Source: an uncultured Dehalococcoidia bacterium (GTDB lineage Bacteria > Chloroflexota > Dehalococcoidia > Dehalococcoidales > UBA1222). From it: DNA of 64,000 nucleotides. How positions within the stretch are numbered: position 1 is the first letter of the stretch; the number at the start of each line of letters is the position of its first letter. The translations under genes and the position numbers were made by a program. Location: contig CAIMVG010000009.1 in assembly GCA_903844845.1 (NCBI GenBank), positions 62,001-126,000 on the forward strand, given 5' to 3'. The notes beneath the pieces are model-generated. The model ran no database searches, was not told the origin of the DNA, and was given only the letters and a program-made list of their open reading frames with translations. Positions 1-64,000 of this stretch are shown here, piece after piece.

Positions 1-10
1 TCTTTAGAGA

Positions 11-529
11 TCAGGTTATCTTGTTGATTGCGTTTTGAAATTCGGACAGGTTAGAAAACGCACCGAGCTTGACGTACTGGATCGTGCCGGTTCTGGAGAT
101 AAAAAAGGTCATCGGAATACCCGATACCCCGTAATTCAGCGCAGCCGACGAACCATTTAGAAGCACTGTGAAATCATAGATATTGGACTGCATAAAAGTT
201 TTTAGAACCTGCGCTGTTTCGCCGGTATCAAGGGTCAGAAGAACCACCCCATCAGCTTTCGGCGCTTCCCGGGTGTATATTTGCTGAATTAGAGGAGACT
301 CCTCTACGCAGTAATGTCAGGTAGTAGACCAGAAGTGCACTATCACCGGCCTGCCGAGGAAACCGGATAACGAAACGGTGTTGCCAACTAGGTCTTTAAG
401 GACGAAATCCTGGGCGAGATTGCCTACCCGGTTTCCATAAGCGGTGCTCGAACCTGTCGCCTGGCAGCCAGGAACAATACTGAGCAATATGATACCAGCG
501 AAAAATATGACCCAGAATTTCTTTAACAT
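11..529 (-). CDS. TlpA/ResA-like thioredoxin lipoprotein, probable selenoprotein (UxxC)
   Basis: Exported thiol-disulfide reductase of the TlpA/ResA family. Read through one in-frame TGA at 317-319, the frame gives 172 residues, a normal family length. Residues 1-22 are a lipoprotein-type signal (hydrophobic stretch, then PGC with Cys22). The active-site region is FWSTT-TGA-HYC-VEE, so the TGA falls exactly on the first Cys of the family's WxxxCxxC, giving U71xxC74. The cis-Pro loop GVSGIPMTFF and the last thioredoxin strands follow in the same frame. A perfect 7-bp hairpin begins 10 nt after the TGA, as in bacterial SECIS elements. It lies 17 bp downstream of ccdA, its usual electron donor. 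The start is ATG at 529. The alternative is a TGC-to-TGA nonsense mutation or sequencing error splitting one gene into two fragments. Confidence 0.8.
290..319 (-). promoter_or_regulatory. Putative bacterial SECIS element after in-frame UGA
   Basis: On the minus strand, UGA (319-317) is followed by 10 nt and then TAGAGGA-GTC-TCCTCTA, a perfect 7-bp stem with a 3-nt loop containing GU. The apical loop lies 17 nt after the UGA, inside the spacing known for bacterial SECIS hairpins, which require a G/U-bearing loop about 16-37 nt downstream. The hairpin lies wholly inside the open frame. It would recruit SelB; no sel genes lie in this window. Confidence 0.65.
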
Positions 530-546
530 AAACAGTATCTCTCTCG

Positions 547-1233
547 CTACCTGATATACAGGAGGCTTAATTTTCCGAATAATATGAGTATACCAGCAAT
601 CAATAGGAGTGCTCCACTGGCGAAATACACCCATCGGCTGAATCCGCCTACACGTTTTAGAACGGGAGCGAGCGGAGTAAAAAATGCTCCCATTAAAAGA
701 AACGGGAGACCGAGGCCGGACGAATACGCGGCGAGCAAAATCGCTCCTTTCCCGGCAGTTTCCGAATTGAGTGCGATGGTCAAAACGCTTGCCAATATGG
801 GGCTGAGACAGGGGGTCCATGCAACGGTAAATGATGCGCCGATCACGAAAGAAGCTAGATAACCTCTTGTACGCACTATTTTTGGAGAGAATCGTTTTTC
901 GAAATTCAGACTCGGGATGAAACCCGCACCCAGCATAAAGAGGCCGAGAAAGATTAGCAGTCCGCCTGATACCCGGCGGACCAGTGGTGAGGCAGGGTTG
1001 ATATTAATGCCTATAAGACCTGCCAGCGTCCCAGTGAGAGTAAAGATTGTAGCCATTCCCGCAACGAAACTGAGTGAATGCAGAAAGAGCGACCAACGGC
1101 CACCACGACCTTTTTCAAGTATTTCCGGCCCGGCAAGGCTTGCCATATAGATCGGCACCATGGGGAGAACGCACGGAGTGAAGAAAGAAGCGATTCCAGC
1201 CACAAAAGCCGCCCAGACGCTGACATCACTCAT
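547..1233 (-). CDS. ccdA: Cytochrome c biogenesis/thiol-reducing membrane protein CcdA
   Basis: Polytopic inner-membrane protein of the CcdA/DsbD-beta family, about 228 aa, which passes electrons from cytoplasmic thioredoxin to exported thioredoxin-like proteins. About six hydrophobic segments are visible. The two redox cysteines sit in the expected repeats: TPCVLPM in the first half and WTPCLSP in the second. The start is taken at ATG 1233 (MSDVSVW), directly before the first membrane segment; the frame stays open further upstream but the extra residues are not CcdA-like. The TlpA-like gene follows after 17 bp in the same direction, so the pair is probably one operon: CcdA reduces the UxxC thioredoxin outside the membrane. 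Confidence 0.88.
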   Translation of the reverse strand: MSDVSVWAAFVAGIASFFTPCVLPMVPIYMASLAGPEILEKGRGGRWSLFLHSLSFVAGMATIFTLTGTLAGLIGININPASPLVRRVSGGLLIFLGLFMLGAGFIPSLNFEKRFSPKIVRTRGYLASFVIGASFTVAWTPCLSPILASVLTIALNSETAGKGAILLAAYSSGLGLPFLLMGAFFTPLAPVLKRVGGFSRWVYFASGALLLIAGILILFGKLSLLYIR

Positions 1234-1322
1234 AACGAGGTTAATTATAACAGGAGAAAGGCGATGGGTGCAGTACGATGAAACAGGCAAACATTGGCAC
1301 GAATACATCTAGATTCTTCTGG

Positions 1323-1352
1323 TTGACATGGTCTTTTGTTTTGTAGTAGTCT
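1323..1352 (+). promoter_or_regulatory. Probable promoter of the cobalamin riboswitch/btu transcript
   Basis: TTGACA at 1323-1328 is a perfect -35. The -10 about 18 nt downstream (TAGTCT, 1347-1352) is weak. It lies about 50 nt before the riboswitch core. Confidence 0.4.
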
Positions 1353-1399
1353 GATTGAAATTGAATAGGCAACCCGAAACCCGCCGAACATCGGACGTA

Positions 1400-1590
1400 T
1401 ATGTTCAGGCAGGTCAGTCTGGAAGGCAAGTCGGTGAAATCCCGACACAGTACCGCCTGCTGTAATCCCGGTATAACCGGGCGAGTCAGAACGCCAGAAC
1501 TTCGGGTTCGTCTCCGCGGGACCAGGAGGTTAAGGCATGTTTATTTGACAGAGCAATCCCCTGCCCACGAGCAGGGGATTTTTATTTCCC
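1400..1590 (+). ncRNA. Cobalamin (B12) riboswitch with intrinsic terminator
   Basis: The leader carries the hallmarks of a cobalamin aptamer: a GGTGAAATCCCGACACAGT segment, a CCGCCTGCTGTAA segment, and a later GAGTCAGAACGCC B12-box-like stretch. It is followed at 1555-1580 by a 10-bp GC-rich stem (AATCCCCTGC/GCAGGGGATT) and a T-rich tract, a transcription terminator. The btuF start is 33 nt beyond the T tract. Known riboswitches of this class shut down B12 uptake genes when cobalamin is plentiful, which fits btuFCD. The 5' boundary is approximate. Confidence 0.88.
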
Positions 1591-1622
1591 CAGGCTTACA
1601 TAAATTATGAGGAGTTGATACT

Positions 1623-2675
1623 TTGCGTAGAATCCGCTGTTTAGGACGAGTAAATGGCCGAGCGCTTATATTGAAACCGCTCGGCCTGTTGACTGTCATT
1701 ATCCTGATAGCATCTATTCTCTTGGGTACAGCTTGTACCAGAGCCACCGGAACAACCGGGCCTGCCCCTATCAGCACTACCTTTCCAATGGCCGTAATCG
1801 ATGACCTTGGGCAGACAATAAATCTTGACAAGGTCCCGCAGAGGATAATCTCTCTTTCCCCGAGCAATACCGAAATATTATTTGCCCTGGGTTTGGGAGA
1901 CAAGGTTGTTGGGGACACTATTTACGATGATTATCCCGCGGCTGCGGTTGACAAGCCCCATGTCGGAGGTTATGCGGACATCGACCTTGAAAAAGTCGTC
2001 AGCCTTGTACCCGACCTTATTCTGGCTGAAGATATCGATAAGTCGGACATTACTCCGGCGCTGGAGAAGATGGGGTATCAAGTTTATACCCTGGTGCCGC
2101 ACAATCTGGACGAGATCGTTGAATCTGTTTTAACAATCGGACGGCTCACGGGAACTAGCAGTCAGGCTAAAAGCATAGCCAGCGACATGCAAGCACGAAT
2201 CAAAGTAGTGACTGACAAAACAGCCGGCCTCAAGGACAATCAGAAACCGAGAGTGCTCTTTATCATCTGGCATGACCCCATCATGTCTTCGGGTACTGAT
2301 ACCCCTAGCTTCGACTTGATCGAAAAAGCCGGAGGTATCAGTGTTGCCCCTGAGGAGACTGGTTTCCCTACGATTTCATTGGAGTCAGTCCTTGCAGCGA
2401 ACCCGCAGGTCGTCATCTGTAACGTAGACCCGGCATATGACGGCGGCGATGCCCCGTTGATTTTCTTTCAAACCGAGCCTCGTTTACGGGGAATAGCGGC
2501 GGCGATGTCCGGCAAGATTTATGGCATCAACGCCTCCCTTGTTAACAGGCCGGTGCCGCGTATAATCCAGGGTCTGGAATGGATGGCGGCTATGATTCAT
2601 CCCGAGTTGTTCCCCCAGTTTGTGACCCAATATATGGGTATGATAATTTCGACTGCGACGACCACGGCTAGATAA
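1623..2675 (+). CDS. btuF: Vitamin B12 ABC transporter, substrate-binding lipoprotein BtuF
   Basis: Extracytoplasmic cobalamin-binding protein of the FecB/BtuF family (350 aa). The TTG start at 1623 is preceded by GAGGAG. A hydrophobic segment ends in a lipobox-like LLGTAC (Cys38), suggesting a lipid anchor in a monoderm-like envelope. The mature part begins PMAVIDDLGQTINLD and continues PQRIISLSPSNTEILFALG, the conserved opening of periplasmic-binding class III proteins. First gene after the cobalamin riboswitch; btuC follows after 13 bp. The substrate, corrinoid rather than siderophore, is inferred from the riboswitch. Confidence 0.88.
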   Translation: MRRIRCLGRVNGRALILKPLGLLTVIILIASILLGTACTRATGTTGPAPISTTFPMAVIDDLGQTINLDKVPQRIISLSPSNTEILFALGLGDKVVGDTIYDDYPAAAVDKPHVGGYADIDLEKVVSLVPDLILAEDIDKSDITPALEKMGYQVYTLVPHNLDEIVESVLTIGRLTGTSSQAKSIASDMQARIKVVTDKTAGLKDNQKPRVLFIIWHDPIMSSGTDTPSFDLIEKAGGISVAPEETGFPTISLESVLAANPQVVICNVDPAYDGGDAPLIFFQTEPRLRGIAAAMSGKIYGINASLVNRPVPRIIQGLEWMAAMIHPELFPQFVTQYMGMIISTATTTAR

Positions 2676-2688
2676 GTCCGAGAGAAGT

Positions 2689-3774
2689 TTGTTGAAATAC
2701 AGACATAAAATGGGATCCGAAAACAACCGAATGGCAGCTGCAGTGCAACACCGGTTTCGGCTGGCTTCTTTTATCGGGTTGTTTCTGCTGTTAGCGCTGG
2801 TCATCGTTATGGCTACGTCTGTCGGCAGTGTCAAAATACCGCTAGGTGAAACCTATCGCATACTTGTCGACCATTTGCCATTCATCCACCTTGGAGCCGA
2901 AAGGTCAAGTGCCGCAGGGATCATCATCTGGGACATCCGCCTGCCACGAGTGCTGCTGGCGGGGACAGTCGGAATGGGGTTGGCCGTCGCGGGAGCAACA
3001 TACCAGGGTCTGTTTCGCAATCCCCTTGCCGACCCTTATCTTATCGGCGTGGCACAGGGAGCAGCTCTGGGTGCAGTTATCGGCTTCCTGATGCCCGTTG
3101 CGGGGCTGGGAGCGACGTATGGTCTAATACCAGCCCTTGCTTTCGCAGGAGCCCTGGCGAGCGTTATGATGGTTTACAGCCTGGCTCGTGTGGGGAAGAT
3201 GCTGCCTGTATCGACCCTTATCCTGGCAGGAGTTGCGCTCGGGGCGCTGCTGGGGGCCATCGTGGCTTACCTTACTATAACCTCGGGATCGGTCATGCGC
3301 AGTATCGTTTTCTGGCTGTCGGGTAGTTTTGCCCTTAGCCAATGGTCGGAACTGCAAGTGGTCCTGCCGATAGTTCTTGCCGGTTCAATGTTTATAATGG
3401 CGTTCGGAAGGCCCCTCAACATCATGCAGTTGGATGAGGAGCAGGCCCAGCAATTGGGTGTTAACGTCGAAAGGCTCAAGGTGGTGCTTCTAATAGTTTC
3501 AACTCTTATCACCGCGGCGGCCGTATCTTTCGTCGGAATCATAGGTTTCGTCGGCATAATCGTACCGCACGCCGTGCGCCTTATCTGGGGGCCTGACCAC
3601 CGTTTCCTGCTGCCTCTTTCGATGCTCTGCGGAGCCATATTTTTGATACTCGGCGATCTATTGGCGCGAACACTGATGGCTCCGACCGAAATACCCATCG
3701 GCGTGATCACGGCCATGGCCGGAGCGCCATTTTTCCTGTACCTGCTCAGGCGCAAAGCCAGGATGCTTTTCTGA
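2689..3774 (+). CDS. btuC: Vitamin B12 ABC transporter permease BtuC
   Basis: FecCD-family permease (361 aa) with about ten hydrophobic helices; it forms the membrane channel dimer that accepts cobalamin from BtuF. Family signatures include WDIRLPRVLLAG near the N-terminus, YQGLFRNPLADPYLIG, and FVGIIGFVGIIVPHAVR in the ATPase-coupling region. The TTG start at 2689 gives a charged N-terminal tail; an ATG at 2710 is an alternative. btuD follows after 7 bp, consistent with coupled translation. Confidence 0.88.
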   Translation: MLKYRHKMGSENNRMAAAVQHRFRLASFIGLFLLLALVIVMATSVGSVKIPLGETYRILVDHLPFIHLGAERSSAAGIIIWDIRLPRVLLAGTVGMGLAVAGATYQGLFRNPLADPYLIGVAQGAALGAVIGFLMPVAGLGATYGLIPALAFAGALASVMMVYSLARVGKMLPVSTLILAGVALGALLGAIVAYLTITSGSVMRSIVFWLSGSFALSQWSELQVVLPIVLAGSMFIMAFGRPLNIMQLDEEQAQQLGVNVERLKVVLLIVSTLITAAAVSFVGIIGFVGIIVPHAVRLIWGPDHRFLLPLSMLCGAIFLILGDLLARTLMAPTEIPIGVITAMAGAPFFLYLLRRKARMLF

Positions 3775-3781
3775 GAACCCT

Positions 3782-4573
3782 ATGCTGAAGATAGAAGTCG
3801 ATCGACTAACACTGAATTACGGTCGAAACACCGTCGTTCGCGATATCAGCTTCGCGTTGGAACCCGGGTGCATGTTGGGGATGGTTGGGCCGAACGGCTG
3901 CGGAAAATCGACCGTCATCAAGGCGATAAGCCGCGTAAAGGCACCAGACTCAGGGAGCATCGTGTTCAACGGAAGGGATGTATCCAAAATTTCCCATATG
4001 GACCTGGCGCGCCTCGTAGGGGTGGTCCCGCAGATACCGCTTCTGCCCAGCACCTTTACCGCATTCGAAGTGGTGTTGATGGGTCGCAACCCCCACTTGG
4101 GCCTTTTCCAGACCGAAGGCCCGAACGATATGGAAATCGCCCGCGTGGCGATGGAATCCACGCGTACCTCGCACCTAGCCTCGCGGAGGATAGGCGAACT
4201 CTCCGGCGGCGAGATACAGAGCGTTGTGATCGCGAGGGTGCTGGCGCAGAGGACCGAAGCGATCCTGCTCGATGAACCAACTTCCAACCTGGATGTTGGA
4301 AGGCAGATAGAGGTGCTCGATCTTGTCAAGGATTTGTGCCGGAAACAGGGATTGACCGTAGGTGTGGCACTGCATGACCTGAACCTCGCTGTCCAGTATT
4401 GCGACAAGCTGATCCTGCTGCATGACGGTTCGATCAGGGCCGAAGGCACCCCTGCGCAGGTGGTTACGCAGGCGAACGTATCGGCTGTTTACGGGGCGGG
4501 CAGCCATGTCTACAACATCGACGGCGCCCCGGCTATCCTGCCCAGGGCAGGAGGACGACTGTATCCCCTTTAA
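3782..4573 (+). CDS. btuD: Vitamin B12 ABC transporter ATP-binding protein BtuD
   Basis: ABC ATPase (263 aa) energising corrinoid import. Walker A is GPNGCGKST, the signature is LSGGE (followed by IQSVVIARVLAQ), and Walker B is ILLDEPTSNLD, in the usual order; the switch His lies in VALHDLN. Length is typical for FepC/BtuD proteins. Last gene of the riboswitch-controlled operon; its stop codon abuts a strong hairpin terminator. Siderophore transporters share this architecture, so the substrate assignment rests on the riboswitch. Confidence 0.88.
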   Translation: MLKIEVDRLTLNYGRNTVVRDISFALEPGCMLGMVGPNGCGKSTVIKAISRVKAPDSGSIVFNGRDVSKISHMDLARLVGVVPQIPLLPSTFTAFEVVLMGRNPHLGLFQTEGPNDMEIARVAMESTRTSHLASRRIGELSGGEIQSVVIARVLAQRTEAILLDEPTSNLDVGRQIEVLDLVKDLCRKQGLTVGVALHDLNLAVQYCDKLILLHDGSIRAEGTPAQVVTQANVSAVYGAGSHVYNIDGAPAILPRAGGRLYPL

Positions 4574-4607
4574 AATGAAAAGGGGGCTTTAAGCCCCCTT
4601 TTCATTT
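4573..4607. terminator. Bidirectional terminator between btuD and trxA
   Basis: A 15-bp inverted repeat (AAATGAAAAGGGGGC / GCCCCCTTTTCATTT) around a short loop, with A and T runs on both sides. It serves the convergent btuD and trxA transcripts. Confidence 0.88.
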
Positions 4608-4621
4608 ATAAAATGGATGAT

Positions 4622-4948
4622 TTATGGTGCTGCGATAAGGCCGTCAACCTTGGCCTGGAGTGCGCTCTCGGACGCTGCGCCGACTACAGTGTCAAACACT
4701 TTACCGTTCTTGATAAATAACATGTTCGGGATCGACATCACACGGTACTGCGAAGGTGTTTTCTGGTTTTCATCCACATTCATGCGGCAGAATTTTACTT
4801 TGCCCTGGTATTTGTCAGATAGTTTTTTAAGTATCGGCTCGACCATGCGGCAAGGCCCGCACCAGGGAGCCCACATGTCTATCAAAACCGGAATATTCGC
4901 CTTCATGACCTCCGCGTCAAACGTCTGATCCGTTACATCAATCAACAT
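4622..4948 (-). CDS. trxA: Thioredoxin
   Basis: Cytoplasmic thioredoxin (108 aa, the classic length). The WCGPC active site has Cys30 and Cys33, and the cis-Pro loop is MSIPNMLF. It reduces protein disulfides and is the expected electron source for CcdA. The ATG at 4948 is preceded by TAGGAG, and a good sigma-70 promoter lies at 4978-5006. It is monocistronic: no reductase gene is adjacent, and the gene ends at the shared terminator with btuD. Confidence 0.95.
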   Translation of the reverse strand: MLIDVTDQTFDAEVMKANIPVLIDMWAPWCGPCRMVEPILKKLSDKYQGKVKFCRMNVDENQKTPSQYRVMSIPNMLFIKNGKVFDTVVGAASESALQAKVDGLIAAP

Positions 4949-4977
4949 TATTTATCTCCTATAAGTTCGATGATTCA

Positions 4978-5006
4978 ATCGTATAGAATTGCATTTTCAG
5001 TGTCAA
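4978..5006 (-). promoter_or_regulatory. trxA promoter
   Basis: On the minus strand, TTGACA (5006-5001), a 17-nt spacer and TACGAT (4983-4978), about 30 nt upstream of the trxA start. Confidence 0.6.
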
Positions 5007-5072
5007 ATATTGAGAGTGAAATTGCAGGCCAGAGAAAACACACGGCAGTTGAAGTCCCGATTTGTTAATGTT

Positions 5073-5113
5073 GAAGCGACAAGCGCCAATATCATTCCGA
5101 CACTATAAAAAGG
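5073..5113 (+). repeat. Dispersed 41-bp repeat, copy A
   Basis: A 41-nt segment matching 37 of 41 positions with 44375-44415. The best-conserved part reads TTCCGACACTATAAAAAGG. It sits in non-coding DNA between trxA and the DUF3786 gene. Function unknown; it could be a relic of a mobile element or a shared regulatory site. Confidence 0.65.
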
Positions 5114-5378
5114 GACGGCGTCCAGTGAACACCCCTTCGCTTTCAGCTTTCCGCCGATTTTTACAGGGTGTCCAATACCGGAAATACTCTCCGCAACTCA
5201 TGCCCGGATGCGGTGATCCGATAATCGGCGTTCAGGCACAAAACAGGTTTGACTTAGCCGTCAATTGGTGTTAGAGTGAGGGTACAGGGCTGAAATTCCG
5301 CGAGGGCTTCAGACTTTTTTATTTTCAAGCGATATCGCTCGTTTACTCCATGATTTCATCAGTTGTCGTGCATCAGAC
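5114..5378. other. Intergenic region with no recognisable gene
   Basis: A short plus-strand frame crosses this stretch and the repeat before it, but it has no convincing ribosome-binding site or family resemblance. I see no terminator or RNA here. Confidence 0.4.
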
Positions 5379-6020
5379 CTACCGGCTAAGCTTCCAGGCC
5401 AAAATCTCACACAGGACTGTAATATCTTCGGTGGACAGATAACCGGTGACGCTACTATCGAAAAGGATATTTCCTTCCGCGGGGAGTTCTTCATCCCCCA
5501 GCCACAAAGTTACTGTGACGGGCACGCGGGGAAAGGCTAAAATCCTGAAGGAAAAATCCCCCGTTTCCGCTTTCAGACCTCCGATGGATTCCGCAGTTGC
5601 CACGAGAGCCTCCGGCCTGTCCGCGAACCTGTCGAGAAGGGGCTTGACGCTTCGTTTGACGAATGTCGGATAATAAATGCCGCCTTCGGGCAGTTCCCTG
5701 AAAGTGACAGGTTTCCCGGTAAGAGGCGAACCATCGGCCGTCACGAGGTAATGCAGGATGAGTAACATGTCCCGCGGGGATAGCGGTTCGCCGCTTGCGG
5801 ATGACACTATGATATCCGGAAGTTGAACCCGGCATTCGCGCCCTAGGTAGCTCAGAGAGATCGACTGACGGCCGTTTTCGTTGCGCAGGGCAGCAGCGCT
5901 TCTCCGACATAACTGCGCCAGTTCAGCCCCCAAAAGTTTGCGGCTTGCGATTGCGAACGCCTGTCGATGGGCCTCATCGAAACCATGCCGCGACATGCCG
6001 CCAAGGGCGGTTTCACTCAT
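5379..6020 (-). CDS. DUF3786 domain protein
   Basis: A 213-aa soluble protein resembling the DUF3786 family, common in anaerobes that carry CODH/ACS genes; its function is unknown. Family-like stretches are LSPRDMLLILHYL, the FRELPEGGIYYPTF core, and FPRVPVTVTLWLGDEE with ILFDSS near the C-terminus. No signal peptide or membrane helix. The start is ATG at 6020 with AGCAGGT upstream. It stands downstream of the two giant genes on the same strand, separated by about 90 bp, so it could be read from their transcript or have its own promoter. Confidence 0.75.
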   Translation of the reverse strand: MSETALGGMSRHGFDEAHRQAFAIASRKLLGAELAQLCRRSAAALRNENGRQSISLSYLGRECRVQLPDIIVSSASGEPLSPRDMLLILHYLVTADGSPLTGKPVTFRELPEGGIYYPTFVKRSVKPLLDRFADRPEALVATAESIGGLKAETGDFSFRILAFPRVPVTVTLWLGDEELPAEGNILFDSSVTGYLSTEDITVLCEILAWKLSR

Positions 6021-6111
6021 GTTTTACCTGCTTGATAACACCCGTGGCGTTCTCATCTGTCCGCATAGTCTTTTGAAACCCGCCGGTTCGATTTAATGTT
6101 AATGTTTTCGA

Positions 6112-9100
6112 TTAAGGCACCAGTTCAACGGCATCAGCATAAACCAACCGGCGCCTTACTATCGGAATCTCACCGGGTTCGTTGTAGTGTTCGAATTCTT
6201 TGACGAGCAGCCGGTAGGTATGTGTCCCATCTGGCAAAGTGATATCCCCCGTCCAAGTGGTATTACCGGTTTTATCCGTTTCAACCAGATTATGACCGAG
6301 CGTAACTGCGCTTGATTTATCGGATAATGTTACCGGTTCCCAGACCAATTCTCCGGCTTCTTCTGGTTTTAATCCGGCACGCTGTTTTTCCAGGCTAATC
6401 TCTACCACGCCGGGGCCGGATTGCCCGTTGAACATCTGGTAACTTCTGCCTGTGACTGAAACATGGCGCAGCAGCGGATTCGAATCGTTTCGACTGATGC
6501 TGGCATAGCGGTTTGGAGTAAGTTGGACGAAATCGGCCAGGACAACCCGTGACAGGTGTACGTTGTCGCTGCCCGGAAGGATTATCGTGCCGGTCCCCGT
6601 AATAGCGCCGGAGAGAGAGTTAGGCTGGTAAGCAGCCAGGGCTAAACGCACGAATGGGAAATAGCTCTGTCCCGCATCGATATCCATGTCACAGTACCAC
6701 AGGCGGCGCTCGCTGTTATAAGCTACCGCATGGCCGGCCACATTTACCTTCACTTTTTCATCCGGCACCTCTTCGAGTACCAGCCCGGCGGCCTGGTACT
6801 CCGGCTTCGAAAGCGGGAATGCCGCAAGGCTCGGGCTTGCATCGGCCGCCTGTGATTGGAAAACGGGATCCAGACCCCACTGCGTAATATATGGTTTGAC
6901 CCTCTCCGGCGGGAACTGGTTTATCAGAAAATTACTGGTGGAGCCAGGCCAGATAATGGCACCCAGCAGTTGACCGTCTCCAGACGTATACCAGGGCCTG
7001 TCCAGATAGATGCGGATGCCGCCGGTACGCTGGCTGCTGACAACCTTTTTATCCGTGCTTCCAGTGTTCATTTGCCAGGTGAAAGTCGGCACGATGTAAA
7101 GCACCCTGGGCGCTGCCGGACGCGCCGCACTCAGGATATTCAAGGTTTTCGGCTGTGTCATTTCGCGGGTGATGGGAGGCACCAGGTAGGTTACTTCAAG
7201 GTATACGTTTTCCGGGATAGCGCTTGCAGATTCGGAAGGATCCGTGCGACGGATGGTTCCGTTGACATAATCTACGACATAATCACCTGTTTTATGGGTG
7301 GAATCATAGCATTTGTAGTTTGCGGTGTTGTCCGCCAGCCGCACTGCCTCGGAACCTACCACCACACCTTTGGCATCAAGAGTGAAAGTATCCTTGCCCT
7401 TGAGCCGGACATCTTTTCTGCGCTGCAGGAAATACTCGCTGAAACGGGTGGTGGCAATAGCGGAATAGGTCACATCCCGGTGTTTGGTGTCACCGAATTC
7501 GTGATTGCCATGGACATACAGGCTTTGTTCTTCAGCCGGTTCGCCGGGCAGGGGCACCGGGAACTCGTAAGGCCGGGCTTTGCCGTGTATCACCCTAGGC
7601 GCTGCCTCTCCCAGCGGATCTATAGTTTCGTCCCAGGAAGCCGTGATATCCAGTTTTATCGTACTCTTGCGGTGTACGGTCATCTGCCGATCGTAAATCT
7701 CGGCGAAAGTCTGGCCGACGCCACGAACCCTTCCCAATTGGGCGCTGAACTCGGGTGTAATCAACGGCTGGCGCACGGCATGCACCAGCGTCAACACCCG
7801 GTAGGGCGTCAACATCCAGTGCAGACCCTGGGCGGCCAATGTACGGACGGCAGCTTCGGATAGGCCTGATTCGATTATCCACTGGATAAGACCCATTTGC
7901 ATGGCGCCGTCTTTGGTCATGAACGAACTCAGCCGCACCTGTACCAACTCAGCCTTGGGCAACAGCACCTGAAGAATATGCTTGGAGCTGTCGGGCTTAA
8001 CCGATGCCGTATCGGATTCCCCCAGCACCAGTCTGAACGGCAGTGCATCCGGCCACCTGGCACCCGCAGAATAACCGAAATCGAACAGGTACGGCGCGCT
8101 GGTCCCGGGAAGGTTGCGCAGTGCTGCACCGCGGGAGAGGACGTCGGGCAGATAGGGCAGTTCCAGGTTATCCGCATTTACATACGGCCGGTTATAGTTG
8201 TCAGGATCGGGTTGACCCGTTATGGTGCCGTCCTCTTTGGAGATGATCAATTTATACGCGTTTGCATCCACCTGACTATTCGCGGTGTTATCAAACAGCT
8301 GGTGCTCTTCCCCCTGCGTCTGGGAAGTCTTGGGCGGGACGATATGGCGCTCCGTCACCGCCTCGATGGCCTGGTTGTAATTGCTGCGTATTACAAGACG
8401 CTCTACGGATTCACCCTCGGTACGGCGGTTACGCATCACCACTGCGGGCGGCGGCACCGGTTCGAAGCGCCCGTAAACCAGAGGTTTGGTAGCATGGGAA
8501 TCACTTCCCAGTGCTTTATCATCTATCGCCAAACGGTTTCCTGCCAGATCGACAGCCCGTGCCCGCATGCGGTAAGTTACACCAAAACGCAATCTGGGCA
8601 GGGAAGTTGCCTTTGGCTTGAAATGGACCGCCAGTTTGAAATCGGGGTCTATTTCCGTTCCCGGGGGCGCAGGATTGCCATCGGCATCGATGGTCTTGCC
8701 GGGCCTAGGCGCGGCAAGGCTCCACCCACACCAGCGAAAAAGTGATTCACCCTGACGTAAAATATCAGAAGAGCCGTCGGCTGCAGAGGTCATACCTGCG
8801 GATACCCAGCCTTCATCGTCCGCCTTTTCAAGGATAGAGGGTGTTGTCCTGGTAAACTCGTAAGTACCGGTCCGCTGGCACAAAGAGTGCCATCTGGAGC
8901 TTAAAGAATCCCACACGTCTATGGTGAAGCCCCGGGTGATGTCTTCGGCATCCAGTGTGATGTTAGTGTTATTTGTCATATTCAGGTTGAGCACGTCCTG
9001 GCGGACGAAAGTTGCGTGGCTCTGCTGGGCCCGGTTGACCCGGGCTACCGACAAACCTCCCGAACGCAACGACGGCACCGATGAAGTTTCCGGCGTGTCG

Positions 9101-10140
9101 TCGGTCTTGCGCAAGGTCCTGGCCATGCCCAGGTTGCTGGCGAAGGCCAGTGTCTTGAGGGCTGCGCCATCGGGGTCGATGCGCACCACCTCATATCGAT
9201 CTGTATCTTCGAAAGGCAACATGCCATCCGCCAGTTCCGGGCTGTTTGCCCGCGGCAATGCATAGAAAGCACTCGTCGAAATACGGCAACGAGTATCGAG
9301 CCGCTGGTTGTCGTTGGGGGTATTGACCGTGGTTACGCTTGAATCCCGCGACTTCCAGTTAACGATGACCTGCACGGTGGTATCTCCGACAATTTGCAGC
9401 GGTACTTCCAGATCAAACACCAGCCCCAGGCTTTTCAGCAGAACGGGATAATCTCCCAGTGATGAGATCATTCGATGGAAATCGATGGAAGGGCTGGATA
9501 TCTTTACCATCGTCGCGCTAAACGGTTGGTGGAAGAGCTTGGCCTGGATGAATGATTTTGCGAGCGCACTGGGGTCGGCGATGTTTCCCTGTGTCAGGTA
9601 TTTGTTCTTGTCCAGTTCCTGCATGAGGCTCGAGGTTAACGACTTTTCGTTGCTGTCACGCAATGAGAAGGCCAGGGGGTTAAAAGGAGCGCCGGTATCC
9701 TTGACCAGCGCATCTGCCGACGGAAATTCCTGGCCCGAGGTAGCAGCAAGCGATACATACTGCTGTTTTAGAAAGGACTGTATGTTCTTTGCCGGGTAGG
9801 ACTGTATCGCCTTGTTTTTATAACTCACAGGTGCATACGATTCTACCAGAGAGGTATCGGGGAAAAGGGCTTTCCAGAGGTCCGACCGGGGCGACGGGCT
9901 TGTTCTCGTAGCCGGAACAGCTTTTAGGGTGCCGAATTGAACCGAGAAAGATGCCCCGGCGGCGGCGGAGAAAAGGGTTCCCGGCCAATCCAGAAAGTCG
10001 GTGAACAAAGATAGAGTGGGAGATGTTTTATCGGTCTGCAAGCGCGGCGAAACAAAGACGGACAACTTGAGTATCGTGCCGGCCCGGGTCACGGTGACTC
10101 CGTTGGGCAAAGCTGTCCACATAACCGTCTGATTTTTCAT
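6112..10140 (-). CDS. Giant conserved-type protein of unknown function (1342 aa)
   Basis: Very large protein with no family I can name and no signal peptide or membrane helix at its N-terminus (MKNQTVMWTALPNGVTV). The sequence looks beta-rich and modular: a segment around residue 510 (YRMRARAVDLAGNRL) resembles a fibronectin/Ig-like strand pattern, and further segments read as domains joined by Pro/Gly linkers. No catalytic or nucleotide-binding motif stands out. It starts 24 bp after the 1178-aa gene and shares its direction, so they are surely co-transcribed. Base composition is like the neighbouring genes. A structural, surface or particle-forming role is a guess from size and composition only. 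Confidence 0.8.
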   Translation of the reverse strand: MKNQTVMWTALPNGVTVTRAGTILKLSVFVSPRLQTDKTSPTLSLFTDFLDWPGTLFSAAAGASFSVQFGTLKAVPATRTSPSPRSDLWKALFPDTSLVESYAPVSYKNKAIQSYPAKNIQSFLKQQYVSLAATSGQEFPSADALVKDTGAPFNPLAFSLRDSNEKSLTSSLMQELDKNKYLTQGNIADPSALAKSFIQAKLFHQPFSATMVKISSPSIDFHRMISSLGDYPVLLKSLGLVFDLEVPLQIVGDTTVQVIVNWKSRDSSVTTVNTPNDNQRLDTRCRISTSAFYALPRANSPELADGMLPFEDTDRYEVVRIDPDGAALKTLAFASNLGMARTLRKTDDTPETSSVPSLRSGGLSVARVNRAQQSHATFVRQDVLNLNMTNNTNITLDAEDITRGFTIDVWDSLSSRWHSLCQRTGTYEFTRTTPSILEKADDEGWVSAGMTSAADGSSDILRQGESLFRWCGWSLAAPRPGKTIDADGNPAPPGTEIDPDFKLAVHFKPKATSLPRLRFGVTYRMRARAVDLAGNRLAIDDKALGSDSHATKPLVYGRFEPVPPPAVVMRNRRTEGESVERLVIRSNYNQAIEAVTERHIVPPKTSQTQGEEHQLFDNTANSQVDANAYKLIISKEDGTITGQPDPDNYNRPYVNADNLELPYLPDVLSRGAALRNLPGTSAPYLFDFGYSAGARWPDALPFRLVLGESDTASVKPDSSKHILQVLLPKAELVQVRLSSFMTKDGAMQMGLIQWIIESGLSEAAVRTLAAQGLHWMLTPYRVLTLVHAVRQPLITPEFSAQLGRVRGVGQTFAEIYDRQMTVHRKSTIKLDITASWDETIDPLGEAAPRVIHGKARPYEFPVPLPGEPAEEQSLYVHGNHEFGDTKHRDVTYSAIATTRFSEYFLQRRKDVRLKGKDTFTLDAKGVVVGSEAVRLADNTANYKCYDSTHKTGDYVVDYVNGTIRRTDPSESASAIPENVYLEVTYLVPPITREMTQPKTLNILSAARPAAPRVLYIVPTFTWQMNTGSTDKKVVSSQRTGGIRIYLDRPWYTSGDGQLLGAIIWPGSTSNFLINQFPPERVKPYITQWGLDPVFQSQAADASPSLAAFPLSKPEYQAAGLVLEEVPDEKVKVNVAGHAVAYNSERRLWYCDMDIDAGQSYFPFVRLALAAYQPNSLSGAITGTGTIILPGSDNVHLSRVVLADFVQLTPNRYASISRNDSNPLLRHVSVTGRSYQMFNGQSGPGVVEISLEKQRAGLKPEEAGELVWEPVTLSDKSSAVTLGHNLVETDKTGNTTWTGDITLPDGTHTYRLLVKEFEHYNEPGEIPIVRRRLVYADAVELVP

Positions 10141-10164
10141 ATCTTATCTCTCTCCTCTCTCCAG

Positions 10165-13100
10165 CTATCCCGAAAGCGGAGCGAAAGCCCCTGCGTAAGT
10201 AGTCCAGTCGCTCTGGCTCATGAGGTCTTCAAAGTTGCCCCCGGTGCCTTTGACACTGCTGGCGAGTTTGATGGGTGAACCGATCCCCGGCACGCCGGAG
10301 GTTGACTGGTTATCGCTGCCGCCAGCCAGGCGCCGTTCCACAGACAATTCGACGCTGGTGCTGAAGAAAAGCACTTCGACTTTAACCGTCAGTTTGGCCT
10401 GCCCCCACAGCTCGTTGGCGGTGATCTTGTATTCCATTCCCAGGTAGAATTCGATAGAAACTGTGATAATGCCGAGTACTTCCAGCGAGCCCCCTATGCG
10501 GATATAAGAGGTGAGCGAGGCAGACTCGTCCGGCTGCCCGATCTTTTCCATCTCGTAGTAGATACCGCCCATCACATGTACCTGGCCCGTGGCCACACCG
10601 AGGTTCAGCGCCATGCTGGCTCCGAATTCGAGGGCGGCTTCCAGCCGTTCTACGCCGTCCAGACCGATTTCGATGGCAAAGAACCCTCCGCCTCCGAAAG
10701 CATAAATCGTCAGCAGGAAAGGCTGTTCCCGTTCGCAGAAGTTAAAGCGCAGGCGTGCCGGATTCCCGGTGAAGGGGATGATCAACTTGGCACCCAGGGA
10801 TATGTTCTGGATAGTCACCACACCGAAGGCCACCGTCGGGATAGGCAGCGTAAAACCGGCGCTTACCTGTGTTGGGGTGATGTCGATGTTCAACCCGCTG
10901 CCGGAAGACTTCATAAAATCTTTCAGTGCATTGACGAACGTCAGTACTCCGGCAAACTCGACCTTGTCGATATCGACGTCAACATTGGGCTTCTTCCCTG
11001 TTTCCGAAGTAAAAATCACTTTGTTGAAGTGAAGCCGCAGGAACAGAAAATCCTCGCCGAGTATATTGATCCAGAAACTGCGCAGATCTCCCACGATGTT
11101 GTAGGTGGGCTCGCCGGGAGGATCCACAGGAGTGATAAAAGTACCCTTGACCTCCATGCTTGTCGAGCCCGAAGTTTCAAATATCTTCATGGGGTCTGCT
11201 TTTAGATCCGGCAACCAGTCGAGACGCGTCTCAAGAGACTGAGGGGGCAGGCTGTTATTGCCGTTGGGGTAGATAACATAATTGGTGAGCTGCGGGGTCT
11301 TGCGCCCTTCGCCGAAATTGGCAGGTTTGATGATATCCGCCAGTGAGATGCCTCCCAGTATTTTCGCGCCGTTAAAGAAACTCGCGGGGTTAAACTGGGT
11401 GGGCGTGGAGTCAACCGTGCCGCCTACAACCCCTATGGTGCGCGACAGCCCGCCGATCTTAATATTGGGAGTAACGGTTCCTCCAGATTTATCACCTGCC
11501 CCGTCGAAGCTCAGGTCCACCTGGTTTTTCAGTTTAGCCCATATGTATCCCGGGTTGGTTGATTTATCGAAACCATGGGTGCGGAAATCAGGATGTAACT
11601 GGATGATAACCGGACCGGGGAATGCCCCGCCGGTAGCCTGTTCGGCACTCGGCAATCGAACCACAGCTTCCTGCCAGGTGGGAAAGAACCGCGCCTGGTC
11701 ATCAGGCAAGGCAGCATCGGGAGGCGCGGGCAGAGCCGCTCCAAGGATGATGCTCTTGACTTCGGCGCTGGTGTCGCCTGCTTTCCCGTCTGCCACGCCC
11801 TCTGACTTTGAACTAGGGGCAAAAGCGACTTTCTGGCCTTGCAACAGCCGTTCCCGGCGCGACTGGTTTTCAGCGGCGGATTTGTAAGCAGTAATGGCCG
11901 GATCGATAAACTCGGCAACGTCATCCGCTTTTTGCAATGTGGATGAAATGAAGGCCAACGGGCAGGTAAATTCGGTGCGTTGACCATCAATATCTTCCGC
12001 TGACATGTGAAACAGGAAGTCCTGTCCGCCCACGCGCGGCCAGAAAGCTTTCTGCCCTTTGTTTACCAGGTCATTGACCGGGTCGGCAGGATTATCCAGT
12101 ATGGGCGTGATGAGACTGGTGATGCGGGCATTTACGAACGGCCACTCACGCCCCCCATAGGGCTGGGAGGTATGAGCCGGATAAGTCTTAAGGGGTTGGC
12201 GTACTACTATGTAGAAACGCTGGCGCAGATAGGCTGCGGTTTGCCCTGACAAGGGACCGCCGGAGGGGACCGCCTGGAACTTCCGTTCGGTGATCTTGAC
12301 CAGAGTAGCGGCATGACCGGTTGGGAATAGAAAACCTTTATAAACCACGCGCACGTAGTGGTCCCTGCCCATGGTGGCCAGGTGCCGCCACTCCAGGATG
12401 TCCATGTCCGCCGAGGCCGGCGCGTTGGGCCACTCTCCCCGGGTATTCATCCAGGCTCCCAGGGTGCTGAGCATGAAGCGTTCCACCTGGACAGGCGATG
12501 GTTTGTAATACAGAGGCACTTCTGCCGGTATCTGGATATTGTAATCCGACATCAGGCGCACCAGTTGCCAGCGATCGTTTTTGGTGAGGGACATACGGAA
12601 TGGCAATGAATCGTTGGCATCCGGGGACTTGCCGCGTTCGAACCCCTGCGCCCAAACTGCACGCAGAGTCCGGTAAAATTCCTGTTGCTCGTCCACCAGG
12701 TATTGTCCCGCGTGGTTTGGATCAGTGATACGCACCCCCAGGCGGGTATGCCATAGTTCTGTGCGATTGTTTTTGGTGACAGGATCGATGGCGTGAGCCC
12801 AGCCAGCCTTGATACTGGGCGACATAACAAGTTGCCATGGCACCTCGATGGCGGTCTCGGTCTTAAGTGGTTCGACAGGGACCTGCCCCAGTGTCGGATC
12901 TTTGGTAGCTGTTGCAGCTTTGGATAGCGCCTGCGAAGGGGGTTGGGCGGTAACGGTGACGCTCATCTGATTCTTCTGCCATGAGAGCAGTTCTTCCATG
13001 GTGAAAGGGATGGGACCGGTGTACTGAATCATGAAGGCCAGACGGCTCGGACCTGCAAAGCGCACCCCAACCGATCCGGGTTGATCCGGCGTCTCGCCGC

Positions 13101-13701
13101 CGCCGGGCGGGTTGGGAGAATTATTGGGATCCTCTGTATCACTGCCGATCTCTGCGGCTGTTTCCAGATAGGCTTCTTCGCCGATGTTCTGGGGTGAATA
13201 ATCGTTCCCGTGACCGAGTGTGATGACCACACCGACGGCTTGATTTGAGTTCTGACGCAGGAGAGTGCCTCCCTGCAAAACAAGGTTATAGAAATCAAAT
13301 TTGAGGGCCAGCATGTCCGCTTTCCGGAAGACTGAAGCGGTAAAGCTGGGATCTCCTTCGAGGTCTGTGATCTTTGGAGGATTGCAGGCTACTATATTCT
13401 TGAAATTCCCGGAATTGCAGGATGATTGCGCAAGCATGGCGTCCAGGAGCAGCGCCGAGGCGCCAAACACGGATAGTTTGATGAATTTACGCCGCGTCAA
13501 AGGGGGAATGTCGGCCCGGTCAAAGAAGCCCAAAAGTTGCAGACTGACCTCCGGTTCTTTTTCAGGGGGGATTCCGTTTTGGGCAACAAATTCTTTGATG
13601 ATTTTTACCAGTTTCTGCCGTTCTATATATTTGCCATCGTGCGATTTGGGGCTTTTTTTTGCGATATTGTCCTCGTGCCCATTAGTACCATTATTATCCA
13701 T
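10165..13701 (-). CDS. Giant protein with internal Tat-like signal (1178 aa)
   Basis: Large protein of unknown function. After a hydrophilic leader of about 75 residues comes LTRRKFIKLSVFGASALLLD, a twin-arginine motif with hydrophobic core, followed by AQSSC. This suggests Tat export or anchoring, though the leader is unusually long. The middle (about residues 200-800) is Pro/Gly-rich with many short beta-like strands. The C-terminal 300 residues alternate hydrophobic and polar residues (for example AIEIGLDGVERLEAALEFGA) like a large beta-sandwich or barrel. The ATG at 13701 follows AGGAGGT; a strong promoter lies at 13868-13896. First gene of a two-gene unit with the 1342-aa protein. Confidence 0.8.
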   Translation of the reverse strand: MDNNGTNGHEDNIAKKSPKSHDGKYIERQKLVKIIKEFVAQNGIPPEKEPEVSLQLLGFFDRADIPPLTRRKFIKLSVFGASALLLDAMLAQSSCNSGNFKNIVACNPPKITDLEGDPSFTASVFRKADMLALKFDFYNLVLQGGTLLRQNSNQAVGVVITLGHGNDYSPQNIGEEAYLETAAEIGSDTEDPNNSPNPPGGGETPDQPGSVGVRFAGPSRLAFMIQYTGPIPFTMEELLSWQKNQMSVTVTAQPPSQALSKAATATKDPTLGQVPVEPLKTETAIEVPWQLVMSPSIKAGWAHAIDPVTKNNRTELWHTRLGVRITDPNHAGQYLVDEQQEFYRTLRAVWAQGFERGKSPDANDSLPFRMSLTKNDRWQLVRLMSDYNIQIPAEVPLYYKPSPVQVERFMLSTLGAWMNTRGEWPNAPASADMDILEWRHLATMGRDHYVRVVYKGFLFPTGHAATLVKITERKFQAVPSGGPLSGQTAAYLRQRFYIVVRQPLKTYPAHTSQPYGGREWPFVNARITSLITPILDNPADPVNDLVNKGQKAFWPRVGGQDFLFHMSAEDIDGQRTEFTCPLAFISSTLQKADDVAEFIDPAITAYKSAAENQSRRERLLQGQKVAFAPSSKSEGVADGKAGDTSAEVKSIILGAALPAPPDAALPDDQARFFPTWQEAVVRLPSAEQATGGAFPGPVIIQLHPDFRTHGFDKSTNPGYIWAKLKNQVDLSFDGAGDKSGGTVTPNIKIGGLSRTIGVVGGTVDSTPTQFNPASFFNGAKILGGISLADIIKPANFGEGRKTPQLTNYVIYPNGNNSLPPQSLETRLDWLPDLKADPMKIFETSGSTSMEVKGTFITPVDPPGEPTYNIVGDLRSFWINILGEDFLFLRLHFNKVIFTSETGKKPNVDVDIDKVEFAGVLTFVNALKDFMKSSGSGLNIDITPTQVSAGFTLPIPTVAFGVVTIQNISLGAKLIIPFTGNPARLRFNFCEREQPFLLTIYAFGGGGFFAIEIGLDGVERLEAALEFGASMALNLGVATGQVHVMGGIYYEMEKIGQPDESASLTSYIRIGGSLEVLGIITVSIEFYLGMEYKITANELWGQAKLTVKVEVLFFSTSVELSVERRLAGGSDNQSTSGVPGIGSPIKLASSVKGTGGNFEDLMSQSDWTTYAGAFAPLSG

Positions 13702-13751
13702 GATGGATACCTCCTGAGAACTTGAGGGCTCCTTTAGTTTCTGTATCTTAA

Positions 13752-13782
13752 ACTGATCCAGCCGTTATGCCTGTCCATCAGT
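13752..13782 (-). promoter_or_regulatory. Hairpin in the leader of the giant-protein operon
   Basis: On the minus strand ACTGAT and ATCAGT enclose an inner CAG/CTG pairing: a two-tier stem with internal loop about 50 nt before the start codon. It matches no riboswitch I know. The roughly 160-nt leader is long enough for a regulatory RNA. Confidence 0.4.
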
Positions 13783-13867
13783 AAAAAGCAACGCAGGCGC
13801 CGCCTTATAGATACAAATAATTTAACATGCCATCGTAAATCATCAGTAATTTGTAATCCAGTTGAAA

Positions 13868-13896
13868 ACTATAAGCGTGTTAAATGGTCATGTCAA
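13868..13896 (-). promoter_or_regulatory. Strong promoter of the giant-protein operon
   Basis: Minus strand TTGACA (13896-13891), exact 17-nt spacer, TATAGT (13873-13868): close to the sigma-70 consensus. Transcription would start near 13861, leaving a leader of about 160 nt. Confidence 0.7.
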
Positions 13897-13899
13897 TAG

Positions 13900-14188
13900 A
13901 TTTAAACCATAGTTTGAAGGCAGGCTTCAACTTGTTAGGACGTTCACGGGTTGCATGCTGCCGATTTGATTAGGACCGATAAACCGCGAGCCGACGGCGT
14001 ATGATCCGAAACCCGGAATCCCGAAATGGCACAAACACCACTTGGCTTGGGTCGAGGATCTTTTAGCTTTACCGGAAGAAGTTCACATCGTTGGACAAGG
14101 CGGTACGGTTCCAAAGGCATTGCCGTGATTTACGGCGAACCAGGATTCACGATTTATTATTTTGAATCCGGCACTAGCCGAACATCCG
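13900..14188. other. Intergenic region, possible decayed coding sequence
   Basis: One plus-strand frame from about 13974 to 14120 reads like protein (for example PKWHKHHLAWVEDLLALPEE) but has no start and is interrupted by a TGA. I could not assign it to a family. It is either a remnant or chance. Confidence 0.25.
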
Positions 14189-14881
14189 TCAGGCAGCAGG
14201 CTGAAGGTCAGCGATACGCACCACGGTACCATGGTCTTTGATATAGCGAGATACCGGACCCCCCAGGGCTTCGATGCGCTCGTCGGGGAAGACCAGCAGA
14301 CCCGTACCTGTAGCTATGCCGTATCCGATGGATTTCTCTTTCTTTAGAGCCAATGCCGCCTGGAGTTCATCCCAGCCTGATTTTTCATCATGGGTATCGC
14401 AAAGGACATCGGCCAGCCCCATGCAAGGAAAAAGTTCGGCAGTGTCCACATCCTCCGGGTCACGCCAGCGCACCCATTCGCGCCCAAGCATGATGCTCCC
14501 TGCCGATATCCCGAAAAATGGTTTACCCTGCCGGTAGAGTTCTTGCAGGAAAACATCCATCTTGCGCCTGGCAAGGGTCTGCATGCCAAGTTCGACATCC
14601 CCGCCGCTGATGAATACTACATCAGCCTTCTCTAAAATCTCTTTTGATTGATTTATCCGCGCACCCTTTGCCATGCGGGCCAGTTTAACCGATCCCGCTC
14701 CCATATCGCGAAGGTAGCCTTCTATATGGCGGAAGAACTCCAGATCATCATCTGAGGCAGCCCCGACATAAGCCACAGCGGGCTCCTTGCAGTTATTGCT
14801 CTGAAAAAATAGTTTCACGGCGGGGTCGCGCTGGCCGCGTCCGCCGGCAAGGAGAAATAACGGGGCTCGTTTTGTTTTCAT
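14189..14881 (-). CDS. Peptidase S51 family protein (peptidase E/cyanophycinase-like), copy 1
   Basis: A 230-aa cytoplasmic serine hydrolase of the S51 class, which in known members cleaves Asp-X or isoaspartyl-type bonds. The nucleophile elbow GISAGS places Ser126, and His164 lies in CDTHDEKSGW, the usual catalytic His position. Other family marks are the N-terminal LAGGRG, AYVGAAS, and VFISGGD before the elbow. No signal peptide. It is the last gene of an operon with marR, a PaaK-like ligase and a second S51 protein (14946-15671), from which it is clearly diverged. The substrate is unknown; no cyanophycin synthetase is seen nearby. Confidence 0.82.
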   Translation of the reverse strand: MKTKRAPLFLLAGGRGQRDPAVKLFFQSNNCKEPAVAYVGAASDDDLEFFRHIEGYLRDMGAGSVKLARMAKGARINQSKEILEKADVVFISGGDVELGMQTLARRKMDVFLQELYRQGKPFFGISAGSIMLGREWVRWRDPEDVDTAELFPCMGLADVLCDTHDEKSGWDELQAALALKKEKSIGYGIATGTGLLVFPDERIEALGGPVSRYIKDHGTVVRIADLQPAA

Positions 14882-14945
14882 AATATCACCTCAAATAAAT
14901 TTTGCGCCAAAAAACGCGCGGGCTGGTTGCCAACCATTCAATAAA

Positions 14946-15671
14946 CTAACTTTTCTTCACAAAATGATCATCCGGCGACATGTCCGCTTTCTGCTCTATC
15001 GTACCTCCATGATTGGTGAAGCACGCCACCGATCCGTTTTTTGCCTGAATGCGGCCATCCGGGAATACCATCAAATAAGCCCCCGAGTTGATTCCGTAGC
15101 CGATCGCTCCGTCCCCTCTGAGTTCCAAGGCCGTTTTAAGTTCGAACCAATCATCTTTTTCAGCGTGGGTATCGCAAACAAACGGAACCAGCGCCAGGCA
15201 ATCATAAAGCCCGGGGGATGCATCACCGCCGGGTTCAGGCCAGGAGACCCATGCCTGCGCCATCATGATGCTCCCGGCTGAAACACCGATGAACAGCTTG
15301 TCTTGTTGTGCCATCTCCCTGAAGAATTCTACCATGTTCTTTTGTCGCAAAACATCCATCCCCACCTCCATATCCCCGCCGCTAAAGAACACAACGTCGG
15401 CCCCCTGGATTAGGGTACGCGCTTTGTTAAGGTCTGCGTCAGGTGCTGCTATGACTACCCGGTGAACACGGCATTTGCAGCCGATCTTGATAAGAGCGGC
15501 TATAACGAAAAACGGTATCCAGTTATCCCGAAAGCTGGCTGCGCCGATAAAGGCGAGGTCAGGGTTAGCTTTCCCGCTTTCTTTAAGGATGCGCTGAATA
15601 GCGGCAATGGTTGAATGCATGCTGTGGCCTCTGCCGCCGGCGAACAAATAGAACGGTTTCCTAGTCTCCAT
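14946..15671 (-). CDS. Peptidase S51 family protein, copy 2
   Basis: A 241-aa paralogue of the downstream gene with the same order of motifs: FAGGRGHS at the N-terminus, AFIGAASF-type strand, VVFFSGGD, the elbow GVSAGS with Ser131, and CDTHAEKDDW with His169. It begins 3 bp after the ligase gene stop, so translation is probably coupled. Both copies keep the catalytic Ser and His, so this is not an obvious active/inactive pair; they may differ in substrate or form a heterodimer. The pairing with an adenylating enzyme suggests hydrolysis of an amide made in the same pathway (inference). Confidence 0.82.
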   Translation of the reverse strand: METRKPFYLFAGGRGHSMHSTIAAIQRILKESGKANPDLAFIGAASFRDNWIPFFVIAALIKIGCKCRVHRVVIAAPDADLNKARTLIQGADVVFFSGGDMEVGMDVLRQKNMVEFFREMAQQDKLFIGVSAGSIMMAQAWVSWPEPGGDASPGLYDCLALVPFVCDTHAEKDDWFELKTALELRGDGAIGYGINSGAYLMVFPDGRIQAKNGSVACFTNHGGTIEQKADMSPDDHFVKKS

Positions 15672-15674
15672 TTG

Positions 15675-17060
15675 CTAATTACACCCTCCTTTAACATTTT
15701 GCCTGTCGAGGCAGGCATCCAGATCGATGGGGAACAAGCATTTAGATACAAGGTATTTCCCGGTGCTTTCCGGGGCGATGTCGGCATCATAAATCACTTC
15801 GATGCCGGCCTCCCGGCCGTAAAGCGACTTTAGAAGGGAAACAGCTGTGTGCTTGTGTTTCTCACGGTCCGCTACATGGCTGACCAGATGGAGTTCGTAG
15901 GAACGCTGGTTCAGTTGTACCAACTGGTAGATGCTAACTTCGGGAAGGTTACTCAGGCAGGTATCCAATTCCAGTAAAGTCACTAATCTGCCTTCGCATG
16001 TCAGGGTCAGGTTTGCCCTTCGGCCTGCTATCGCTTCCAGCACCAGCCCGGATTCCCTTCCACAGGGGCAGCGGCCCCCTGTCTCTAATTTAACGATATC
16101 ACCTGTTTCAAAATGGATCAGATAACTCCAGGGGTTGTGAAGCGGGGTAACCAGGATGCGCCCCAATGCAGGGCCTCCATGCATCGCTTTGAGCGGTTCA
16201 AAATCTACCCTGCAGAAATCGCTGTTCTGGTGAAATCGCCCCGCTTCGCACTGCAAGAAAACATACCCGGTTTCAGTAGTGCCGTATGAGCTGGTAAAAG
16301 GAACTTCGGGAAAGACCTTTCGGATCTGAGCAATAGCCATGCGCGTCGGATATTCATACGTGAAGACTATCGCACCCGGCTGAAAGACTGTTTTATCGCC
16401 TGCCGAGGCGTACCGGCAGAGCCTTGCCAGATAGGACGGGTTGGCTTCCAGAAGGGCTGGTTGAAAGGTCCCTATCTCCTGGATCATGCGGTCCATGTGT
16501 TCCGCGGGCCACGCGGTCGGGTCTGTCTTTTCATTGAGGTAGAGAAAGCGGGCCAACCGCCGGTCCTCCATCGGCAAGGGGACCTCGTCGGAGACAATAC
16601 CGACGTTGCGCGGGTTAACTAAAATAGCTTCCCTGTGATTCCCGGGTGCGATGCGGGCCAGGTGGGTATTCAATTTCCATGAGGACTTTTCCGAGGCATC
16701 CCACCAGGGCTGGTTCCAGATGTTGGTTATTTTATCGCCGGTAGTCCCGCTGGTCTGAATGAACTGTACTTCCCCGTTTTCAAGCGCTGCCGACAGTTCT
16801 ACCTCGGGAGGAAGAACTCCACCGGGGAAATTAGTGTTGATATCCAGCTTGGTGAGCGCCGGCATGCGCGCATAACGGTCATCGACTGAAGCCTGAGGCC
16901 CGGGGTCGCACGCTTTCCAGGATCGATACATCGGTATTTTTTCCAGCGCCGTTTCCAATAGCGCTTTAGAACTGGAATAGTAATCCGGGGGGTATTGTAA
17001 ATTCGATGGCGGCGTTTGATCAGGCAAGATAAGTTTTCCCTCCACTTTAGTCAGGTACAC
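15675..17060 (-). CDS. PaaK-like adenylate-forming CoA ligase
   Basis: A 461-aa member of the phenylacetate-CoA ligase (PaaK) branch of the ANL superfamily, which activates a carboxylate as acyl-AMP and usually forms a thioester. The P-loop-like QTSGTTGDK lies near residues 100-108; SSYGTTETGYV is the adenine-binding motif; HFETGDIVKLE carries the ribose-binding Asp; CPCGRESG is typical of PaaK proteins. The C-terminal lid domain is present. Substrate unknown. It sits between marR and two S51 hydrolases in one operon, so aromatic acid degradation is less likely than a small biosynthetic or modification pathway. Confidence 0.8.
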   Translation of the reverse strand: MYLTKVEGKLILPDQTPPSNLQYPPDYYSSSKALLETALEKIPMYRSWKACDPGPQASVDDRYARMPALTKLDINTNFPGGVLPPEVELSAALENGEVQFIQTSGTTGDKITNIWNQPWWDASEKSSWKLNTHLARIAPGNHREAILVNPRNVGIVSDEVPLPMEDRRLARFLYLNEKTDPTAWPAEHMDRMIQEIGTFQPALLEANPSYLARLCRYASAGDKTVFQPGAIVFTYEYPTRMAIAQIRKVFPEVPFTSSYGTTETGYVFLQCEAGRFHQNSDFCRVDFEPLKAMHGGPALGRILVTPLHNPWSYLIHFETGDIVKLETGGRCPCGRESGLVLEAIAGRRANLTLTCEGRLVTLLELDTCLSNLPEVSIYQLVQLNQRSYELHLVSHVADREKHKHTAVSLLKSLYGREAGIEVIYDADIAPESTGKYLVSKCLFPIDLDACLDRQNVKGGCN

Positions 17061-17089
17061 GAACTATAAGAGTAAAAAAATTACTGATT

Positions 17090-17548
17090 TTAGGTAACAA
17101 ATTTTTCGAGGTAAAAGTCGATCTTTTGTAAAACCCGAACGACAATATCCGAGTCTGTCTCATAGAATTCCCGTAAACTCGATTTAAGGTCTTTAAACAT
17201 GCGAGAGTGTTCGGCATTGATGTCCCTGCACAAAGGTTGGCATTTTTCAGTGATGTTGAGAGCCACCTCTTTTGTGTTGGCGGCATCTTTGGTCTTTATT
17301 ATCAAACCTGTTTCAACCAGTTTGTTAACCATCTCGGACGCTGATGCTTTAGAGACATTCAGGCTGCCGGCAAGATTTGTGATATTGATACCAGGCCTGT
17401 GCCCGATGATTACAATGGCCCTGATTTGGGAAGGGAATACCTTTATATCTCTGTAGACCCGGGGGTGCTTGTCGATCAGATTGAGCTTTGCGTTGATGCT
17501 CATCAGGGTGTCCAGTATCTGAAATGCGGAAAGTGAAGCGTTTGACAT
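17090..17548 (-). CDS. MarR-family transcriptional regulator
   Basis: A 152-aa winged-helix regulator. The recognition region reads INITNLAGSLNVSKASASEM followed by VNKLVETGLI and a wing ending in a VALNIT strand; terminal helices would form the dimer interface. The start is taken at ATG 17548 (MSNASLSAF), because the palindrome at 17552-17578 lies immediately upstream; a start 13 codons earlier would place that palindrome inside the gene. It is the first gene of the ligase/S51 operon and probably represses it, being released by a small aromatic or acidic ligand as in other MarR proteins. Confidence 0.85.
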   Translation of the reverse strand: MSNASLSAFQILDTLMSINAKLNLIDKHPRVYRDIKVFPSQIRAIVIIGHRPGINITNLAGSLNVSKASASEMVNKLVETGLIIKTKDAANTKEVALNITEKCQPLCRDINAEHSRMFKDLKSSLREFYETDSDIVVRVLQKIDFYLEKFVT

Positions 17549-17551
17549 GGT

Positions 17552-17578
17552 ATTATTGTAAGGCAACCTAACAATAAT
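17552..17578. promoter_or_regulatory. Palindromic operator at marR
   Basis: ATTATTGTAAGG - CAA - CCTAACAATAAT: 12-nt half-sites with one mismatch around a 3-nt centre, ending 3 nt before the marR start codon. The position fits autorepression of the operon by blocking initiation. The core (TTAGGTTGCC-like) also resembles DtxR-type boxes, but the adjacent gene is MarR type. Confidence 0.75.
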
Positions 17579-17807
17579 GTCAAACATCTACCTTTTGGTT
17601 CGCAGTTTTTAAGGGAATCAACGCATGGAGGTCGCCCAACTCCGCGAAAAAATGACTTCCAGGTAATATCTTGAGGAACGGGTAGAGGAATAGGCGTGTT
17701 GAAAGCCCTGTTTCTCTACTTTTGGTTGGCTCAGCTTCGTGGTAAAGTTCACATGCCTAGAGGTTATTGGAAACTGCGCTGACCGGATAACAGCCACGCC
17801 ACCAGAT

Positions 17808-17925
17808 TCTAGATCCCGGGTCTCAGCCCGGGAGGACAATGACGGGGCAGGAGTCAAGGATGGGGACGAGATTGCCGCGTCGCTCACGCTTTTCGCTATG
17901 AAAGCCGAATGACAAGACGGGGTTG
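17808..17925. repeat. REP-like intergenic repeat remnant
   Basis: Contains CCCGGG-TCTCAG-CCCGGG followed by GGACAATGACGGG, then GAGATTGCCGCGTCGCT and GAATGACAAGACGGGG. These phrases match the widespread class of intergenic elements built on paired CCCGGG arms and GAGATTGC...AATGAC ends. The copy here is degenerate. It fills the gap between marR and the end of acsE and may act as a transcript end. Confidence 0.5.
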
Positions 17926-17931
17926 GCGGTG

Positions 17932-18810
17932 TTAACTCTCGAGCCAGGCGTGAGAATAAAGAGCTTCACCCATCAGTACCCGCACCGTCTTAACGTACTT
18001 GATTTCATCGGGACTCAGGGAAGCTGTATCGATGTCCGCGCCGTCCATGGCCTTGTGGATTAGAGAGACGGTCCCCGGTTTGAGGCCGCGGGCGATCGCG
18101 ATAAGTTCGGGGTCGGTGGCATCGGCTATGGCGGAATACAAACCGCTGCGTTCGAGCATCACGAGATACGTGCGGTTGAGCCAGGGACGCAGGTGCGAAG
18201 GCGTGCCGTTGGAAACGTTGGACAACCCAACAATGGACTTGCAGCCGGGAGCGATTTCAGGAAGCATCTGAAAGAATTCCAAGCATGCCTTCACCTGGCT
18301 GATCTCGCCTGTAACGGGTGTCGCGATGGGATCGATCCATATGTCCTCGTTGGGTATGCCCATCTCGTTGAACTTGTAAACCAGGTCTACAGTCAGCATA
18401 CAGCGCTCGTTGACATCTCGAGGCATACCATCGACACCCCAAAGGAGGCCTATGACCTCCGAGTTAAATTTCTTCACTAGCGGCAGAATCTTTTCCAGCC
18501 GTTCAGGCTGGAGGGAAACCGAATTTACCAGAGCCCGCCCTTTGCATACCTTGAGGCCTGCCTCGGTGGCGTCGGGATTGGTGGTATCGAGAGAAAGGGG
18601 ACGGGAGGACACTTCCTGGACCGTCTGGACGAGCCACGGCATGAGCTCAGCCCCTGTTTTACGGGCAGGCCCTATATTGAGGTCGAGATAATCAACGCCC
18701 GCCGTGTCCTCATCCTGCGCCATTTTCCGGATGGGCGCGGCCTGCCGTTCTTTCATGGCAGGACCGAGGGTCTGGGACATGATGTTAATATTTTCACCCA
18801 CAAGAATCAT
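17932..18810 (-). CDS. acsE: Methyl-THF:corrinoid iron-sulfur protein methyltransferase AcsE
   Basis: Transfers the methyl group of 5-methyl-THF to the cob(I)amide of the AcsCD corrinoid protein. 292 aa, pterin-binding TIM barrel. Family features: the MILVGENINIMSQT start, DYLDLNIGPAR, PLSLDTTNPDA, SKVKF-like strands, and GLSNVSNGTP near residue 200, which binds pterin. The ATG at 18810 follows GTGAGGAAAAT; ten upstream codons in frame are probably not translated. Last gene of the Wood-Ljungdahl operon, 76 bp after acsC. Confidence 0.93.
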   Translation of the reverse strand: MILVGENINIMSQTLGPAMKERQAAPIRKMAQDEDTAGVDYLDLNIGPARKTGAELMPWLVQTVQEVSSRPLSLDTTNPDATEAGLKVCKGRALVNSVSLQPERLEKILPLVKKFNSEVIGLLWGVDGMPRDVNERCMLTVDLVYKFNEMGIPNEDIWIDPIATPVTGEISQVKACLEFFQMLPEIAPGCKSIVGLSNVSNGTPSHLRPWLNRTYLVMLERSGLYSAIADATDPELIAIARGLKPGTVSLIHKAMDGADIDTASLSPDEIKYVKTVRVLMGEALYSHAWLES

Positions 18811-18886
18811 ATTTTCCTCACAGATTGAAGTCCCGTGCACCGGTATCCAGAATATTTACACCGCATACAGCATGCGCTATTCAAAA

Positions 18887-20236
18887 TCAGGCAGTTTTCA
18901 AGTTTTTTAGGAAGGGAGGTATGTGAGCGCCTTCCCGGGGGCCGACTATAACCTGCCAGCCCGGGAGTTCCTCTTCAAGCCCCCCGCTTTCAGAGGCGAT
19001 ATATCCGGGGATGATTATCCTGCGGTGCTTGACCTTATCGGCGATACCGCTCTTTTTGATGAGCGGGGCGATAGTGTCGGCGCCGAATTTTCCGGCAGCC
19101 CACGCCGTCATCACCGATAGGCCTTCCGTGTCTTTCACAAGCAGGTAGCTTGGCACGCGCGAGTTCTCTATCTCCCCCGAGACGATGAAATACGTCAATG
19201 AAAAATTCGAGGTAATCAGCACGGGGGAATTCTCATCAGGCCCGCCGATGTCGTAGATACCTTCCGTGGTCGCAAGCGGCCTTTGGGGATCCGAATACAG
19301 GTTCATGCGAAGCACCAGTAACGGAAAGAGGGTTTCCCCCTGGAAATCGGAAAGAACGATGATGCCGCCGTATTTGGCGACGAACGTTGCGGCCACCAGT
19401 GCTTCTTTCATCGGATCGGCGGTCATTTCATTCGCCAGGACTATAGTGGGAAAGCCCAGCGGCCGAAATTTTTTGTTCAGGGCCAAACGGCGGATCATGA
19501 CCTGGTCATGCAGTGCCTGTTTGGGCGTTCCGGCGCCGGAATCTATGACGATATCTTTCACCCCGAGCTGGGCCAGTTTTTCCGTAAGCAAAGACAACTC
19601 TTCCAGACCCGGGGCCCTGGCTGCCAGCGGACAGCCGGTTTCTTTAGCAAGGGCAGCCATTTTTTCTGCATTATCCATAGTGGCGCAGTAGAGCAAGGGC
19701 CTCCGCTCGGCGCATGCTTTGAGGGCGGTTGCCATGATGTCGGGATTAGACGTCATAAGGATAATGCTCGCGTCGCTCTCGGATTTCACCCGCGATACCA
19801 GGCCGGTGAACCTGGCAGCATCTCCTGAATCGCATCTTAACGCGACCAGTTCCGGCCGGAGTTTAAGGCCTACCCTGATGTATGACAGTTCTTTGAAACG
19901 GGTCAGCCTTGCCCCGACTTCGGCCGTATCCATGACATCCGTGATGAGTATCGCGAGTCCGGGCGGGTTTTCAAAGCGTTTTTCGTGCCGGAACAGGACC
20001 GTTTCGCCGCCGACCTTGAGGGCACGTTCGCCGCTGCCGATGACCACAGGCCGTATCGGAGGGGCGGAGGCTTCCTCAAGTTTAGCCCGGGCTTCCGCTG
20101 TCACAAGGGGGCAAGCCGAGAGTTCCGCTTTACCCGCTGCCAGGCTCATGGCAAAAGCCAGGCATGTAGGGACACCGCATTTACCGCAGTTCGTTTTGGG
20201 CAGCAGCTTGAATATCTCTATTCCCGATAACGCCAT
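18887..20236 (-). CDS. acsC: Corrinoid/iron-sulfur protein large (gamma) subunit AcsC
   Basis: Large subunit of CoFeSP (449 aa), which carries the methyl group on cobalt from AcsE to AcsB. The N-terminal [4Fe-4S] domain has Cys17, Cys20, Cys25 and Cys42 in the CxxCGxPxC...C pattern, giving the low-potential cluster that reactivates cobalt. A TIM barrel follows, and the C-terminal domain (after about residue 310) is the Rossmann-like cobalamin-binding part. Cytoplasmic. It sits between acsB (60 bp upstream) and acsE. Confidence 0.94.
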   Translation of the reverse strand: MALSGIEIFKLLPKTNCGKCGVPTCLAFAMSLAAGKAELSACPLVTAEARAKLEEASAPPIRPVVIGSGERALKVGGETVLFRHEKRFENPPGLAILITDVMDTAEVGARLTRFKELSYIRVGLKLRPELVALRCDSGDAARFTGLVSRVKSESDASIILMTSNPDIMATALKACAERRPLLYCATMDNAEKMAALAKETGCPLAARAPGLEELSLLTEKLAQLGVKDIVIDSGAGTPKQALHDQVMIRRLALNKKFRPLGFPTIVLANEMTADPMKEALVAATFVAKYGGIIVLSDFQGETLFPLLVLRMNLYSDPQRPLATTEGIYDIGGPDENSPVLITSNFSLTYFIVSGEIENSRVPSYLLVKDTEGLSVMTAWAAGKFGADTIAPLIKKSGIADKVKHRRIIIPGYIASESGGLEEELPGWQVIVGPREGAHIPPFLKNLKTA

Positions 20237-20296
20237 GATGTTTCTCCCTTAAGTGATTTTCAGGCAATTGTTAAATATACACGTATTTTAACCGGA

Positions 20297-22501
20297 TTAC
20301 ATGATGGGTTCCATGGTGATAGCCGGATGCCCCTTCTCTGTCAGGAACGGCAGGATAGCTTCTTCGGTCGTGCCCACGGACTCATCGGCTATCATATCCA
20401 ACAGGTTCGGTATGCCTATTTCGACGGCCCTGGCGTTGAACCTGTCCCTTATCTCGTCCTTGAGCATCCTGGGCATCCAGACCAGCCGCTTGATACCGCC
20501 TTCTGAGGAGATGAATTTACGCTGGGCGACGTTGTACTTGCTGTGCCCTACGAAACCGGGCGTGCTGATACCGCCGCCGACAGTGCCTGCGAGGGTTGTG
20601 AATTTCATACCGGACGGCGTCATACCGGTGAATTCCCGGTTGACCGTCATCACCCCGTTGCACGTAGGCAGGATGGCGGCGATGCATTCCATGCAGCCGC
20701 AGGCGGTCGCAGGGTCAACGATGATGCTGTAAAAGTTGTAAGAAGGCATCTTGCCGCGCGACGCTTTAAAGATAAATTCGTTAACGCCTTTCCACTGCCC
20801 CAGGCGGGTGTCTATGGGTTCGCCTTTCGGCACCGGCTGGTTGGGGCCGGTGGGGTTTATCTCAAAAGAAGCCTTGCAGTCCATCCAGTTGTAGGAACCG
20901 CATAGGCCTGTGCGCTCCGGAGAGATCACGCAAACATGGCTGGGGGCGAAGGACTGGCAAAGAGTGCACGAATAATACGTATCTGTGGTTTCGTCGGTCA
21001 TGCCTTCCACGCGAGCATCGCGCAGCGCATACGCAGCTTTTGCCTGGGCAGACACCTCTTTTACCCCGGCATCTGTCGTATACAATTTCACCTGGAGCTT
21101 GTCGAAGATGCGCCCGAAGTCCTGGTGCAGCTTGGCGTGCAGTATGACGCCGATGTCCCGCAGCCGGAAACCTTTTTCTACAGCGGATTTGCTGACCCTG
21201 AGCCAGGCGATGTCGCGCTGGCCGATGTGCATCACTCCCTGTGCGTAATTAAGCAGATGGTGCACCTGCCTCTCCAGGATGGGCTCATAGTCGTCCTGCA
21301 TCTGCCGGCCTGCCACTTCCACGGCGATAGCCAGGGGGAGTTTTGTGCCTGCAGGAACGTCGGTTATTTCAGGACCGATAACTTCTATCCGGCCGTCTTC
21401 GACTTCTTCCATGCGTTTCGACGTGACCCATTCCACCATCTGAGTCCGGCCGCCGCCTGTTTCGAGGTAGATGTCATCACCGCGGACACGCTCTCCCTCG
21501 AATGCCGGGCCGTAAGCCACCGGGACGGGCACCTGGGTGACATTGACTTTGAGCCCTCGCACTTCAAGCGCCCTGGCGACGATCTTGTCATGAGGGACCC
21601 CTGATACGACGTGTTCGTAACTGCAGATCCCGGTGGGCAATACTTCCGGGATGCACGAATCCGCAATCACCGGGAACCCGAAATTGATGGCCCCGGCCGC
21701 ATTGGCGTACCACTCGTCCGACACATATCCCAGCGGCATCGCGAAAGCAAAGATGCGGTCTTTGTTATAGATGAGGTTGGCGCGGAAATCCCCGGGCTTG
21801 ATGCCGCCGAATGACATGGCCGCGCGAGCGGCGAAGCCCAGGGCAAAAACCGTTGCCGACACGTCGGGGCCGAAAGGGACGAGGCGCGTAGGCCATCCGA
21901 TCTGGACGCCGGCAGCCATCAACTGTTCGGCGAAGCGGTTTTCCTGGTTTTCGCCGCACATGAACACGTAAAGGTTCTTTTGCTGAAGTTCAATGGCGAT
22001 TTTAGCGGCGATTTCGGCCGTGGGCGCGGCGCCAAGCACCGCGGCAAAACCGGGCGCCGTACCGTCGACGAATTCAACCCCGCGCTTGCGCAGGATAACG
22101 TCGTCCGCGGCCCCCAGCCAGATGTTCCCTTCCTGGGGGTCCTCGGTTTTGGTGTAGAAATCCGGGGTTTCGAGATAACGGATAGCCTCTATAATTTCTT
22201 CAGCAAAGAGTGTCGCCATGCCTGCGTCGAGTGCCGGAGCCAGGTAAGGAAGCGGATGAAGTTCACGAACCGGAGGAGGCAACAAAAGGCGGCAGCGTTT
22301 TAAAACCGGCGCCATGTCATCCAGCTTTTCAACCTTGAGGCCCAGCATGGCATAAATTATCGGAAGGTAATAGGCGGTATTGGGAAAACCCACCGCCTGC
22401 CCGGGGCCCCATTTTGCGACCGCATCTTTGTACTTGTTCTCGGCACGCTCTATGATTTTGTAGGAACCCCTGATGGCTGCGGAAGCAATGATTTTTGACA
22501 T
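20297..22501 (-). CDS. acsB: Acetyl-CoA synthase (CODH/ACS beta subunit) AcsB
   Basis: Joins CO, the CoFeSP methyl group and CoA into acetyl-CoA at the Ni-containing A cluster. 734 aa, the full bacterial length, so the N-terminal domain that docks to CODH is present (archaeal forms lack it). A-cluster ligands are visible in the C-terminal third: CTLC near residue 513, then HVC and GLCGS, and CGCMEC near residue 600. Its ATG overlaps the acsA stop by one base (TGATG), so the two subunits are translationally coupled. Confidence 0.96.
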   Translation of the reverse strand: MSKIIASAAIRGSYKIIERAENKYKDAVAKWGPGQAVGFPNTAYYLPIIYAMLGLKVEKLDDMAPVLKRCRLLLPPPVRELHPLPYLAPALDAGMATLFAEEIIEAIRYLETPDFYTKTEDPQEGNIWLGAADDVILRKRGVEFVDGTAPGFAAVLGAAPTAEIAAKIAIELQQKNLYVFMCGENQENRFAEQLMAAGVQIGWPTRLVPFGPDVSATVFALGFAARAAMSFGGIKPGDFRANLIYNKDRIFAFAMPLGYVSDEWYANAAGAINFGFPVIADSCIPEVLPTGICSYEHVVSGVPHDKIVARALEVRGLKVNVTQVPVPVAYGPAFEGERVRGDDIYLETGGGRTQMVEWVTSKRMEEVEDGRIEVIGPEITDVPAGTKLPLAIAVEVAGRQMQDDYEPILERQVHHLLNYAQGVMHIGQRDIAWLRVSKSAVEKGFRLRDIGVILHAKLHQDFGRIFDKLQVKLYTTDAGVKEVSAQAKAAYALRDARVEGMTDETTDTYYSCTLCQSFAPSHVCVISPERTGLCGSYNWMDCKASFEINPTGPNQPVPKGEPIDTRLGQWKGVNEFIFKASRGKMPSYNFYSIIVDPATACGCMECIAAILPTCNGVMTVNREFTGMTPSGMKFTTLAGTVGGGISTPGFVGHSKYNVAQRKFISSEGGIKRLVWMPRMLKDEIRDRFNARAVEIGIPNLLDMIADESVGTTEEAILPFLTEKGHPAITMEPIM

Positions 22502-24468
22502 CAGACGGCCTCCATCGAGCGGCGCATCTCCATATCGAACAGCACCCTCTCCCTGGCTTTATCCAGGCCCAGTAGTTTGCGTTTTTTATCTATGTGATCG
22601 ATCATGAGTTTTGCCATGCGGATGGGGTCGGATTCGAAGCCCCACATGCCGCCGTAAACCGCCTCATATTCTTTGAAGAGGTAATCGGTGACTTCCCTGC
22701 TGCCGGTGGTGGGCCAGTTTACTCCGAAGACCGTGTAAACCCCGGAGCCCACGAAATATTGCCCGATGGAAAGCGCTTTTTCGCTCATCCATTCGGGCGC
22801 CGCGCCTGCAACCGGCAGGTCGGAAAGGTCGTCGCCCAATCCGCCGTCTTTTACCATGGCCGTGGCGGCGATAAGGATGCGGGCGTTATCGACACACGAG
22901 CCCATGTGCAGTACGGGCGGGATGCCGAGCGCCTCGCAAACGGAGCGCAGCCCGGGACCGGCTTCGGCGGCCGCTTCCGGGAGCATCAGGCCGGCTTTGG
23001 CGCACGCCATGGCCGAGCAACCGGTTTGAAGAACCAGCACGTCGTTCTTGATAAGTTCCCTGACCAGACGGACATGCACGTCGTCATGGGTCACACGGGC
23101 ATTATTGCATCCGACTACGCCGGCGACGCCGCGTATACGCCCGTTGATTATGTTTTCGTTAAGGGGACGGTACGAAGCGCGAAACAATCCACCCTGCAGG
23201 TAATTGATGGTCTCGTGGCTGAAACCCGCGATAAGGTCGGTCTTCACGTCCGGTATGCGCACGTTCTTGCCCCTGTTGGGGAAATTGTCGATGGCTGCGC
23301 GCAGGATTTTTCCGGCGGTTTCGGGAGCATGGTGCTCGTCAAAGTCGATATGCATGGCTCCCGTGATATGGGCACGCGGGTCGGTAGTGATGATTTTGGT
23401 GTGGTAGCACTCGGCCACATCCTGGATGCCCTGCATGATGCACTGCACGTCAACCACCAGCGCTTCAAGCGCCCCGGTGACGATAGCAAGTTCCTGCTGC
23501 AGGAAATTGCCGGCGATGGGAAGGCCGTGGCGCATCAATATCTCATTTGCAGTACAGCACATGCCTGCCAGGTTGATGCCTTTGGCGCCTTTGCTTTTTG
23601 CGTAGTCGATCAATTCGGGGTCCTGGGCCGCCACTGCGAGCATCTCGGCCAGGGCGGGCTCGTGCCCGTGAATTATCACGTTGACCTCGTCGGCTTTAAG
23701 CACGCCGAGGTTAATCTGGCTGAAGACAGGGGCGGGTGTGCCGAACATGATATCCTGAAGTTCGGTCGCGATCATGCTGCCGCCCCAGCCGTCTGCCAGT
23801 GCGGTCCTCATGCTCTGGGCCAGCAGGCTGCGGTAATCCTGGTCCACACCCATGTGTGTGCGGTGCATGCTTTCCACTACTTCGCGGTCGATGCCGCGCG
23901 GGGCAACCTCCAGTTTGCGCCAGAGTTCCCGGCGTTTGAGCGGCGCCCGGCGCGTCAGCCGGAGTTCGCCGTTCTGCTGGCCGAATTCCTGCATCGCCAG
24001 TTTACCGATGTCTATGGCGATAGCTTCATTGGTGCGGTTGCCGATCTCGACACCGAAATCCAGTGCCAGAGCCAGCAGCTTTTGTTCATCCTTGATGATA
24101 AATCCGGGAGCTTTGCCCTCAGCCGTCAGCAGGAAGGCTTCAACCACTTTGCGGGCGTGGTCGCTGTGAGCCGCGGACCCCGCCGCAATCATGCGTGTAA
24201 AGTTACGGGCAACGATCGTCTCCGCCGTCGCTCCGCAAACCCCCGTGCGCCGGGCCTTCTCTTCGGGCGTTTCATCCCTGTTCCTGGCGGCTGGAACACG
24301 GCAGGGCCCCATACTGCACATCCTGCAGCAGCTGCCTTCCTGTCCTATGGGGCAGGGTTTCATCTTTTCGGCGCGGTCGAAAGCTATCGACGCGCCGTCA
24401 ACCCTGGCCTTGGCTATCATCTCGTTGGTGGCGGGGTCGATACTCAGTTTACGTTCTTCTTCAGCCAT
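22501..24468 (-). CDS. acsA: Carbon monoxide dehydrogenase catalytic subunit AcsA/CooS
   Basis: Ni-Fe-S enzyme that interconverts CO2 and CO; here it supplies CO to AcsB. 655 aa. Cys39, Cys47/48, Cys51 and Cys56 in PCPIGQEGSCCRMCSMGPC are the D- and B-cluster ligands; His- and Cys-rich C-cluster segments follow (GHEPAL, GMCCTANE, GCSAMACAKAG). The start is ATG at 24468 with GAGGAG seven bases upstream; a Met seven codons earlier would put that Shine-Dalgarno inside the gene. It precedes acsB with a one-base overlap, as expected for a stoichiometric complex. Two cooC genes in the same operon serve Ni insertion. Confidence 0.95.
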   Translation of the reverse strand: MAEEERKLSIDPATNEMIAKARVDGASIAFDRAEKMKPCPIGQEGSCCRMCSMGPCRVPAARNRDETPEEKARRTGVCGATAETIVARNFTRMIAAGSAAHSDHARKVVEAFLLTAEGKAPGFIIKDEQKLLALALDFGVEIGNRTNEAIAIDIGKLAMQEFGQQNGELRLTRRAPLKRRELWRKLEVAPRGIDREVVESMHRTHMGVDQDYRSLLAQSMRTALADGWGGSMIATELQDIMFGTPAPVFSQINLGVLKADEVNVIIHGHEPALAEMLAVAAQDPELIDYAKSKGAKGINLAGMCCTANEILMRHGLPIAGNFLQQELAIVTGALEALVVDVQCIMQGIQDVAECYHTKIITTDPRAHITGAMHIDFDEHHAPETAGKILRAAIDNFPNRGKNVRIPDVKTDLIAGFSHETINYLQGGLFRASYRPLNENIINGRIRGVAGVVGCNNARVTHDDVHVRLVRELIKNDVLVLQTGCSAMACAKAGLMLPEAAAEAGPGLRSVCEALGIPPVLHMGSCVDNARILIAATAMVKDGGLGDDLSDLPVAGAAPEWMSEKALSIGQYFVGSGVYTVFGVNWPTTGSREVTDYLFKEYEAVYGGMWGFESDPIRMAKLMIDHIDKKRKLLGLDKARERVLFDMEMRRSMEAV

Positions 24469-24521
24469 TTGCTTCTCCTCTTTCACCATTCAACGGAGGT
24501 GCGGATGCCTTCTGGTACCCG

Positions 24522-24562
24522 GTTACTACCGGTAACATACCAGCCGGTGGAAGGGCACCGGC
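24522..24562 (-). promoter_or_regulatory. Tandem hairpins between acsD and acsA
   Basis: Two adjacent stems, GTTAC/GTAAC (24522-24536) and a 7-bp GCCGGTG/CACCGGC (24543-24562), in the 120-nt gap before acsA. Without a following T tract they do not look like a terminator; an mRNA-processing or stabilising role is possible. Confidence 0.4.
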
Positions 24563-24588
24563 CGGGGGAGGGATGTATCAGGATTGTT

Positions 24589-25536
24589 TCAGGACTGCGA
24601 CATATCTGTTATCATGCTTTTCACGAGTTTGATGGCTTCGGGATGCCTCATAACGGCCACGTCCCCGCCTGCCAGCAGTAAAGCCCATGCTGACATGGCT
24701 TCAAGTAAAATACCCCGCTTGCGGGAGTCTCCCAGTTTCGGGTCCAGTTCCGTCGCCATCTTGGCTTCTTTGCTTTTCCATGTTTCGCGGGCGACATTCA
24801 TGATTATGGGGGCGGCGAGCTTTTCATCCTGCTGGGTGAGGGCAGCCATACGGATGCGCTCTATCACAGAATAGCAGTACTCGATACCGTAACCGATGCT
24901 GGATACCGTGGGATCAAGCACCACCTGGTTGTCGGGCACACCCAGATTGCTCAAGAGGATGTTCAGTTGTTTCGCCAGGTTGATATCTATCGGAGAAGAA
25001 GCCGCGATAGTGTGCCCGTAGCCAAGTGCAACAGCGGCTATCTTTTTATAATCGCCTTCTTCCACAGGGCCGATGACCAGTTTTCGGTCTTGCACGGCTT
25101 CACAAACACGCCTCAGCACATCCGTGTCTTTCTCATGATTGGCTGTACCCCATACGATAAGCGGGACTTTGATGCCGTCTGAAACTTTTTTTACCGTCGC
25201 CGCGGCGGTCTCGGCATCTGCGTTGGCCCCGTTAGGGTCGGTGCTGGAAAGCTGGAGGCATATCATTTCCGCCCCGTAGTCCGCCACGCATTTCTGAGCC
25301 CAGGCCAGGGGGTCGGAGATGACCCCGTTAAACGGTTCAAGGGCGGCGGGGGCCCAGTCCTGCGGCGTCGAATCGTACACTTCCATGGCTATCCGTGGCA
25401 GGTTCGGCATCGTTCCTTCAAATGTAAAGAAAGGGTAACTGGTTTCGCCTCCGACCTTTATTGCAGTGTCACCGCTGCCGAGGGTTATTTCCTTGATTTT
25501 ACCGCTGTAAGTTAGTTTAGGTAGTTCCAGAGCCAT
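24589..25536 (-). CDS. acsD: Corrinoid/iron-sulfur protein small (delta) subunit AcsD
   Basis: Small subunit of CoFeSP (315 aa), a TIM barrel that caps the cobalamin held by AcsC. Features include YSGKIKEITLG near the start, VGGETSYPF, LQLSSTDPNG, and VVLDPTVSSIGYGIEYCYS in the C-terminal half. The start is ATG at 25536 with GGAGG at good spacing; four upstream codons overlap that site. It precedes acsA and lies next to a 70-residue orphan, separated from acsC by acsA and acsB. Confidence 0.93.
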   Translation of the reverse strand: MALELPKLTYSGKIKEITLGSGDTAIKVGGETSYPFFTFEGTMPNLPRIAMEVYDSTPQDWAPAALEPFNGVISDPLAWAQKCVADYGAEMICLQLSSTDPNGANADAETAAATVKKVSDGIKVPLIVWGTANHEKDTDVLRRVCEAVQDRKLVIGPVEEGDYKKIAAVALGYGHTIAASSPIDINLAKQLNILLSNLGVPDNQVVLDPTVSSIGYGIEYCYSVIERIRMAALTQQDEKLAAPIIMNVARETWKSKEAKMATELDPKLGDSRKRGILLEAMSAWALLLAGGDVAVMRHPEAIKLVKSMITDMSQS

Positions 25537-25637
25537 GTTTGCCTCCATATCGGCTTCTATCAGATCGAATACCAGAAATTCAATATCACTCGCCCGAATG
25601 AAATCCTATGGTCCATGATTTTGTTTTCAACAGCCTG

Positions 25638-25850
25638 TCACGCCGGTTTTTTACGTTTTTCGCTGCCCGGCCAATCTTTGCTGTACCAGTAGCGTTCCGC
25701 AGTTTCAAGGTATTTCATTTCTTCAGCACGCGTGCCGAGTTTCTGCCTCCAGCGCCCGTCGGCTTTCCCCTCAGGCTTGCCGGGTTCGAAGGTTTCACCC
25801 AGTACGGGGACGGTGCTGCCCGCACATGCGTTTTCTGCTTTTTCGTTCAT
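25638..25850 (-). CDS. Small uncharacterised protein in the Wood-Ljungdahl operon (70 aa)
   Basis: Short, charged, cytoplasmic protein lying 11 bp after folD and 101 bp before acsD, on the same strand and preceded by AGAGGT. One Cys near residue 9; the rest is rich in Glu, Lys and Gly, with aromatics grouped near KYLETAERYWYSKDW. I recognise no family. Position makes an accessory, assembly or regulatory role in CODH/ACS possible, but nothing in the sequence shows it. The intact frame and Shine-Dalgarno argue for a real gene. Confidence 0.65.
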   Translation of the reverse strand: MNEKAENACAGSTVPVLGETFEPGKPEGKADGRWRQKLGTRAEEMKYLETAERYWYSKDWPGSEKRKKPA

Positions 25851-25861
25851 AATGTACCTCT

Positions 25862-26749
25862 TCAGCCGAGCCCGGCCGCCATCCTGGCCGCTTTGACCGT
25901 ATTTGACATAAGCATCACTATCGTCATCGGCCCGACCCCTCCCGGAACCGGTGTGATGGCGCCGGCTTTTTCTTTGACTGAGGCAAAATCCACATCTCCT
26001 GCCAGTATGCGTTTGCCCTCCGGAGTCCGCCCGATTTCGTTTGTGCCGACGTCTATCACGACAGCTCCGTCTTTGACCATGTCCGCGGTGATGAACCAGG
26101 GTTTACCGATTGCAGCGATGAGTATGTCGGCGCGGCGGGTGTGTCCTCCGATGTCCCTGGTGGCGCTGTGGCATATGGTTACGGTTGAGTTGGCGCCCCT
26201 GGCTTTCTGCAAGAGGATATTGGCGATAGGTTTTCCGACGATGTTGCTGCGTCCCACCACAACTACCTCTGCTCCTTCGGTAACGATGCCGCTGCGCTCG
26301 AGCAGCACCTGGATGCCATGCGGGGTGCAGGGCAGGAAACCGGGTTCGCCGATGACCATGCGCCCCACGCTGACGGGGTGGAAACCATCGACGTCCTTGT
26401 CGGGGTCGATCGAGAAAAGTATCTTGCCTTCATCGATGTGTTTTGGCAGGGGCACCTGGACAAGGATCCCGTGTATCTTTGGATTGGCGTTGAGATTTTC
26501 CACCACTTCAAGAAGTTTGGCTTCCGATATGCCGGCGGGCAGGTCGATCCTCTCGGAGTAAATACCCAGGTTCTGGCACATCTTGACCTTGCTGGCAACA
26601 TAAACCTGTGAGGCAGGGTCTTCGCCAACCAGTACGGTAGCGAGTCCCGGCGTGATGCCGTGGAGGTTCTTAAGGTCCTCGACTTCCCTGCGGACTTCTT
26701 CGGTGATCTGGCGCGCTATGTCGGTTCCGTTTATGATCCTGGCTGTCAT
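25862..26749 (-). CDS. folD: Methylene-THF dehydrogenase/methenyl-THF cyclohydrolase FolD
   Basis: Bifunctional enzyme (295 aa) that closes formyl-THF to methenyl-THF and reduces it with NAD(P)H to methylene-THF, the middle of the methyl branch. Catalytic Lys lies in YVASKVKMCQNLGI; PLPKHIDEGKI is the folate-site motif; VVVGRSNIVGKP begins the dinucleotide-binding Rossmann fold; PVPGGVGPMTI near the C-terminus is the family signature. Ten bases separate it from cooC1. No separate cyclohydrolase (fchA) is seen, so FolD probably does both steps. Confidence 0.95.
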   Translation of the reverse strand: MTARIINGTDIARQITEEVRREVEDLKNLHGITPGLATVLVGEDPASQVYVASKVKMCQNLGIYSERIDLPAGISEAKLLEVVENLNANPKIHGILVQVPLPKHIDEGKILFSIDPDKDVDGFHPVSVGRMVIGEPGFLPCTPHGIQVLLERSGIVTEGAEVVVVGRSNIVGKPIANILLQKARGANSTVTICHSATRDIGGHTRRADILIAAIGKPWFITADMVKDGAVVIDVGTNEIGRTPEGKRILAGDVDFASVKEKAGAITPVPGGVGPMTIVMLMSNTVKAARMAAGLG

Positions 26750-26758
26750 ACTAACCCC

Positions 26759-27523
26759 CTACGGCAACTGAGCCAATAGAATGTCTGTCAATGTCTTCAC
26801 GGCCCGGGCTGCAGGCGAGGAATCCGGCATTTCGAGAAGTGAGCGTTGCTCCAGGTCAAACCGCTGAATCTCGGAATCAAGAGGAATAAAACCGATTGGC
26901 TCGATATTCAGGTTTTTGAGCTCCTTTGTGATTTGAGAATCTATGGCGACGGGAACGCGGGTGATGATGAACGAGACCCGTTTTACATCGAGTTTAAGTT
27001 CGTCAACAAGTACCCTTATACGGGAAGCGGTGCGGATGCCTTTCACCGAGTAGTCGGAAGCGATGAGCAGCTCATCAACATTTTCTGTGGTGCGGCGGCT
27101 GAGGTGTTCCATGCCGGCCTCGTTATCCATCACCATGAATCGATAATTACTCTTGAGCTTGTCGATAAAATCTTTCAGAACGCTGTTGGGGTAGCAGTAG
27201 CAGCCGGTTCCTTCCCCGCGCCCCATGGATATCAGGTCGACTCCCGTGCTTTCCACTATCGCTTGGTTGAGGCGCACCTGGAGGAAAGCGCCTTTGTTCA
27301 TCCCTGACGGAATGCTGATTTTGTCGGAATTGAATTCTGCCAGGATCGAACCGATAGTGTCATGAAGCTTCAAGCCCAGGCTTTCATGCAGGTTGGCATT
27401 GCCGTCTGCATCCACCGCCAGGACAGGCGTAAGCCCCCGTTGGTTTAACTCGCGGATAATCAGACTGCAGGTGGTTGTTTTGCCGCTGCCGCCCTTACCG
27501 GCTATCGCGATGGAATAAGTCAT
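26759..27523 (-). CDS. cooC: CODH nickel-insertion ATPase CooC (copy 1)
   Basis: MinD/ParA-type dimeric ATPase (254 aa) that helps load nickel into CODH or ACS. The deviant P-loop GKGGSGKTT spans residues 9-17, the DADGNANL switch region follows, and Cys108-x-Cys110 in GCYCYPN is the CxC motif that binds metal at the dimer interface. It overlaps acsV by 4 bp (ATGA). It differs clearly from the second copy at 31357-32136; whether one serves AcsA and the other AcsB is unknown. Confidence 0.9.
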   Translation of the reverse strand: MTYSIAIAGKGGSGKTTTCSLIIRELNQRGLTPVLAVDADGNANLHESLGLKLHDTIGSILAEFNSDKISIPSGMNKGAFLQVRLNQAIVESTGVDLISMGRGEGTGCYCYPNSVLKDFIDKLKSNYRFMVMDNEAGMEHLSRRTTENVDELLIASDYSVKGIRTASRIRVLVDELKLDVKRVSFIITRVPVAIDSQITKELKNLNIEPIGFIPLDSEIQRFDLEQRSLLEMPDSSPAARAVKTLTDILLAQLP

Positions 27524-29433
27524 CTTGTTTCTTCCAGGCGTACCGACGGGAACAGGGTGCCATCGGTATGCGGCAGGAACATCGCTGCGGTGTAATTGGA
27601 CATGAACTCAGCGCTTTCGGAAAGCTCCAGGTTAGTCATCATGGCTGCAACCTTGCCGCTCTGTTCGAGGAGGTCGTTTGAGAATGAAATCAGGCGAGCC
27701 CCCAGTAGCGAACCGTTCCCGATGAAAATGAATTTTTCACGCGGTAAATCAGGGAGGAGGCCGATAGATATGGCGTTTTCCATATTCAACCGACTGCCAA
27801 AGGTGCCGGCGATGACCACTTGGTCAACAGATTCCATCCTGCTCCCGACACTCTTGACCAGCGTCTGGTAGCCTGCGTATAATGCGGCTTTCGCCCGGAC
27901 CAGGTTGGTCATATCTATTTCGGTAAATACGATATCTTTGCCTGTTGCGCTCTCTTTCTGCGTGGCCAGGACGTATTCGTATCCATCTTCGCCGGACCTG
28001 ATGCGGGTATCATTCTTTTCTGTCGTATATTTGCCCGCCTGCGTGATGAGCCCTTTTTTAAGCAGCACCGCGGCCAGATTGATAATGCCCGAACCGCAGA
28101 TGCCCGACGGTTTTCCGCCTCCGATAACACCGATAACGGGCTCTCCATCCTCATCCAGTTCGAAATCTTCGATCGCGCCGGTAACAGCCAGCATGCCGCA
28201 TTTGATGCCGCCGCCCTCGAAGGTCGGCCCCGCGGAAGCCGCGGAGGTTACCATCCAATCGCGGTTACCCACTACTATTTCGCCGTTGGTGCCGATGTCG
28301 ATATATAGAGTCACCTTCGTACGCTGGTAGACTCCGCTGCCCAGTATCCCTGCAACGATATCTCCGCCGACATAACTGGAGACTGAAGGGACAATGGACA
28401 CATAAGAGTGTGCCGCCGCACCTATCCCCAATTCACTCGCTTTGACCAGCGGCGGATTGGCCACGGCAGGAACGTACGGCGAGAGCCTGAGGTATTGCGG
28501 GTCGAGGCCCAGCAGGAGGTGGACCATGACGGTGTTGGCGGCTATGACCACGTGGTTAAGTTCTTTGACGTTTATCTTCGAGCTGTTAACCATCCTAGAA
28601 GTGAGTTTATTGATGGTTTCCACGACCGCTTTTTGCAGGTTTTCCAGGCCTCCCGGTTTGCGGCATTGAGTGATGCGGGAAATGACATCGGCGCCGTAGC
28701 TGATCTGGCCGTTATAGTCTATGGATTGTTCAATCACCCGGCCCCGGTTGAGGTCCAAAATTTGCCCTCTGACGGCTGTTGTGCCGATGTCGAAGGCGAG
28801 AGAATAATTGGTTTTCCGGGTGTCCCCCTGCTCGACATTGATAAGCTTGCGTTGCCCGTTGTTCTCCAGGAAAGTCGCTGTCACTTTCCAATCAGCCTTG
28901 CGCAGAATTTCTCCCAGGGTCTTTAATATGCTGAATTCGACGTCTACCCGGAGGTAGCCGCATTTCTTGTCGATGCAGCGCAACAATCGAGTGAGGTCAG
29001 AGACGTTGTCCCCCGCCCCGGGTTGAGTTAATTCAAGGTAACGTTTTTCAAGGGGCGGCGCAAAAGTCCAACCGGTCGCCAGCGTTTGACCGGCTGCGGC
29101 AGAGGACATTTTTTCCCGGTCCAGGACGGACGTTTCGAGGCGCGAACTGGCAGGGACCTCTACCACCAGATCGGATAACACCGTGCACCGGCAGGATTGG
29201 CGTATGCCGTTATTGGATTCAATTTCGGCGACCTTATCGCTTTTAAGAAAGTCTACACGCCCCTGTTTCACCAGCACTTTACATGTGCCGCATGTCCCGG
29301 CTCCCCCGCAACTGGCGTTGATGTGCACTCCTGCGGTGATGGCTGCCTGCATCAGGTTGGTCCCTTCAGTCACCACGATTTCAGTGTTGCCGGGTTCGAA
29401 ACGGACTGTATATTTTGTTTTGCATTCAGCCAT
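27520..29433 (-). CDS. acsV: Reductive activator of corrinoid protein (AcsV/RACo)
   Basis: A 637-aa protein that uses ATP and electrons to rescue CoFeSP after cobalt slips to the inactive Co(II) state. Residues 1-95 are a plant-type [2Fe-2S] ferredoxin domain with Cys42, Cys48, Cys51 and Cys81. A linker follows, and residues about 205-637 form an ASKHA ATPase core (YSLAFDIGTTAVRG and YIDIGTNGEIVVG phosphate loops; GGGIKCGM). Both domains are complete. It overlaps cooC1 by 4 bp and lies 109 bp after fhs. Confidence 0.93.
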   Translation of the reverse strand: MAECKTKYTVRFEPGNTEIVVTEGTNLMQAAITAGVHINASCGGAGTCGTCKVLVKQGRVDFLKSDKVAEIESNNGIRQSCRCTVLSDLVVEVPASSRLETSVLDREKMSSAAAGQTLATGWTFAPPLEKRYLELTQPGAGDNVSDLTRLLRCIDKKCGYLRVDVEFSILKTLGEILRKADWKVTATFLENNGQRKLINVEQGDTRKTNYSLAFDIGTTAVRGQILDLNRGRVIEQSIDYNGQISYGADVISRITQCRKPGGLENLQKAVVETINKLTSRMVNSSKINVKELNHVVIAANTVMVHLLLGLDPQYLRLSPYVPAVANPPLVKASELGIGAAAHSYVSIVPSVSSYVGGDIVAGILGSGVYQRTKVTLYIDIGTNGEIVVGNRDWMVTSAASAGPTFEGGGIKCGMLAVTGAIEDFELDEDGEPVIGVIGGGKPSGICGSGIINLAAVLLKKGLITQAGKYTTEKNDTRIRSGEDGYEYVLATQKESATGKDIVFTEIDMTNLVRAKAALYAGYQTLVKSVGSRMESVDQVVIAGTFGSRLNMENAISIGLLPDLPREKFIFIGNGSLLGARLISFSNDLLEQSGKVAAMMTNLELSESAEFMSNYTAAMFLPHTDGTLFPSVRLEETR

Positions 29434-29542
29434 ATGTTTCTCGCTTGATGTTGCAGGGGAATCTTCCCCCCTATTATATTACGCATGCCCCGGGAATGTT
29501 CTTTTTCCGGGCGAATCCACCGGTTCCAGCTTTCCGGGCTCT

Positions 29543-31324
29543 TTAAAACAGTCCTTTAACTTTTCCCGTATCCGTGTCGACATCCACGCGCCTGAAAGCG
29601 GGGTCGGAAGAAGTCCCGGGCATGAGCTTGATATCGCCTGCTACGGGAACGATGAAACCGGCTCCCGCGTAAGTGAGGATGTCGCGTATGGGCAGCGTCC
29701 AGCCTTTCGGGCGGTTCTTCAAGACCGGGTCGTGCGACAGGCTGAGATGGGTTTTAACCATGCAGGTACACATGTCGTTGACGTTGGGTTCCTTCTCCAG
29801 TTTCTCGGCTTTCGCTAGAGCTTCAGGAGTATAAGTTACACCGTCGGCGCCATAAACCTCTTTGGCGATGGTCTCTATCCTCTGTCTTAAAGGCATCGTG
29901 TCGGGATAAAGGAATTTGAAGTCTACTTTTTCTTTACAGGCATCAATGACGGCATCTGCCAGGTCAGCAGCTCCTGCCCCGCCTTTCAACCAGTGCTGCG
30001 AGATGGCTACCCTGGCCCCCGCGCCCTCGGCGGCACGGCGGATGACTTCGGTTTCGTCCTTGCCATCGGTGTAAAAGCTGTTGATGCAAACCACCGGTTT
30101 GATGCCGCTCTTTTTAACCGTTTCTATGTGCGCTATCAAATTTGCTACGCCCTTTTCCACAAGGGCCGGATTGGGTTTGGTATATGCCTCGTCAAGGGGT
30201 TTACCCGGCACCACCCGCGGGCCTCCCCCGTGCATTTTCAAGGCCCTGACAGTGGCGACTACCACGGCGCAATTGGGGACCAGTCCGGAAAGCCTGCTCT
30301 TGATGTCCCAGAACTTTTCGAAGCCGATATCCGCACCGAAGCCGCTCTCGGTAACATGGTAGTCTGAAAGTTTGAGGGCTACCTGGTCGGCCACGATAGA
30401 AGATTGCCCCACTGCGATGTTAGCGAAAGGCCCCGCATGGACCATCACCGGCTGTCCTTCCAGCGTTTGCATGATGTTCGGGTTAGCGGCCCTCACCATC
30501 CATGCCGTCATCGCGCCGTCCACTTCCAGGTCGCGAGTAGTAACGGGGTTACCCTGTTTGTCGTAAGCCACGACTATCCTGCCCATGCGTTCCCGCATGT
30601 CTTTAAGATCTTTAAACACCGCGAGGATGGCCATGACTTCGGAACTGACCGAGATGGCGAAGCCGCTTCGCATCATGAACCCGTCCATCTCGCCGCCAAG
30701 CCCGATCACCATGTCGCGCAGAGCCTGGGCGCAGAAATCTATCGCCCATTTCATCTGTATGTTACGCGGGTCGATGTCGAGTCTCCTCAATTTACGTTTA
30801 GCCAGGAACTCGTCTGTGTTGATGAACTCATGCTGTATCCTGGCGGTTAAAGCCACCATGGCGAGGTTGTGAGCGTTGGTGACGTTATCGATGTCACCGG
30901 TAAGCCCGAGGGAGAAGGGAGTTAACGGGATGCATTGCGAGAGGCCGCCCCCGGCGGCGCTGCCCTTGATGTTGAAGGTTGGGCCGCCCGAAGGCTGCCG
31001 GATGGCCCCGGAAACATTCTTGCCCAGTTTCCCTAAACCCTGTACCAGACCCATTGTGGTCGTGCTTTTCCCCTCTCCGAGCGGAGTCGGGGTGATAGCT
31101 GTGACATCTATGTATTTGCCGTTGGGTTTTTTCTCAAGGCGTTTCAGTACAGCCGCGAAGTCAATCTTGCCAATGTAATGGCCGTAGGGCAGCAGTTCTT
31201 CTTTCAGTATCCCCCATTTTTCGGACAATTCGGTCACAGGCGTCATGTGTTTTTCAACTTCTTCCGCAACCTGCCAGTCTGCCAGCTTTGTCGGGTCGAG
31301 AGAACTGATGTCGAATTTGGCCAT
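29543..31324 (-). CDS. fhs: Formate-tetrahydrofolate ligase (formyl-THF synthetase)
   Basis: Cytoplasmic ATP-dependent enzyme that condenses formate with THF, entry of the methyl branch. 593 aa, full length (bacterial forms about 560). The P-loop-like [14 protein letters not shown] lies near residue 84; the signature [19 protein letters not shown] follows near 110; a NAVAPRGL-type substrate region is represented by [14 protein letters not shown]. The N-terminus carries a short extra helix ([11 protein letters not shown]). It lies 32 bp after cooC2 in the operon. A formate dehydrogenase is not seen in the window, so the formate source is elsewhere or external. Confidence 0.96.
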
Positions 31325-31356
31325 TTGCCTTTACTCCTTCTCGATTCTTTACCGGG

Positions 31357-32136
31357 TTAAACCTTGAGGGGGACGGACAGCATCAATTTGTTGAAAATTT
31401 CTTTGACTGCCTTGGCTATTCCCGGGCTAGCATCCAGGCGCGGGGTATTTTTCAGTTCCGCACTGGTAATCGCCGGATCATAAGGGATGAAACCCAGCAA
31501 CTCGATGTTAGGGATGGAAGATGTGATGAAATCTTTTTCGGCCTGGTTATGTACTTTATTGCCCACCATCACTATCGAAAGGAGCCCGAGGTCGCGAGCC
31601 AGGATTGAGATGCGCTGTGCGGTTTCAATGCTGGCCCGCCCGGGTTCCACTACGACGACCAGTTTGTCTACCGACTTGGCTGTACCGCGCCCGAGATGTT
31701 CGATGCCAGCAGCCATATCCATGACCAGCATTTCGTTGCGTGCAAGAAGAAGATGGGCCATGAGGGCGGCCAGAACGGTATTCTCGGGGCAGTAACATCC
31801 GGCGCCGCCGGCTTTAGGCTTTCCCATGACAAGAAGGCGGATGCCGCCATGTTCAACGGAATATTTTTCGGGGATGTCATCTACGCGGGGGTTGATTTTG
31901 AAATAAGGGGAATTTACGCCGGGCCCGGTGCCCGTCCGCTCCCGGATAAGCTCTTTCGCTTCGGAAATGGGAACGATTTTGTCTGCGTCGGGAAAACCCA
32001 GCGTCAGGGCAAGGTTTGCGTCAGGGTCAGCATCTACGGCGATCACAGAGTAACCTGCAACCGACATCTCTTGTGCCAGCATCGCCGCCACCAGCGTCTT
32101 GCCGACACCGCCTTTGCCGCTGACCGCCAGCTTCAT
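31357..32136 (-). CDS. cooC: CODH nickel-insertion ATPase CooC (copy 2)
   Basis: A second CooC-type ATPase (259 aa) and first gene of the Wood-Ljungdahl operon. The P-loop GKGGVGKT lies at residues 7-14, DADPDANLAL follows, and Cys114-x-Cys116 in GCYCPEN is the CxC metal site. VMDMAAGIEHLGRG is the Walker B region. It is closer to canonical CooC than copy 1, whose P-loop is GKGGSGKTT. The start is ATG at 32136, about 100 nt after a strong promoter. Confidence 0.92.
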   Translation of the reverse strand: MKLAVSGKGGVGKTLVAAMLAQEMSVAGYSVIAVDADPDANLALTLGFPDADKIVPISEAKELIRERTGTGPGVNSPYFKINPRVDDIPEKYSVEHGGIRLLVMGKPKAGGAGCYCPENTVLAALMAHLLLARNEMLVMDMAAGIEHLGRGTAKSVDKLVVVVEPGRASIETAQRISILARDLGLLSIVMVGNKVHNQAEKDFITSSIPNIELLGFIPYDPAITSAELKNTPRLDASPGIAKAVKEIFNKLMLSVPLKV

Positions 32137-32201
32137 GCTCCCCTCGCCCGCGGGAGAAAATAGTTCACCCGCTGATTGAAAATCTCTGTTTGGGAAACTG
32201 G

Positions 32202-32236
32202 CTAACTCGCATGTGGTTTTATATAGAACGAGCTAG
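32202..32236 (-). promoter_or_regulatory. Inverted repeat just after the Wood-Ljungdahl promoter
   Basis: On the minus strand CTAGCTCG...CGAGTTAG forms an 8-bp stem (one G-U in RNA) around 19 nt, starting about 6 nt downstream of the -10 box. It could be an operator or a 5' leader hairpin. Confidence 0.45.
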
Positions 32237-32242
32237 ATGGAT

Positions 32243-32272
32243 AGTATACGGGATTTAAAAGAAGCGAGTCAA
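32243..32272 (-). promoter_or_regulatory. Promoter of the Wood-Ljungdahl operon
   Basis: Minus strand TTGACT (32272-32267), 18-nt spacer, TATACT (32248-32243). No other equally good promoter is seen upstream of the operon's genes, and most intergenic gaps are short, so it may drive all eleven genes. Confidence 0.65.
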
Positions 32273-32369
32273 CTAATGCGCCCATGGAGGCTATTCGCTG
32301 CAAGGCATTTTCTGATTTCGGGAATAAACGATCACAACGCTTCCGAGTTTTATTCCGTGCATCCTTCAT

Positions 32370-32398
32370 TTGAAGCCACCTTCAATCTCGGCTATAAT
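32370..32398 (+). promoter_or_regulatory. aspS promoter
   Basis: TTGAAG (32370-32375), 17-nt spacer, perfect TATAAT (32393-32398), 32 nt before the aspS start. Diverges from the Wood-Ljungdahl promoter about 100 bp away. Confidence 0.65.
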
Positions 32399-32430
32399 TA
32401 ACATTTAGTGTATTTCTTCGAGGTGAGCAT

Positions 32431-34224
32431 TTGCTTAGAACCCATGATTCCCCCGAATTAAACGCATGCCTTGTTGACCGAAAAGTTACTGTTGCCGGAT
32501 GGGTGGACAGGCGGCGCGACCACGGCGGTCTTATTTTCATAGACGTCCGCGATCGCGCAGGATTGGTGCAGGTCGTATTTAATCCAGAAATAAATCCGGA
32601 TTGCCATAAACTTGCTGGCGATTTGCGGTGCGAGTTCGTCGTACAGGTATCCGGAACGGTATCACTTCGCCCCCAGGGGACGCAGAACGCCAAACTTGCC
32701 ACGGGCGAAATCGAGATAATTGCCGATAGCCTTAAAATCCTGAACACGTCGGAAACGCCTCCCTTCTATATCAACGAAGACTCCGAAGTCGATGAGAACC
32801 TTCGTCTCAAATACCGCTACCTGGACATGCGCCGCCCTCGAGTGCGGGACATAATCATGCTGCGTCACCAGGTGGTGCGTTTCATACGTAATTATTTCGA
32901 CGAACTAAGCTTTGTGGAAGTCGAAACCCCGATATTGGGCAAGAGCACCCCCGAAGGCGCCCGCGACTACCTCGTTCCGTCGCGTGTACACTCCGGAAAA
33001 TTCTACGCGTTGCCCCAGTCTCCCCAGCAGATGAAACAGTTGCTCATGGTTGGGGGACTCGAAAAATATTACCAGATCGCGAAGTGTTTCCGAGATGAAG
33101 ATACACGGGCAGACCGCCAGCCTGAATTCACACAACTCGATGTTGAGATGAGTTTCGTTACCGAAGAAGACGTCATGTCCATCACGGAAGAGATGTTCAT
33201 CCGCATGATGCGGCAGATGCACCCAGGGAAGCGCTTCCCCTCTCCGTTCCCCCGTATCACGTACAGCGAGGCGATGGAACGTTACGGATCGGATAAACCC
33301 GACCTGCGTTTCGATATGCATCTCGGAGATGTTTCACATATCGTTGCCCACACTGAGTTCGGTGTTTTTAAAAACACCGTGGAAAGCGGCGGAAAAGTTA
33401 AAGCTATCGCCCTTCCCGGCTGCGCTGCGTATTCCCGGCAAGAACTGGCAAAACTAACCGAATTAGCGCAAGGTTACGGCGCCAAAGGACTGCTCAGCAT
33501 GTCCCTTACGAGGGAATGCTCTTGCCTCGACGGCCTGACAATGGAAATGGTCAAGTCGGTTGCTGCGAAGTACCTTAACCTTGAACAGGTCAAGCAGATC
33601 GCCATTAAAACGGGGGCGTTGCCAGGCGATCTGATCGTTTTCGTGGCCGATAAAGAACCTGTCGTAGCCAACGCCCTCGGGAAATTGCGCCAGGAAATGG
33701 GCCTGCGTTTGAAACTGGCCGACTCCGACCTGTTCGCTTTTGTGTGGGTCACGGATTTCCCTTTGCTGGAATGGGATAAAGACCTCGATAGGTGGCATGC
33801 CATGCACCACCCCTTTACTTCTCCCCTCGAGAACGAAATACCTTTGCTCGATATCGAACCTGCAAGGGCAGGTTCGCGCGCATATGACATCGTTCTCAAT
33901 GGTTATGAAGTCGGCGGCGGCAGTATCCGTATCCACCAGGCATGGCTACAACGCAAGATATTCCAGGTTATGAAATATACCGAAGCGGAAATCGACGAAC
34001 GGTTCGGTCACCTCTTAGAAGCTTTTTCATTCGGCGCGCCTCCCCACGGAGGTATCGCCCTGGGCATCGACCGGCTGGTCATGCTCCTCTCCGGTGCAAG
34101 CAACATCCGGGAGGTGATCCCTTTCCCCAAGAACCAGAATGCGGTAGACATGCTGTTCAATGCCCCTGCTCCAGCGACACGGGAACAGTTGAATGAATTG
34201 CATATCCAGCTGCGTGATGAATAA
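32431..34224 (+). CDS. aspS: Aspartyl-tRNA synthetase
   Basis: Class II synthetase of the bacterial type (597 aa, with the GAD insertion domain). An N-terminal OB-fold binds the anticodon (VTVAGWVDRRRDHGG). Motif 2 is visible as FRDEDTRADRQPEFTQLD and motif 3 as GIALGIDRLVMLL near the C-terminus. The TTG start at 32431 follows GAGGTGAG. Whether it also charges tRNA-Asn cannot be told here. tig follows after 18 bp. Confidence 0.95.
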   Translation: MLRTHDSPELNACLVDRKVTVAGWVDRRRDHGGLIFIDVRDRAGLVQVVFNPEINPDCHKLAGDLRCEFVVQVSGTVSLRPQGTQNAKLATGEIEIIADSLKILNTSETPPFYINEDSEVDENLRLKYRYLDMRRPRVRDIIMLRHQVVRFIRNYFDELSFVEVETPILGKSTPEGARDYLVPSRVHSGKFYALPQSPQQMKQLLMVGGLEKYYQIAKCFRDEDTRADRQPEFTQLDVEMSFVTEEDVMSITEEMFIRMMRQMHPGKRFPSPFPRITYSEAMERYGSDKPDLRFDMHLGDVSHIVAHTEFGVFKNTVESGGKVKAIALPGCAAYSRQELAKLTELAQGYGAKGLLSMSLTRECSCLDGLTMEMVKSVAAKYLNLEQVKQIAIKTGALPGDLIVFVADKEPVVANALGKLRQEMGLRLKLADSDLFAFVWVTDFPLLEWDKDLDRWHAMHHPFTSPLENEIPLLDIEPARAGSRAYDIVLNGYEVGGGSIRIHQAWLQRKIFQVMKYTEAEIDERFGHLLEAFSFGAPPHGGIALGIDRLVMLLSGASNIREVIPFPKNQNAVDMLFNAPAPATREQLNELHIQLRDE

Positions 34225-34242
34225 TAATCAGGAGTAAGAACC

Positions 34243-35526
34243 ATGAAAGTACTGGAGCAAAAGAACGAGAATAACCAGGAGGTATTCAAGGTCGAGCTGG
34301 AAAAAGCCGAAACCGAAACGGCCCTTGAAGCTGCCTACGGGCACCTGGTGAAAGAAGTCAAGATCGACGGTTTCCGCACAGGAAAAGCGCCACGTGAAGT
34401 GCTGGAACGGCACGTCGGCAAGGATGCGATTTTCGATCAGGCGATGAAAGATTCTTTGCCTGACCTCATCGACAACATGCTGATTGAGAATAAGATCCGT
34501 GCTTATGCCACCCCCCAGGTGCGCGTTACAAGCAAGGACCCGGTAATCTTTGAAGCCACGGTGCCGCTACCCCCCGAAATCACCCTTGGTGATTATAATG
34601 CTATCAAGATGAAGCCAAATCCTATCGATATCCAGGATAAAGCTGTTGACGAAATCCTGGAAAATGCACAGCACCAGATATCCGAGTGGGAGCCTACCGG
34701 AGTTCCTGCTGAAATGAAAGATATGGTTGTCATGGATATCGAAAGTGATATCGAAGGCGCTCCGTATGTAGTGGAGAAGGACGCTAATTTCCAGCTAATG
34801 CCCGGTTGGAGGTTCCCTGTTCCCGGTTTTGCCGAAGCGCTAGTGGGAATCAAAAACGAAGAAGAGCGGGATTTTACCCTTAAAATGCCCGAAACCTTTC
34901 CCGATGCGGCTAAGGCTGGCAAAGATGTTCATTTCAAGATCAAGATCCTCGATATTCGCCGTGAAAAACTTCCGGAGCTTAATGACGAATTCGCCAATAA
35001 AGTTTCACCCGGATCCGGAGGGATTGAAAAACTGCGAGACGCCGTGAAAGGTGATCTTCAGTTGCGCGCCCAGGAAACGGAAAACAAGGCGTTTGAGGAC
35101 CGTGTCATCGACTCTCTCGTCGAGCAAAGCCAGATCAAGTATCCTCCGCTGCTGGTGGACAGTGAAGTTGACCGGTTGATACAGGAATATGTCGATCGGC
35201 TGCGGAACACTTCCAAGGACGAAGAAGAATTCAAGTCTGTACTGAAGATGAGTTCCGAAGAAAAACTACGCGAGTCTTTCAGACCCCAGGCTGAGCAGCG
35301 AGTGAAGCGGAACCTCGTTATCTCAAAACTCATCGAAGCGGAAAACGTAAACGCCGACGATTCAGAGGTGGACCTCCAGATCGCCGCCATTACCGCCGAC
35401 GCCGGCACTAAACTCCCCGAGCAGATGACATATCTGAATAAGCCGGAGAATCGTGATACTTTACGATGGTGGGTGAGAACTAACAAAGCCCGGAAGCTGC
35501 TTGTGCAGAAAGCGCAGTCGGAATAG
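34243..35526 (+). CDS. tig: Trigger factor
   Basis: Ribosome-bound chaperone and peptidyl-prolyl isomerase (427 aa). The ribosome-docking signature GFRTGKAPREVLE lies near residue 45; the FKBP-like domain lies about 150-240 (MVVMDIES, VGIKNEEERDFTLKMPETFP); a long helical C-terminal domain follows. The ATG at 34243 follows AGGAG. Operon with aspS and clpP, the usual partner. Confidence 0.94.
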   Translation: MKVLEQKNENNQEVFKVELEKAETETALEAAYGHLVKEVKIDGFRTGKAPREVLERHVGKDAIFDQAMKDSLPDLIDNMLIENKIRAYATPQVRVTSKDPVIFEATVPLPPEITLGDYNAIKMKPNPIDIQDKAVDEILENAQHQISEWEPTGVPAEMKDMVVMDIESDIEGAPYVVEKDANFQLMPGWRFPVPGFAEALVGIKNEEERDFTLKMPETFPDAAKAGKDVHFKIKILDIRREKLPELNDEFANKVSPGSGGIEKLRDAVKGDLQLRAQETENKAFEDRVIDSLVEQSQIKYPPLLVDSEVDRLIQEYVDRLRNTSKDEEEFKSVLKMSSEEKLRESFRPQAEQRVKRNLVISKLIEAENVNADDSEVDLQIAAITADAGTKLPEQMTYLNKPENRDTLRWWVRTNKARKLLVQKAQSE

Positions 35527-35556
35527 AATAAAATATTACCACCAGGAGGTTTTATT

Positions 35557-36174
35557 ATGGATTTCCAGAATGTAGTTCCAATGGTTATCGAAAGCGGGGC
35601 GAGGGGCGAACGTGCTTACGATATTTATTCGCTGCTGTTAAAAGAGCGCATAATTATCCTGGGCACACCCATCAATGACCAGGTAGCCAACAGCATAGTG
35701 GCCCAGCTACTGTTCCTCGACCGTGAAGATCCCGATAAAGATATCAATCTCTACATCAATTCTCCGGGCGGCGTGATCAATGCCGGCCTCGCTATCTATG
35801 ATACGATGCAGCTCATCCGGCCCCAGGTATCCACGATTTGCATGGGCTTGGCAGCCAGCATGGCAACGATACTTTTATGCTCCGGGGCCAAGGGAAAGCG
35901 TTTCGCGTTGCCTAATTCCACTATCCATATGCATCAAGCAATAGGCGGGGCTCAGGGACAAGCCACCGATATAGAGATAGCGGCCAGGGAAATTTTACGC
36001 GTTCAGGAAATCATCCGCAGTATCCTGGCCAAGAATACCGGCCAGACGATGGAAAAGATCATACACGACACCGACAGGGACTATTATCTGAATCCTGTTT
36101 CAGCGATGGAGTATGGCTTGATTGATGAAATCCTGTCGAAACCTGAACCCAAGGAGACCAAGGGGAAGAAGTAG
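35557..36174 (+). CDS. clpP: ATP-dependent Clp protease proteolytic subunit
   Basis: Serine protease subunit (205 aa) of Clp complexes. Ser101 in the GLAASMAT loop, His126 in IHMHQAIGG, and an Asp in the HDTDRDYYL segment make the catalytic triad. LYINSPGG forms the oxyanion region. A strong CCAGGAGG lies before the ATG. clpX does not follow; the next gene downstream is a kinase remnant on the opposite strand. Confidence 0.96.
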
Positions 36175-36208
36175 GACCTCCTAGGTTCAGTAACGTTCTT
36201 TTTAGAAT

Positions 36209-36487
36209 TCAAGCATCGTGCGCCGGTTGGGGAGCCCCCCTGGCGCCGATGCATTTCAGGCTTAAGCGCGCTTCGCAGTTGCCCAGCCTGACGTAAGCGT
36301 CAGGCTCATTCTCGTCCAGCATCCCCGTAAGAAAACTGGCTGGAAAAGCATCTCCTGCACCGGTAGAGTCCAGTACCAGAGATGAATGTCTTCTTCCCCT
36401 TAGGAAATAGCGGATAACGATAGTATCGTAAATACCAACAAGCGAATATTCCGTCTGGATATGGGGTAAGAACTGTTTAGAATCCAA
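36209..36487 (-). pseudogene. Remnant of a PfkB-family carbohydrate kinase
   Basis: The frame keeps DSTGAGDAFPASFLTGML, the PfkB C-terminal signature with catalytic Asp, and a family-like tail ending in IGARGAPQP. The first two thirds of such a kinase (about 300 aa) are missing; the sequence just before the motif is not kinase-like and an in-frame TAG lies upstream. A short real gene is unlikely. Confidence 0.7.
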
Positions 36488-36634
36488 TACTACAAAGCGA
36501 TACTACCATCTGAGGTGATATAAGAGTAAGAATAGCACGTGGATTTATACTAGCGACAGGTTAGTCGGGCGGTCTGCCAATTGCGCTCACATGGTATAAT
36601 CAAATTTGCTCAAGGTTATTGGCGTGATTATCCC

Positions 36635-37534
36635 ATGAAGCAAATGATATTTAGCCCAAAAACGCATAGTAGCAGGATGACTATCGTCTGTTTTGTTTCT
36701 GGTTCAGGGACAAATTACCAACGTATTGTTGAACGTGATCCAAATCACGAATATGTTGTATTCACTAACAGGCCAGGTTGTGAAGGGGCAGACAAGGCCA
36801 GATCAAATCACCATGTCATAATCGAACTAAGCCACATACCGTACCTTAAAGCTGCAAGAAATAGAGTTGGTTCCAGCAGCATACCCAGAAATTGTCCAGA
36901 GAGAGTACGGTATGAACAAGACGTCTGGAAACTCATAGAAGATAGGATCCAAAAAACACCTGACCTGATCTGCCTGGCAGGGTATGATCAGTGGTTGACT
37001 GATTGGACAGTAGAAAGATACTATCCAAAAATCTTGAATATTCATCCGGGGGATACCACAAAAGGTTACGCGGGTTTGTACTGGATACCCACTGCCAAAG
37101 CGATATTAATTGGAGATAATGAGTTAAGGTCAACAGTGTTTATTGTTGACAAGGGGGAAGACACGGGACCCGTGTTAGCTCAATCTAAAGCGCTCAGAAT
37201 CGACTCGACCCTCAATTTATTAGAATCAGAAGGAATAAAAGGGCAGATTGAAGGGATTCAAAAAGTAACATCTTTCGCGAAAGACCACAGTATCACCACC
37301 TATGAGGTTTTTGAAAAAGCAGCCGATGCGGAACAAAAAGAAGCCATTAAACAACTTTGCGAAAACCTCCAGAAAGCACTCAAGGTATCCGGAGACTGGC
37401 AGGTTTACCCATTTGCCGTACACGATCTCATAGCATCCGGGCGTACAGAGATATCTGATCGAATGATATTGATTGATGGAAAGCAAATGCCTGATCATGG
37501 GTATAGGGAAGACGAACAAACTCCACGAAAATAA
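36635..37534 (+). CDS. Formyltransferase-family protein (PurN-like)
   Basis: About 300 aa with a glycinamide ribonucleotide formyltransferase-like core: IVCFVSGSGTNYQRIVE at the start, then DLICLAGYDQWLTDW and ILNIHPGDTT, the region of the catalytic His-Asp. The frame is open from 36581, but no start has a good Shine-Dalgarno; ATG 36635 is chosen, with 36644 and 36677 as alternatives. Codon use (AGA, ATA) and AT content differ from the neighbours, suggesting transfer. The substrate may not be GAR, since the C-terminal 100 residues are unlike PurN. It faces a decayed relative at 37569-38158. Confidence 0.65.
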   Translation: MKQMIFSPKTHSSRMTIVCFVSGSGTNYQRIVERDPNHEYVVFTNRPGCEGADKARSNHHVIIELSHIPYLKAARNRVGSSSIPRNCPERVRYEQDVWKLIEDRIQKTPDLICLAGYDQWLTDWTVERYYPKILNIHPGDTTKGYAGLYWIPTAKAILIGDNELRSTVFIVDKGEDTGPVLAQSKALRIDSTLNLLESEGIKGQIEGIQKVTSFAKDHSITTYEVFEKAADAEQKEAIKQLCENLQKALKVSGDWQVYPFAVHDLIASGRTEISDRMILIDGKQMPDHGYREDEQTPRK

Positions 37535-37568
37535 GTAACATATTTTTTGAATTGATGCGCGTGGCACG

Positions 37569-38158
37569 TCAGCCAAATATTCCATCACATATTTCGCGAT
37601 ACCTCCCAAAGGGAAACAGCAATAACTCACAACCGGGACCGCGGTCCAACTCCGGGGTGATCAGATAAATCGTTACGCCGGTTTGTTTCAGCGGAATGCT
37701 GCCCGATAAGCTGCCAGATTACGTCCTGCCAAGTTCTGGTTGGACCCCCCGGTAGCGCCGGATGTAAACTGATCATCGTATAACGGTGGCGCATCTCAAG
37801 ACCAACAATCAGCATGTAACCTGCAAGCAGGCAAAATTCTGGGTCCAACCCATTAATCAGAGTCGTCACCTCCCGATCGTAAGCGACACGCCATGAAGGT
37901 AAGGCGTTCTCAGGAGAAGGCTCAGCATGCGAGCTCTCTTTGAAACGGGAATATGAAAAGCAAACAATATGCAGATCGTAAGCGTGAACCCGGTTAATAA
38001 AGACGTCGTTCTCGGGAGATTTGCCCTCGTCACGGCTGCAAAGGTACGAAGTTTATTTCAGCTTCTATTTCCCCGCTTTCGATAGCATTAACGACTGGGG
38101 TAAGCAGGTCTCGTGCTTCCTAATCCCGCCCGGTTTAAAACCATCCGATGCGGTACAT
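37569..38158 (-). pseudogene. Decayed PurN-like formyltransferase
   Basis: Reading the minus strand from ATG 38158 gives MYRIGWF, then a TAA at 38137-38135, a TAG soon after, AIESGEIEAEI, a frameshift near 38035, SRDEGKSPENDVFINRVHAY, then DPEFCLLAGYM and ISLHPALPGGP, a second frameshift near 37690, and GVTIYLITPELDRGPG. Together these follow the order of a complete PurN-like protein, including the LAGYM and HPALPG motifs, with two stops and two frameshifts. Only a fragment (37627-37869) survives as an uninterrupted frame. Confidence 0.75.
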
Positions 38159-38181
38159 CCTGATCAAGCTCCAGAACCGGG

Positions 38182-38871
38182 TTATTTATTCGTTTTTGGA
38201 TGCATGGATCCAGGGAATAACTTCTTTATTTTTTTCTTGCTGCGGCGGAGAAGGCTGCGCATGTATATTGCGGGGGTCGGCCGGAGGCCGTGTATCTCGG
38301 CCTTCGCCATGGCTTTAAGGAAGCTCTCAGGCCCCTCAAAATCCGGGAGAGTGATGTAGGCCCTTCCGACTTCGCCGGTCGAGTGCGAATCGCTGCCAGC
38401 GCCTTTGAGCAGTTTATACGATTCTGCAAACTTGCCGGGCAGGGCCAGGTTTTGAGCGGGGATCGTGCGTGCATTGAAGACTTCGACGATGTCGATGCTC
38501 CCCGCTATCCTATTCAGGGTATCAGCCTGGAGGGCCGAGGAACGGTAGTGGTCGAAAGGGTGTGGCACGCACACCAAACCACCCTGATCGCGGATACGTT
38601 TGATAGTTTCTTCAGGGGAGAGGCCATTCGGGATGGTTTCCTTGAGGAACAGCCCAATTATTTCCCCCTCGTCACTAGCTATTTCTTCACCAACGATAAC
38701 TTTGAACGGAGTTTTTTCATTTGAGAGTTTTATTGCGCCTTCAGCTGTCCCGTGGTCGGTAACCGCGATGGCCCCGAATCCCAGTTCTACGCAGCGCTGC
38801 ACGAGTTTTTCAAGAGTGATATCGGAATCTCCGGAATACCGGGTGTGGATGTGAAGGTCGATTTTAATCAA
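38182..38871 (-). CDS. PHP-domain metal-dependent phosphoesterase
   Basis: A 229-aa cytoplasmic protein of the PHP superfamily (related to histidinol phosphatase and the YciV nuclease). IDLHIHTRYSGDS holds the first metal ligands; IAVTDHGTAEGA the next; VCVPHPFD and GSDSHSTGEVG the later ones. The C-terminus is basic (RRSKKKIKKLF). Its substrate cannot be told; members act on nucleotides, 3'-5' bisphosphates or nucleic acid ends. The M24 peptidase gene lies 36 bp upstream in the same direction. Confidence 0.82.
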   Translation of the reverse strand: MIKIDLHIHTRYSGDSDITLEKLVQRCVELGFGAIAVTDHGTAEGAIKLSNEKTPFKVIVGEEIASDEGEIIGLFLKETIPNGLSPEETIKRIRDQGGLVCVPHPFDHYRSSALQADTLNRIAGSIDIVEVFNARTIPAQNLALPGKFAESYKLLKGAGSDSHSTGEVGRAYITLPDFEGPESFLKAMAKAEIHGLRPTPAIYMRSLLRRSKKKIKKLFPGSMHPKTNK

Positions 38872-38907
38872 TTTAATTCCGGAATCCTTTCATGTGAATC
38901 TGAAAAA

Positions 38908-39975
38908 CTACTTTTTAGAAGCCGAAAGCACGCGTATTTTACCATGTTCCATTACGACAGTATCTTCAATGCGCACTCCGCCCCAATCGGGAAGGTAGAT
39001 GCCGGGTTCGACGGTAAAAATCATCCCGTCCGCCAATATGTCTTTGGAAGTGACGCCGACATGCGGTTTTTCATGGATGACGAGTCCCACTCCATGGCCG
39101 AGGCCATGGCCGTAATAAGAGCCATATCCAGCCGCACTGATGATGTCCCTGGCGATGGCGTCAGCAGCGCTACCGGTCATGCCCGCAACGATTTGTTGTT
39201 CGGCGGATAATTGTGCCTTGAGTACGATATCATAAATATTCCGGAACCGGTTGTCTTCCTTGCCCAGACAGATGGTCCTTGTGAGGTCGCTCGCATAGCC
39301 TTCACATTTAGCGCCGATATCGATGACAATCGGTTCGCCTTCTTGAACAATATAATCGGAAGGTCTGTGATGTGGCAACGCGGCATTTTTGCCTGCCGCC
39401 ACGATGACCTCGAAGGGGACCGCTTCGCTTCCGTGCTCGCGCATGTGTTTTTCTATTTCCCAGGCCACCTGGAGTTCGGTCGCGCCGGGCCTGGCGTTTC
39501 CTCGGATGTATTCGATCGCCGCATCGCTCACTGCAACCGCCCTTTCGATGAGCGCGATTTCGGCCGGTTCTTTGATACAACGCAGGTCCTCGACTATGCC
39601 GGTTGAAGGTTTGAAACTGATTCCAACCGGGGAAAGTATCTCATTGAACTTACTGTACATTTCAAATGTGAGTTCACCGGCTTCGAAATAGATCTCTTTC
39701 AGACCGAGGCCGCCGATGAAATCAGGCAGCCATTTCGCAACCTCCCCCTTGGTTTCGAAAAGGGAAAAGTCCGGTGATTGTTGTTTCACCTGTTCGACAT
39801 ATCGGAAATCCGTGCCCAGAAGTTGCCTGTCGGCGGTAATGAGCAGGTACCCGGATGAACCGCTGAACCCTGAAAGGTAATAGCGGTTTTCAGCACGGGA
39901 TATCAGGATCGACGGGATGTTTTTTTCAGATAGAGTAGTCCTCAGAGCCTTGAGACGTTTCATGTTCATATTCAT
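38908..39975 (-). CDS. Xaa-Pro aminopeptidase-type M24 peptidase
   Basis: Cytoplasmic dinuclear metallopeptidase (about 355 aa), pita-bread fold. Metal ligands: Asp in VIDIGAKCEG, Asp in ASDLTRT, His in GHGLGHGVGLVIHE, Glu in VEPGIYL and Glu in VRIEDTVV. The N-terminal 120 residues form the creatinase-like domain. Three Met codons (39975, 39969, 39963) begin the frame; all overlap the xer gene, whose stop is at 39926. Known roles are removal of Xaa-Pro from peptides. Confidence 0.88.
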   Translation of the reverse strand: MNMNMKRLKALRTTLSEKNIPSILISRAENRYYLSGFSGSSGYLLITADRQLLGTDFRYVEQVKQQSPDFSLFETKGEVAKWLPDFIGGLGLKEIYFEAGELTFEMYSKFNEILSPVGISFKPSTGIVEDLRCIKEPAEIALIERAVAVSDAAIEYIRGNARPGATELQVAWEIEKHMREHGSEAVPFEVIVAAGKNAALPHHRPSDYIVQEGEPIVIDIGAKCEGYASDLTRTICLGKEDNRFRNIYDIVLKAQLSAEQQIVAGMTGSAADAIARDIISAAGYGSYYGHGLGHGVGLVIHEKPHVGVTSKDILADGMIFTVEPGIYLPDWGGVRIEDTVVMEHGKIRVLSASKK

Positions 39976-40918
39976 TTTGTTTATCCTTAACTCCCGCCAT
40001 CGGGTGAGAAGCCATATACACCCTGCGGGCCTGTTTCTGGGTGACGTGAGTATATATCTGTGTCGTTGCGAGGTTAGCGTGCCCCAGCAGGTCCTGCACT
40101 ACCCTCAGGTCGGCCCCGCCGTCCAGCAGGTGCGTGGCGAACGTATGGCGGAGCAGGTGCGGGTGGACGCCTTTCGCGATCCCTGCTGCGGCCGCATACC
40201 TTTCCAGCATTTCCTGTACCCATCGTTCGCTGATCCGGACGCCGTAGCGGTTAATAAAAACTGCACCGGTTTTGATCTTCCCGAGCATTTCCTGCCTGCC
40301 ACCCTTTAGATAATTGGAGATGGCCCGGGCAGCGGGCTGCCCTATTATGACCAACCTTTCCTTGTTGCCTTTTCCCAGAACGCGCAGCTGGCGTGATTCG
40401 AGGTCAAGCTGAATCAGGTCTAAGCCGGTGAGTTCACTCACACGGACCCCTGCCGCGTATATCAGTTCGATGATGGCGCGGTCTCGCTGGCCGTGAGGTT
40501 TGGAAATGTCGGGCTGGCTGATAAGCTTGAGGATCTCTTCAGACGTGAGGAATTCCGGAAGGCGCCGATCAAGCTTAGGGGATACGGTCAGTTCGGTCGG
40601 GTTGCGTTCGATGATATGTTCGCGCAGAAGGTAGCGATAGAATGAACGTATCGCTGACAATTTACGGGCGAGGCTTACTTTTGCTACATGCTGGTCCACG
40701 AGGTAGCCGAGATATTCTCGCATTATGCTTTTATCGACTGCCTCCAGAGAATCGATCCCGCGATGGTCGAGGAACTGAAAAAACCCCTTTTCGGTTCCAT
40801 GAAGCTTGTTCCCTATCAGGTCGCTACGGTAGTTGCGTACCGTGTAACGTGAAGCGTGCCTCTCGGCCTCGAGGTAGTCCGTGAAGCGGGCAATATAGCC
40901 GTTAACTTCGTCCTGCAT
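39926..40918 (-). CDS. xerC: Tyrosine recombinase XerC/XerD-like
   Basis: Site-specific recombinase (330 aa) that probably resolves chromosome dimers. An N-terminal SAM-like core-binding domain is followed by catalytic residues in order: Arg in AAGVRVSELTG, Lys in LGKGNKERL, HLLRHTFATH, GHANLATTQIYTHV with the nucleophilic Tyr. The tail after the Tyr is about 20 residues longer than usual and overlaps the M24 gene. Between topA and the peptidase; no transposon ends or phage genes are nearby, supporting a housekeeping role. XerC versus XerD is not resolved. Confidence 0.85.
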   Translation of the reverse strand: MQDEVNGYIARFTDYLEAERHASRYTVRNYRSDLIGNKLHGTEKGFFQFLDHRGIDSLEAVDKSIMREYLGYLVDQHVAKVSLARKLSAIRSFYRYLLREHIIERNPTELTVSPKLDRRLPEFLTSEEILKLISQPDISKPHGQRDRAIIELIYAAGVRVSELTGLDLIQLDLESRQLRVLGKGNKERLVIIGQPAARAISNYLKGGRQEMLGKIKTGAVFINRYGVRISERWVQEMLERYAAAAGIAKGVHPHLLRHTFATHLLDGGADLRVVQDLLGHANLATTQIYTHVTQKQARRVYMASHPMAGVKDKQNEYEHETSQGSEDYSI

Positions 40919-40924
40919 CCAATC

Positions 40925-43177
40925 TCATTCAGCTTTCTTGGTGGTGTATTTACAACTCGTACAACGGGCTGACTTGTCGGGGCCTTCGACCAGCAGTTTC
41001 CCGCATTCCGGGCATGGCTCTTTAAGCGGCATGGAGTTAACGGCGAATTTATGTTTGGGATAGGCGCTGCATCCGTAAAAGATCTTCCCTCGCTTAGTGA
41101 AACGGCCCACCATTTCGCCTTTTTCCGGGCAATCGGGGCAGGGTACCCCTGTCTTGATGCGGAAATTAGTGTGGTATTTGCATTCCGGATAATTGGAACA
41201 GGCGATGAATTTGCCGAATCGCCCGAGTTTAATGACCAGAGGTTTAGCGCAATCCGGGCAGAACTCCCCGGTCGGCTCGTCCACCCGCTTTACTTTTTCA
41301 ATCACCTCGTTCGCCTTGGCCAGGTCCTGTTCCAGCGGCTTGTAGAAGCCTTTGACAACGTCCACCCAGTTGAGTTCGTCGTTGGCTACCTTATCCAGTT
41401 CGTCTTCCATGCTTGCGGTGTATTCGACGTTGATGATGTTCCCGAAGTATTCCACGAGCATGTCGGTTACCGTGAAACCGAGTTCGGTGGGCTGGAAAGC
41501 CCCGCCGGTTTTACTTACATATTCCCGACCCTGGATGGTCGCCATGATGGGGGCGTAGGTGGAAGGCCTTCCGATGCCGTTTTGTTCAAGCATCTTTATC
41601 AACGTTGCTTCGGTGAATCGTGGAGGGGGTTTGGTGAAATTCTGGTCGGCGTCCAGCTTGACCAGGTTAAGGGCATCTCCTTTTTCGAGCTTGGGCAGGG
41701 CCGACATCTTTTCTTCGGCGTCTTCTTCATCCTTTTGCTCGGCATAGAGGGTCATGAATCCCTGGAAGACGTTTACCGAGGTCGTCGTACGAAGAAGGTA
41801 GTTGGTCCGGGCTGCCTTGCTTTTCGCTTCTACGTCGAGGGTGGTGTTATCGAATACGGCTTCAGCCATCTGGCTCGCGACCATGCGCTGCCAGATGAGC
41901 TGGTAAAGCCGGTTCTGGTCGAGGCTGAGGTAAGATTTTATCGCCTGCGGTTCGCGCATGATGCGAGTGGGCCGTATAGCTTCATGGGCTTCCTGGGCGC
42001 CTTTCACCTTGCCTGCGAAGGTGCGGGCGTGTTCGGGCAGAAATTCAGGGCCGTACTTGGTTGTGATGAATCCTCGCGATTCAGCGATGGCCTCCTGGGC
42101 TACGTGAGTGGAGTCCGTGCGCATGTAGGTAATGAGGCCGACGCTTTCCTCAGCGCCAATGGGCAGGCCTTCGTAAAGCTGCTGGGCCAGTGCCATAGTT
42201 TTTTTGGCTGTAAAACGGAACCTGCGCGAAGCCTCCTGCTGCATCGTGCTGGTGATGAAGGGAGGGGCGGGGGTGCGCTTCGCCTGTCTGGTCGCGATTT
42301 TGAGGACTGAGTATTCGGCCTTTTCCAGTTCGCCTTTGATGTCCGCAGCCGTTTTCTCATCGTTTACTGGCAATTTTTTGCCATCGGCAAGCCCTACCAG
42401 GAGTGCCCGAAACTCTGGTTTGGCGGTTGCCTTCTTTAAGAGCCTCGCAGAGATGGTCCAATATTCTACCGGAACGAACTTCTGTATCTCGCGTTCGCGG
42501 TCGACAACTATTTTGACGGCAACCGATTGAACGCGTCCGGCTGACAGGCCCCTGCGTATTTTGCTCCAGAGGAGTGGGGACAGCTTGTAGCCCACGAGCC
42601 TGTCAAGTATGCGGCGCGCCTGCTGGGCGTCAACCAGGTTCATGTCCACATCGCGGGGGTGTTTGAAAGCCTCGTTTATCGCTTCGGAGGTGATTTCGTG
42701 AAAGAATACACGGCGGTAAGGTGTATCCCCGACATGCGTCGCCTGTTCCAGGTGCCAGGCTATGGCTTCCCCTTCGCGGTCAGGGTCTGTTGCCAGAAAC
42801 ACGGTCGAGGCGCCTTTAACAGCTTCCTTGAGCTCCTTGACGGTCTTGGCTTTTTCGCGAGAAACGACATATTTAGGCTCAAAGTTATTTTCGACATCGA
42901 CGCCGATGCGGCTCTTGGGCAGATCTCGTATATGTCCCAGAGAGGCCTTGATGACGTAACTTTTCCCCAGCATGCGTGTCAAAGTCTTCGCCTTAGCCGG
43001 AGATTCGACTATGACCAAGCTGTAACGTGAGCCGCGTTTGCGTTCGCCGTCCCCGGAATTTTTTGTCGAGGTTTTAGCTTTGGTTGTCGTCGCTTTGACG
43101 GCTTTTTTAACCAGCTTGCGGGTTGCCGTTTTGGCCTTAGCCGGTGATTTCACTTTTTCGAGATCTGTTTTCGCCAT
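40925..43177 (-). CDS. topA: DNA topoisomerase I
   Basis: Type IA topoisomerase (750 aa) that relaxes negative supercoils. The TOPRIM domain begins LVIVESPAKAKTL; the active-site Tyr is in ITYMRTDST near residue 350. Three C-terminal zinc ribbons follow: CPDC...CSNYPECKYH, CPDC...CSAYPKHKF (last Cys replaced) and CPECGK...CTSCKY. An extra 50-residue tail rich in Lys, Ala and Thr precedes the TOPRIM domain. The next gene, xerC, begins 6 bp after the stop. Confidence 0.95.
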   Translation of the reverse strand: MAKTDLEKVKSPAKAKTATRKLVKKAVKATTTKAKTSTKNSGDGERKRGSRYSLVIVESPAKAKTLTRMLGKSYVIKASLGHIRDLPKSRIGVDVENNFEPKYVVSREKAKTVKELKEAVKGASTVFLATDPDREGEAIAWHLEQATHVGDTPYRRVFFHEITSEAINEAFKHPRDVDMNLVDAQQARRILDRLVGYKLSPLLWSKIRRGLSAGRVQSVAVKIVVDREREIQKFVPVEYWTISARLLKKATAKPEFRALLVGLADGKKLPVNDEKTAADIKGELEKAEYSVLKIATRQAKRTPAPPFITSTMQQEASRRFRFTAKKTMALAQQLYEGLPIGAEESVGLITYMRTDSTHVAQEAIAESRGFITTKYGPEFLPEHARTFAGKVKGAQEAHEAIRPTRIMREPQAIKSYLSLDQNRLYQLIWQRMVASQMAEAVFDNTTLDVEAKSKAARTNYLLRTTTSVNVFQGFMTLYAEQKDEEDAEEKMSALPKLEKGDALNLVKLDADQNFTKPPPRFTEATLIKMLEQNGIGRPSTYAPIMATIQGREYVSKTGGAFQPTELGFTVTDMLVEYFGNIINVEYTASMEDELDKVANDELNWVDVVKGFYKPLEQDLAKANEVIEKVKRVDEPTGEFCPDCAKPLVIKLGRFGKFIACSNYPECKYHTNFRIKTGVPCPDCPEKGEMVGRFTKRGKIFYGCSAYPKHKFAVNSMPLKEPCPECGKLLVEGPDKSARCTSCKYTTKKAE

Positions 43178-43191
43178 AAATTACTCTCTTC

Positions 43192-44313
43192 CTAGTCTAT
43201 CGCAAGCGCGTAGTTTTCGTCTGATTCCCTTGCCAGTGCAAAAAGCATGGGACCCACCTGTTTGACCATGCCCTTGAGTTCCATTATAGCCAATGTGCCG
43301 CTTACTGTGTGAACCGGCAGGCTGCATGAGCGGCAGAGTTCGTCAATGTGCAGGGGTTCAGCCCCCAGATGTTCCAGCAGAACTCCCTCGGTGCGTGTAG
43401 AAGGAATCACTTCCTTCATTTCTGTCTGGCGAGCTACCGCCGTAAGGTTAAGTTCTTCAAGTATATCACCAGGGCGGGTCACACACTTGGCCCCTTCCTG
43501 GATGAGCTTGTTCGTGCCCTTGCTTGCACGGGAAAGTATGCTTCCCGGGACGGCGAACACCTCCCTGTTCTGCTCGACCGCGAATTGGGCGGTTATAAGT
43601 GCCCCGCTGGTTTCGGCCGCTTCAACGACCAGCACTCCCAGACACAGCCCCGACAGTATGCGGTTGCGGCGGGGGAAATTCTCGGGGCGGGGGCGTGTTC
43701 CGGGCGGGTACTCGCTGATAAGCGCGCCGTGTTCGATGACCCGTCTCGAAAGCATCGTGTTCTCGGCGGGATAGATGGAATCGAGGCCCCCGCCGACAAC
43801 AGCCAGGGTGCGCCCGCCCGAGGTAATAGCCGCCTCGTGGGCGATGGCGTCGATGCCTTTGGCGAGCCCGCTGACGACCGTTATCTGGCTTTTGGCCAAT
43901 CCCGATGCCATTTCGTCCGCCACCTGCCGGCCGTAAATCGTCGGCTGGCGAGTTCCCACTACTGCTACGCACCATTCGTCTTCAGGCTTTATTTCGCCTT
44001 TGACGAACAGAAGGGCAGGGCGGTCGTATATCTCTTTGAGCCTGGCGGGAAATGCGTCGTCGTGCCAGGTCAGGAGGCGAATGTTGAGCCTCTCCAGTTT
44101 ATCTGTTTCTGCTTCGAGGTTGATTTTCGGGCGGGTTTCGAGGATGTTGCGGTAGAGCGTGTCTTCTATGCCGACGTGCTTAAGCTCTGAGGGACCGGCC
44201 TGCCATGCCTCCTCGAGGGTTTTGAAAGCAGCCTCAAGCTGTCCGAATCGTACCGGGCCGATCCCGGGAATCAGACTGAACCCAAGCCAGTATTTGAGTT
44301 GGCGGTTTTCCAC
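43192..44313 (-). CDS. dprA: DNA processing protein DprA
   Basis: Single-stranded-DNA-binding protein (373 aa) that loads RecA on incoming DNA during transformation. The extended Rossmann fold carries VVGTRQPTIYGRQ, VVSGLAKGIDAIAHEAA and VVGGGLDSIYP, then EYPPGTRPRPENFPRRNRI and AVPGSILSRASKGTNKLI. An N-terminal helix-hairpin-helix region and a C-terminal winged helix (about 300-360) are present. It is followed by topA after 14 bp, a common pairing. Confidence 0.93.
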   Translation of the reverse strand: MENRQLKYWLGFSLIPGIGPVRFGQLEAAFKTLEEAWQAGPSELKHVGIEDTLYRNILETRPKINLEAETDKLERLNIRLLTWHDDAFPARLKEIYDRPALLFVKGEIKPEDEWCVAVVGTRQPTIYGRQVADEMASGLAKSQITVVSGLAKGIDAIAHEAAITSGGRTLAVVGGGLDSIYPAENTMLSRRVIEHGALISEYPPGTRPRPENFPRRNRILSGLCLGVLVVEAAETSGALITAQFAVEQNREVFAVPGSILSRASKGTNKLIQEGAKCVTRPGDILEELNLTAVARQTEMKEVIPSTRTEGVLLEHLGAEPLHIDELCRSCSLPVHTVSGTLAIMELKGMVKQVGPMLFALARESDENYALAID

Positions 44314-44374
44314 TGGATTGGTATTCTAACACGGGGTCGGGATATCGGCAATTTAGCCCTGATCGATTTCTGCC

Positions 44375-44415
44375 GAAGCGACATCGGCCAATATCGTTCC
44401 GACACTATAAAAAGG
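44375..44415 (+). repeat. Dispersed 41-bp repeat, copy B
   Basis: Matches 5073-5113 at 37 of 41 positions, same orientation. Here it lies between dprA and the GGR gene and includes a TATAAAA stretch. Confidence 0.65.
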
Positions 44416-44536
44416 AATAGGATATGATATTACCGGATGCAATAGGATGACATAATATTAACTGCTCCCTGGAAAATCTCGGGAACATGACCGCTGTGAT
44501 ATAATTTTTTTCGACAGATATACGGGAGTGTTACGA

Positions 44537-45742
44537 TTGCACCGATATGATTTCCTGGTAGTGGGGGGAGGCCCGATAGGGTGCCGCGTTGCCTATAAAC
44601 TCGCCGCCGCCGGGCACCAGGTGGCTGTGCTCGAAAAGAACTCATCCGTAGGAGGACCGGTCTGCTGCACCGGGATAGTCAGCAGGGAATGTATCTCCCG
44701 CTTCGGCATACCCCCGGGTTTGATTTTGAAAGAGTTCAGAAGCGCAATATTTTACCCGCCTTCTGCGGAATCTCTCAGGGTCGAACGCCCGGACATGCAG
44801 GCTGCCGTCCTCGACCGGGGCGGGTACAACGCATTCATGGCACGCGAAGCCCAGGACCAGGGCGCCGATTACTTCATGGCCCACCGCGTCACATCCGTTC
44901 AGGCCGAACCCGACCGCGTGGTGGTGACAACCGAAAACAGGGGGACCTCACTCATTTTTGAAGCCCGTGCGGCTGTATTGGCCACCGGATTTTCTTCCAG
45001 GCTGCCTGAACAAGCCGGCTTCGGAAGGCCCAAGCGCCGCGCCGTCGGTGCGCAGGTGGAAGTACGAGCCCTTACAATCGAAGAGGTGGAGGTTTATCTC
45101 GGCAACGACATAGCGCCGGGGTTTTTCGGGTGGGCGGTGCCTACGGGCAACTCAAACGCTCTCGTGGGCCTTCTGACCGAACATGAGGCCGACAAGCACC
45201 TGGCAAAACTGGTCTCTGTTCTCGAAAGCCGCGGCAAGATTTCGTGTTTAGCCGGAAAGCCCTCTTACCGCGGCGTTACCCTATCGGCCCCGAAAAAAAC
45301 TTATTATGCACGAATCATACTTGCGGGCGACGCCGCAGGGCAGGTAAAACCGCTTACGGGCGGGGGCATATATTTCGGCCTCCTCTGCGCGGATATGGCA
45401 GCATCCGTTTTGCACGCTGCTATGGGTGCATCCGATTTCTCCTCAGCGTACCTGAGTTCATACCAGAAAGAATGGAAGAAGGTGCTGGGGGGTGAACTCT
45501 GTTTGGGTGCCTGGGCCTCGCGCCTTTACGGCAGGCTTGGAGACCGCTCAATCGACCGGGCGGCCGACGCGGCTCGAAAAAGAGGCATGGCAGACAGGCT
45601 CTCCGTATCGAGCGGGATTGGCTTCGACTGGCACGGAAGTGCTATTCTTCAGATAGTAAGAGAGTTACTTCGGCGGCGCTACAAGCCGTTAAACAAGGTG
45701 CCCTCTGATAATTCGGAAGAGGTGGAATCCAATGGCAGATGA
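44537..45742 (+). CDS. Geranylgeranyl reductase-family FAD-dependent oxidoreductase
   Basis: About 401 aa, flavoprotein of the GGR group, whose members hydrogenate prenyl chains of lipids, chlorophyll or quinones. FAD-binding: YDFLVVGGGPIGCRVAYKLA at the N-terminus; PVCCTGIVS is the Cys-containing loop typical of the family; ILAGDAAGQVKPLTGGGIYF is the second FAD motif. The TTG at 44537 is preferred because GGGAG lies 8 nt upstream; a GTG at 44528 is in frame. It overlaps the GreA fusion gene by 11 bp. Substrate not determinable here. Confidence 0.82.
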   Translation: MHRYDFLVVGGGPIGCRVAYKLAAAGHQVAVLEKNSSVGGPVCCTGIVSRECISRFGIPPGLILKEFRSAIFYPPSAESLRVERPDMQAAVLDRGGYNAFMAREAQDQGADYFMAHRVTSVQAEPDRVVVTTENRGTSLIFEARAAVLATGFSSRLPEQAGFGRPKRRAVGAQVEVRALTIEEVEVYLGNDIAPGFFGWAVPTGNSNALVGLLTEHEADKHLAKLVSVLESRGKISCLAGKPSYRGVTLSAPKKTYYARIILAGDAAGQVKPLTGGGIYFGLLCADMAASVLHAAMGASDFSSAYLSSYQKEWKKVLGGELCLGAWASRLYGRLGDRSIDRAADAARKRGMADRLSVSSGIGFDWHGSAILQIVRELLRRRYKPLNKVPSDNSEEVESNGR

Positions 45743-46541
45743 ACAATCCAAAATAACCTTGAACGATGCCGCTACCCGGTTTTTGAAGGGGCTGCCGTCC
45801 GATGTTTCCAAAACCTCGGCCCCCGAGGTCATGCACTTCGTGGGCTGGTTTCACGGTGAAAAGCCGATCGACAGCCTGACACCGATGGACGTTTCCTCTT
45901 TTTCGGAACGTTATTCGGCATCGGATACCGAACAATCTCGCAAACTCGAGATCCTGCGGAAATTTCTGGCCTACGTCAAGAAAGAAGGCTGGACTGAAGC
46001 CAACCTTTCTGTTCATCTAAAAGCCAGGAAAGAAAAAGCCCCTCCACCGCCAAGCCACCAGCAGATCCAGTCAGACCTGGCCGTGGTGACCCAGCAGGGT
46101 TTCGAAGATATCCAGAAAGAACTGGAGTCGCTCAGGGTTCAGCGCCCGTCGGTCCTTGAGGATATCCGACGCGCTGCCGCCGACAAAGACTTCAAAGAGA
46201 ACTCGCCTCTCCATGCGGCCCGTGAACAGCTCGGTCATATCGACGGGCGTATCAAGGAACTGGAGGCCATAGCTAAAAGCGCTACAATCATCAGCACGAA
46301 CGAAAAATCAGCGTCCAGAGTGACCCTGGGGGCGACGGTAGTTCTTGTGACTTCCGCCACCGGCAAAACCCAGACCTATAAGATAGTCGGACCAAAAGAA
46401 TCGGACCCTGCCAAAGGCAGGATCTCGCATGTGTCCCCGATCGGTAAAGCCATCATCGGTAAAAGACAGGGTGAAACGGTCGAAGTTACCGTGCCTTCTG
46501 GAAAGATCAAATACCGCATCGAAAAAGTCGAAAGCAAGTAG
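45732..46541 (+). CDS. greA: GreA-type transcription elongation factor with N-terminal extension
   Basis: A 269-aa protein whose residues about 115-269 are a complete GreA: a coiled-coil ([20 protein letters not shown] to [12 protein letters not shown]) with acidic tip residues near [12 protein letters not shown], and the FKBP-like C-terminal domain ending [19 protein letters not shown]. Standard GreA is about 158 aa, so the first 110 residues are extra. That part ([33 protein letters not shown]) resembles the SAM-like DNA-binding domain of integrases. A Pro-rich linker joins them. GreA rescues backtracked RNA polymerase. Confidence 0.85.
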
Positions 46542-46567
46542 GCTCTTCGGAATTTCAGGAGGGAATC

Positions 46568-46897
46568 ATGGAAAAAACTTCGACAGGGCTCCCGGAAAAT
46601 GTCGCCGGCATGCTGTGCTACAGCCTTTTCTGGGCAACGGGTGTCATTTTCCTTCTTCTCGAACCCGGTAATAAAGTTGTGCGTTTTCACGCATTTCAGT
46701 CCATATTTGTTTTCGGCCTCCTGAATATCCTTTATTTCGCTTTCTTCTTTGTACCCGTCATCGGGTGGATGCTCAACACTCTGGTCGGCGCCGTTACCTT
46801 TATCTTATGGGTGGTCCTCATGGTAAAGACATTTCAGGAACAGAAATGGGAACTGCCTGCGGCTGGCAAACTTGCCGGAAAATTGGCTGTCCGCTAG
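46568..46897 (+). CDS. DUF4870-like small membrane protein
   Basis: 109 aa with three hydrophobic segments (about 14-32, 45-65, 68-88). The pattern [17 protein letters not shown], then [10 protein letters not shown], fits the DUF4870/Tic20-like family of small integral membrane proteins of unknown role. Preceded by CAGGAGG; 26 bp after the GreA fusion, so it is the last gene of that operon, which ends at a strong terminator. Confidence 0.75.
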
Positions 46898-46928
46898 AAG
46901 CAAACGAGCCTATTGTTGGCGCAAAACG

Positions 46929-46957
46929 AAAAGGGGGACCTTGGGTCCCCCTTTTTT
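46929..46957. terminator. Bidirectional terminator
   Basis: Stem GGGGGACC / GGTCCCCC with a 3-nt loop, flanked by A4 on one side and T6 on the other. Closes the convergent DUF4870 and ppnP transcripts. Confidence 0.88.
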
Positions 46958-46985
46958 ATTTTACAATAGCCCGACAGATTGGATA

Positions 46986-47303
46986 TCAGTCTTTCAGGTA
47001 TGAACACAAATAATCCGTGACCGCGTCGGTGGAAATCTTGAATTTGGAGTCGGCGGGGACTTCGAACGATTTTCCCGCCTTGAAAGTAACCCATTTCGCA
47101 TTTCCCGGCAGCTGTACTTTCACTTCACCGGCGAGGATTTCCATCCGTTCTTTTTCACTGGTGCCGAACTCATATTCGCCGGGCAGTATTATCCCCAGCG
47201 TTTTTTTAGACCCATCCTCAAACAGTACGGTACGAGAGGTAACCTTGCCATCGAAATAGACGTTGGCTTTTTTTATCACCGTAACGTTTTCAATTTTGTC
47301 CAT
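46986..47303 (-). CDS. ppnP: Pyrimidine/purine nucleoside phosphorylase
   Basis: A 105-aa cupin of the PpnP (YaiE/DUF1255) family, which phosphorolyses nucleosides to bases and ribose-1-phosphate. Visible marks: [39 protein letters not shown], and [12 protein letters not shown], the metal-free cupin core. Length is typical. Follows the ABC-2 exporter genes by 28 bp on the same strand, which may be coincidence. Confidence 0.88.
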
Positions 47304-47331
47304 TAAATACCTCCTCGTTACAATCCTTATT

Positions 47332-48126
47332 TCAGATATACAGATCCCGTTTGGTATAGGTCAGATAGGCCCCCGCCATGCCGGCGATCACGATGGCTGC
47401 GGAAATGCCGACAAAAACGATATCTATTTTAGATTGATTCAGCATCGCCGCCGGATCGAAATACTTGAAGGGGGAGAAGTATTTCAGGAAATCCAGTTTT
47501 GAATTTAAAGCTGTTATTATCGAGAAGAAATAAGTGACCAGTAACAGCGAGATCGCCGTCGACGTCGCCAGTTTGTAGCGCTTCATGGCACATCCCAGGA
47601 AGATCCCAACCGCCAGAAAAACCATCTGCATGATGAAAAGCGCCAGCATGCACAACGATAAGAATCGAAAGAATTCGGCGTCCGGTTGGTATTTCACGGC
47701 GCTGACGATCGAAGCCACCCATGTGAAGAGTAAAAGAGCCACACAATTGACCAGGGCCGCAAGGGCTTTCGAGGTTACGAGGCGGGCGCGCGTCACAGGC
47801 AGGGTCAAGGAAAACTCGACGGTTTTGTCCCGCTCCTCTTTTGTGATTATATCGGTGCCCCACATAACGGCGGCGATGGTCAGCAGGAGGGCATAGTACG
47901 TGAACATCAACCCGTAGAAACCGGTGATGGTCGTTAAGTTGAAGGCCTGGACGTTGAGAGCTGACAGTACCTGTTTGGGAAGATCGGTCAGGACAGCCAC
48001 CATGGCGGGGTTGTTGTAATAAGCTGAAAATTTGGCTATCCCGAGCAATATGAACAATGCGGTTATGATGCACCAGATGAAAAGAGATTTGCGGTTGGCT
48101 TTAAGTTCCCGTAAAAAAATATTCAT
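47332..48126 (-). CDS. ABC-2 type transporter permease (second)
   Basis: A 264-aa membrane protein with about six hydrophobic segments and a cytoplasmic N-terminus ([18 protein letters not shown]). The first extracytoplasmic loop is rich in Ala/Asn; [20 protein letters not shown] is the characteristic ABC-2 cytoplasmic element. Paralogue of the neighbouring permease (48138-48947), 11 bp away, so the exporter is probably a heterodimer. Cargo unknown. Confidence 0.82.
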
Positions 48127-48137
48127 ATCTCGACCTT

Positions 48138-48947
48138 TTACGAAACCGCCGGGACGTCCCGGCGCGCATACAGCAGATAGCTGGCGACAAATGCAACTAT
48201 TACTACCCCAAAGCTTATAAGCACCAGAGGCAGGTCATACATGCCGTGCCGGACGATGTAATTGGGATCAAAATGCTTGAAAGGAGTGATGTCTTCGATT
48301 ACGCTCGTCCCGAGCAGTCCGCCGAAAGCACTCAGGACATACATCCCGAAAGCCAACCCCATGGCGTATGGCGTGACGCTTCTGACGCGTTTTACGAGCA
48401 GGGAAACCACCAGGCCCACACTCAGAAAGAATAACTGGAATACCGCTATACTCCCGAGCAATAGTACCAGCGAGCCGGTGTCATAAGACCTGCCCGCTTT
48501 GAAGATGTTTATAAATCCGAAACTGCAAATCCAAACAATGGCATTGGTGACGGTCAAGCCAGCTGCCGCTGAAAGGAGTTTGCCGGTCAGGATGCTTGTG
48601 CGTTTTACCGGTTTGGCCATTAGAAAATCGGCCGTCCACTCCCTCTCTTCGACAGAGACCAGACCGAACCCGTAATTAGAAGCCTGGATCGCCAGCAGTA
48701 CCTGGGTGAAGAGGAAAACGACCCCGAAAAAGCCCATGACTGTCGACAGGTCGGTGCCGTTGAGCCCGAAAGCATCGAGCAATTCTTTCGGGTAATTAGC
48801 CATAAGTTGGTTTATCTGGTCCGCCTGACCAGCAAAAGAGGAAAATAGCGATATATAGACGAGCATCACTGCAGCGATTGCCGCCGACCAGGTCACGACG
48901 GACCTCCAGCGCATCCCGAATTCCTGTTTGAAAATATTCATAGACAT
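48138..48947 (-). CDS. ABC-2 type transporter permease (first)
   Basis: A 269-aa permease with the same topology: MNIFKQEFGMRWRSVVTWSA start, GLVSVEEREWTADFLMAKPV cytoplasmic element, later VKRVRSVTPYAMGLAFGMYV. It begins 8 bp after the ATPase gene. With the ATPase and second permease it forms a complete exporter that could move lipids, peptides or drugs; the sequence gives no hint of the substrate. Confidence 0.82.
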   Translation of the reverse strand: MSMNIFKQEFGMRWRSVVTWSAAIAAVMLVYISLFSSFAGQADQINQLMANYPKELLDAFGLNGTDLSTVMGFFGVVFLFTQVLLAIQASNYGFGLVSVEEREWTADFLMAKPVKRTSILTGKLLSAAAGLTVTNAIVWICSFGFINIFKAGRSYDTGSLVLLLGSIAVFQLFFLSVGLVVSLLVKRVRSVTPYAMGLAFGMYVLSAFGGLLGTSVIEDITPFKHFDPNYIVRHGMYDLPLVLISFGVVIVAFVASYLLYARRDVPAVS

Positions 48948-48955
48948 GATTTCAC

Positions 48956-49828
48956 CTACTCGTAATAGTGTATGAATATCTCTTCCAGCGTCGGTTCTTC
49001 GATCGTTGCGTCAGAGACCGTTATAGAGCTTATTTTTTGCATTATCACGTTGATGTCGCCCTTGAAAAAGAAACGGACCGCACCGTCTTCGTGCTCCAGG
49101 TGGCTGACACCCGGGAGGTCGAAACCAGATGGGTCGATCTTTGCTCCCATCAGCTGGACCTTCTTGTAATTGTTTTTCTGGAGCGTGCGGATATCAGCGG
49201 TTTCGATAATCTTGCCTTCTTTGATGATGGCGACCCTGTTGCACAAGCGCTGTACTTCGCCCAGGATGTGGGAGGAGAAGAAGACTGTCACGCCACACCG
49301 GTTCTCGTCCTGGATGAGCTGGAAAAATTTCCTCTGCATCAAGGGGTCCAGACCTGAAGTGGGCTCATCGAGCAGCAGGAGCTTCGGTCGGTGCAGGAGG
49401 CCCTGGACGATGCCCACTTTTTTACGGTTGCCGTAGGAGAGGTCCTCGATGCGCCGGTTGAGTTCCAATTCCATAATCCCAGCGAGTTCATGCATCCGGG
49501 CAGTGCTGTCTTTCGGATAAAAACTAGCCGAATACTTCAGAAGATCGATGACTTTCATCCGATCATAATAAAAAACTTCCGAGGGGAGATAGCCTATTTC
49601 CTGTCTTATCTCCGGGCCGAACCTGATGCAGTCCTTTCCGAAAATGGCGGCGCTTCCCGCGGTCGGGTGAATAAGCGCCAGGAGTAAACGGATGGTGGTC
49701 GACTTGCCCGCCCCGTTCGGCCCTATGAATCCGAATATTTCGCCTTCGTTCACCTGGAACGAGATGTCGTCGATACCGCGGGCTTTGCCGTAATATTTGG
49801 TCAGATGACTGACTTCGATAACATTCAT
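48956..49828 (-). CDS. ABC-2 exporter ATP-binding protein
   Basis: ATPase of about 290 aa. Walker A is GPNGAGKST, the signature LSYGNRKKVGI (a Tyr in the LSxGQ motif), Walker B LLLLDEPTSGLD, then FFSSHIL. The C-terminal 70 residues (after about 220) form the extra domain found in antibiotic/lipid exporter ATPases. ATG 49828 (MNVIEVSHLTKYYG) follows AAAGGAG; the frame extends further upstream but is unlikely to be used. Confidence 0.86.
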   Translation of the reverse strand: MNVIEVSHLTKYYGKARGIDDISFQVNEGEIFGFIGPNGAGKSTTIRLLLALIHPTAGSAAIFGKDCIRFGPEIRQEIGYLPSEVFYYDRMKVIDLLKYSASFYPKDSTARMHELAGIMELELNRRIEDLSYGNRKKVGIVQGLLHRPKLLLLDEPTSGLDPLMQRKFFQLIQDENRCGVTVFFSSHILGEVQRLCNRVAIIKEGKIIETADIRTLQKNNYKKVQLMGAKIDPSGFDLPGVSHLEHEDGAVRFFFKGDINVIMQKISSITVSDATIEEPTLEEIFIHYYE

Positions 49829-50212
49829 AAAAACACTCTCCTTTGAAAAGACGGAGCCCTTTTTATCCAGGAACAATTATTAAGCGAGAAGCCCTGCATT
49901 TTTCTTTCTGCTTCGCCTCAAAATCAAATGCTAACTCCTTGGTCTCCTCTGAAAAAGTGAAGGATGCGCTTCACTTGGGCTGATACTTTCTGGGATTTTA
50001 GGATGTATTTCATAGTATTCGAGTATTGTTGCTCCAATCACCATAGATTGTCAAAGGAGATAGAAAAGCAAAGTAACGGGACTTTATCCGGGTAACCCGT
50101 ACTATTTACCCCCTACTAATGCCATGGCAAATAGCCCTAACGGGGCATTGTCATGATTCCCGTCCCAGAGTAGCTTTGAGTATATTCAAATGGTATCGAG
50201 GAGTATCGGGTG
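49829..50212. other. Divergent intergenic region with a hairpin
   Basis: Separates the ABC exporter from the HTH-pilT pair. A stem AGTA-ACGGG / CCCGT-ACT (50072-50103, one bulge) is the only clear structure. I found no convincing riboswitch or gene. Confidence 0.4.
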
Positions 50213-50422
50213 ATGAGTATAAACATTGGGGGGGGTCTTTACTACAGGACAGCTGAAGTTTGCGAGATGGCCGGCATAAGTAAAAACACTTATTTACGAT
50301 GGGTCCGCGAGGGTGTTTTTAAAGATGTCGCCCATAGAGACAGGCGCGGATGGCGGCTTTTTACCGAAGAAGACCTCAATCGGTTAAAAGCCGAATCCAA
50401 CAAAACTATTAAAGAATCTTAG
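50213..50422 (+). CDS. MerR/excisionase-type helix-turn-helix protein
   Basis: A 69-aa protein that is essentially one winged helix: YYRTAEVCEMAGISKNTYLR as the HTH, then WVREGVF and GWRLFTEEDLNRLKAE. No ligand-binding domain, so it resembles small excisionase-like or BldC-like regulators. ATG 50213 has GGAG nine bases upstream. pilT follows after 9 bp, implying co-expression and possibly control of the pilus ATPase. Confidence 0.78.
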   Translation: MSINIGGGLYYRTAEVCEMAGISKNTYLRWVREGVFKDVAHRDRRGWRLFTEEDLNRLKAESNKTIKES

Positions 50423-50431
50423 GAGAAGACA

Positions 50432-51499
50432 ATGATTTCGATTCAAGAACTATTGAGAGACATGGTGGAATTGAAAGCGTCGGACCTGCACATCAAGGTG
50501 CCCACAGGCCCGGTTTTCAGGATTGATGGCTCTTTGATCCAAACCGAAAAATGTAAAAGCGTAATTCCTGAAGATGTCGAGAAAGTGTTCGACGAGATAG
50601 CGAACGAAACCCAGCAAGATCTATTCTCAAGGGAACACGAACTCGATTTCGCGTATGGCATCCCGGGTGTCGCCCGATTTCGTGTGAATGTTCAACGCCA
50701 GCGGGGGACATTAAGCATGGTCTTTCGGCTCATCCCATTCAATGTCCCTTCCATCGATGAATTAGGGATGCCCCAGATCTTGAAGGAATTGATGGCCAAA
50801 CCAAGAGGCTTGATCGTTGTGACCGGCCCCACAGGAAGCGGGAAATCGACCACGCTTGCCGCGATGGTCAACCATCTTAACAACACCAGCCGCAGCAGCG
50901 TGATCACCATTGAGGACCCCATCGAATATATGTACAAGGATAACATGTGCGTTATTTCTCAAAGGGAACTGGGGGCGGATACAAGCTCATTTGATTCTGC
51001 CTTGAAACACGCGTTACGCCACGACCCGGATGTAATTGTCGTCGGTGAGATGAGAGACCTTGAAACGATTTCAACAGCGATAGCGGCAGCGGAAACAGGG
51101 CATCTTGTACTGGGGACGCTCCACACCATAGACGCGCCTCAAACCGTAGACCGCATGATAGACATGTTCCCACCCCAACAGCACCAGCAAATACGGTTGC
51201 AGTTCTCTCAGATCCTGGTGGCAGTTGTCGCACAGACACTTTTACCGCGGGCATCGGGGAAAGGGAGAGTCGGGGCATATGAGATCATGTTAGCTTCCAC
51301 CGCCGTAACAAATCTGATCCGCGAAGGGAAAACATTTGAACTGCCCACTATGATGCAGATGAGCAAGAGCATGGGCATGCAGATACTCGACCAGGACCTG
51401 GCCTATCTTGTGAAACGGGGCATAGTCACCCGCGAGGAAGCCATGCTTAAAACCAGCCATGGCGAAAGGCTGGCCAAACTGATAGAAATGCACCTTTAA
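50432..51499 (+). CDS. pilT: Twitching motility ATPase PilT
   Basis: A 355-aa hexameric secretion ATPase that depolymerises type IV pili. N-terminal PAS-like part (LKASDLHIKVPTGP), Walker A GPTGSGKSTT, Asp box ITIEDPIEYMY, Walker B PDVIVVGEMRDLET, His box TGHLVLGTLHT. Full length. No pilin, pilB or pilC genes are next to it; the only linked gene is the small HTH protein. A role in competence with dprA is possible but not shown. Confidence 0.9.
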   Translation: MISIQELLRDMVELKASDLHIKVPTGPVFRIDGSLIQTEKCKSVIPEDVEKVFDEIANETQQDLFSREHELDFAYGIPGVARFRVNVQRQRGTLSMVFRLIPFNVPSIDELGMPQILKELMAKPRGLIVVTGPTGSGKSTTLAAMVNHLNNTSRSSVITIEDPIEYMYKDNMCVISQRELGADTSSFDSALKHALRHDPDVIVVGEMRDLETISTAIAAAETGHLVLGTLHTIDAPQTVDRMIDMFPPQQHQQIRLQFSQILVAVVAQTLLPRASGKGRVGAYEIMLASTAVTNLIREGKTFELPTMMQMSKSMGMQILDQDLAYLVKRGIVTREEAMLKTSHGERLAKLIEMHL

Positions 51500-51511
51500 T
51501 TAATCTACAAG

Positions 51512-51718
51512 CTAGGTGTTGCGGTAGTGAATGTTCCACTTAAGGCAGCACATATCGACGTAGTTCCGGACCTCGGGGTTCGGAGCTCCGTGCAGGTCGG
51601 CCAGGAATCCATGCAGCAATTCGCCGCCTGTCATTCCAGGCAATGGCTCAGCAGGCCCCGGAAGATTGACGAAAACGATTTCTGTAAGGACTTTTTCATA
51701 ATCTATAGCAACGCCCAT
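51512..51718 (-). CDS. Small hypothetical protein (68 aa)
   Basis: Preceded by GGGAGG six bases before ATG, which is better than its plus-strand competitor. Sequence is mixed alpha/beta, with PNPEVRNYVDMCC near the C-terminus; no family recognised and no signal peptide. It lies tail-to-tail with pilT. It may be real, on the strength of the Shine-Dalgarno alone. Confidence 0.45.
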   Translation of the reverse strand: MGVAIDYEKVLTEIVFVNLPGPAEPLPGMTGGELLHGFLADLHGAPNPEVRNYVDMCCLKWNIHYRNT

Positions 51719-51820
51719 CAGATGCCTCCCATAAACCTTGTCAAACTCGAGTTGTCATCCAATATACTCGTATCAAAACATATTGTCCACGGGGCAAATA
51801 AAAAAAACAGGCACAGGGTA

Positions 51821-51849
51821 TTGCACTACTTGCACCGGTATAGTATAAT
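51821..51849 (+). promoter_or_regulatory. Promoter of the zinc-ribbon gene
   Basis: TTGCAC (51821-51826), 17-nt spacer, TATAAT (51844-51849). Gives a leader of about 95 nt before the start at 51950. Confidence 0.6.
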
Positions 51850-51901
51850 ATCGATAGTTTAGGTTTAGGTTATTACAAGCTCATCCGTTATACTTCAACG
51901 C

Positions 51902-51948
51902 TGGATGACCCAAACTCTAACTAGTAATAAAAGAGAGGAGGTCATCCA
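51902..51948 (+). promoter_or_regulatory. Leader helix overlapping the ribosome-binding site
   Basis: TGGATGACC (51902-51910) pairs perfectly with GGTCATCCA (51940-51948), which begins within GGAGG (51937-51941) and ends one base before ATG. Formation would hide the start region. The loop contains AACTCTAACTA, repeated in the leader of the DEAD-box gene at 60310. This suits a temperature- or chaperone-sensitive switch. Confidence 0.6.
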
Positions 51949-51949
51949 C

Positions 51950-52258
51950 ATGGCATTTCAGGACAAGTCGATCCAGTGTTCCGATTGCGGCGCGACATTC
52001 ACCTTCAGCGCTCAGGACCAGGAATTCTTCCAGTCCAAGGGCTACACCAATGAGCCCAAGCGCTGCCCTTCATGTCGTTCAGCTCGTAAGGCAGAGCGCG
52101 GCGGCAGCAGCAGCACGGGCGGCGGCTATTCAGGCGGCGCTCGTCAAATGTTCCCCGCCACCTGCGGCAGCTGCGGCAAGGCCACCGAGGTTCCTTTCCA
52201 ACCTCGCGGCGACAAACCCGTATACTGCAGCGATTGCTATCGCTCCGTCAAGCGGTAA
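51950..52258 (+). CDS. Double zinc-ribbon protein
   Basis: A 102-aa protein with two metal sites: CSDCGATF...CPSCR at the N-terminus (zf-trcl-like, residues about 10-45) and CGSC-x17-CSDC near the C-terminus, joined by a Gly/Ser-rich linker. The N-terminal 45 residues closely match the start of the DEAD-box protein at 60310 (MSFQDKSIICSDCG versus MAFQDKSIQCSDCG). No known activity. The following rpsU, and the shared leader, hint at a role in translation or RNA handling under stress (inference). Confidence 0.8.
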   Translation: MAFQDKSIQCSDCGATFTFSAQDQEFFQSKGYTNEPKRCPSCRSARKAERGGSSSTGGGYSGGARQMFPATCGSCGKATEVPFQPRGDKPVYCSDCYRSVKR

Positions 52259-52284
52259 TCATTAGATCCAACTGACGATAAAAC

Positions 52285-52317
52285 ATACACGGGCTGACCT
52301 AAAGTCAGCCCGTGTAT
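52285..52317 (+). terminator. Strong hairpin after the zinc-ribbon gene
   Basis: Perfect 14-bp stem ATACACGGGCTGAC / GTCAGCCCGTGTAT, 5-nt loop. No T run follows, so it may be a weak terminator or a processing signal that lets some transcription into rpsU. Confidence 0.6.
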
Positions 52318-52352
52318 AATTCTGGAAATTTCGAGCGGGGAGGTGATTGTAG

Positions 52353-52565
52353 TTGTCGTTAAAAGTATCGATCCGCGACGGTGAGTCGCAGGAATCATTA
52401 CTCAAGCGTTTTCAGAGGATGGTACAAACTGAGGGTGTTTTACGCGAGGCGCGTGCCCATGAATATTTCGTTTCGAGGGGCGACGCCGAGCGCATTAAGG
52501 CCAAGAAAAGTGCCCGCAGACGCAAGCGCCAGGAGGGCATGTCTTCCCGACCCAGACAGTACTAG
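52353..52565 (+). CDS. rpsU: 30S ribosomal protein S21
   Basis: A 70-aa basic ribosomal protein. Family features: LKRFQRMVQTEGVLREARAHEYF and a Lys/Arg-rich C-terminus (KAKKSARRRKRQ). TTG start at 52353 following GGGGAGGTG at 9-nt spacing. S21 binds near the anti-Shine-Dalgarno helix and influences initiation. It is 94 bp after the zinc-ribbon gene and ends at a terminator. Confidence 0.92.
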   Translation: MSLKVSIRDGESQESLLKRFQRMVQTEGVLREARAHEYFVSRGDAERIKAKKSARRRKRQEGMSSRPRQY

Positions 52566-52634
52566 AATCTCAAGCGCTTGGATGTTTCAGAAATGTAACT
52601 TCTAAGAGGTAAAATTACGAGTATTGTCAAATAG

Positions 52635-52666
52635 AGGCAGCGAATTTGTTCGCTGCCTTTTCTTTT
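52635..52666 (+). terminator. rpsU terminator
   Basis: AGGCAGCGAA-TTTG-TTCGCTGCCT followed by TTTCTTTT: a 10-bp stem with a 4-nt loop and T tract. Confidence 0.88.
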
Positions 52667-52670
52667 ACGT

Positions 52671-52898
52671 TTAGTCTAATTCAAAAGGATTAATTTGCGG
52701 CGCAACAGCCTTCCGGCTACTCAAACCTACGTATCCGCACTGAAGACAATGCGCCAGCAGATCACCGTCCTCTGTATCTAAAAATACATCTCCTTGGCAT
52801 CTGGGACAACCATCCAGATTCCAATTGCGGGAGGTGGTGCCGTTATATCCAGTTATGTGTTGTTCGGAATGTCTTTTGGTTTCTATCGATTTATTCAT
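52671..52898 (-). CDS. Small zinc-ribbon protein (75 aa)
   Basis: Start at ATG 52898 (MNKSIETKRHS) with CGGAG upstream. CPRCQGDVFLD...CLQCGYVG is a C4 zinc ribbon; a disordered tail surrounds it. Function unknown. It is convergent with rpsU and shares the intergenic terminator. No other gene is linked. Confidence 0.65.
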   Translation of the reverse strand: MNKSIETKRHSEQHITGYNGTTSRNWNLDGCPRCQGDVFLDTEDGDLLAHCLQCGYVGLSSRKAVAPQINPFELD

Positions 52899-53070
52899 AT
52901 AATTCTCCGTTATAAGCATATTTAACAATATGTTATCAGGCTAACATGAGACAGTCTGTGATTTGGGTTACCATTTTAACGTGGTTTGTGTAAGCTAGAA
53001 GCTGAATATTTAAGACACAACAATCGTAGTTATCCGCCCGCGGGGTTAGACTTTTCAGTCGGCCTTTATT

Positions 53071-53715
53071 ATGATTGATAAGATGCAGCCGAAAGAAGAA
53101 ACCCGCCCAAGCGCCCTCCTGCTTTTAGGGCCTACCGGTTCAGGCAAAACACCGCTCGGGCAGATGATGGGAAAAAACGGGCTCTGGGGTTTTTCGTGCC
53201 TGCATTTCGATTTCGGCCAGGAGCTGAGGAACTCCATACAATCCTCCAATGCCTCCCTCGCACCTGAGGAACGCGAATTTGTTTCTCATGTCCTTAACAC
53301 GGGCGCCCTTCTGGACGACGAACATTTCCCTATCGCGCTCAAGATATTCCAGGGTTTTTTGCGCACGCACGACGCTAACAAGCGCACCATCATCGTTCTT
53401 AACGGCCTGCCGCGTCACGGAGGCCAGGCCGAACGTATGGAGGAAATCGTGCGCATGCTCGCCGTCATAAACCTCGAATGCACGCCAGAAACCGTGATGC
53501 AGAGGATACTCACCGACGCGGGCGGTGACAGGGCGGGCAGGATAGATGATTCCCTCGAAGAAGTTAAACGGAAACTCGATTTATTTTCCCTGCGGACCGC
53601 CCCTTTGGTGGATTATTACAGGAAAAAGCATATCGGGATTATTTCAGTAGAGGTAGGCATTGAGTCCAGTCCGGCAGAGATGCTGCAAAAAATCGAATAT
53701 TCCGCGGCGGATTGA
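53071..53715 (+). CDS. Adenylate kinase-like P-loop nucleotide kinase
   Basis: A 214-aa protein with GPTGSGKTPLGQMM as the P-loop (a Pro replaces the usual Ser/Thr-Thr after Lys-Thr), an NMP-binding-like helix region and IIVLNGLPRHGGQAERME. The RIDDSLEEVKRKLDLF segment followed by TAPLVDYYRKK matches the C-terminal adenylate kinase pattern, but a LID zinc or long lid loop is not seen. A noncanonical NMP kinase is the best guess. ATG 53071 lacks a clear Shine-Dalgarno. It is 77 bp before the P-type ATPase. Confidence 0.7.
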   Translation: MIDKMQPKEETRPSALLLLGPTGSGKTPLGQMMGKNGLWGFSCLHFDFGQELRNSIQSSNASLAPEEREFVSHVLNTGALLDDEHFPIALKIFQGFLRTHDANKRTIIVLNGLPRHGGQAERMEEIVRMLAVINLECTPETVMQRILTDAGGDRAGRIDDSLEEVKRKLDLFSLRTAPLVDYYRKKHIGIISVEVGIESSPAEMLQKIEYSAAD

Positions 53716-53792
53716 CATGGGGCAATCCCGGCCTTAAATTTATTTATATCTGTTCACTCCCAAGCGCAGGGGCTTTTGAGTAAGGAGCAAAT

Positions 53793-56441
53793 ATGGAAAA
53801 ACCCTGGGCGGCGACCAAGGAAGAGGTTCTTGAGTCGACACGTTCCAACCCCATGGCAGGTCTGTCCTCGTCAGAAGCACAAAAAAGGTTTATGGGGTCG
53901 GGCCCGAACCGCCTGGTAAAGCCGCGCGAGATCAGCCTGTTAGGCGTTTTCTGGGAAGAAGTCCGGGAACCGATGATACTTCTTCTCCTGTTTGTCGGGG
54001 TGGTTTATTCCATTATCGGCTCTTCACGGGACGCGATAACTATATTCATCGTGATTATCGCCCTTGTTTTTACCGAAATACTTACCGAATACCGAGCTAA
54101 AAAAGCCATCATCGCGCTAAGGAAACTGGCTCCCCCCTCAACCCCAGTCCTCCGCGACGGAACTGTGAAGCGGATGGCCGCTTTCGACGTCGTCGCCGGT
54201 GACGTGATCATCCTCGAAGTGGGGGAACGCGTTCCTGCTGACGGAAGAGTCATTGACTCTCTCGGGCTCGAAGCCGACGAATCGCCCCTCACCGGAGAAT
54301 CCCTTGCCGTGGCCAAAGAAGACAAGCCTATTCCTCCAGAAACGCCTTTAGCAGAGCGGAACAACATGGTTTACACCGGCACAACCATCACCCGCGGGCG
54401 GGGAAAGATGGTGGTGACCGCTACCAGCATGCAGACCGAACTGGGCCGCATAACCGGACTGGTACTTGAAGCCAAAGAGCCAAAGACACCCCTTCAGCTT
54501 GCCATGAAGCAGCTCACGGGCCTGCTTGTGTGGGTAGCTGTCTCGTTTTCTGTTTTGATCCCGGTCATCGGCGTAATCGAGGGCAAAGATTACAAGACCA
54601 TGATACTCACGGGCCTGTCGCTTTCGTTTGCGACTATCCCGGAAGAGCTGCCTATCATCATCACCATGGTGCTTGGAGTCGGAGCGCTGTCATTGTCCCG
54701 CAAACACGTGCTGATACGCCGATTGAGAGCAGCCGAAACCCTCGGCAGCGTGACGGTAATAGTTACGGACAAGACGGGGACCATAACCGAAAACCGCATG
54801 ACGCTGGCCAGCATCTCGACCATCGAGCCTAAAAATGCCGAACATCCGGGCGAAAAATTCACGGAACAGGAGAAACTGGTACTGCGCATCGGCGCGATGA
54901 CATCCAGCATCCACGAAGAGAACGAAGCCGGCGTCGGCGACCCGCTCGAGATAGCGCTTGTAAAAGCCGCCCGTTCGTATGGTGCCATGAACGACGAAAG
55001 CCTGGCAAAGCTCCACCCGGTCCGGGAATTCAGTTTCGATAACCAGCGAAAGATGATGTCCGTCGTTTTCTCGGGCGACGGCGAAACCCTGGTGTATGCC
55101 AAAGGCGCGCCCGAAGCTATACTTGCCCGTTCTACGAGTATGCTCCGTGGCGGTAAAGAAATGATTAAGACCCCGGCTGACGAGGGTTTTGTAAGCAAAC
55201 AGGTTGAGGCGATGGCGGCAGGCGCCCTCCGTGTTATCGCCTTTGGCTACCTAAAAACGAGGCCAGGGGCCGCTTTGACCCAGGACGACGCTGAGGACGG
55301 CCTCGTTTTCGCGGGCATGGCCGGGTTCGACGATCCGCCGCGGGAAGGCGTGTCCGAAGCCCTAAAAATCACGAAACAGGCGGGGATACGCACAATCGTC
55401 GTTTCCGGCGACCATCCGCTAACGGTTCAAAAAGTAGCTGCAGAGGTTGGCCTCGACTCGGGTAAAGTTGTGACAGGCGCCGAACTCGAGAAGATGGAAG
55501 ACACGGCGCTCAAAGAGACGCTCAAGTCCGTTTCTCTTTATGCCCGCACCAATCCTGAACAGAAACTCAGGATAGTAAAAGCCCTCCAGGAGATGGATGA
55601 AATCGTCGCCGTGACCGGAGACGGCATCAACGACGCGCCGGCCCTCAAAACGGCCGATATAGGCATTGCCATGGGAGAAACAGGCACCGAGGTGGCCCGC
55701 GAGACAGCCGGCATGGTGCTAACAGACGACAGCTTCAATTCGGTGGCCCAGGGGGTGAGGGAAGGGCGCAAGATTTTTGACAATCTGAAGAAAGGTGTTA
55801 CGTATTACCTGAGCGTAAAGGTAGCGTTAATCTCGAGTTTCGTCGTACCCCTGGCACTCGGCATCGAATTGCCGTTTGCACCTATCCAGATAATCCTTCT
55901 GGAGCTTTTCATGGACCTTGCGGCTTCAGCGACCTTCGTGGCCGAACCCATAGAACCGGGCGCCATGAGTCTCCCGCCGAGGGGAAGAAAGGCGAAATTC
56001 GTGGACCGAGCCATGATAACTAAGCTCGGGATAGGAGCGGGAAGCCTGGCGGCGGCTGTTCTGGTCAATTACCTGGTCACCTGGTACGGCAATACTACGC
56101 TCATGCCGGCTGACAGGCTGGTGCTTGCCCAGACCATGGCGTTCGTGACCTGGCTGATAGGCCATATCTTCCTGGCTATGACCATGAGGTCGGAGCGAAC
56201 ACCCATCTGGAAGCAGGGGATATTCTCGAACAAGGTCATGTTGATATGGGCGGCGGCGGGCATCGCATTCCTGGTTATAGCAACAAACGTATCTGCGATA
56301 CATCCCGCCATAAAAGTAACGGCCCTCGACGCCCGCGAGTGGGCGATGGCATTCGCTGTGCCTTTCGTGGCCATCTTCTGGCAGGAGTTACGAAAAATGA
56401 CACGGAAGCCCATCAATCCGCCTGGGAGGGAATTGACATAA
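53793..56441 (+). CDS. P-type cation-transporting ATPase (P2 type, calcium pump-like)
   Basis: An 882-aa membrane pump. TGES near residue 166, the phosphorylation motif DKTGTITENR near residue 326, KGAPEAIL in the nucleotide-binding domain, and TGDGINDAPALK before the last six helices. PEELPIIIT in helix M4 follows the PEGLP-type motif of calcium/manganese pumps. About ten membrane segments. The SD GTAAGGAG is close to the ATG. An MFS transporter gene overlaps its stop, so they form an operon. Exact ion not determinable. Confidence 0.9.
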   Translation: MEKPWAATKEEVLESTRSNPMAGLSSSEAQKRFMGSGPNRLVKPREISLLGVFWEEVREPMILLLLFVGVVYSIIGSSRDAITIFIVIIALVFTEILTEYRAKKAIIALRKLAPPSTPVLRDGTVKRMAAFDVVAGDVIILEVGERVPADGRVIDSLGLEADESPLTGESLAVAKEDKPIPPETPLAERNNMVYTGTTITRGRGKMVVTATSMQTELGRITGLVLEAKEPKTPLQLAMKQLTGLLVWVAVSFSVLIPVIGVIEGKDYKTMILTGLSLSFATIPEELPIIITMVLGVGALSLSRKHVLIRRLRAAETLGSVTVIVTDKTGTITENRMTLASISTIEPKNAEHPGEKFTEQEKLVLRIGAMTSSIHEENEAGVGDPLEIALVKAARSYGAMNDESLAKLHPVREFSFDNQRKMMSVVFSGDGETLVYAKGAPEAILARSTSMLRGGKEMIKTPADEGFVSKQVEAMAAGALRVIAFGYLKTRPGAALTQDDAEDGLVFAGMAGFDDPPREGVSEALKITKQAGIRTIVVSGDHPLTVQKVAAEVGLDSGKVVTGAELEKMEDTALKETLKSVSLYARTNPEQKLRIVKALQEMDEIVAVTGDGINDAPALKTADIGIAMGETGTEVARETAGMVLTDDSFNSVAQGVREGRKIFDNLKKGVTYYLSVKVALISSFVVPLALGIELPFAPIQIILLELFMDLAASATFVAEPIEPGAMSLPPRGRKAKFVDRAMITKLGIGAGSLAAAVLVNYLVTWYGNTTLMPADRLVLAQTMAFVTWLIGHIFLAMTMRSERTPIWKQGIFSNKVMLIWAAAGIAFLVIATNVSAIHPAIKVTALDAREWAMAFAVPFVAIFWQELRKMTRKPINPPGRELT

Positions 56442-57655
56442 AAAGCAGAATCTCGCCTTTTTTGCTACTATGCATCATGGGCGGACTGGCGATTTTCAGT
56501 TCGACTATCGCCAAGAATCCCGCCCTTCCGCTGTTCATCCGTTCGCTGGGCGTTCCTGTCGCCATAGTCGGCGTCATTGCCGCCGCTTCGACGATAGTCG
56601 GGATACTTGTAAGTTTTCCCGCAGGCATGCTCTCCGATATCATCGGCAGGCGCCCCGTGATTTTGACCGCGGCGTTTGTTTTCGCAACCGCCCCGTTCCT
56701 GTACCTTTTCATCACTTCGCCGTGGCAACTGGTGCTTGTGCGCGTATATCACGGGCTGGCTACAGCCATCCTCGGGCCCGTGGCACTCGCGGCCGTCGCC
56801 GACACATATGAGACAGGCCGCGGGGAACGCATGGGATGGTATTCCTCCGCGACGATGATAGGCCGTTTCCTGGCACCGCTTATCGGCGGTATCCTGATAT
56901 TCGGCGACAATTTCCGCTGGGTATACATCGCGAGCGGAGCCGCCGGGATACTGGCACTTGCCGCAGGTTTCAGGCTGCCGGATATATCTTCCGTACATGG
57001 TTCGCTCCGTGAAAATTTAATGCGGCAGCGCGGGAAATACGGCCAGGAGATTAGATTTATATTCCATCATGCGGGGATACTCTCCACCAGCCTGATAGAG
57101 GCGACACAATATTTTGCATACGGAGCCATTGAAACATTTTTACCCATCTATCTGCATGAAAAGCTGGGATATCCCGCCTGGAAGATAGGGGTGCTTTTTA
57201 CAGCCCAGATACTGGCTGCCGCGTTCACCAAGCCGCTGATGGGGCGCCTTTCCGACCGTTACGGGCGGGTCCCCATGATCGTCTCCGGTTTGGCGCTGGG
57301 AGGGGCGACGACGGTTTTGATCCTCATGTCGTCCAACTACTACGCGGTGTTGTTTCTGATTGCAGTCTTCGGTCTCGGGTTGGCCATCGTAACGGCTTCG
57401 ACGTCGGCACTGGTGGCCGACCTTTGCCGGGCGAAGGGAAGGGGAGGTGCGATGGGGGTCCTTTCCGGCATCATGGATGTAGGCCAGTCCAGCGGGCCTA
57501 TCGTCGCGGGCGCTTTGATAGGGGCATATTCTTACCGCTCCACTTTCGCCATAGTGGGAGCGGGGATGTTCGTAATCAGTATCATCTTCGGGATATTCAT
57601 GCGGTCGGTGAAGTTCGAGAATGGCGGGGATGAGGGGCACAGGACGCCGCAATAA
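56438..57655 (+). CDS. Major facilitator superfamily transporter (start unresolved)
   Basis: About 405 aa with 12 hydrophobic segments. Loop 2-3 carries GMLSDIIGRRPV, the MFS motif A, and loop 8-9 GRLSDRYGRVPM, its repeat. The N-terminal part (FLLLCIMGGLAIFSSTIA) is the first helix. No ATG lies near it: a GGGAGGG at 56424-56430 is ideally spaced to an ATA at 56438, which would overlap the ATPase stop (ATAA). TTG 56462 or ATG 56477 lack Shine-Dalgarno sequences and would cut into helix 1. Likely a drug or metabolite exporter. Confidence 0.8.
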   Translation: MKSRISPFLLLCIMGGLAIFSSTIAKNPALPLFIRSLGVPVAIVGVIAAASTIVGILVSFPAGMLSDIIGRRPVILTAAFVFATAPFLYLFITSPWQLVLVRVYHGLATAILGPVALAAVADTYETGRGERMGWYSSATMIGRFLAPLIGGILIFGDNFRWVYIASGAAGILALAAGFRLPDISSVHGSLRENLMRQRGKYGQEIRFIFHHAGILSTSLIEATQYFAYGAIETFLPIYLHEKLGYPAWKIGVLFTAQILAAAFTKPLMGRLSDRYGRVPMIVSGLALGGATTVLILMSSNYYAVLFLIAVFGLGLAIVTASTSALVADLCRAKGRGGAMGVLSGIMDVGQSSGPIVAGALIGAYSYRSTFAIVGAGMFVISIIFGIFMRSVKFENGGDEGHRTPQ

Positions 57656-57825
57656 TATCCGTAGGTGATGCAGGGACCATTCCGCTGCAAACACCCGGGT
57701 ACAAGCAATCCCGACAATGATGATTAGTGTTCGCAGTTTTAATTTTGGCAGTCATTTGCCAGCTGTGAGGTTACCGGATTGCCACAGCTCTTTCATGGCT
57801 TAGAAACGACATCAGTGCTGGAAGT

Positions 57826-57854
57826 TTGCAGGTTTGGCTTGACTCACGTATAAT
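57826..57854 (+). promoter_or_regulatory. typA promoter
   Basis: TTGCAG (57826-57831), 17-nt spacer, perfect TATAAT (57849-57854). Leader to the typA start is about 190 nt. Confidence 0.6.
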
Positions 57855-57915
57855 TACATAAAGAGTAATTGATACAAGTGAACTATTTGCACCGCTTCAG
57901 ATAACGTTCCTCCCG

Positions 57916-57943
57916 AAGCCCCTGCGCCGGGCAGGGCGCTTTT
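57916..57943 (+). terminator. Terminator-like hairpin inside the typA leader
   Basis: AAGCCCCTGC-GCCGG-GCAGGGCGCTT, an 11-bp stem with one mismatch, then T-rich. Between promoter and gene, so it would be an attenuator rather than the end of a gene. Confidence 0.55.
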
Positions 57944-58008
57944 ACCGTTCCGGCACATAGTTGTCTCTTCAATTACACCCGTTTTATCCATTGCTTTATT
58001 GTGCCCCG

Positions 58009-58025
58009 TAACGGGCGGCCCGTTA
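58009..58025 (+). promoter_or_regulatory. Palindrome near the typA start
   Basis: TAACGGGC-G-GCCCGTTA, 8-bp arms, 28 nt before the ATG. The CGGG can alternatively pair with CCCG just upstream (58004-58015), giving two mutually exclusive stems. Confidence 0.5.
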
Positions 58026-58053
58026 AATATTTCAAAGGCAGGTTTTTCAGCAC

Positions 58054-59874
58054 ATGATTTATCGAAATGACATCAGGAACATCGCTATCATCGCGCATGT
58101 CGACCACGGAAAGACGACCATGGTGGACGCATTGCTTAAACAAAGCCATATCTTCCGCGAAAACCAGGCCGTGACCGACTGCGTGATGGACTCCAATCCT
58201 CAGGAACGCGAGCGCGGGATCACAATCATGGCCAAGAACACTGCCGTGACCTACAAGGGCATAAAGATAAACATCATCGACACCCCCGGGCATGCCGATT
58301 TCAGCGGCGAAGTCGAGCGCGTCATAAGTATGGCAGACGGGTGCCTCCTGATGGTTGACGCTGTCGAAGGCCCGATGCCCCAGACCAAATACGTTTTGAA
58401 ACAGGCCCTCAAAAACGGGCTCAAACCGATCGTGGTGATCAATAAGATCGACCGCGAGAATGCCCGCATCGACGAGGTCTTCAAGCTGACCCAGGACCTT
58501 TTCATGGAATTGGCCACCAACGAGGACCAGCTTGATTTCCCTGTCCTGTATGCCAGCGGCCGCCAGGGGATCGTTGTCACCAAGCCCTTTCTGAGCGCCG
58601 GCAACGACGCCAGCGCCCTGTTTGAATGCATCATCGACAAGATCCCTCCACCGCGGATTGAGGAAGGCCCATTCCAGATGCTTGTTTCCAATCTGGATTA
58701 CGACACCCACAAGGGCAAGATCTGCATCGGGCGCATATTCCGCGGCAAAATCTCTCCGAAAAGCAAGGTTGTCTGCATGTATGCCGACGATAGGCAGCGG
58801 TCGTTCGAAGTAGCCGAGGTCCTTACATACATGGGGCTCAAACGCATCGAGATCCCTGAGGGCCAGGCCGGCGATATCGTCGCGGTCACGGGTATCTCGG
58901 AAGCCAATATCGGCGATACCCTCTCAAGCCCCGAAAAACCCGAAGCCCTGCACCGCATCGAGATAGGCGAACCGACGGTAGAAATGACCATCGCTGTGAA
59001 CACTTCTCCTTTCTCCGGCCGCGAGGGCAAGTTTTCAACGACACGGCAGATCCGCGAGCGGTTGTATAAAGAACTCGAGGTCAACCTGAGCCTGCGGGTA
59101 GCCGACACAGAGAGCCCTGACACCTTCCTCATCAAGGGCCGCGGCGAACTTCACCTGGCCGTGCTCATCGAAACGATGCGGCGCGAAGGTTTTGAATTCC
59201 AGGTTTCCAAGCCGGAAGCTATCACTAAGACCATCGACGGACAGCTTATGGAACCTGTCGAACTGCTCAGTATCGACGTACGCTCCGAGTATATCGGTGC
59301 CGTAACCGAGATGTTAGGCAAGCGGCAGGCCGAGATGCGCGACATGCACAACGACGGCCAGAACAACGTCCACCTTGAGTTCCGCATCCCGACCAAAGGC
59401 CTTATCGGGTTCCGCAGCGCTTTTATCACCGCCACACGCGGTGAAGGTGTTATGAACAGCCAGTTCACGGGTTATGAACCCTGGAGGAAAGACATAGTTT
59501 CCCCGAGGAACGGCGTCATCGTTTCTTCGGAAGCAGGGGAAGCCGTCGCTTACGGCCTGAACAACGCTCAGGGCCGCGGGCTTACATTCGTGGGTCCGGG
59601 CACCGAGGTCTACGAGGGGATGATCATCGGGACCAACCCGCGCACGACGGACATCGCCATGAACGTGTGCAAGGAAAAGAAAAAGACCAATATCCGTTCT
59701 TCAACTTCTGATATCGCGGTCAAACTGACACCTCCTATCATTATGAGCCTCGAACAGTCTATCGACTTCATCAATCGGGACGAACTGGTCGAAGTTACTC
59801 CCCAGAACATCCGCCTCAGGAAGAAAATCTTAAGTGAAACGATGAGACTCAGAGACAGGAAGAGCCCGGATTAA
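58054..59874 (+). CDS. typA: Ribosome-associated GTPase TypA/BipA
   Basis: Translational GTPase of 606 aa. G1 AHVDHGKTT at residues 14-22, switch-II DTPGHADFSGEVERV, NKIDR as G4. After the G domain come an EF-Tu-like barrel, two EF-G-like domains, and the unique C-terminal domain (KGLIGFRSAFITATRGEGV). It assists 50S assembly under stress, notably at low temperature. Monocistronic with a terminator downstream and a structured leader upstream. Confidence 0.95.
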   Translation: MIYRNDIRNIAIIAHVDHGKTTMVDALLKQSHIFRENQAVTDCVMDSNPQERERGITIMAKNTAVTYKGIKINIIDTPGHADFSGEVERVISMADGCLLMVDAVEGPMPQTKYVLKQALKNGLKPIVVINKIDRENARIDEVFKLTQDLFMELATNEDQLDFPVLYASGRQGIVVTKPFLSAGNDASALFECIIDKIPPPRIEEGPFQMLVSNLDYDTHKGKICIGRIFRGKISPKSKVVCMYADDRQRSFEVAEVLTYMGLKRIEIPEGQAGDIVAVTGISEANIGDTLSSPEKPEALHRIEIGEPTVEMTIAVNTSPFSGREGKFSTTRQIRERLYKELEVNLSLRVADTESPDTFLIKGRGELHLAVLIETMRREGFEFQVSKPEAITKTIDGQLMEPVELLSIDVRSEYIGAVTEMLGKRQAEMRDMHNDGQNNVHLEFRIPTKGLIGFRSAFITATRGEGVMNSQFTGYEPWRKDIVSPRNGVIVSSEAGEAVAYGLNNAQGRGLTFVGPGTEVYEGMIIGTNPRTTDIAMNVCKEKKKTNIRSSTSDIAVKLTPPIIMSLEQSIDFINRDELVEVTPQNIRLRKKILSETMRLRDRKSPD

Positions 59875-59919
59875 CGAGCCTTCAGCGCTCGGCTGGCAGC
59901 TATGGATGAATCACTCTCA

Positions 59920-59950
59920 AAGAAGCCCGCTTTTAAGCGGGCTTCTTCTT
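59920..59950 (+). terminator. typA terminator
   Basis: AAGAAGCCCGCTT / AAGCGGGCTTCTT, 13-bp stem with a 2-nt loop, T-rich end. Confidence 0.88.
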
Positions 59951-60161
59951 ATTCAAAAATAAATGGACCACATCCCTGCACGTGGGCCGGTTCGACAGTT
60001 ACGAAATGGCCCGCCTTATAATTTCCCTGTAATCAATGGGCGCGCCTCTATTCTGTCATTGTGGTGGTTCCGGGATGTATCATGGGGCGGTATCAATCAT
60101 TTAAAAGCCCGCCAAACGCGGCATTAAAAAACCGCGGATTTTGCACCTTACGAACGGAACT
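59951..60161. other. Intergenic region between typA and the helicase
   Basis: No gene or RNA recognised. The promoter and leader of the helicase gene follow at 60162. Confidence 0.35.
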
Positions 60162-60191
60162 TTGCATAATGAAGCTTATCTGTGCTATAAT
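60162..60191 (+). promoter_or_regulatory. Promoter of the DEAD-box fusion gene
   Basis: TTGCAT (60162-60167), 18-nt spacer, TATAAT (60186-60191). Leader of about 110 nt to 60310. Confidence 0.55.
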
Positions 60192-60251
60192 TGATTATTA
60201 GTTCAAAGTTTTGGCCGTGCAATCTTCGTTGAATCTCCCCGGATTTTTCTT

Positions 60252-60303
60252 AAGACCCACTGACCCGAACTCTAACTAAAATTAGTTATCAAGAGAGAGG
60301 TCT
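60252..60303 (+). promoter_or_regulatory. Leader related to that of the zinc-ribbon gene
   Basis: Contains TGACCCGAACTCTAACTA, nearly the same as at 51906-51922, and GAGAGAGG before the start. AGACC (60253-60257) can pair with GGTCT (60299-60303), which overlaps the Shine-Dalgarno; AACTAA/TTAGTT forms a second stem. The helix arm differs in sequence from the one at 51902 but has the same position. Confidence 0.55.
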
Positions 60304-60309
60304 ATCATT

Positions 60310-61806
60310 TTGAGTTTCCAGGACAAATCCATCATATGCTCCGATTGCGGAGCGAGTTTCATCTTCAATGTAAGAGATCAGGAATTTTTCAAGTTAAAGG
60401 GTTTCCGTCAAGAACCAAAGCGTTGCCCGGATTGCCGTAAAAAGGTAAATGCCGAGCGTAAGCCGTTTAATTCTGTCATCCCTGCAGCAGTTCCCGTTCC
60501 AGCAATGGAAGATACCACCCCCATAATCGAACCGACCGCCCCCGGAGCGGCGGACTTTGAAGGTTTCGGTTTGAATCCCGACGTTATGACCGGCGTCAAA
60601 CTGTCCGGTTATACTGTTCCCACGGCCATCCAGTCAGCCGCCCTGCCCCACGCGCTCGCGGGCAAAGACGTAATCGGGCTTGCCCAGACGGGCACAGGGA
60701 AAACCGCCGCATTCGTTCTCCCCATGCTTCAGAGGTTGGGAACACACAAGCGCGGCAATATCCGGTGTCTCGTGATTTCACCCACACGTGAACTCGCCGA
60801 GCAGACCAACGAATCCATCGCATCGCTCGGCCGCAAGACCGGCATCCGCGGCATCTCGCTTTACGGCGGCGTCGGAATGTACCAGCAAGTGCGCAACATC
60901 CGCGACGGCGTGGATGTTGCAGTCGCCTGCCCCGGGCGCCTTCTCGACCATATCTGGCAGGGAAGCATCGACCTGTCGAGCGTCGAGTTGCTCGTCATCG
61001 ACGAAGCGGACCGCATGTTCGATATGGGTTTCCTTCCGGACATCAAGCAGATCCTTAAATGCCTGCCCGAAACCAGGCAGACATTGTTATTCTCGGCAAC
61101 CATGCCGCCCGACGTGCGCATCCTAATCAAGACGTACCTGAAAGACCCGGTAACGGTCCAGATAGGCCATGCCGCTCCTGCTTCGAGCGTTTCGCACGCG
61201 CTTTATCCCGTGAAGAAACACCTTAAGCCCGCACTGCTCGCGGCTTTACTGCGGCAGACCGAGACTGAATCGGTGGTTATATTCACCCGTACCAAGCACG
61301 GTGCTGAAAAAGTAGCCGATAACCTTGCAAGAAACGGCTTCGATGTGACTTCGCTCCAGGGCAACCTGGCGCAGGCGCGCAGGCAGGCCGCCATCGACAA
61401 ATTCAAGGCAGGCAAGGTCAAGATCATGGTCGCGACGGACATCGCGGCCCGCGGCATCGACGTCCTCCGCATCTCGCACGTCATCAATTACGACATGCCT
61501 GATACGACCGATGCCTATACGCACCGCATCGGACGAACCGGTCGCATCGACAAGACGGGCGAAGCGTTCACTTTCGTCTGTCCGGAAGACGGCGAAATGG
61601 TCCGACAGGTAGAGCGCATACTGAACAAGAAAATCGAGCGGCGTATACTGCCCGGATTCGACTACACACTGGAAGCCCCGAAAGTAGACTCGACTGCACG
61701 CCCGATGATGCATCACCGTTTCAATAATTCCCCTGCCCCTTCTCCGGCCCGCCGTCCATACGGCGGCTACGCGAAGAAACCCGCTTTCTCAAGATCTGCC
61801 GCGTAA
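60310..61806 (+). CDS. DEAD-box RNA helicase with N-terminal zinc ribbon
   Basis: A 498-aa fusion. Residues 1-50 are a C4 zinc ribbon (CSDCGASF...CPDCRKK), 60-80 a Pro-rich linker, and about 85-440 a RhlE-like helicase core: AQTGTGKTAAF (I), PTRELAEQ (Ia), DEADRMFDMGF (II), SAT (III), ATDIAARGIDV, HRIGRTGR (VI). The tail is short and basic. The TTG at 60310 is supported by the MSFQDKS match to the protein at 51950. It unwinds structured RNA, likely for cold or ribosome assembly. It ends at a terminator. Confidence 0.92.
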   Translation: MSFQDKSIICSDCGASFIFNVRDQEFFKLKGFRQEPKRCPDCRKKVNAERKPFNSVIPAAVPVPAMEDTTPIIEPTAPGAADFEGFGLNPDVMTGVKLSGYTVPTAIQSAALPHALAGKDVIGLAQTGTGKTAAFVLPMLQRLGTHKRGNIRCLVISPTRELAEQTNESIASLGRKTGIRGISLYGGVGMYQQVRNIRDGVDVAVACPGRLLDHIWQGSIDLSSVELLVIDEADRMFDMGFLPDIKQILKCLPETRQTLLFSATMPPDVRILIKTYLKDPVTVQIGHAAPASSVSHALYPVKKHLKPALLAALLRQTETESVVIFTRTKHGAEKVADNLARNGFDVTSLQGNLAQARRQAAIDKFKAGKVKIMVATDIAARGIDVLRISHVINYDMPDTTDAYTHRIGRTGRIDKTGEAFTFVCPEDGEMVRQVERILNKKIERRILPGFDYTLEAPKVDSTARPMMHHRFNNSPAPSPARRPYGGYAKKPAFSRSAA

Positions 61807-61827
61807 AATAACCCGCAATCTCTGAAA

Positions 61828-61863
61828 TAAAAAGGGAGAAGACGGAAGTCCTCTCCCTTTTTT
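61828..61863 (+). terminator. Helicase gene terminator
   Basis: AAAGGGAGA and TCTCCCTTT enclose GAC-GGAA-GTC, a stem with a tetraloop tip, then T6. Confidence 0.88.
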
Positions 61864-62055
61864 GTATTCGAATCATGTCTCTGCTCGAGGCGAAGCACAC
61901 GGCAACTAACGGTATATCGTGTTAGCATCAATTTCGTGGCATCATAATATATTCCCACCCCAAACAGCACGCCCTGTTGTTATTTTTAGATTATTGGCGT
62001 AATATCTCTGTCCAGAAAATGGGGTTTTGGAATTATATTAGCCGGGGAGGCTTCT

Positions 62056-62726
62056 ATGTGCTTTTCTGCTCAAGCGAGTTTCACATCAGGCGCGGTTTTA
62101 ACAACGATCGGTGTAGGGACCTTTAGACAAGCCGGTAAGTCCGACCGGAAATTATTCGCCGCGATCCCTTCTTATTTGGTTTGCAGCAGCTTGCTGAAGG
62201 AGTCCTTTGGATCACTTTGAAATCAGGCGGGGAAGAGCTTGTTCAGAATGTCGCCGCTCACCTATTCCTGGTGGCTGCCCTGATCGTTTGGCCATTGATG
62301 GTGCCGGCGTCGATCTGGATGATGGAAGAAGTAAAAAAGCGAAAGAAAATATTGGCCGGCTTGATGGCGGCCGGAGGAATCCTCTCGTTGTTTTATACCA
62401 TATGCCTCATCTTTTACAAGATAACCCCACAGATACAAAGTTTCCATATTGTTTATCTGAATAATTTCCCCAACCTCCTGGCGGGAGGATCATTCGTGAT
62501 ATATTTCGCGGCTACCGTCGTATCCATCTTTGTCTCATCGGTAAAGCGAATGTGGCTTTTTGGGGTTTTGATAACGATTTCTCTGGCTGTGACCGGTCTT
62601 TTCTACCAGGAGTACCTAACATCGGTATGGTGTTTCTTCGCGTCCCTGATGAGCGTCTCGATTTACTGGGTGCTCAGTGAATCTCGAAGCAGGGTAGATC
62701 AATTGACGACAGTATTTCAGAGATGA
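62056..62726 (+). pseudogene. DUF6629-like membrane protein, frameshifted
   Basis: ATG 62056 follows GGGGAGG and reads MCFSAQASFTSGAVLTTIG, the hallmark start of this membrane protein family, up to AAIP near 62168. There one base appears missing; the frame then continues one position over with FLFGLQQLAEGVLW and six more hydrophobic segments up to 62726. Without the shift it would be a typical protein of about 223 aa. The break is either a real mutation or a sequencing error; nothing else is degraded. Confidence 0.72.
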
Positions 62727-62868
62727 CTGAAAAAGCGCGAGAATTTAAGCCCTTGCTCTTTTCTTTCCATCCCAACGAATAATGGTTGGTTTTGCATACC
62801 GTGCAAAATAAATTGACCGGGTTATTTTCCACCAGTACCGAGCGACAATCAATGTTAAATGGAATAAG

Positions 62869-63441
62869 ATGCATACATACCTGCTACTTATCCGCGGCAT
62901 AAATGTCGGCGGCAAAAATAAAATACCAATGGCCGGCTTGAGAAAATGCCTGGAAGGACTGGGGTTTTCGGTTGTTTCAACCTACATCGCCAGTGGTAAC
63001 GTGATTTTAGAATCGAACAAACGACCTGATGAGATAAAAGCCCTGGTTGAAGAAGCTCTGCCTCAGAATTTCAAACTTGATAGCGAACTCATCAAAGTAC
63101 TGGTGTTGTCGCGCAGCCAACTCCAAACCGTTATCGATAACAAGCCTGAGGGCTTCGGTGAGCTCCCGGAGAAATACCATAGCGACGCGATATTTCTTAT
63201 AGACCTTGATCCAGCCGAGGCAATGCGCATATTCAATCCGAGGGAAGGTGTGGACAAAATCTGGCCAGGCGAGGGTGTCATTTACTCACAACGCCTCAGT
63301 TCCCTACGAACCAAAAGCCGGCTGAATAAAATCATGGGAACCCCGGCGTATCAATCCATGACCATCCGCAACTGGAATACGACAACAAAGCTGCTGGAGA
63401 TAATGAAGGAGATGAATAATCGTAAATCAACCAAACAATAA
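62869..63441 (+). CDS. DUF1697 family protein
   Basis: A 190-aa cytoplasmic protein of the DUF1697 family, function unknown. Signatures: LLIRGINVGGKNKIPMAGLR at the start, TYIASGNVILES near residue 40, then VLVLSRSQL and YSQRLSSLRTKSRLNKI, TPAYQSMTIRNWNTTTKLLE near the C-terminus. The ATG at 62869 has no clear Shine-Dalgarno. A monocistronic gene with intact length. Confidence 0.85.
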   Translation: MHTYLLLIRGINVGGKNKIPMAGLRKCLEGLGFSVVSTYIASGNVILESNKRPDEIKALVEEALPQNFKLDSELIKVLVLSRSQLQTVIDNKPEGFGELPEKYHSDAIFLIDLDPAEAMRIFNPREGVDKIWPGEGVIYSQRLSSLRTKSRLNKIMGTPAYQSMTIRNWNTTTKLLEIMKEMNNRKSTKQ

Positions 63442-63787
63442 TAACTACCAGCAAATACGAGCCTCATGTGTGTGTGGCAGAGGTTAAAAGATGCATGGAA
63501 GAGCCATCGTTATTCTATTTTATCCCGAAGTTGAACGTAGGCTCATAACGGACTACAGTATAATATATAATCCGTTGAAATTGTCTTAGTGGTTACATCT
63601 GCCATGTTGTTCACCTAAGTCTAATAATATATTTGAAATATCCTATTTGATTTGGTTTGAACTTTATCATTAGAGTAGCATCGAAGCCAACGGAAGTATT
63701 TTCTTTAAAGATTTACCCGATTATTTGTGAAAATCTCCGTTTTCCAGCGTTGAATCATTCACACGAATAAAATTTTTGGAGGTTAAA
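63442..63787. other. Intergenic region before the aldo/keto reductase
   Basis: AT-rich (notably 63600-63700) with TATAAT-like runs at 63562-63573 but no matching -35 box. No gene or RNA recognised. Confidence 0.3.
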
Positions 63788-64000
63788 ATGGCTAACCTAA
63801 AACGTATCCCCGTTGGTAAAAGTGATCTTCAACTATCTCCGATCGGCCTTGGCTGCTGGCAATTCTCCGGGAAGAGCATGTCAGCATTCTGGAACTCTCC
63901 GCCGCAGGATGAGATAAATGCGATCGTAAAAGCCTCCCTCGACGGGGGCATCAACTGGTTCGATACCGCAGAGATGTACGGGAACGGGGCTTCCGAAACC
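63788..64000 (+). CDS. Aldo/keto reductase, truncated by the window end
   Basis: Only the first 71 codons are visible. ATG 63788 follows GGAGG at six bases. LSPIGLGCWQFSG, then GGINWFDTAEMYGNG with the family's catalytic Asp and Tyr, identify an NAD(P)H-dependent aldo/keto reductase. Substrate not assignable. Confidence 0.85.
   Translation, partial: MANLKRIPVGKSDLQLSPIGLGCWQFSGKSMSAFWNSPPQDEINAIVKASLDGGINWFDTAEMYGNGASET

Follow-up and report, generated by a model that had tools for sequence, protein, structure and literature searches.

Two giant proteins, here called A and B, are encoded by genes that form an obligate, co-inherited pair. The pair was analysed in a window of 64,000 nucleotides, i.e. 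the whole stretch of DNA under study, from the 1.9 Mb genome of a Dehalococcoidales-type member of the Chloroflexota, and it is found widely but patchily in the Chloroflexota, Actinomycetota and Proteobacteria. The A and B families are new as far as the searched libraries show, and nobody seems to have described their function. That two large families missing from the libraries are locked together in all three phyla points to a conserved function. The result is moderately surprising, mainly because two giant families are obligately paired and because their sizes lie outside the known range of the twin-arginine (Tat) pathway.

The genes and their predicted control signals are as follows.

10165–13701, minus strand: gene A, 1178 amino acids, 128.2 kDa, transcribed first, the partner with the Tat signal (open reading frame with full-length relatives)
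6112–10140, minus strand: gene B, 1342 amino acids, 147.9 kDa, second, with no export signal (open reading frame with relatives)
10141–10164, minus strand: spacer of 24 bp between the A stop and the B start
13868–13896, minus strand: predicted sigma-70-like promoter, TTGACA-17-TATAGT, 167 bp upstream of the A ATG
13710–13715, minus strand: Shine-Dalgarno sequence AGGAGG ahead of the A ATG

An earlier note on this DNA had given the sizes of the two reading frames, the 24 bp gap and the 7.6 kb extent exactly as they stand in the open reading frame list, where A and B together span 7590 bp. Each protein is about 60% identical over its full length to relatives encoded in the same order, and thus A and B are more than chance open reading frames. 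The near-consensus promoter of that note also stands. It matches at 11 of 12 positions, only three matches of equal quality are present on both strands of the 64 kb window, and when the 487 bp intergenic stretch was shuffled 3000 times by dinucleotides, 17 of the shuffles contained one as good or better. The same AGGAGG is present in L002, L003, L004 and L006; it therefore precedes the ATG in five of five Dehalococcoidales, which supports the A start that places 69 residues before the twin arginines.

The pairing is strict. A detailed comparison of 19 loci shows A ahead of B on one strand every time. The gap between the genes ranges from −38 to 150 bp, and the matrix of A distances is concordant with that of B (Mantel r = 0.93, p = 1e-4). 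Neither a complete A without B nor a complete B without A was found in the searches, and lone pieces are remnants near insertion sequences only (L050 and L051). The possibility that the genes occur independently in other genomes, which would have spoken against the earlier note, is thus not borne out: the two co-occur in the same genomes and have matching trees. The genes flanking the pair differ between loci almost everywhere, and therefore the pair can be looked at as a self-contained module of two genes, gained or lost together. A search of the neighbours for a conserved third gene found none; long open reading frames that follow B in L042 and L044 are mutually unrelated.

Pairs with approximately 60% identity are present in four further Dehalococcoidales genomes, and these same four, among 61 relatives searched, hold both A and B. 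The pair is absent from G001, the other searched genome of the window's genus. A wider scan of 400 Chloroflexota genomes shows B in nine and A in the same nine. It also returned three extra A matches, of which two are fragments that run off contig ends (one on a 3022 bp contig, one at the end of an 18031 bp contig) and the third is a 24-bit match of 30 positions. Searches of plasmids with tblastn reveal the pair in Streptomyces, Cupriavidus metallidurans CH34, Diaphorobacter and Rhizobium, as well as longer and more diverged pairs in Sinorhizobium, Agrobacterium, Rhizobium and Ruegeria. In these giant versions A has 2277–3311 amino acids (246–363 kDa for A alone) and B mostly 1560–1899, so that A and B together reach about 570 kDa. 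Over all homologues, A ranges from 1100 to 3311 amino acids and B reaches 1899. The hypothetical-protein pairs on plasmids of Streptomyces, Diaphorobacter, Sinorhizobium, Rhizobium, Agrobacterium and Ruegeria are direct homologues that share the gene order of the window pair and differ from it in their variable length and, for some, in having no Tat signal. B has no match in phage records, and scans of viral contigs show one prophage-like contig only. This is an IMG/VR contig (L047, 1–8460) with a full A–B pair beside prophage-like genes, including a terminase-like open reading frame recognized by eye; here the pair is presumably host flank or cargo.

Neither protein resembles a characterized family. 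Searches of Pfam, NCBIfam, PADLOC and PDB sequences gave no match to A or B, with profiles of divergent members included, and PHROGs gave only chance-level matches to B (E of 0.04 and above). Fifteen A and 16 B homologues scanned singly, and divergent profiles compared with the PDB, likewise yielded nothing credible. This agrees with the earlier note, which recognized no domain and held that strong matches to enzyme families would count against its reading; none were found. A is without sequence or profile match to lipid-transfer families in Pfam or the PDB, and the weak match of one A member to the Vitellinogen beta-sheet shell (E = 0.19) is at chance level. Two A members match PF04513 (Baculo_PEP_C; best E 5e-6). 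This is read as a coiled-coil-like match, and the segment concerned is an insertion missing from the A of the window. A relationship between A and B themselves was rejected (profile–profile comparison probability 0.3%). Homologues in annotated records are all labelled hypothetical protein, and literature searches turned up no account of the pair.

The two proteins differ at their N-termini, where A carries a Tat-type signal.

13474–13500, minus strand: Tat motif LTRRKFIKL, A residues 68–76, with the twin arginines at 70–71
13429–13485, minus strand: hydrophobic h-region, A residues 73–91, by hydropathy

Residues T69, R70 and R71 are invariant across the five Dehalococcoidales, and no other 19-residue window of A is as hydrophobic as residues 73–91. 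In the N-terminus of B both the twin arginines and a hydrophobic segment are absent. The earlier note was right that only the upstream protein has the motif; it set the motif 75 residues into the chain, which is a few residues off. The signal is unusually far in: 63–69 residues precede the twin arginines in Dehalococcoidales A, with position 70 in the window. No canonical AxA after the h-region was seen by eye in the A of the window or of the other Dehalococcoidales; an AxA is present in the giant A proteins of L012, L016 and L017. The genome of the window has three TatC genes that score over the Pfam cut-off. A Tat-type N-terminus is found on A in 14 of 21 readable loci, i.e. the five Dehalococcoidales, L039, L041, L042, the Streptomyces locus L013, and the giants L012, L016, L017, L048 and L049. 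A has no recognizable Tat signal in the other seven (L014, L015, L018, L044, L045, L047 and L052), which come from Cupriavidus, Diaphorobacter, one Rhizobium, one Streptomyces and three further loci. Tat export is therefore not a universal property of the family, and the core function may be cytoplasmic.

An explanation can be built on the following observations: the genes are obligately paired and inherited together, A has a Tat motif and B does not, A has an amphipathic region (see below), and the host has TatC. The explanation preferred here, to which we give an even chance, is that A and B form a large two-subunit complex and that the Tat signal of A delivers it to or across the membrane. 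Both would be obligate subunits of this undescribed complex and would be made from one transcript. Either the complex as a whole, or A first with B joining it, would be brought by the Tat signal of A to the cytoplasmic membrane; the outer face of this membrane would be the destination in most lineages. In Dehalococcoidales, A probably stays anchored through its signal, with about 70 residues in the cytoplasm, because the signal has no canonical signal-peptidase site. The part of A most likely to contact a membrane or a hydrophobic ligand is its C-terminal amphipathic beta region, and B may be a large scaffold bound to A. A broader form of this idea would make the pair a new kind of extracytoplasmic machine built from two proteins, with no relation to any described family and with members in three phyla or more. 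A, with 128 kDa here and as much as 363 kDa in the rhizobia and roseobacters, would then rank among the largest Tat-targeted proteins and may carry B along, well past the accepted cargo size. This broader form is offered tentatively and is somewhat doubtful.

Size is the main difficulty for transport of the whole complex. Tat cargo is cited as up to about 150 kDa (PMC6708511), and at a 1:1 ratio A and B have a mass of 276 kDa. The size of the putative complex and of the giant A proteins, as deduced from sequence, would thus count against full-complex Tat export. This bears on the strictest version of hitchhiking, in which A and B fold together in the cytoplasm and move through Tat as one cargo of about 276 kDa. 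The arrangement does look like that of known hitchhiker complexes, with an RR signal on one subunit, none on its partner and the genes together in an operon; such export is known for PaoABC (PMC4273604). Here too A is tagged, B has neither a Tat motif nor an N-terminal hydrophobic segment, and the two genes share an operon arrangement and are inherited together. In one giant locus, moreover, tatA directly follows B (see below). However, PaoABC is a redox enzyme, and A and B match no cofactor or redox domain or family; the mass exceeds the documented 150 kDa; and a third of the loci have an A without the signal. Passage as a single cargo is accordingly possible, with odds clearly below even. 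The earlier note had suggested hitchhiking export or an extracellular assembly. The obligate pair and the restriction of the signal to A fit this suggestion, and the mass and the seven signal-less loci do not. If the giant A, alone or with B, does pass through Tat, the cited size range would rise about two-fold or more.

The same facts lead to a second alternative, in which the complex is cytoplasmic or sits at the inner face of the membrane, and the ‘Tat’ segment serves chiefly as an N-terminal membrane anchor or was added in particular lineages, with no bulk export. The A and B proteins of the seven signal-less loci are otherwise full length, the Dehalococcoidales have no canonical AxA, and the sizes exceed known Tat cargo. 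Set against this, a typical Tat motif and h-region are present in very divergent A proteins, and some of these have the AxA. The genes directly after B in the giant loci also speak against it.

L012, 29036–29203 (S. meliloti, conjugative plasmid): tatA (Pfam TatA_B_E, 2.4e-9), 49 bp after B
L016, 29042–29377: small signal-peptide gene
L049, 23138–23518: small signal-peptide gene
L017, 29696–30157 and 30215–30682: two small signal-peptide genes

The tatA gene is found in one of five giant loci. The small genes of L016, L017 and L049 have Sec-type signals, read by eye; they are different and look mutually unrelated. The AxA sites, tatA and the signal-peptide genes favour a place of action at the membrane or beyond it in those lineages, and the tatA and signal-peptide genes after B lend indirect support to an extracytoplasmic role in the giant rhizobial/roseobacter branch. 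A complex that is never exported appears rather unlikely.

The preferred two-subunit complex draws also on a conserved part of A.

10324–11301, minus strand: conserved amphipathic beta-strand region, A residues ~801–1126, by beta-moment

Family-wide, 29–45% of windows in A residues 801–1100 exceed the 5% null in beta-moment, i.e. in two-residue hydrophobic periodicity; the same analysis shows no such signal in B. Residues ~801–1126 are probably a long antiparallel meander. Structure prediction, which the earlier note had proposed as a check on each protein and on the complex, was run for single chains. The AlphaFold models had a pLDDT of 34.3 for A (alignment of five sequences) and 30.2 for B residues 1–1200, and were discarded as unusable, probably because the usable alignment was too shallow. 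The low-confidence model of A draws long antiparallel strands within the beta region. A Foldseek search with it lists microsomal triglyceride transfer protein at the top, with porins frequent; at an rmsd of >20 Å and a TM of ~0.05, this list is not evidence of homology and would hint only at long, amphipathic strands in A.

This raises the question of whether A is a large carrier of lipids or other hydrophobic ligands, with a groove or barrel of amphipathic strands and B as its lid or scaffold. The beta-periodic amphipathicity of A residues ~800–1100, the long strands of the model (pLDDT 34), the Foldseek list and the Vitellinogen match of one A member all lean this way. Large size and long amphipathic beta strands are features that A has in common with the lipid transfer proteins of the MTP/vitellogenin type, and with beta-groove bridge proteins of the AsmA/TamB type, and these serve as works-like leads only. 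A and B differ from both types in that there is no sequence match and B has no counterpart there. With the model and superpositions as poor as they are, and no lipid-transfer family matched by sequence, a carrier is improbable.

An antagonism or defence cassette, in which a giant exported pair on conjugative plasmids is accompanied by small, variable exported proteins that protect, is very unlikely: the giants are on conjugative rhizobial plasmids, with L016 beside dpd genes, L049 beside a DNA methylase and a WYL gene, and variable signal-peptide genes after B, but the pair matches none of the PADLOC anti-phage defence models, no variable C-terminal domain was seen, and the window copy is on a large Dehalococcoidales MAG contig without such neighbours.

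Some minor features of the loci can be mentioned. Two genomes, G133 and G111, have two diverged copies of the pair each (L038 and L039, L040 and L041). In Agrobacterium vitis (L016, 23436–28974) B is broken into two open reading frames, and therefore this copy may be decaying. In the window, a DUF3786 gene (5379–6020, minus strand) is 91 bp after B and shares its strand; no DUF3786 was found among the scanned neighbours of other loci. Upstream of the pair are two tandem Peptidase_S51 genes of the cyanophycinase/PepE-like type (14189–14881 and 14946–15671, minus strand), both of which score under the cyanophycinase equivalog cut-off. In a raw tally, S8, serpin, M24, M35 and patatin genes are often near the pair, with S51 in the window. 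The peptidase, serpin or phospholipase neighbours are at the following positions.

L003, 12535–13587
L046, 16031–17323
L044, 14809–15921
L017, 31658–32254
L015, 19496–22009

Follow-up and report, generated by a model that had tools for sequence, protein, structure and literature searches.

The four-gene locus

The window, the whole 64-kb stretch of DNA analysed here, contains four intact and co-directional open reading frames on the minus strand, in the order marR, ligase, S51 copy b and S51 copy a (Table 1). This agrees with the operon proposed in the initial annotation. The ligase gene and the gene of S51 copy b are separated by a 3-nt gap. To the right of the cassette lie genes that, by reading, resemble Wood-Ljungdahl genes.

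Table 1. Features of the ligase-S51 locus, with positions in the window
Feature	Position	Strand	Evidence
Near-perfect palindrome, putative MarR autorepressor operator	17552-17578	.	overlies promoter spacer and -10
Sigma-70-type promoter, TTGACA-17 nt-TACAAT	17555-17583	-	11/12 consensus matches
MarR-family regulator, 152 aa	17090-17548	-	PF01047, 42.4 bits (cut-off 24.6)
PaaK-like (ANL superfamily) adenylate-forming ligase, GTG start	15675-17060	-	weak NCBIfam and PDB matches
S51-fold putative serine amidohydrolase, copy b	14946-15671	-	PF03575, 56.7 bits (cut-off 23.9)
S51-fold putative serine amidohydrolase, copy a	14189-14881	-	PF03575, 63.8 bits (cut-off 23.9)

The marR promoter

The palindrome consists of 12-nt arms, paired at 11 of the 12 positions, and a 3-nt spacer. 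Between the palindrome and the marR ATG at 17548 lie 3 nt, as had been annotated. The -10 element ends 6 nt ahead of the ATG, and because of this short distance the marR message is probably leaderless. A longer marR frame from 17587 opens upstream of the promoter and is not likely to be the marR start. The promoter match alone is weak, since 4 promoter-like sites were found in the search and 3.1 were expected. A palindrome of equal quality appeared within the 152 nt upstream in 4 of 2000 first-order shuffles, and the whole window holds 27 inverted repeats of equal quality. The exact palindrome sequence was matched once in the window and never in 100 shuffles. When the genome was scanned, the marR site was the sole match with fewer than 3 mismatches; the other 13 sites had 3 mismatches, and the total of 14 was lower than the 22 sites of the reversed control.

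The genome G053 carries an orthologous MarR that is 55% identical to the window protein. Its marR promoter, TTGACA-17-TACTAT, has the same half-sites, the same spacing and the same 6-nt gap to the start. In a hand count on the pairwise alignment of the two loci, the bases agreed in about 26 of the 32 columns of the promoter/operator block; over the 100 columns upstream of it they agreed in about 42. The core pattern TTGTTAGNNNNCCTTAC was found solely in the marR promoters of the window and G053 among 105 loci; the six loci listed by this search are overlapping copies of the two sites. Since the promoter-palindrome is conserved with G053 and the core pattern is confined to these two sites, MarR likely represses its own promoter via the palindrome. 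The assignment as a MarR regulator is based on the winged-helix profile, scored over its cut-off, and on the palindrome at its own promoter, and the promoter-proximal operator of the initial annotation can be retained as a putative one.

The ligase

No Pfam match was obtained for the window ligase at E 0.01. Its NCBIfam matches were FlxY (1.1e-10), the DVU_1553 family (1e-8) and BagE/FevW (1.3e-7), all under the cut-off. When the single sequence was searched against the PDB, AjiA1 (6wuq, 1.6e-14) and PaaK (4r1l, 3.2e-8) were found, whereas with the alignment as query the PaaK chains outscored AjiA1. The predicted structure had a pLDDT of 44.6. Four ANL motifs were inspected, the P-loop TSG[TS], YGxTETG, the hinge GD and the C-terminal SGK lysine, for which we presume the roles known from the superfamily. 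TSG, YG[TS]TETG and GK were kept across the aligned orthologs and paralogs wherever the sequence was complete. The window ligase has TGK in place of SGK, and G020 and G818 have RD in place of GD. The distant matches together with the conserved motifs support an adenylate-forming ligase other than standard PaaK, in line with its annotation as PaaK-like. A standard phenylacetate substrate, which the initial annotation had named as an outcome that would speak against a new pathway, is doubtful: the NCBIfam matches at E 0.01 included no PaaK equivalog, and a standard phenylacetate pathway was rejected on this result.

AjiA1 is described in PMC11497795 as catalysing the ATP-dependent dimerisation of 3-hydroxyanthranilate. 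Relatives of the window ligase can thus join acids to amines or hydroxyls.

Distribution of the ligase-S51 pair

The occurrence of the two genes was followed with a ligase profile (threshold 1e-40) and an S51 profile (threshold 1e-30), each made from six sequences. Among 393 genomes of the class, six matched the ligase profile and the same six matched the S51 profile, with the two genes adjacent every time. If the genes were independent, the chance of the same six of 393 coinciding would be about 2e-13, although the relatedness of the genomes makes this no true probability. In a 400-genome sample of the phylum, the ligase profile matched 3 genomes and the S51 profile the same ones, all of them in the class and among the six. 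In further searches, module ligases were present in 2 of 84 genomes of the order of G155, in 8 of 14 of the family of G053 and in 1 of 15 of the order of G076. An initial ligase search had matched 28 of 61 genomes at E 0.001; the close four (G000, G053, G020 and G023) were kept and 24 were set aside as distant PaaK homologs.

The profile-search genomes, the initial-search matches and two MAG contigs were combined into a set of 16. An S51 gene was found directly downstream of the module ligase and on the same strand at all 16 loci, the one of G020 running off its contig; at 14 loci the ligase-S51 gap lay between -29 and 34 nt. The genes were therefore not scattered in relatives, an outcome that had been named as a possible refutation. 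We conclude that the conserved unit is the ligase with one S51 protein and that this cassette is rare and patchy in some Chloroflexota genomes. The larger set of a MarR and tandem S51 genes is real in the window, but two S51 genes occur at the window locus only (1/16) and a MarR of the window type at 2/16 loci.

The ligase was absent from all 9 family relatives of the window genome that were searched, and the genes flanking the pair vary between lineages, which makes lateral acquisition of the pair likely. In the five computable pairs of nine tried, dN/dS was about 0.07-0.4, showing that the cassette genes are under purifying selection. Our searches of the open-licence PMC literature gave no paper on the ligase-S51 pairing.

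The S51 proteins

Both window proteins exceeded the profile cut-off for Peptidase family S51 and contain the nucleophilic Ser in SAGS and the His in CDTH, in accordance with the two intact hydrolases first described. In the cassette family, the nucleophile motif SAG[SA] has Ser in 17/17 sequences, the His is kept in the 16/16 that are long enough to include it, and H-x-E is invariant in all 16 that reach this point. The residues two positions ahead of the His and two positions behind it, D and E respectively, are likewise invariant, though the family drops to 38% identity. The fold model of copy a had a pLDDT of 87 (65-71 for the other four models), and its best PDB matches, from the cyanophycinase and PepE group, were 3en0, 7uqv, 7c9b and 6a4r with query-normalised TM scores of about 0.7-0.75.

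In the cyanophycinase and PepE enzymes, an arginine segment after the His takes part in Asp binding. When the stretch DQHFDQRGRFGR of 7uqv was aligned to the consensus DTHDEKDGWEEL of the cassette family, this segment was not kept; the cassette proteins have instead E...W.EL, which is acidic with an invariant Trp. The catalytic triads are given as Ser120-His157-Glu192 for PepE and Ser133-His168-Asp196 for MccG (PMC9239234). At the canonical place of the third acid, the cassette sequences read GI[APNV][ST], with GL in a few, and a Glu or Asp was present in 0/16 of the sequences reaching it. The window proteins scored 45.4 and 33.0 bits against the cyanophycinase equivalog (cut-off 126.6) and 24.7 and 26.3 bits against the PepE equivalog (cut-off 156). 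Since both the third acid and the arginine segment are replaced and the scores are far under both cut-offs, an Asp-specific peptidase is unlikely, and the Asp-type amidase of the initial annotation lacks support. Without the canonical acid, the catalytic activity itself is only putative. The invariant Glu of H-x-E may, speculatively, supply the third triad residue.

The missing third acid in these 16 sequences could also mean that the S51 protein is a non-catalytic partner of the ligase, with a ligand-binding or stabilising function. We consider this improbable, since Ser, His and the flanking D and E are invariant down to 38% identity, a pattern not usually seen in dead enzymes, and since dN/dS is low.

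In class I amidotransferases, the nucleophile and the His are about 90 residues apart. The Ser-to-His spacing in the cassette proteins is 38, compared to 37 in PepE as derived from the residue numbers in PMC9239234. H-x-E was therefore rejected as a homolog of the HPE motif of these amidotransferases. The Cys nucleophile of the class I glutamine amidotransferases was likewise absent from the 17 cassette proteins, which all have the Ser.

The two window copies are 38% identical to each other. Copy b groups with the S51 proteins of G053, G813, G155 and G787, and the ligase tree groups likewise, whereas copy a lies outside this clade. By their tree positions, copy b is the co-inherited partner of the ligase and copy a an extra from the other S51 subclade. 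Recent duplication of the tandem genes was rejected, given the different subclades and the low identity.

A role in cyanophycin metabolism or storage was also rejected. The initial annotation had suggested stored material and had noted that no cyanophycin synthetase was visible; the latter holds for the 9 module genomes, 0/9 of which have a CphA over the cut-off, and the former was dropped on the same result. The partial matches that were obtained are taken for generic ATP-grasp/Mur-ligase domains. Genes of the HGD-D/benzoyl-CoA-reductase type occur, among the matches listed, in 8 of the 9 module genomes and not in G053; module genomes alone were compared here.

Neighbouring genes and related ligases

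At the loci L031 and L032, a different MarR and two MATE exporters are encoded upstream of the pair, and in G811 an MFS-like transporter, identified by reading, precedes it. These neighbours fit a small-molecule response. MATE exporters were rejected as a core part of the cassette, as they occur at just 2/16 loci. The L031 MarR matches BagL/FevM at 3.3e-7.

These exporters bear on the possibility that the cassette makes an amide and protects its host: the ligase would form an acyl amide or ester, the S51 protein would cleave or mature the product and the MATE proteins would export it, as a minimal two-gene cassette for a specialised metabolite or conjugation. The MATE pairs, the 3-hydroxyanthranilate-dimerising AjiA1 as best PDB relative, and the BagE/FevW and BagL/FevM matches of ligase and regulator are consistent with this, and so is MccG, an S51 peptidase that detoxifies a self-made peptidyl-nucleotide antibiotic (PMC9239234). 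However, the matches of the AjiA1 and BagE type are far under the family cut-offs, the PaaK chains outrank AjiA1 with the alignment query, no acid- or amine-making genes accompany the pair, and most loci lack the exporters. We therefore regard such a synthesis as rather unlikely.

G811 and G812 each encode another ligase, a paralog that shares 37-39% identity with the window ligase. Downstream of this paralog lie a SufS-type cysteine desulfurase (400.2 and 404.5 bits of the 475.1 required) and, in both genomes, MnmA, which was scored for G812 only. The best-scoring plasmid-borne matches of the window ligase, with about 25-26% identity, include ligases of Klebsiella and Vibrio NRPS clusters, where the ligase is followed by CysE and a class-V PLP enzyme. 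A Nonomuraea match of similar score was without annotation, and a Deinococcus match lay among polysaccharide genes.

The partners of the G811 and G812 paralogs and of the Klebsiella and Vibrio ligases look as if they provide sulfur or nitrogen. By analogy, the S51 protein could be a nucleophile-supplying subunit, so that ammonia or an amine attacks the acyl-adenylate of the ligase to yield an amide, a logic like that of GMP synthetase. The S51 proteins lie within a glutaminase-like fold and have lost the specificity positions of the cyanophycinase type. Yet their nucleophile is Ser and not the Cys of the class I amidotransferases, to our knowledge no S51 glutaminase has been described, and the SufS pairing may mirror merely a sulfur-gene neighbourhood; we hold this role to be hardly probable. 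Still more doubtful is the wider idea that, in one lineage of PaaK-like ligases, the partner that supplies the nucleophile can be exchanged and determines the chemistry, with S51 for nitrogen and amides or a SufS-type enzyme for sulfur and thioacids. The SufS-type case would be the G811/G812 sister lineage and perhaps the plasmid NRPS clusters. If true, this would be the first amidotransferase in which an ANL ligase is combined with a serine S51 subunit.

A possible role in acyl-amide handling

The reading that we favour, though tentatively, is a MarR-controlled small-molecule cassette in which the ligase activates the acid that the S51 protein has released from an acyl amide by hydrolysis. 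MarR would sit on the palindrome over its own promoter until a ligand, probably acidic or aromatic, frees it and marR, the ligase and both S51 genes are switched on. The S51 serine hydrolase would then cleave the amide bond, the ligase would adenylate the freed carboxylic acid, and the activated acyl group would be handed to CoA or another acceptor. The order of hydrolase before ligase and the use of CoA are, like the amidase activity, suppositions of this scheme. Most economically, the cassette would serve to salvage or detoxify an acyl amide. Several observations weigh against this reading: the pair is not accompanied by further catabolic genes, the S51 proteins are without the canonical third catalytic acid, the window-type MarR is confined to two loci, as is the MATE pair, and AjiA1, the best single-sequence PDB relative, joins two aromatic acids and does not make CoA thioesters.

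The ligase-S51 pair is a clean testable unit, as its genes were never apart in the sampled genomes, and the usual substrates of both partner families are ruled out or doubtful here. Its study would extend the range of S51 functions by way of a subgroup whose catalytic triad is altered, and would offer a way to learn what the uncultured anaerobes of this group make or break.

Comparison with known systems

The cassette S51 proteins have the fold and the catalytic Ser and His in common with cyanophycinase and PepE, and the D-x-H with cyanophycinase, but they are only 14-20% identical to these enzymes and differ in the third acid and the arginine segment. MccG is likewise an S51 protein in a small-molecule context and an example of an S51 hydrolase used for detoxification (PMC9239234). 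It belongs to S51 clade V with Asp as the third residue, which is absent at the canonical place in the cassette proteins. MccG partners McC-like clusters or is solitary, and no ligase partner is described in the sections of PMC9239234 consulted.

The bagremycin and ferroverdin systems also combine a ligase (BagE/FevW) with a MarR (BagL/FevM), and both have weak matches here, from the window ligase and the L031 MarR. However, the window ligase reached 30.9 bits where 800 are needed for BagE/FevW, and no aromatic-acid biosynthesis genes adjoin the ligase-S51 pair. AjiA1 and PaaK are the closest solved structures and share the adenylation core with the window ligase. The similarity is low (E 1e-14 to 1e-8) and the window ligase falls outside the PaaK equivalog; in contrast to both, the ligase of the cassette is always found beside an S51 protein.

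Paralogues and neighbours of the ligase

Two genomes carrying the module ligase, G812 and G811, also encode a PaaK-like paralogue of it, with genes for a SufS-type cysteine desulfurase and then MnmA downstream; the G812 paralogue is preceded by genes reading as IscS and IscU. The paralogue and the desulfurase are possibly a thioacid-forming pair. In G076, consecutive genes adjoining the module read as a KamA-like radical SAM protein, two ATP-grasp-like ligases and a GNAT-like protein. The G155 ligase frame seems to have ATA where ATG stands in G787, which points to an unusual start codon or else to an error in the assembly.

Within the window, an ORF of 1178 residues, whose N-terminal segment is twin-arginine-like (RRKFIK), had no match in Pfam or NCBIfam at E 0.01. 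A GC-rich intergenic stretch resembles an inverted repeat (CCCGGGTCTCAGCCCGGG) and looks like a dispersed repeat.

Positions of the features
Feature	Coordinates	Source
Paralogous ligase, SufS-type, MnmA	L079:8227-11760	G812
Paralogous ligase, SufS-type, MnmA	L081:280-4093	G811
Module neighbours	L046:3796-7646	G076
Apparent ATA in ligase frame	L045:1240-1300	G155
1178-residue ORF	10165-13701	window
GC-rich stretch	17750-17930	window
NRPS cluster stretch with PaaK-like ligase	L097:7872-11207	Klebsiella plasmid pC696_1
NRPS cluster stretch with PaaK-like ligase	L098:7983-11316	Vibrio coralliilyticus pOCN014

The PaaK-like ligases of the two plasmid NRPS clusters, distant relatives of the window ligase, are 67% identical to each other, and both clusters have the gene order dioxygenase, PaaK-like ligase, class-V PLP enzyme, CysE and phosphopantetheinyl transferase.
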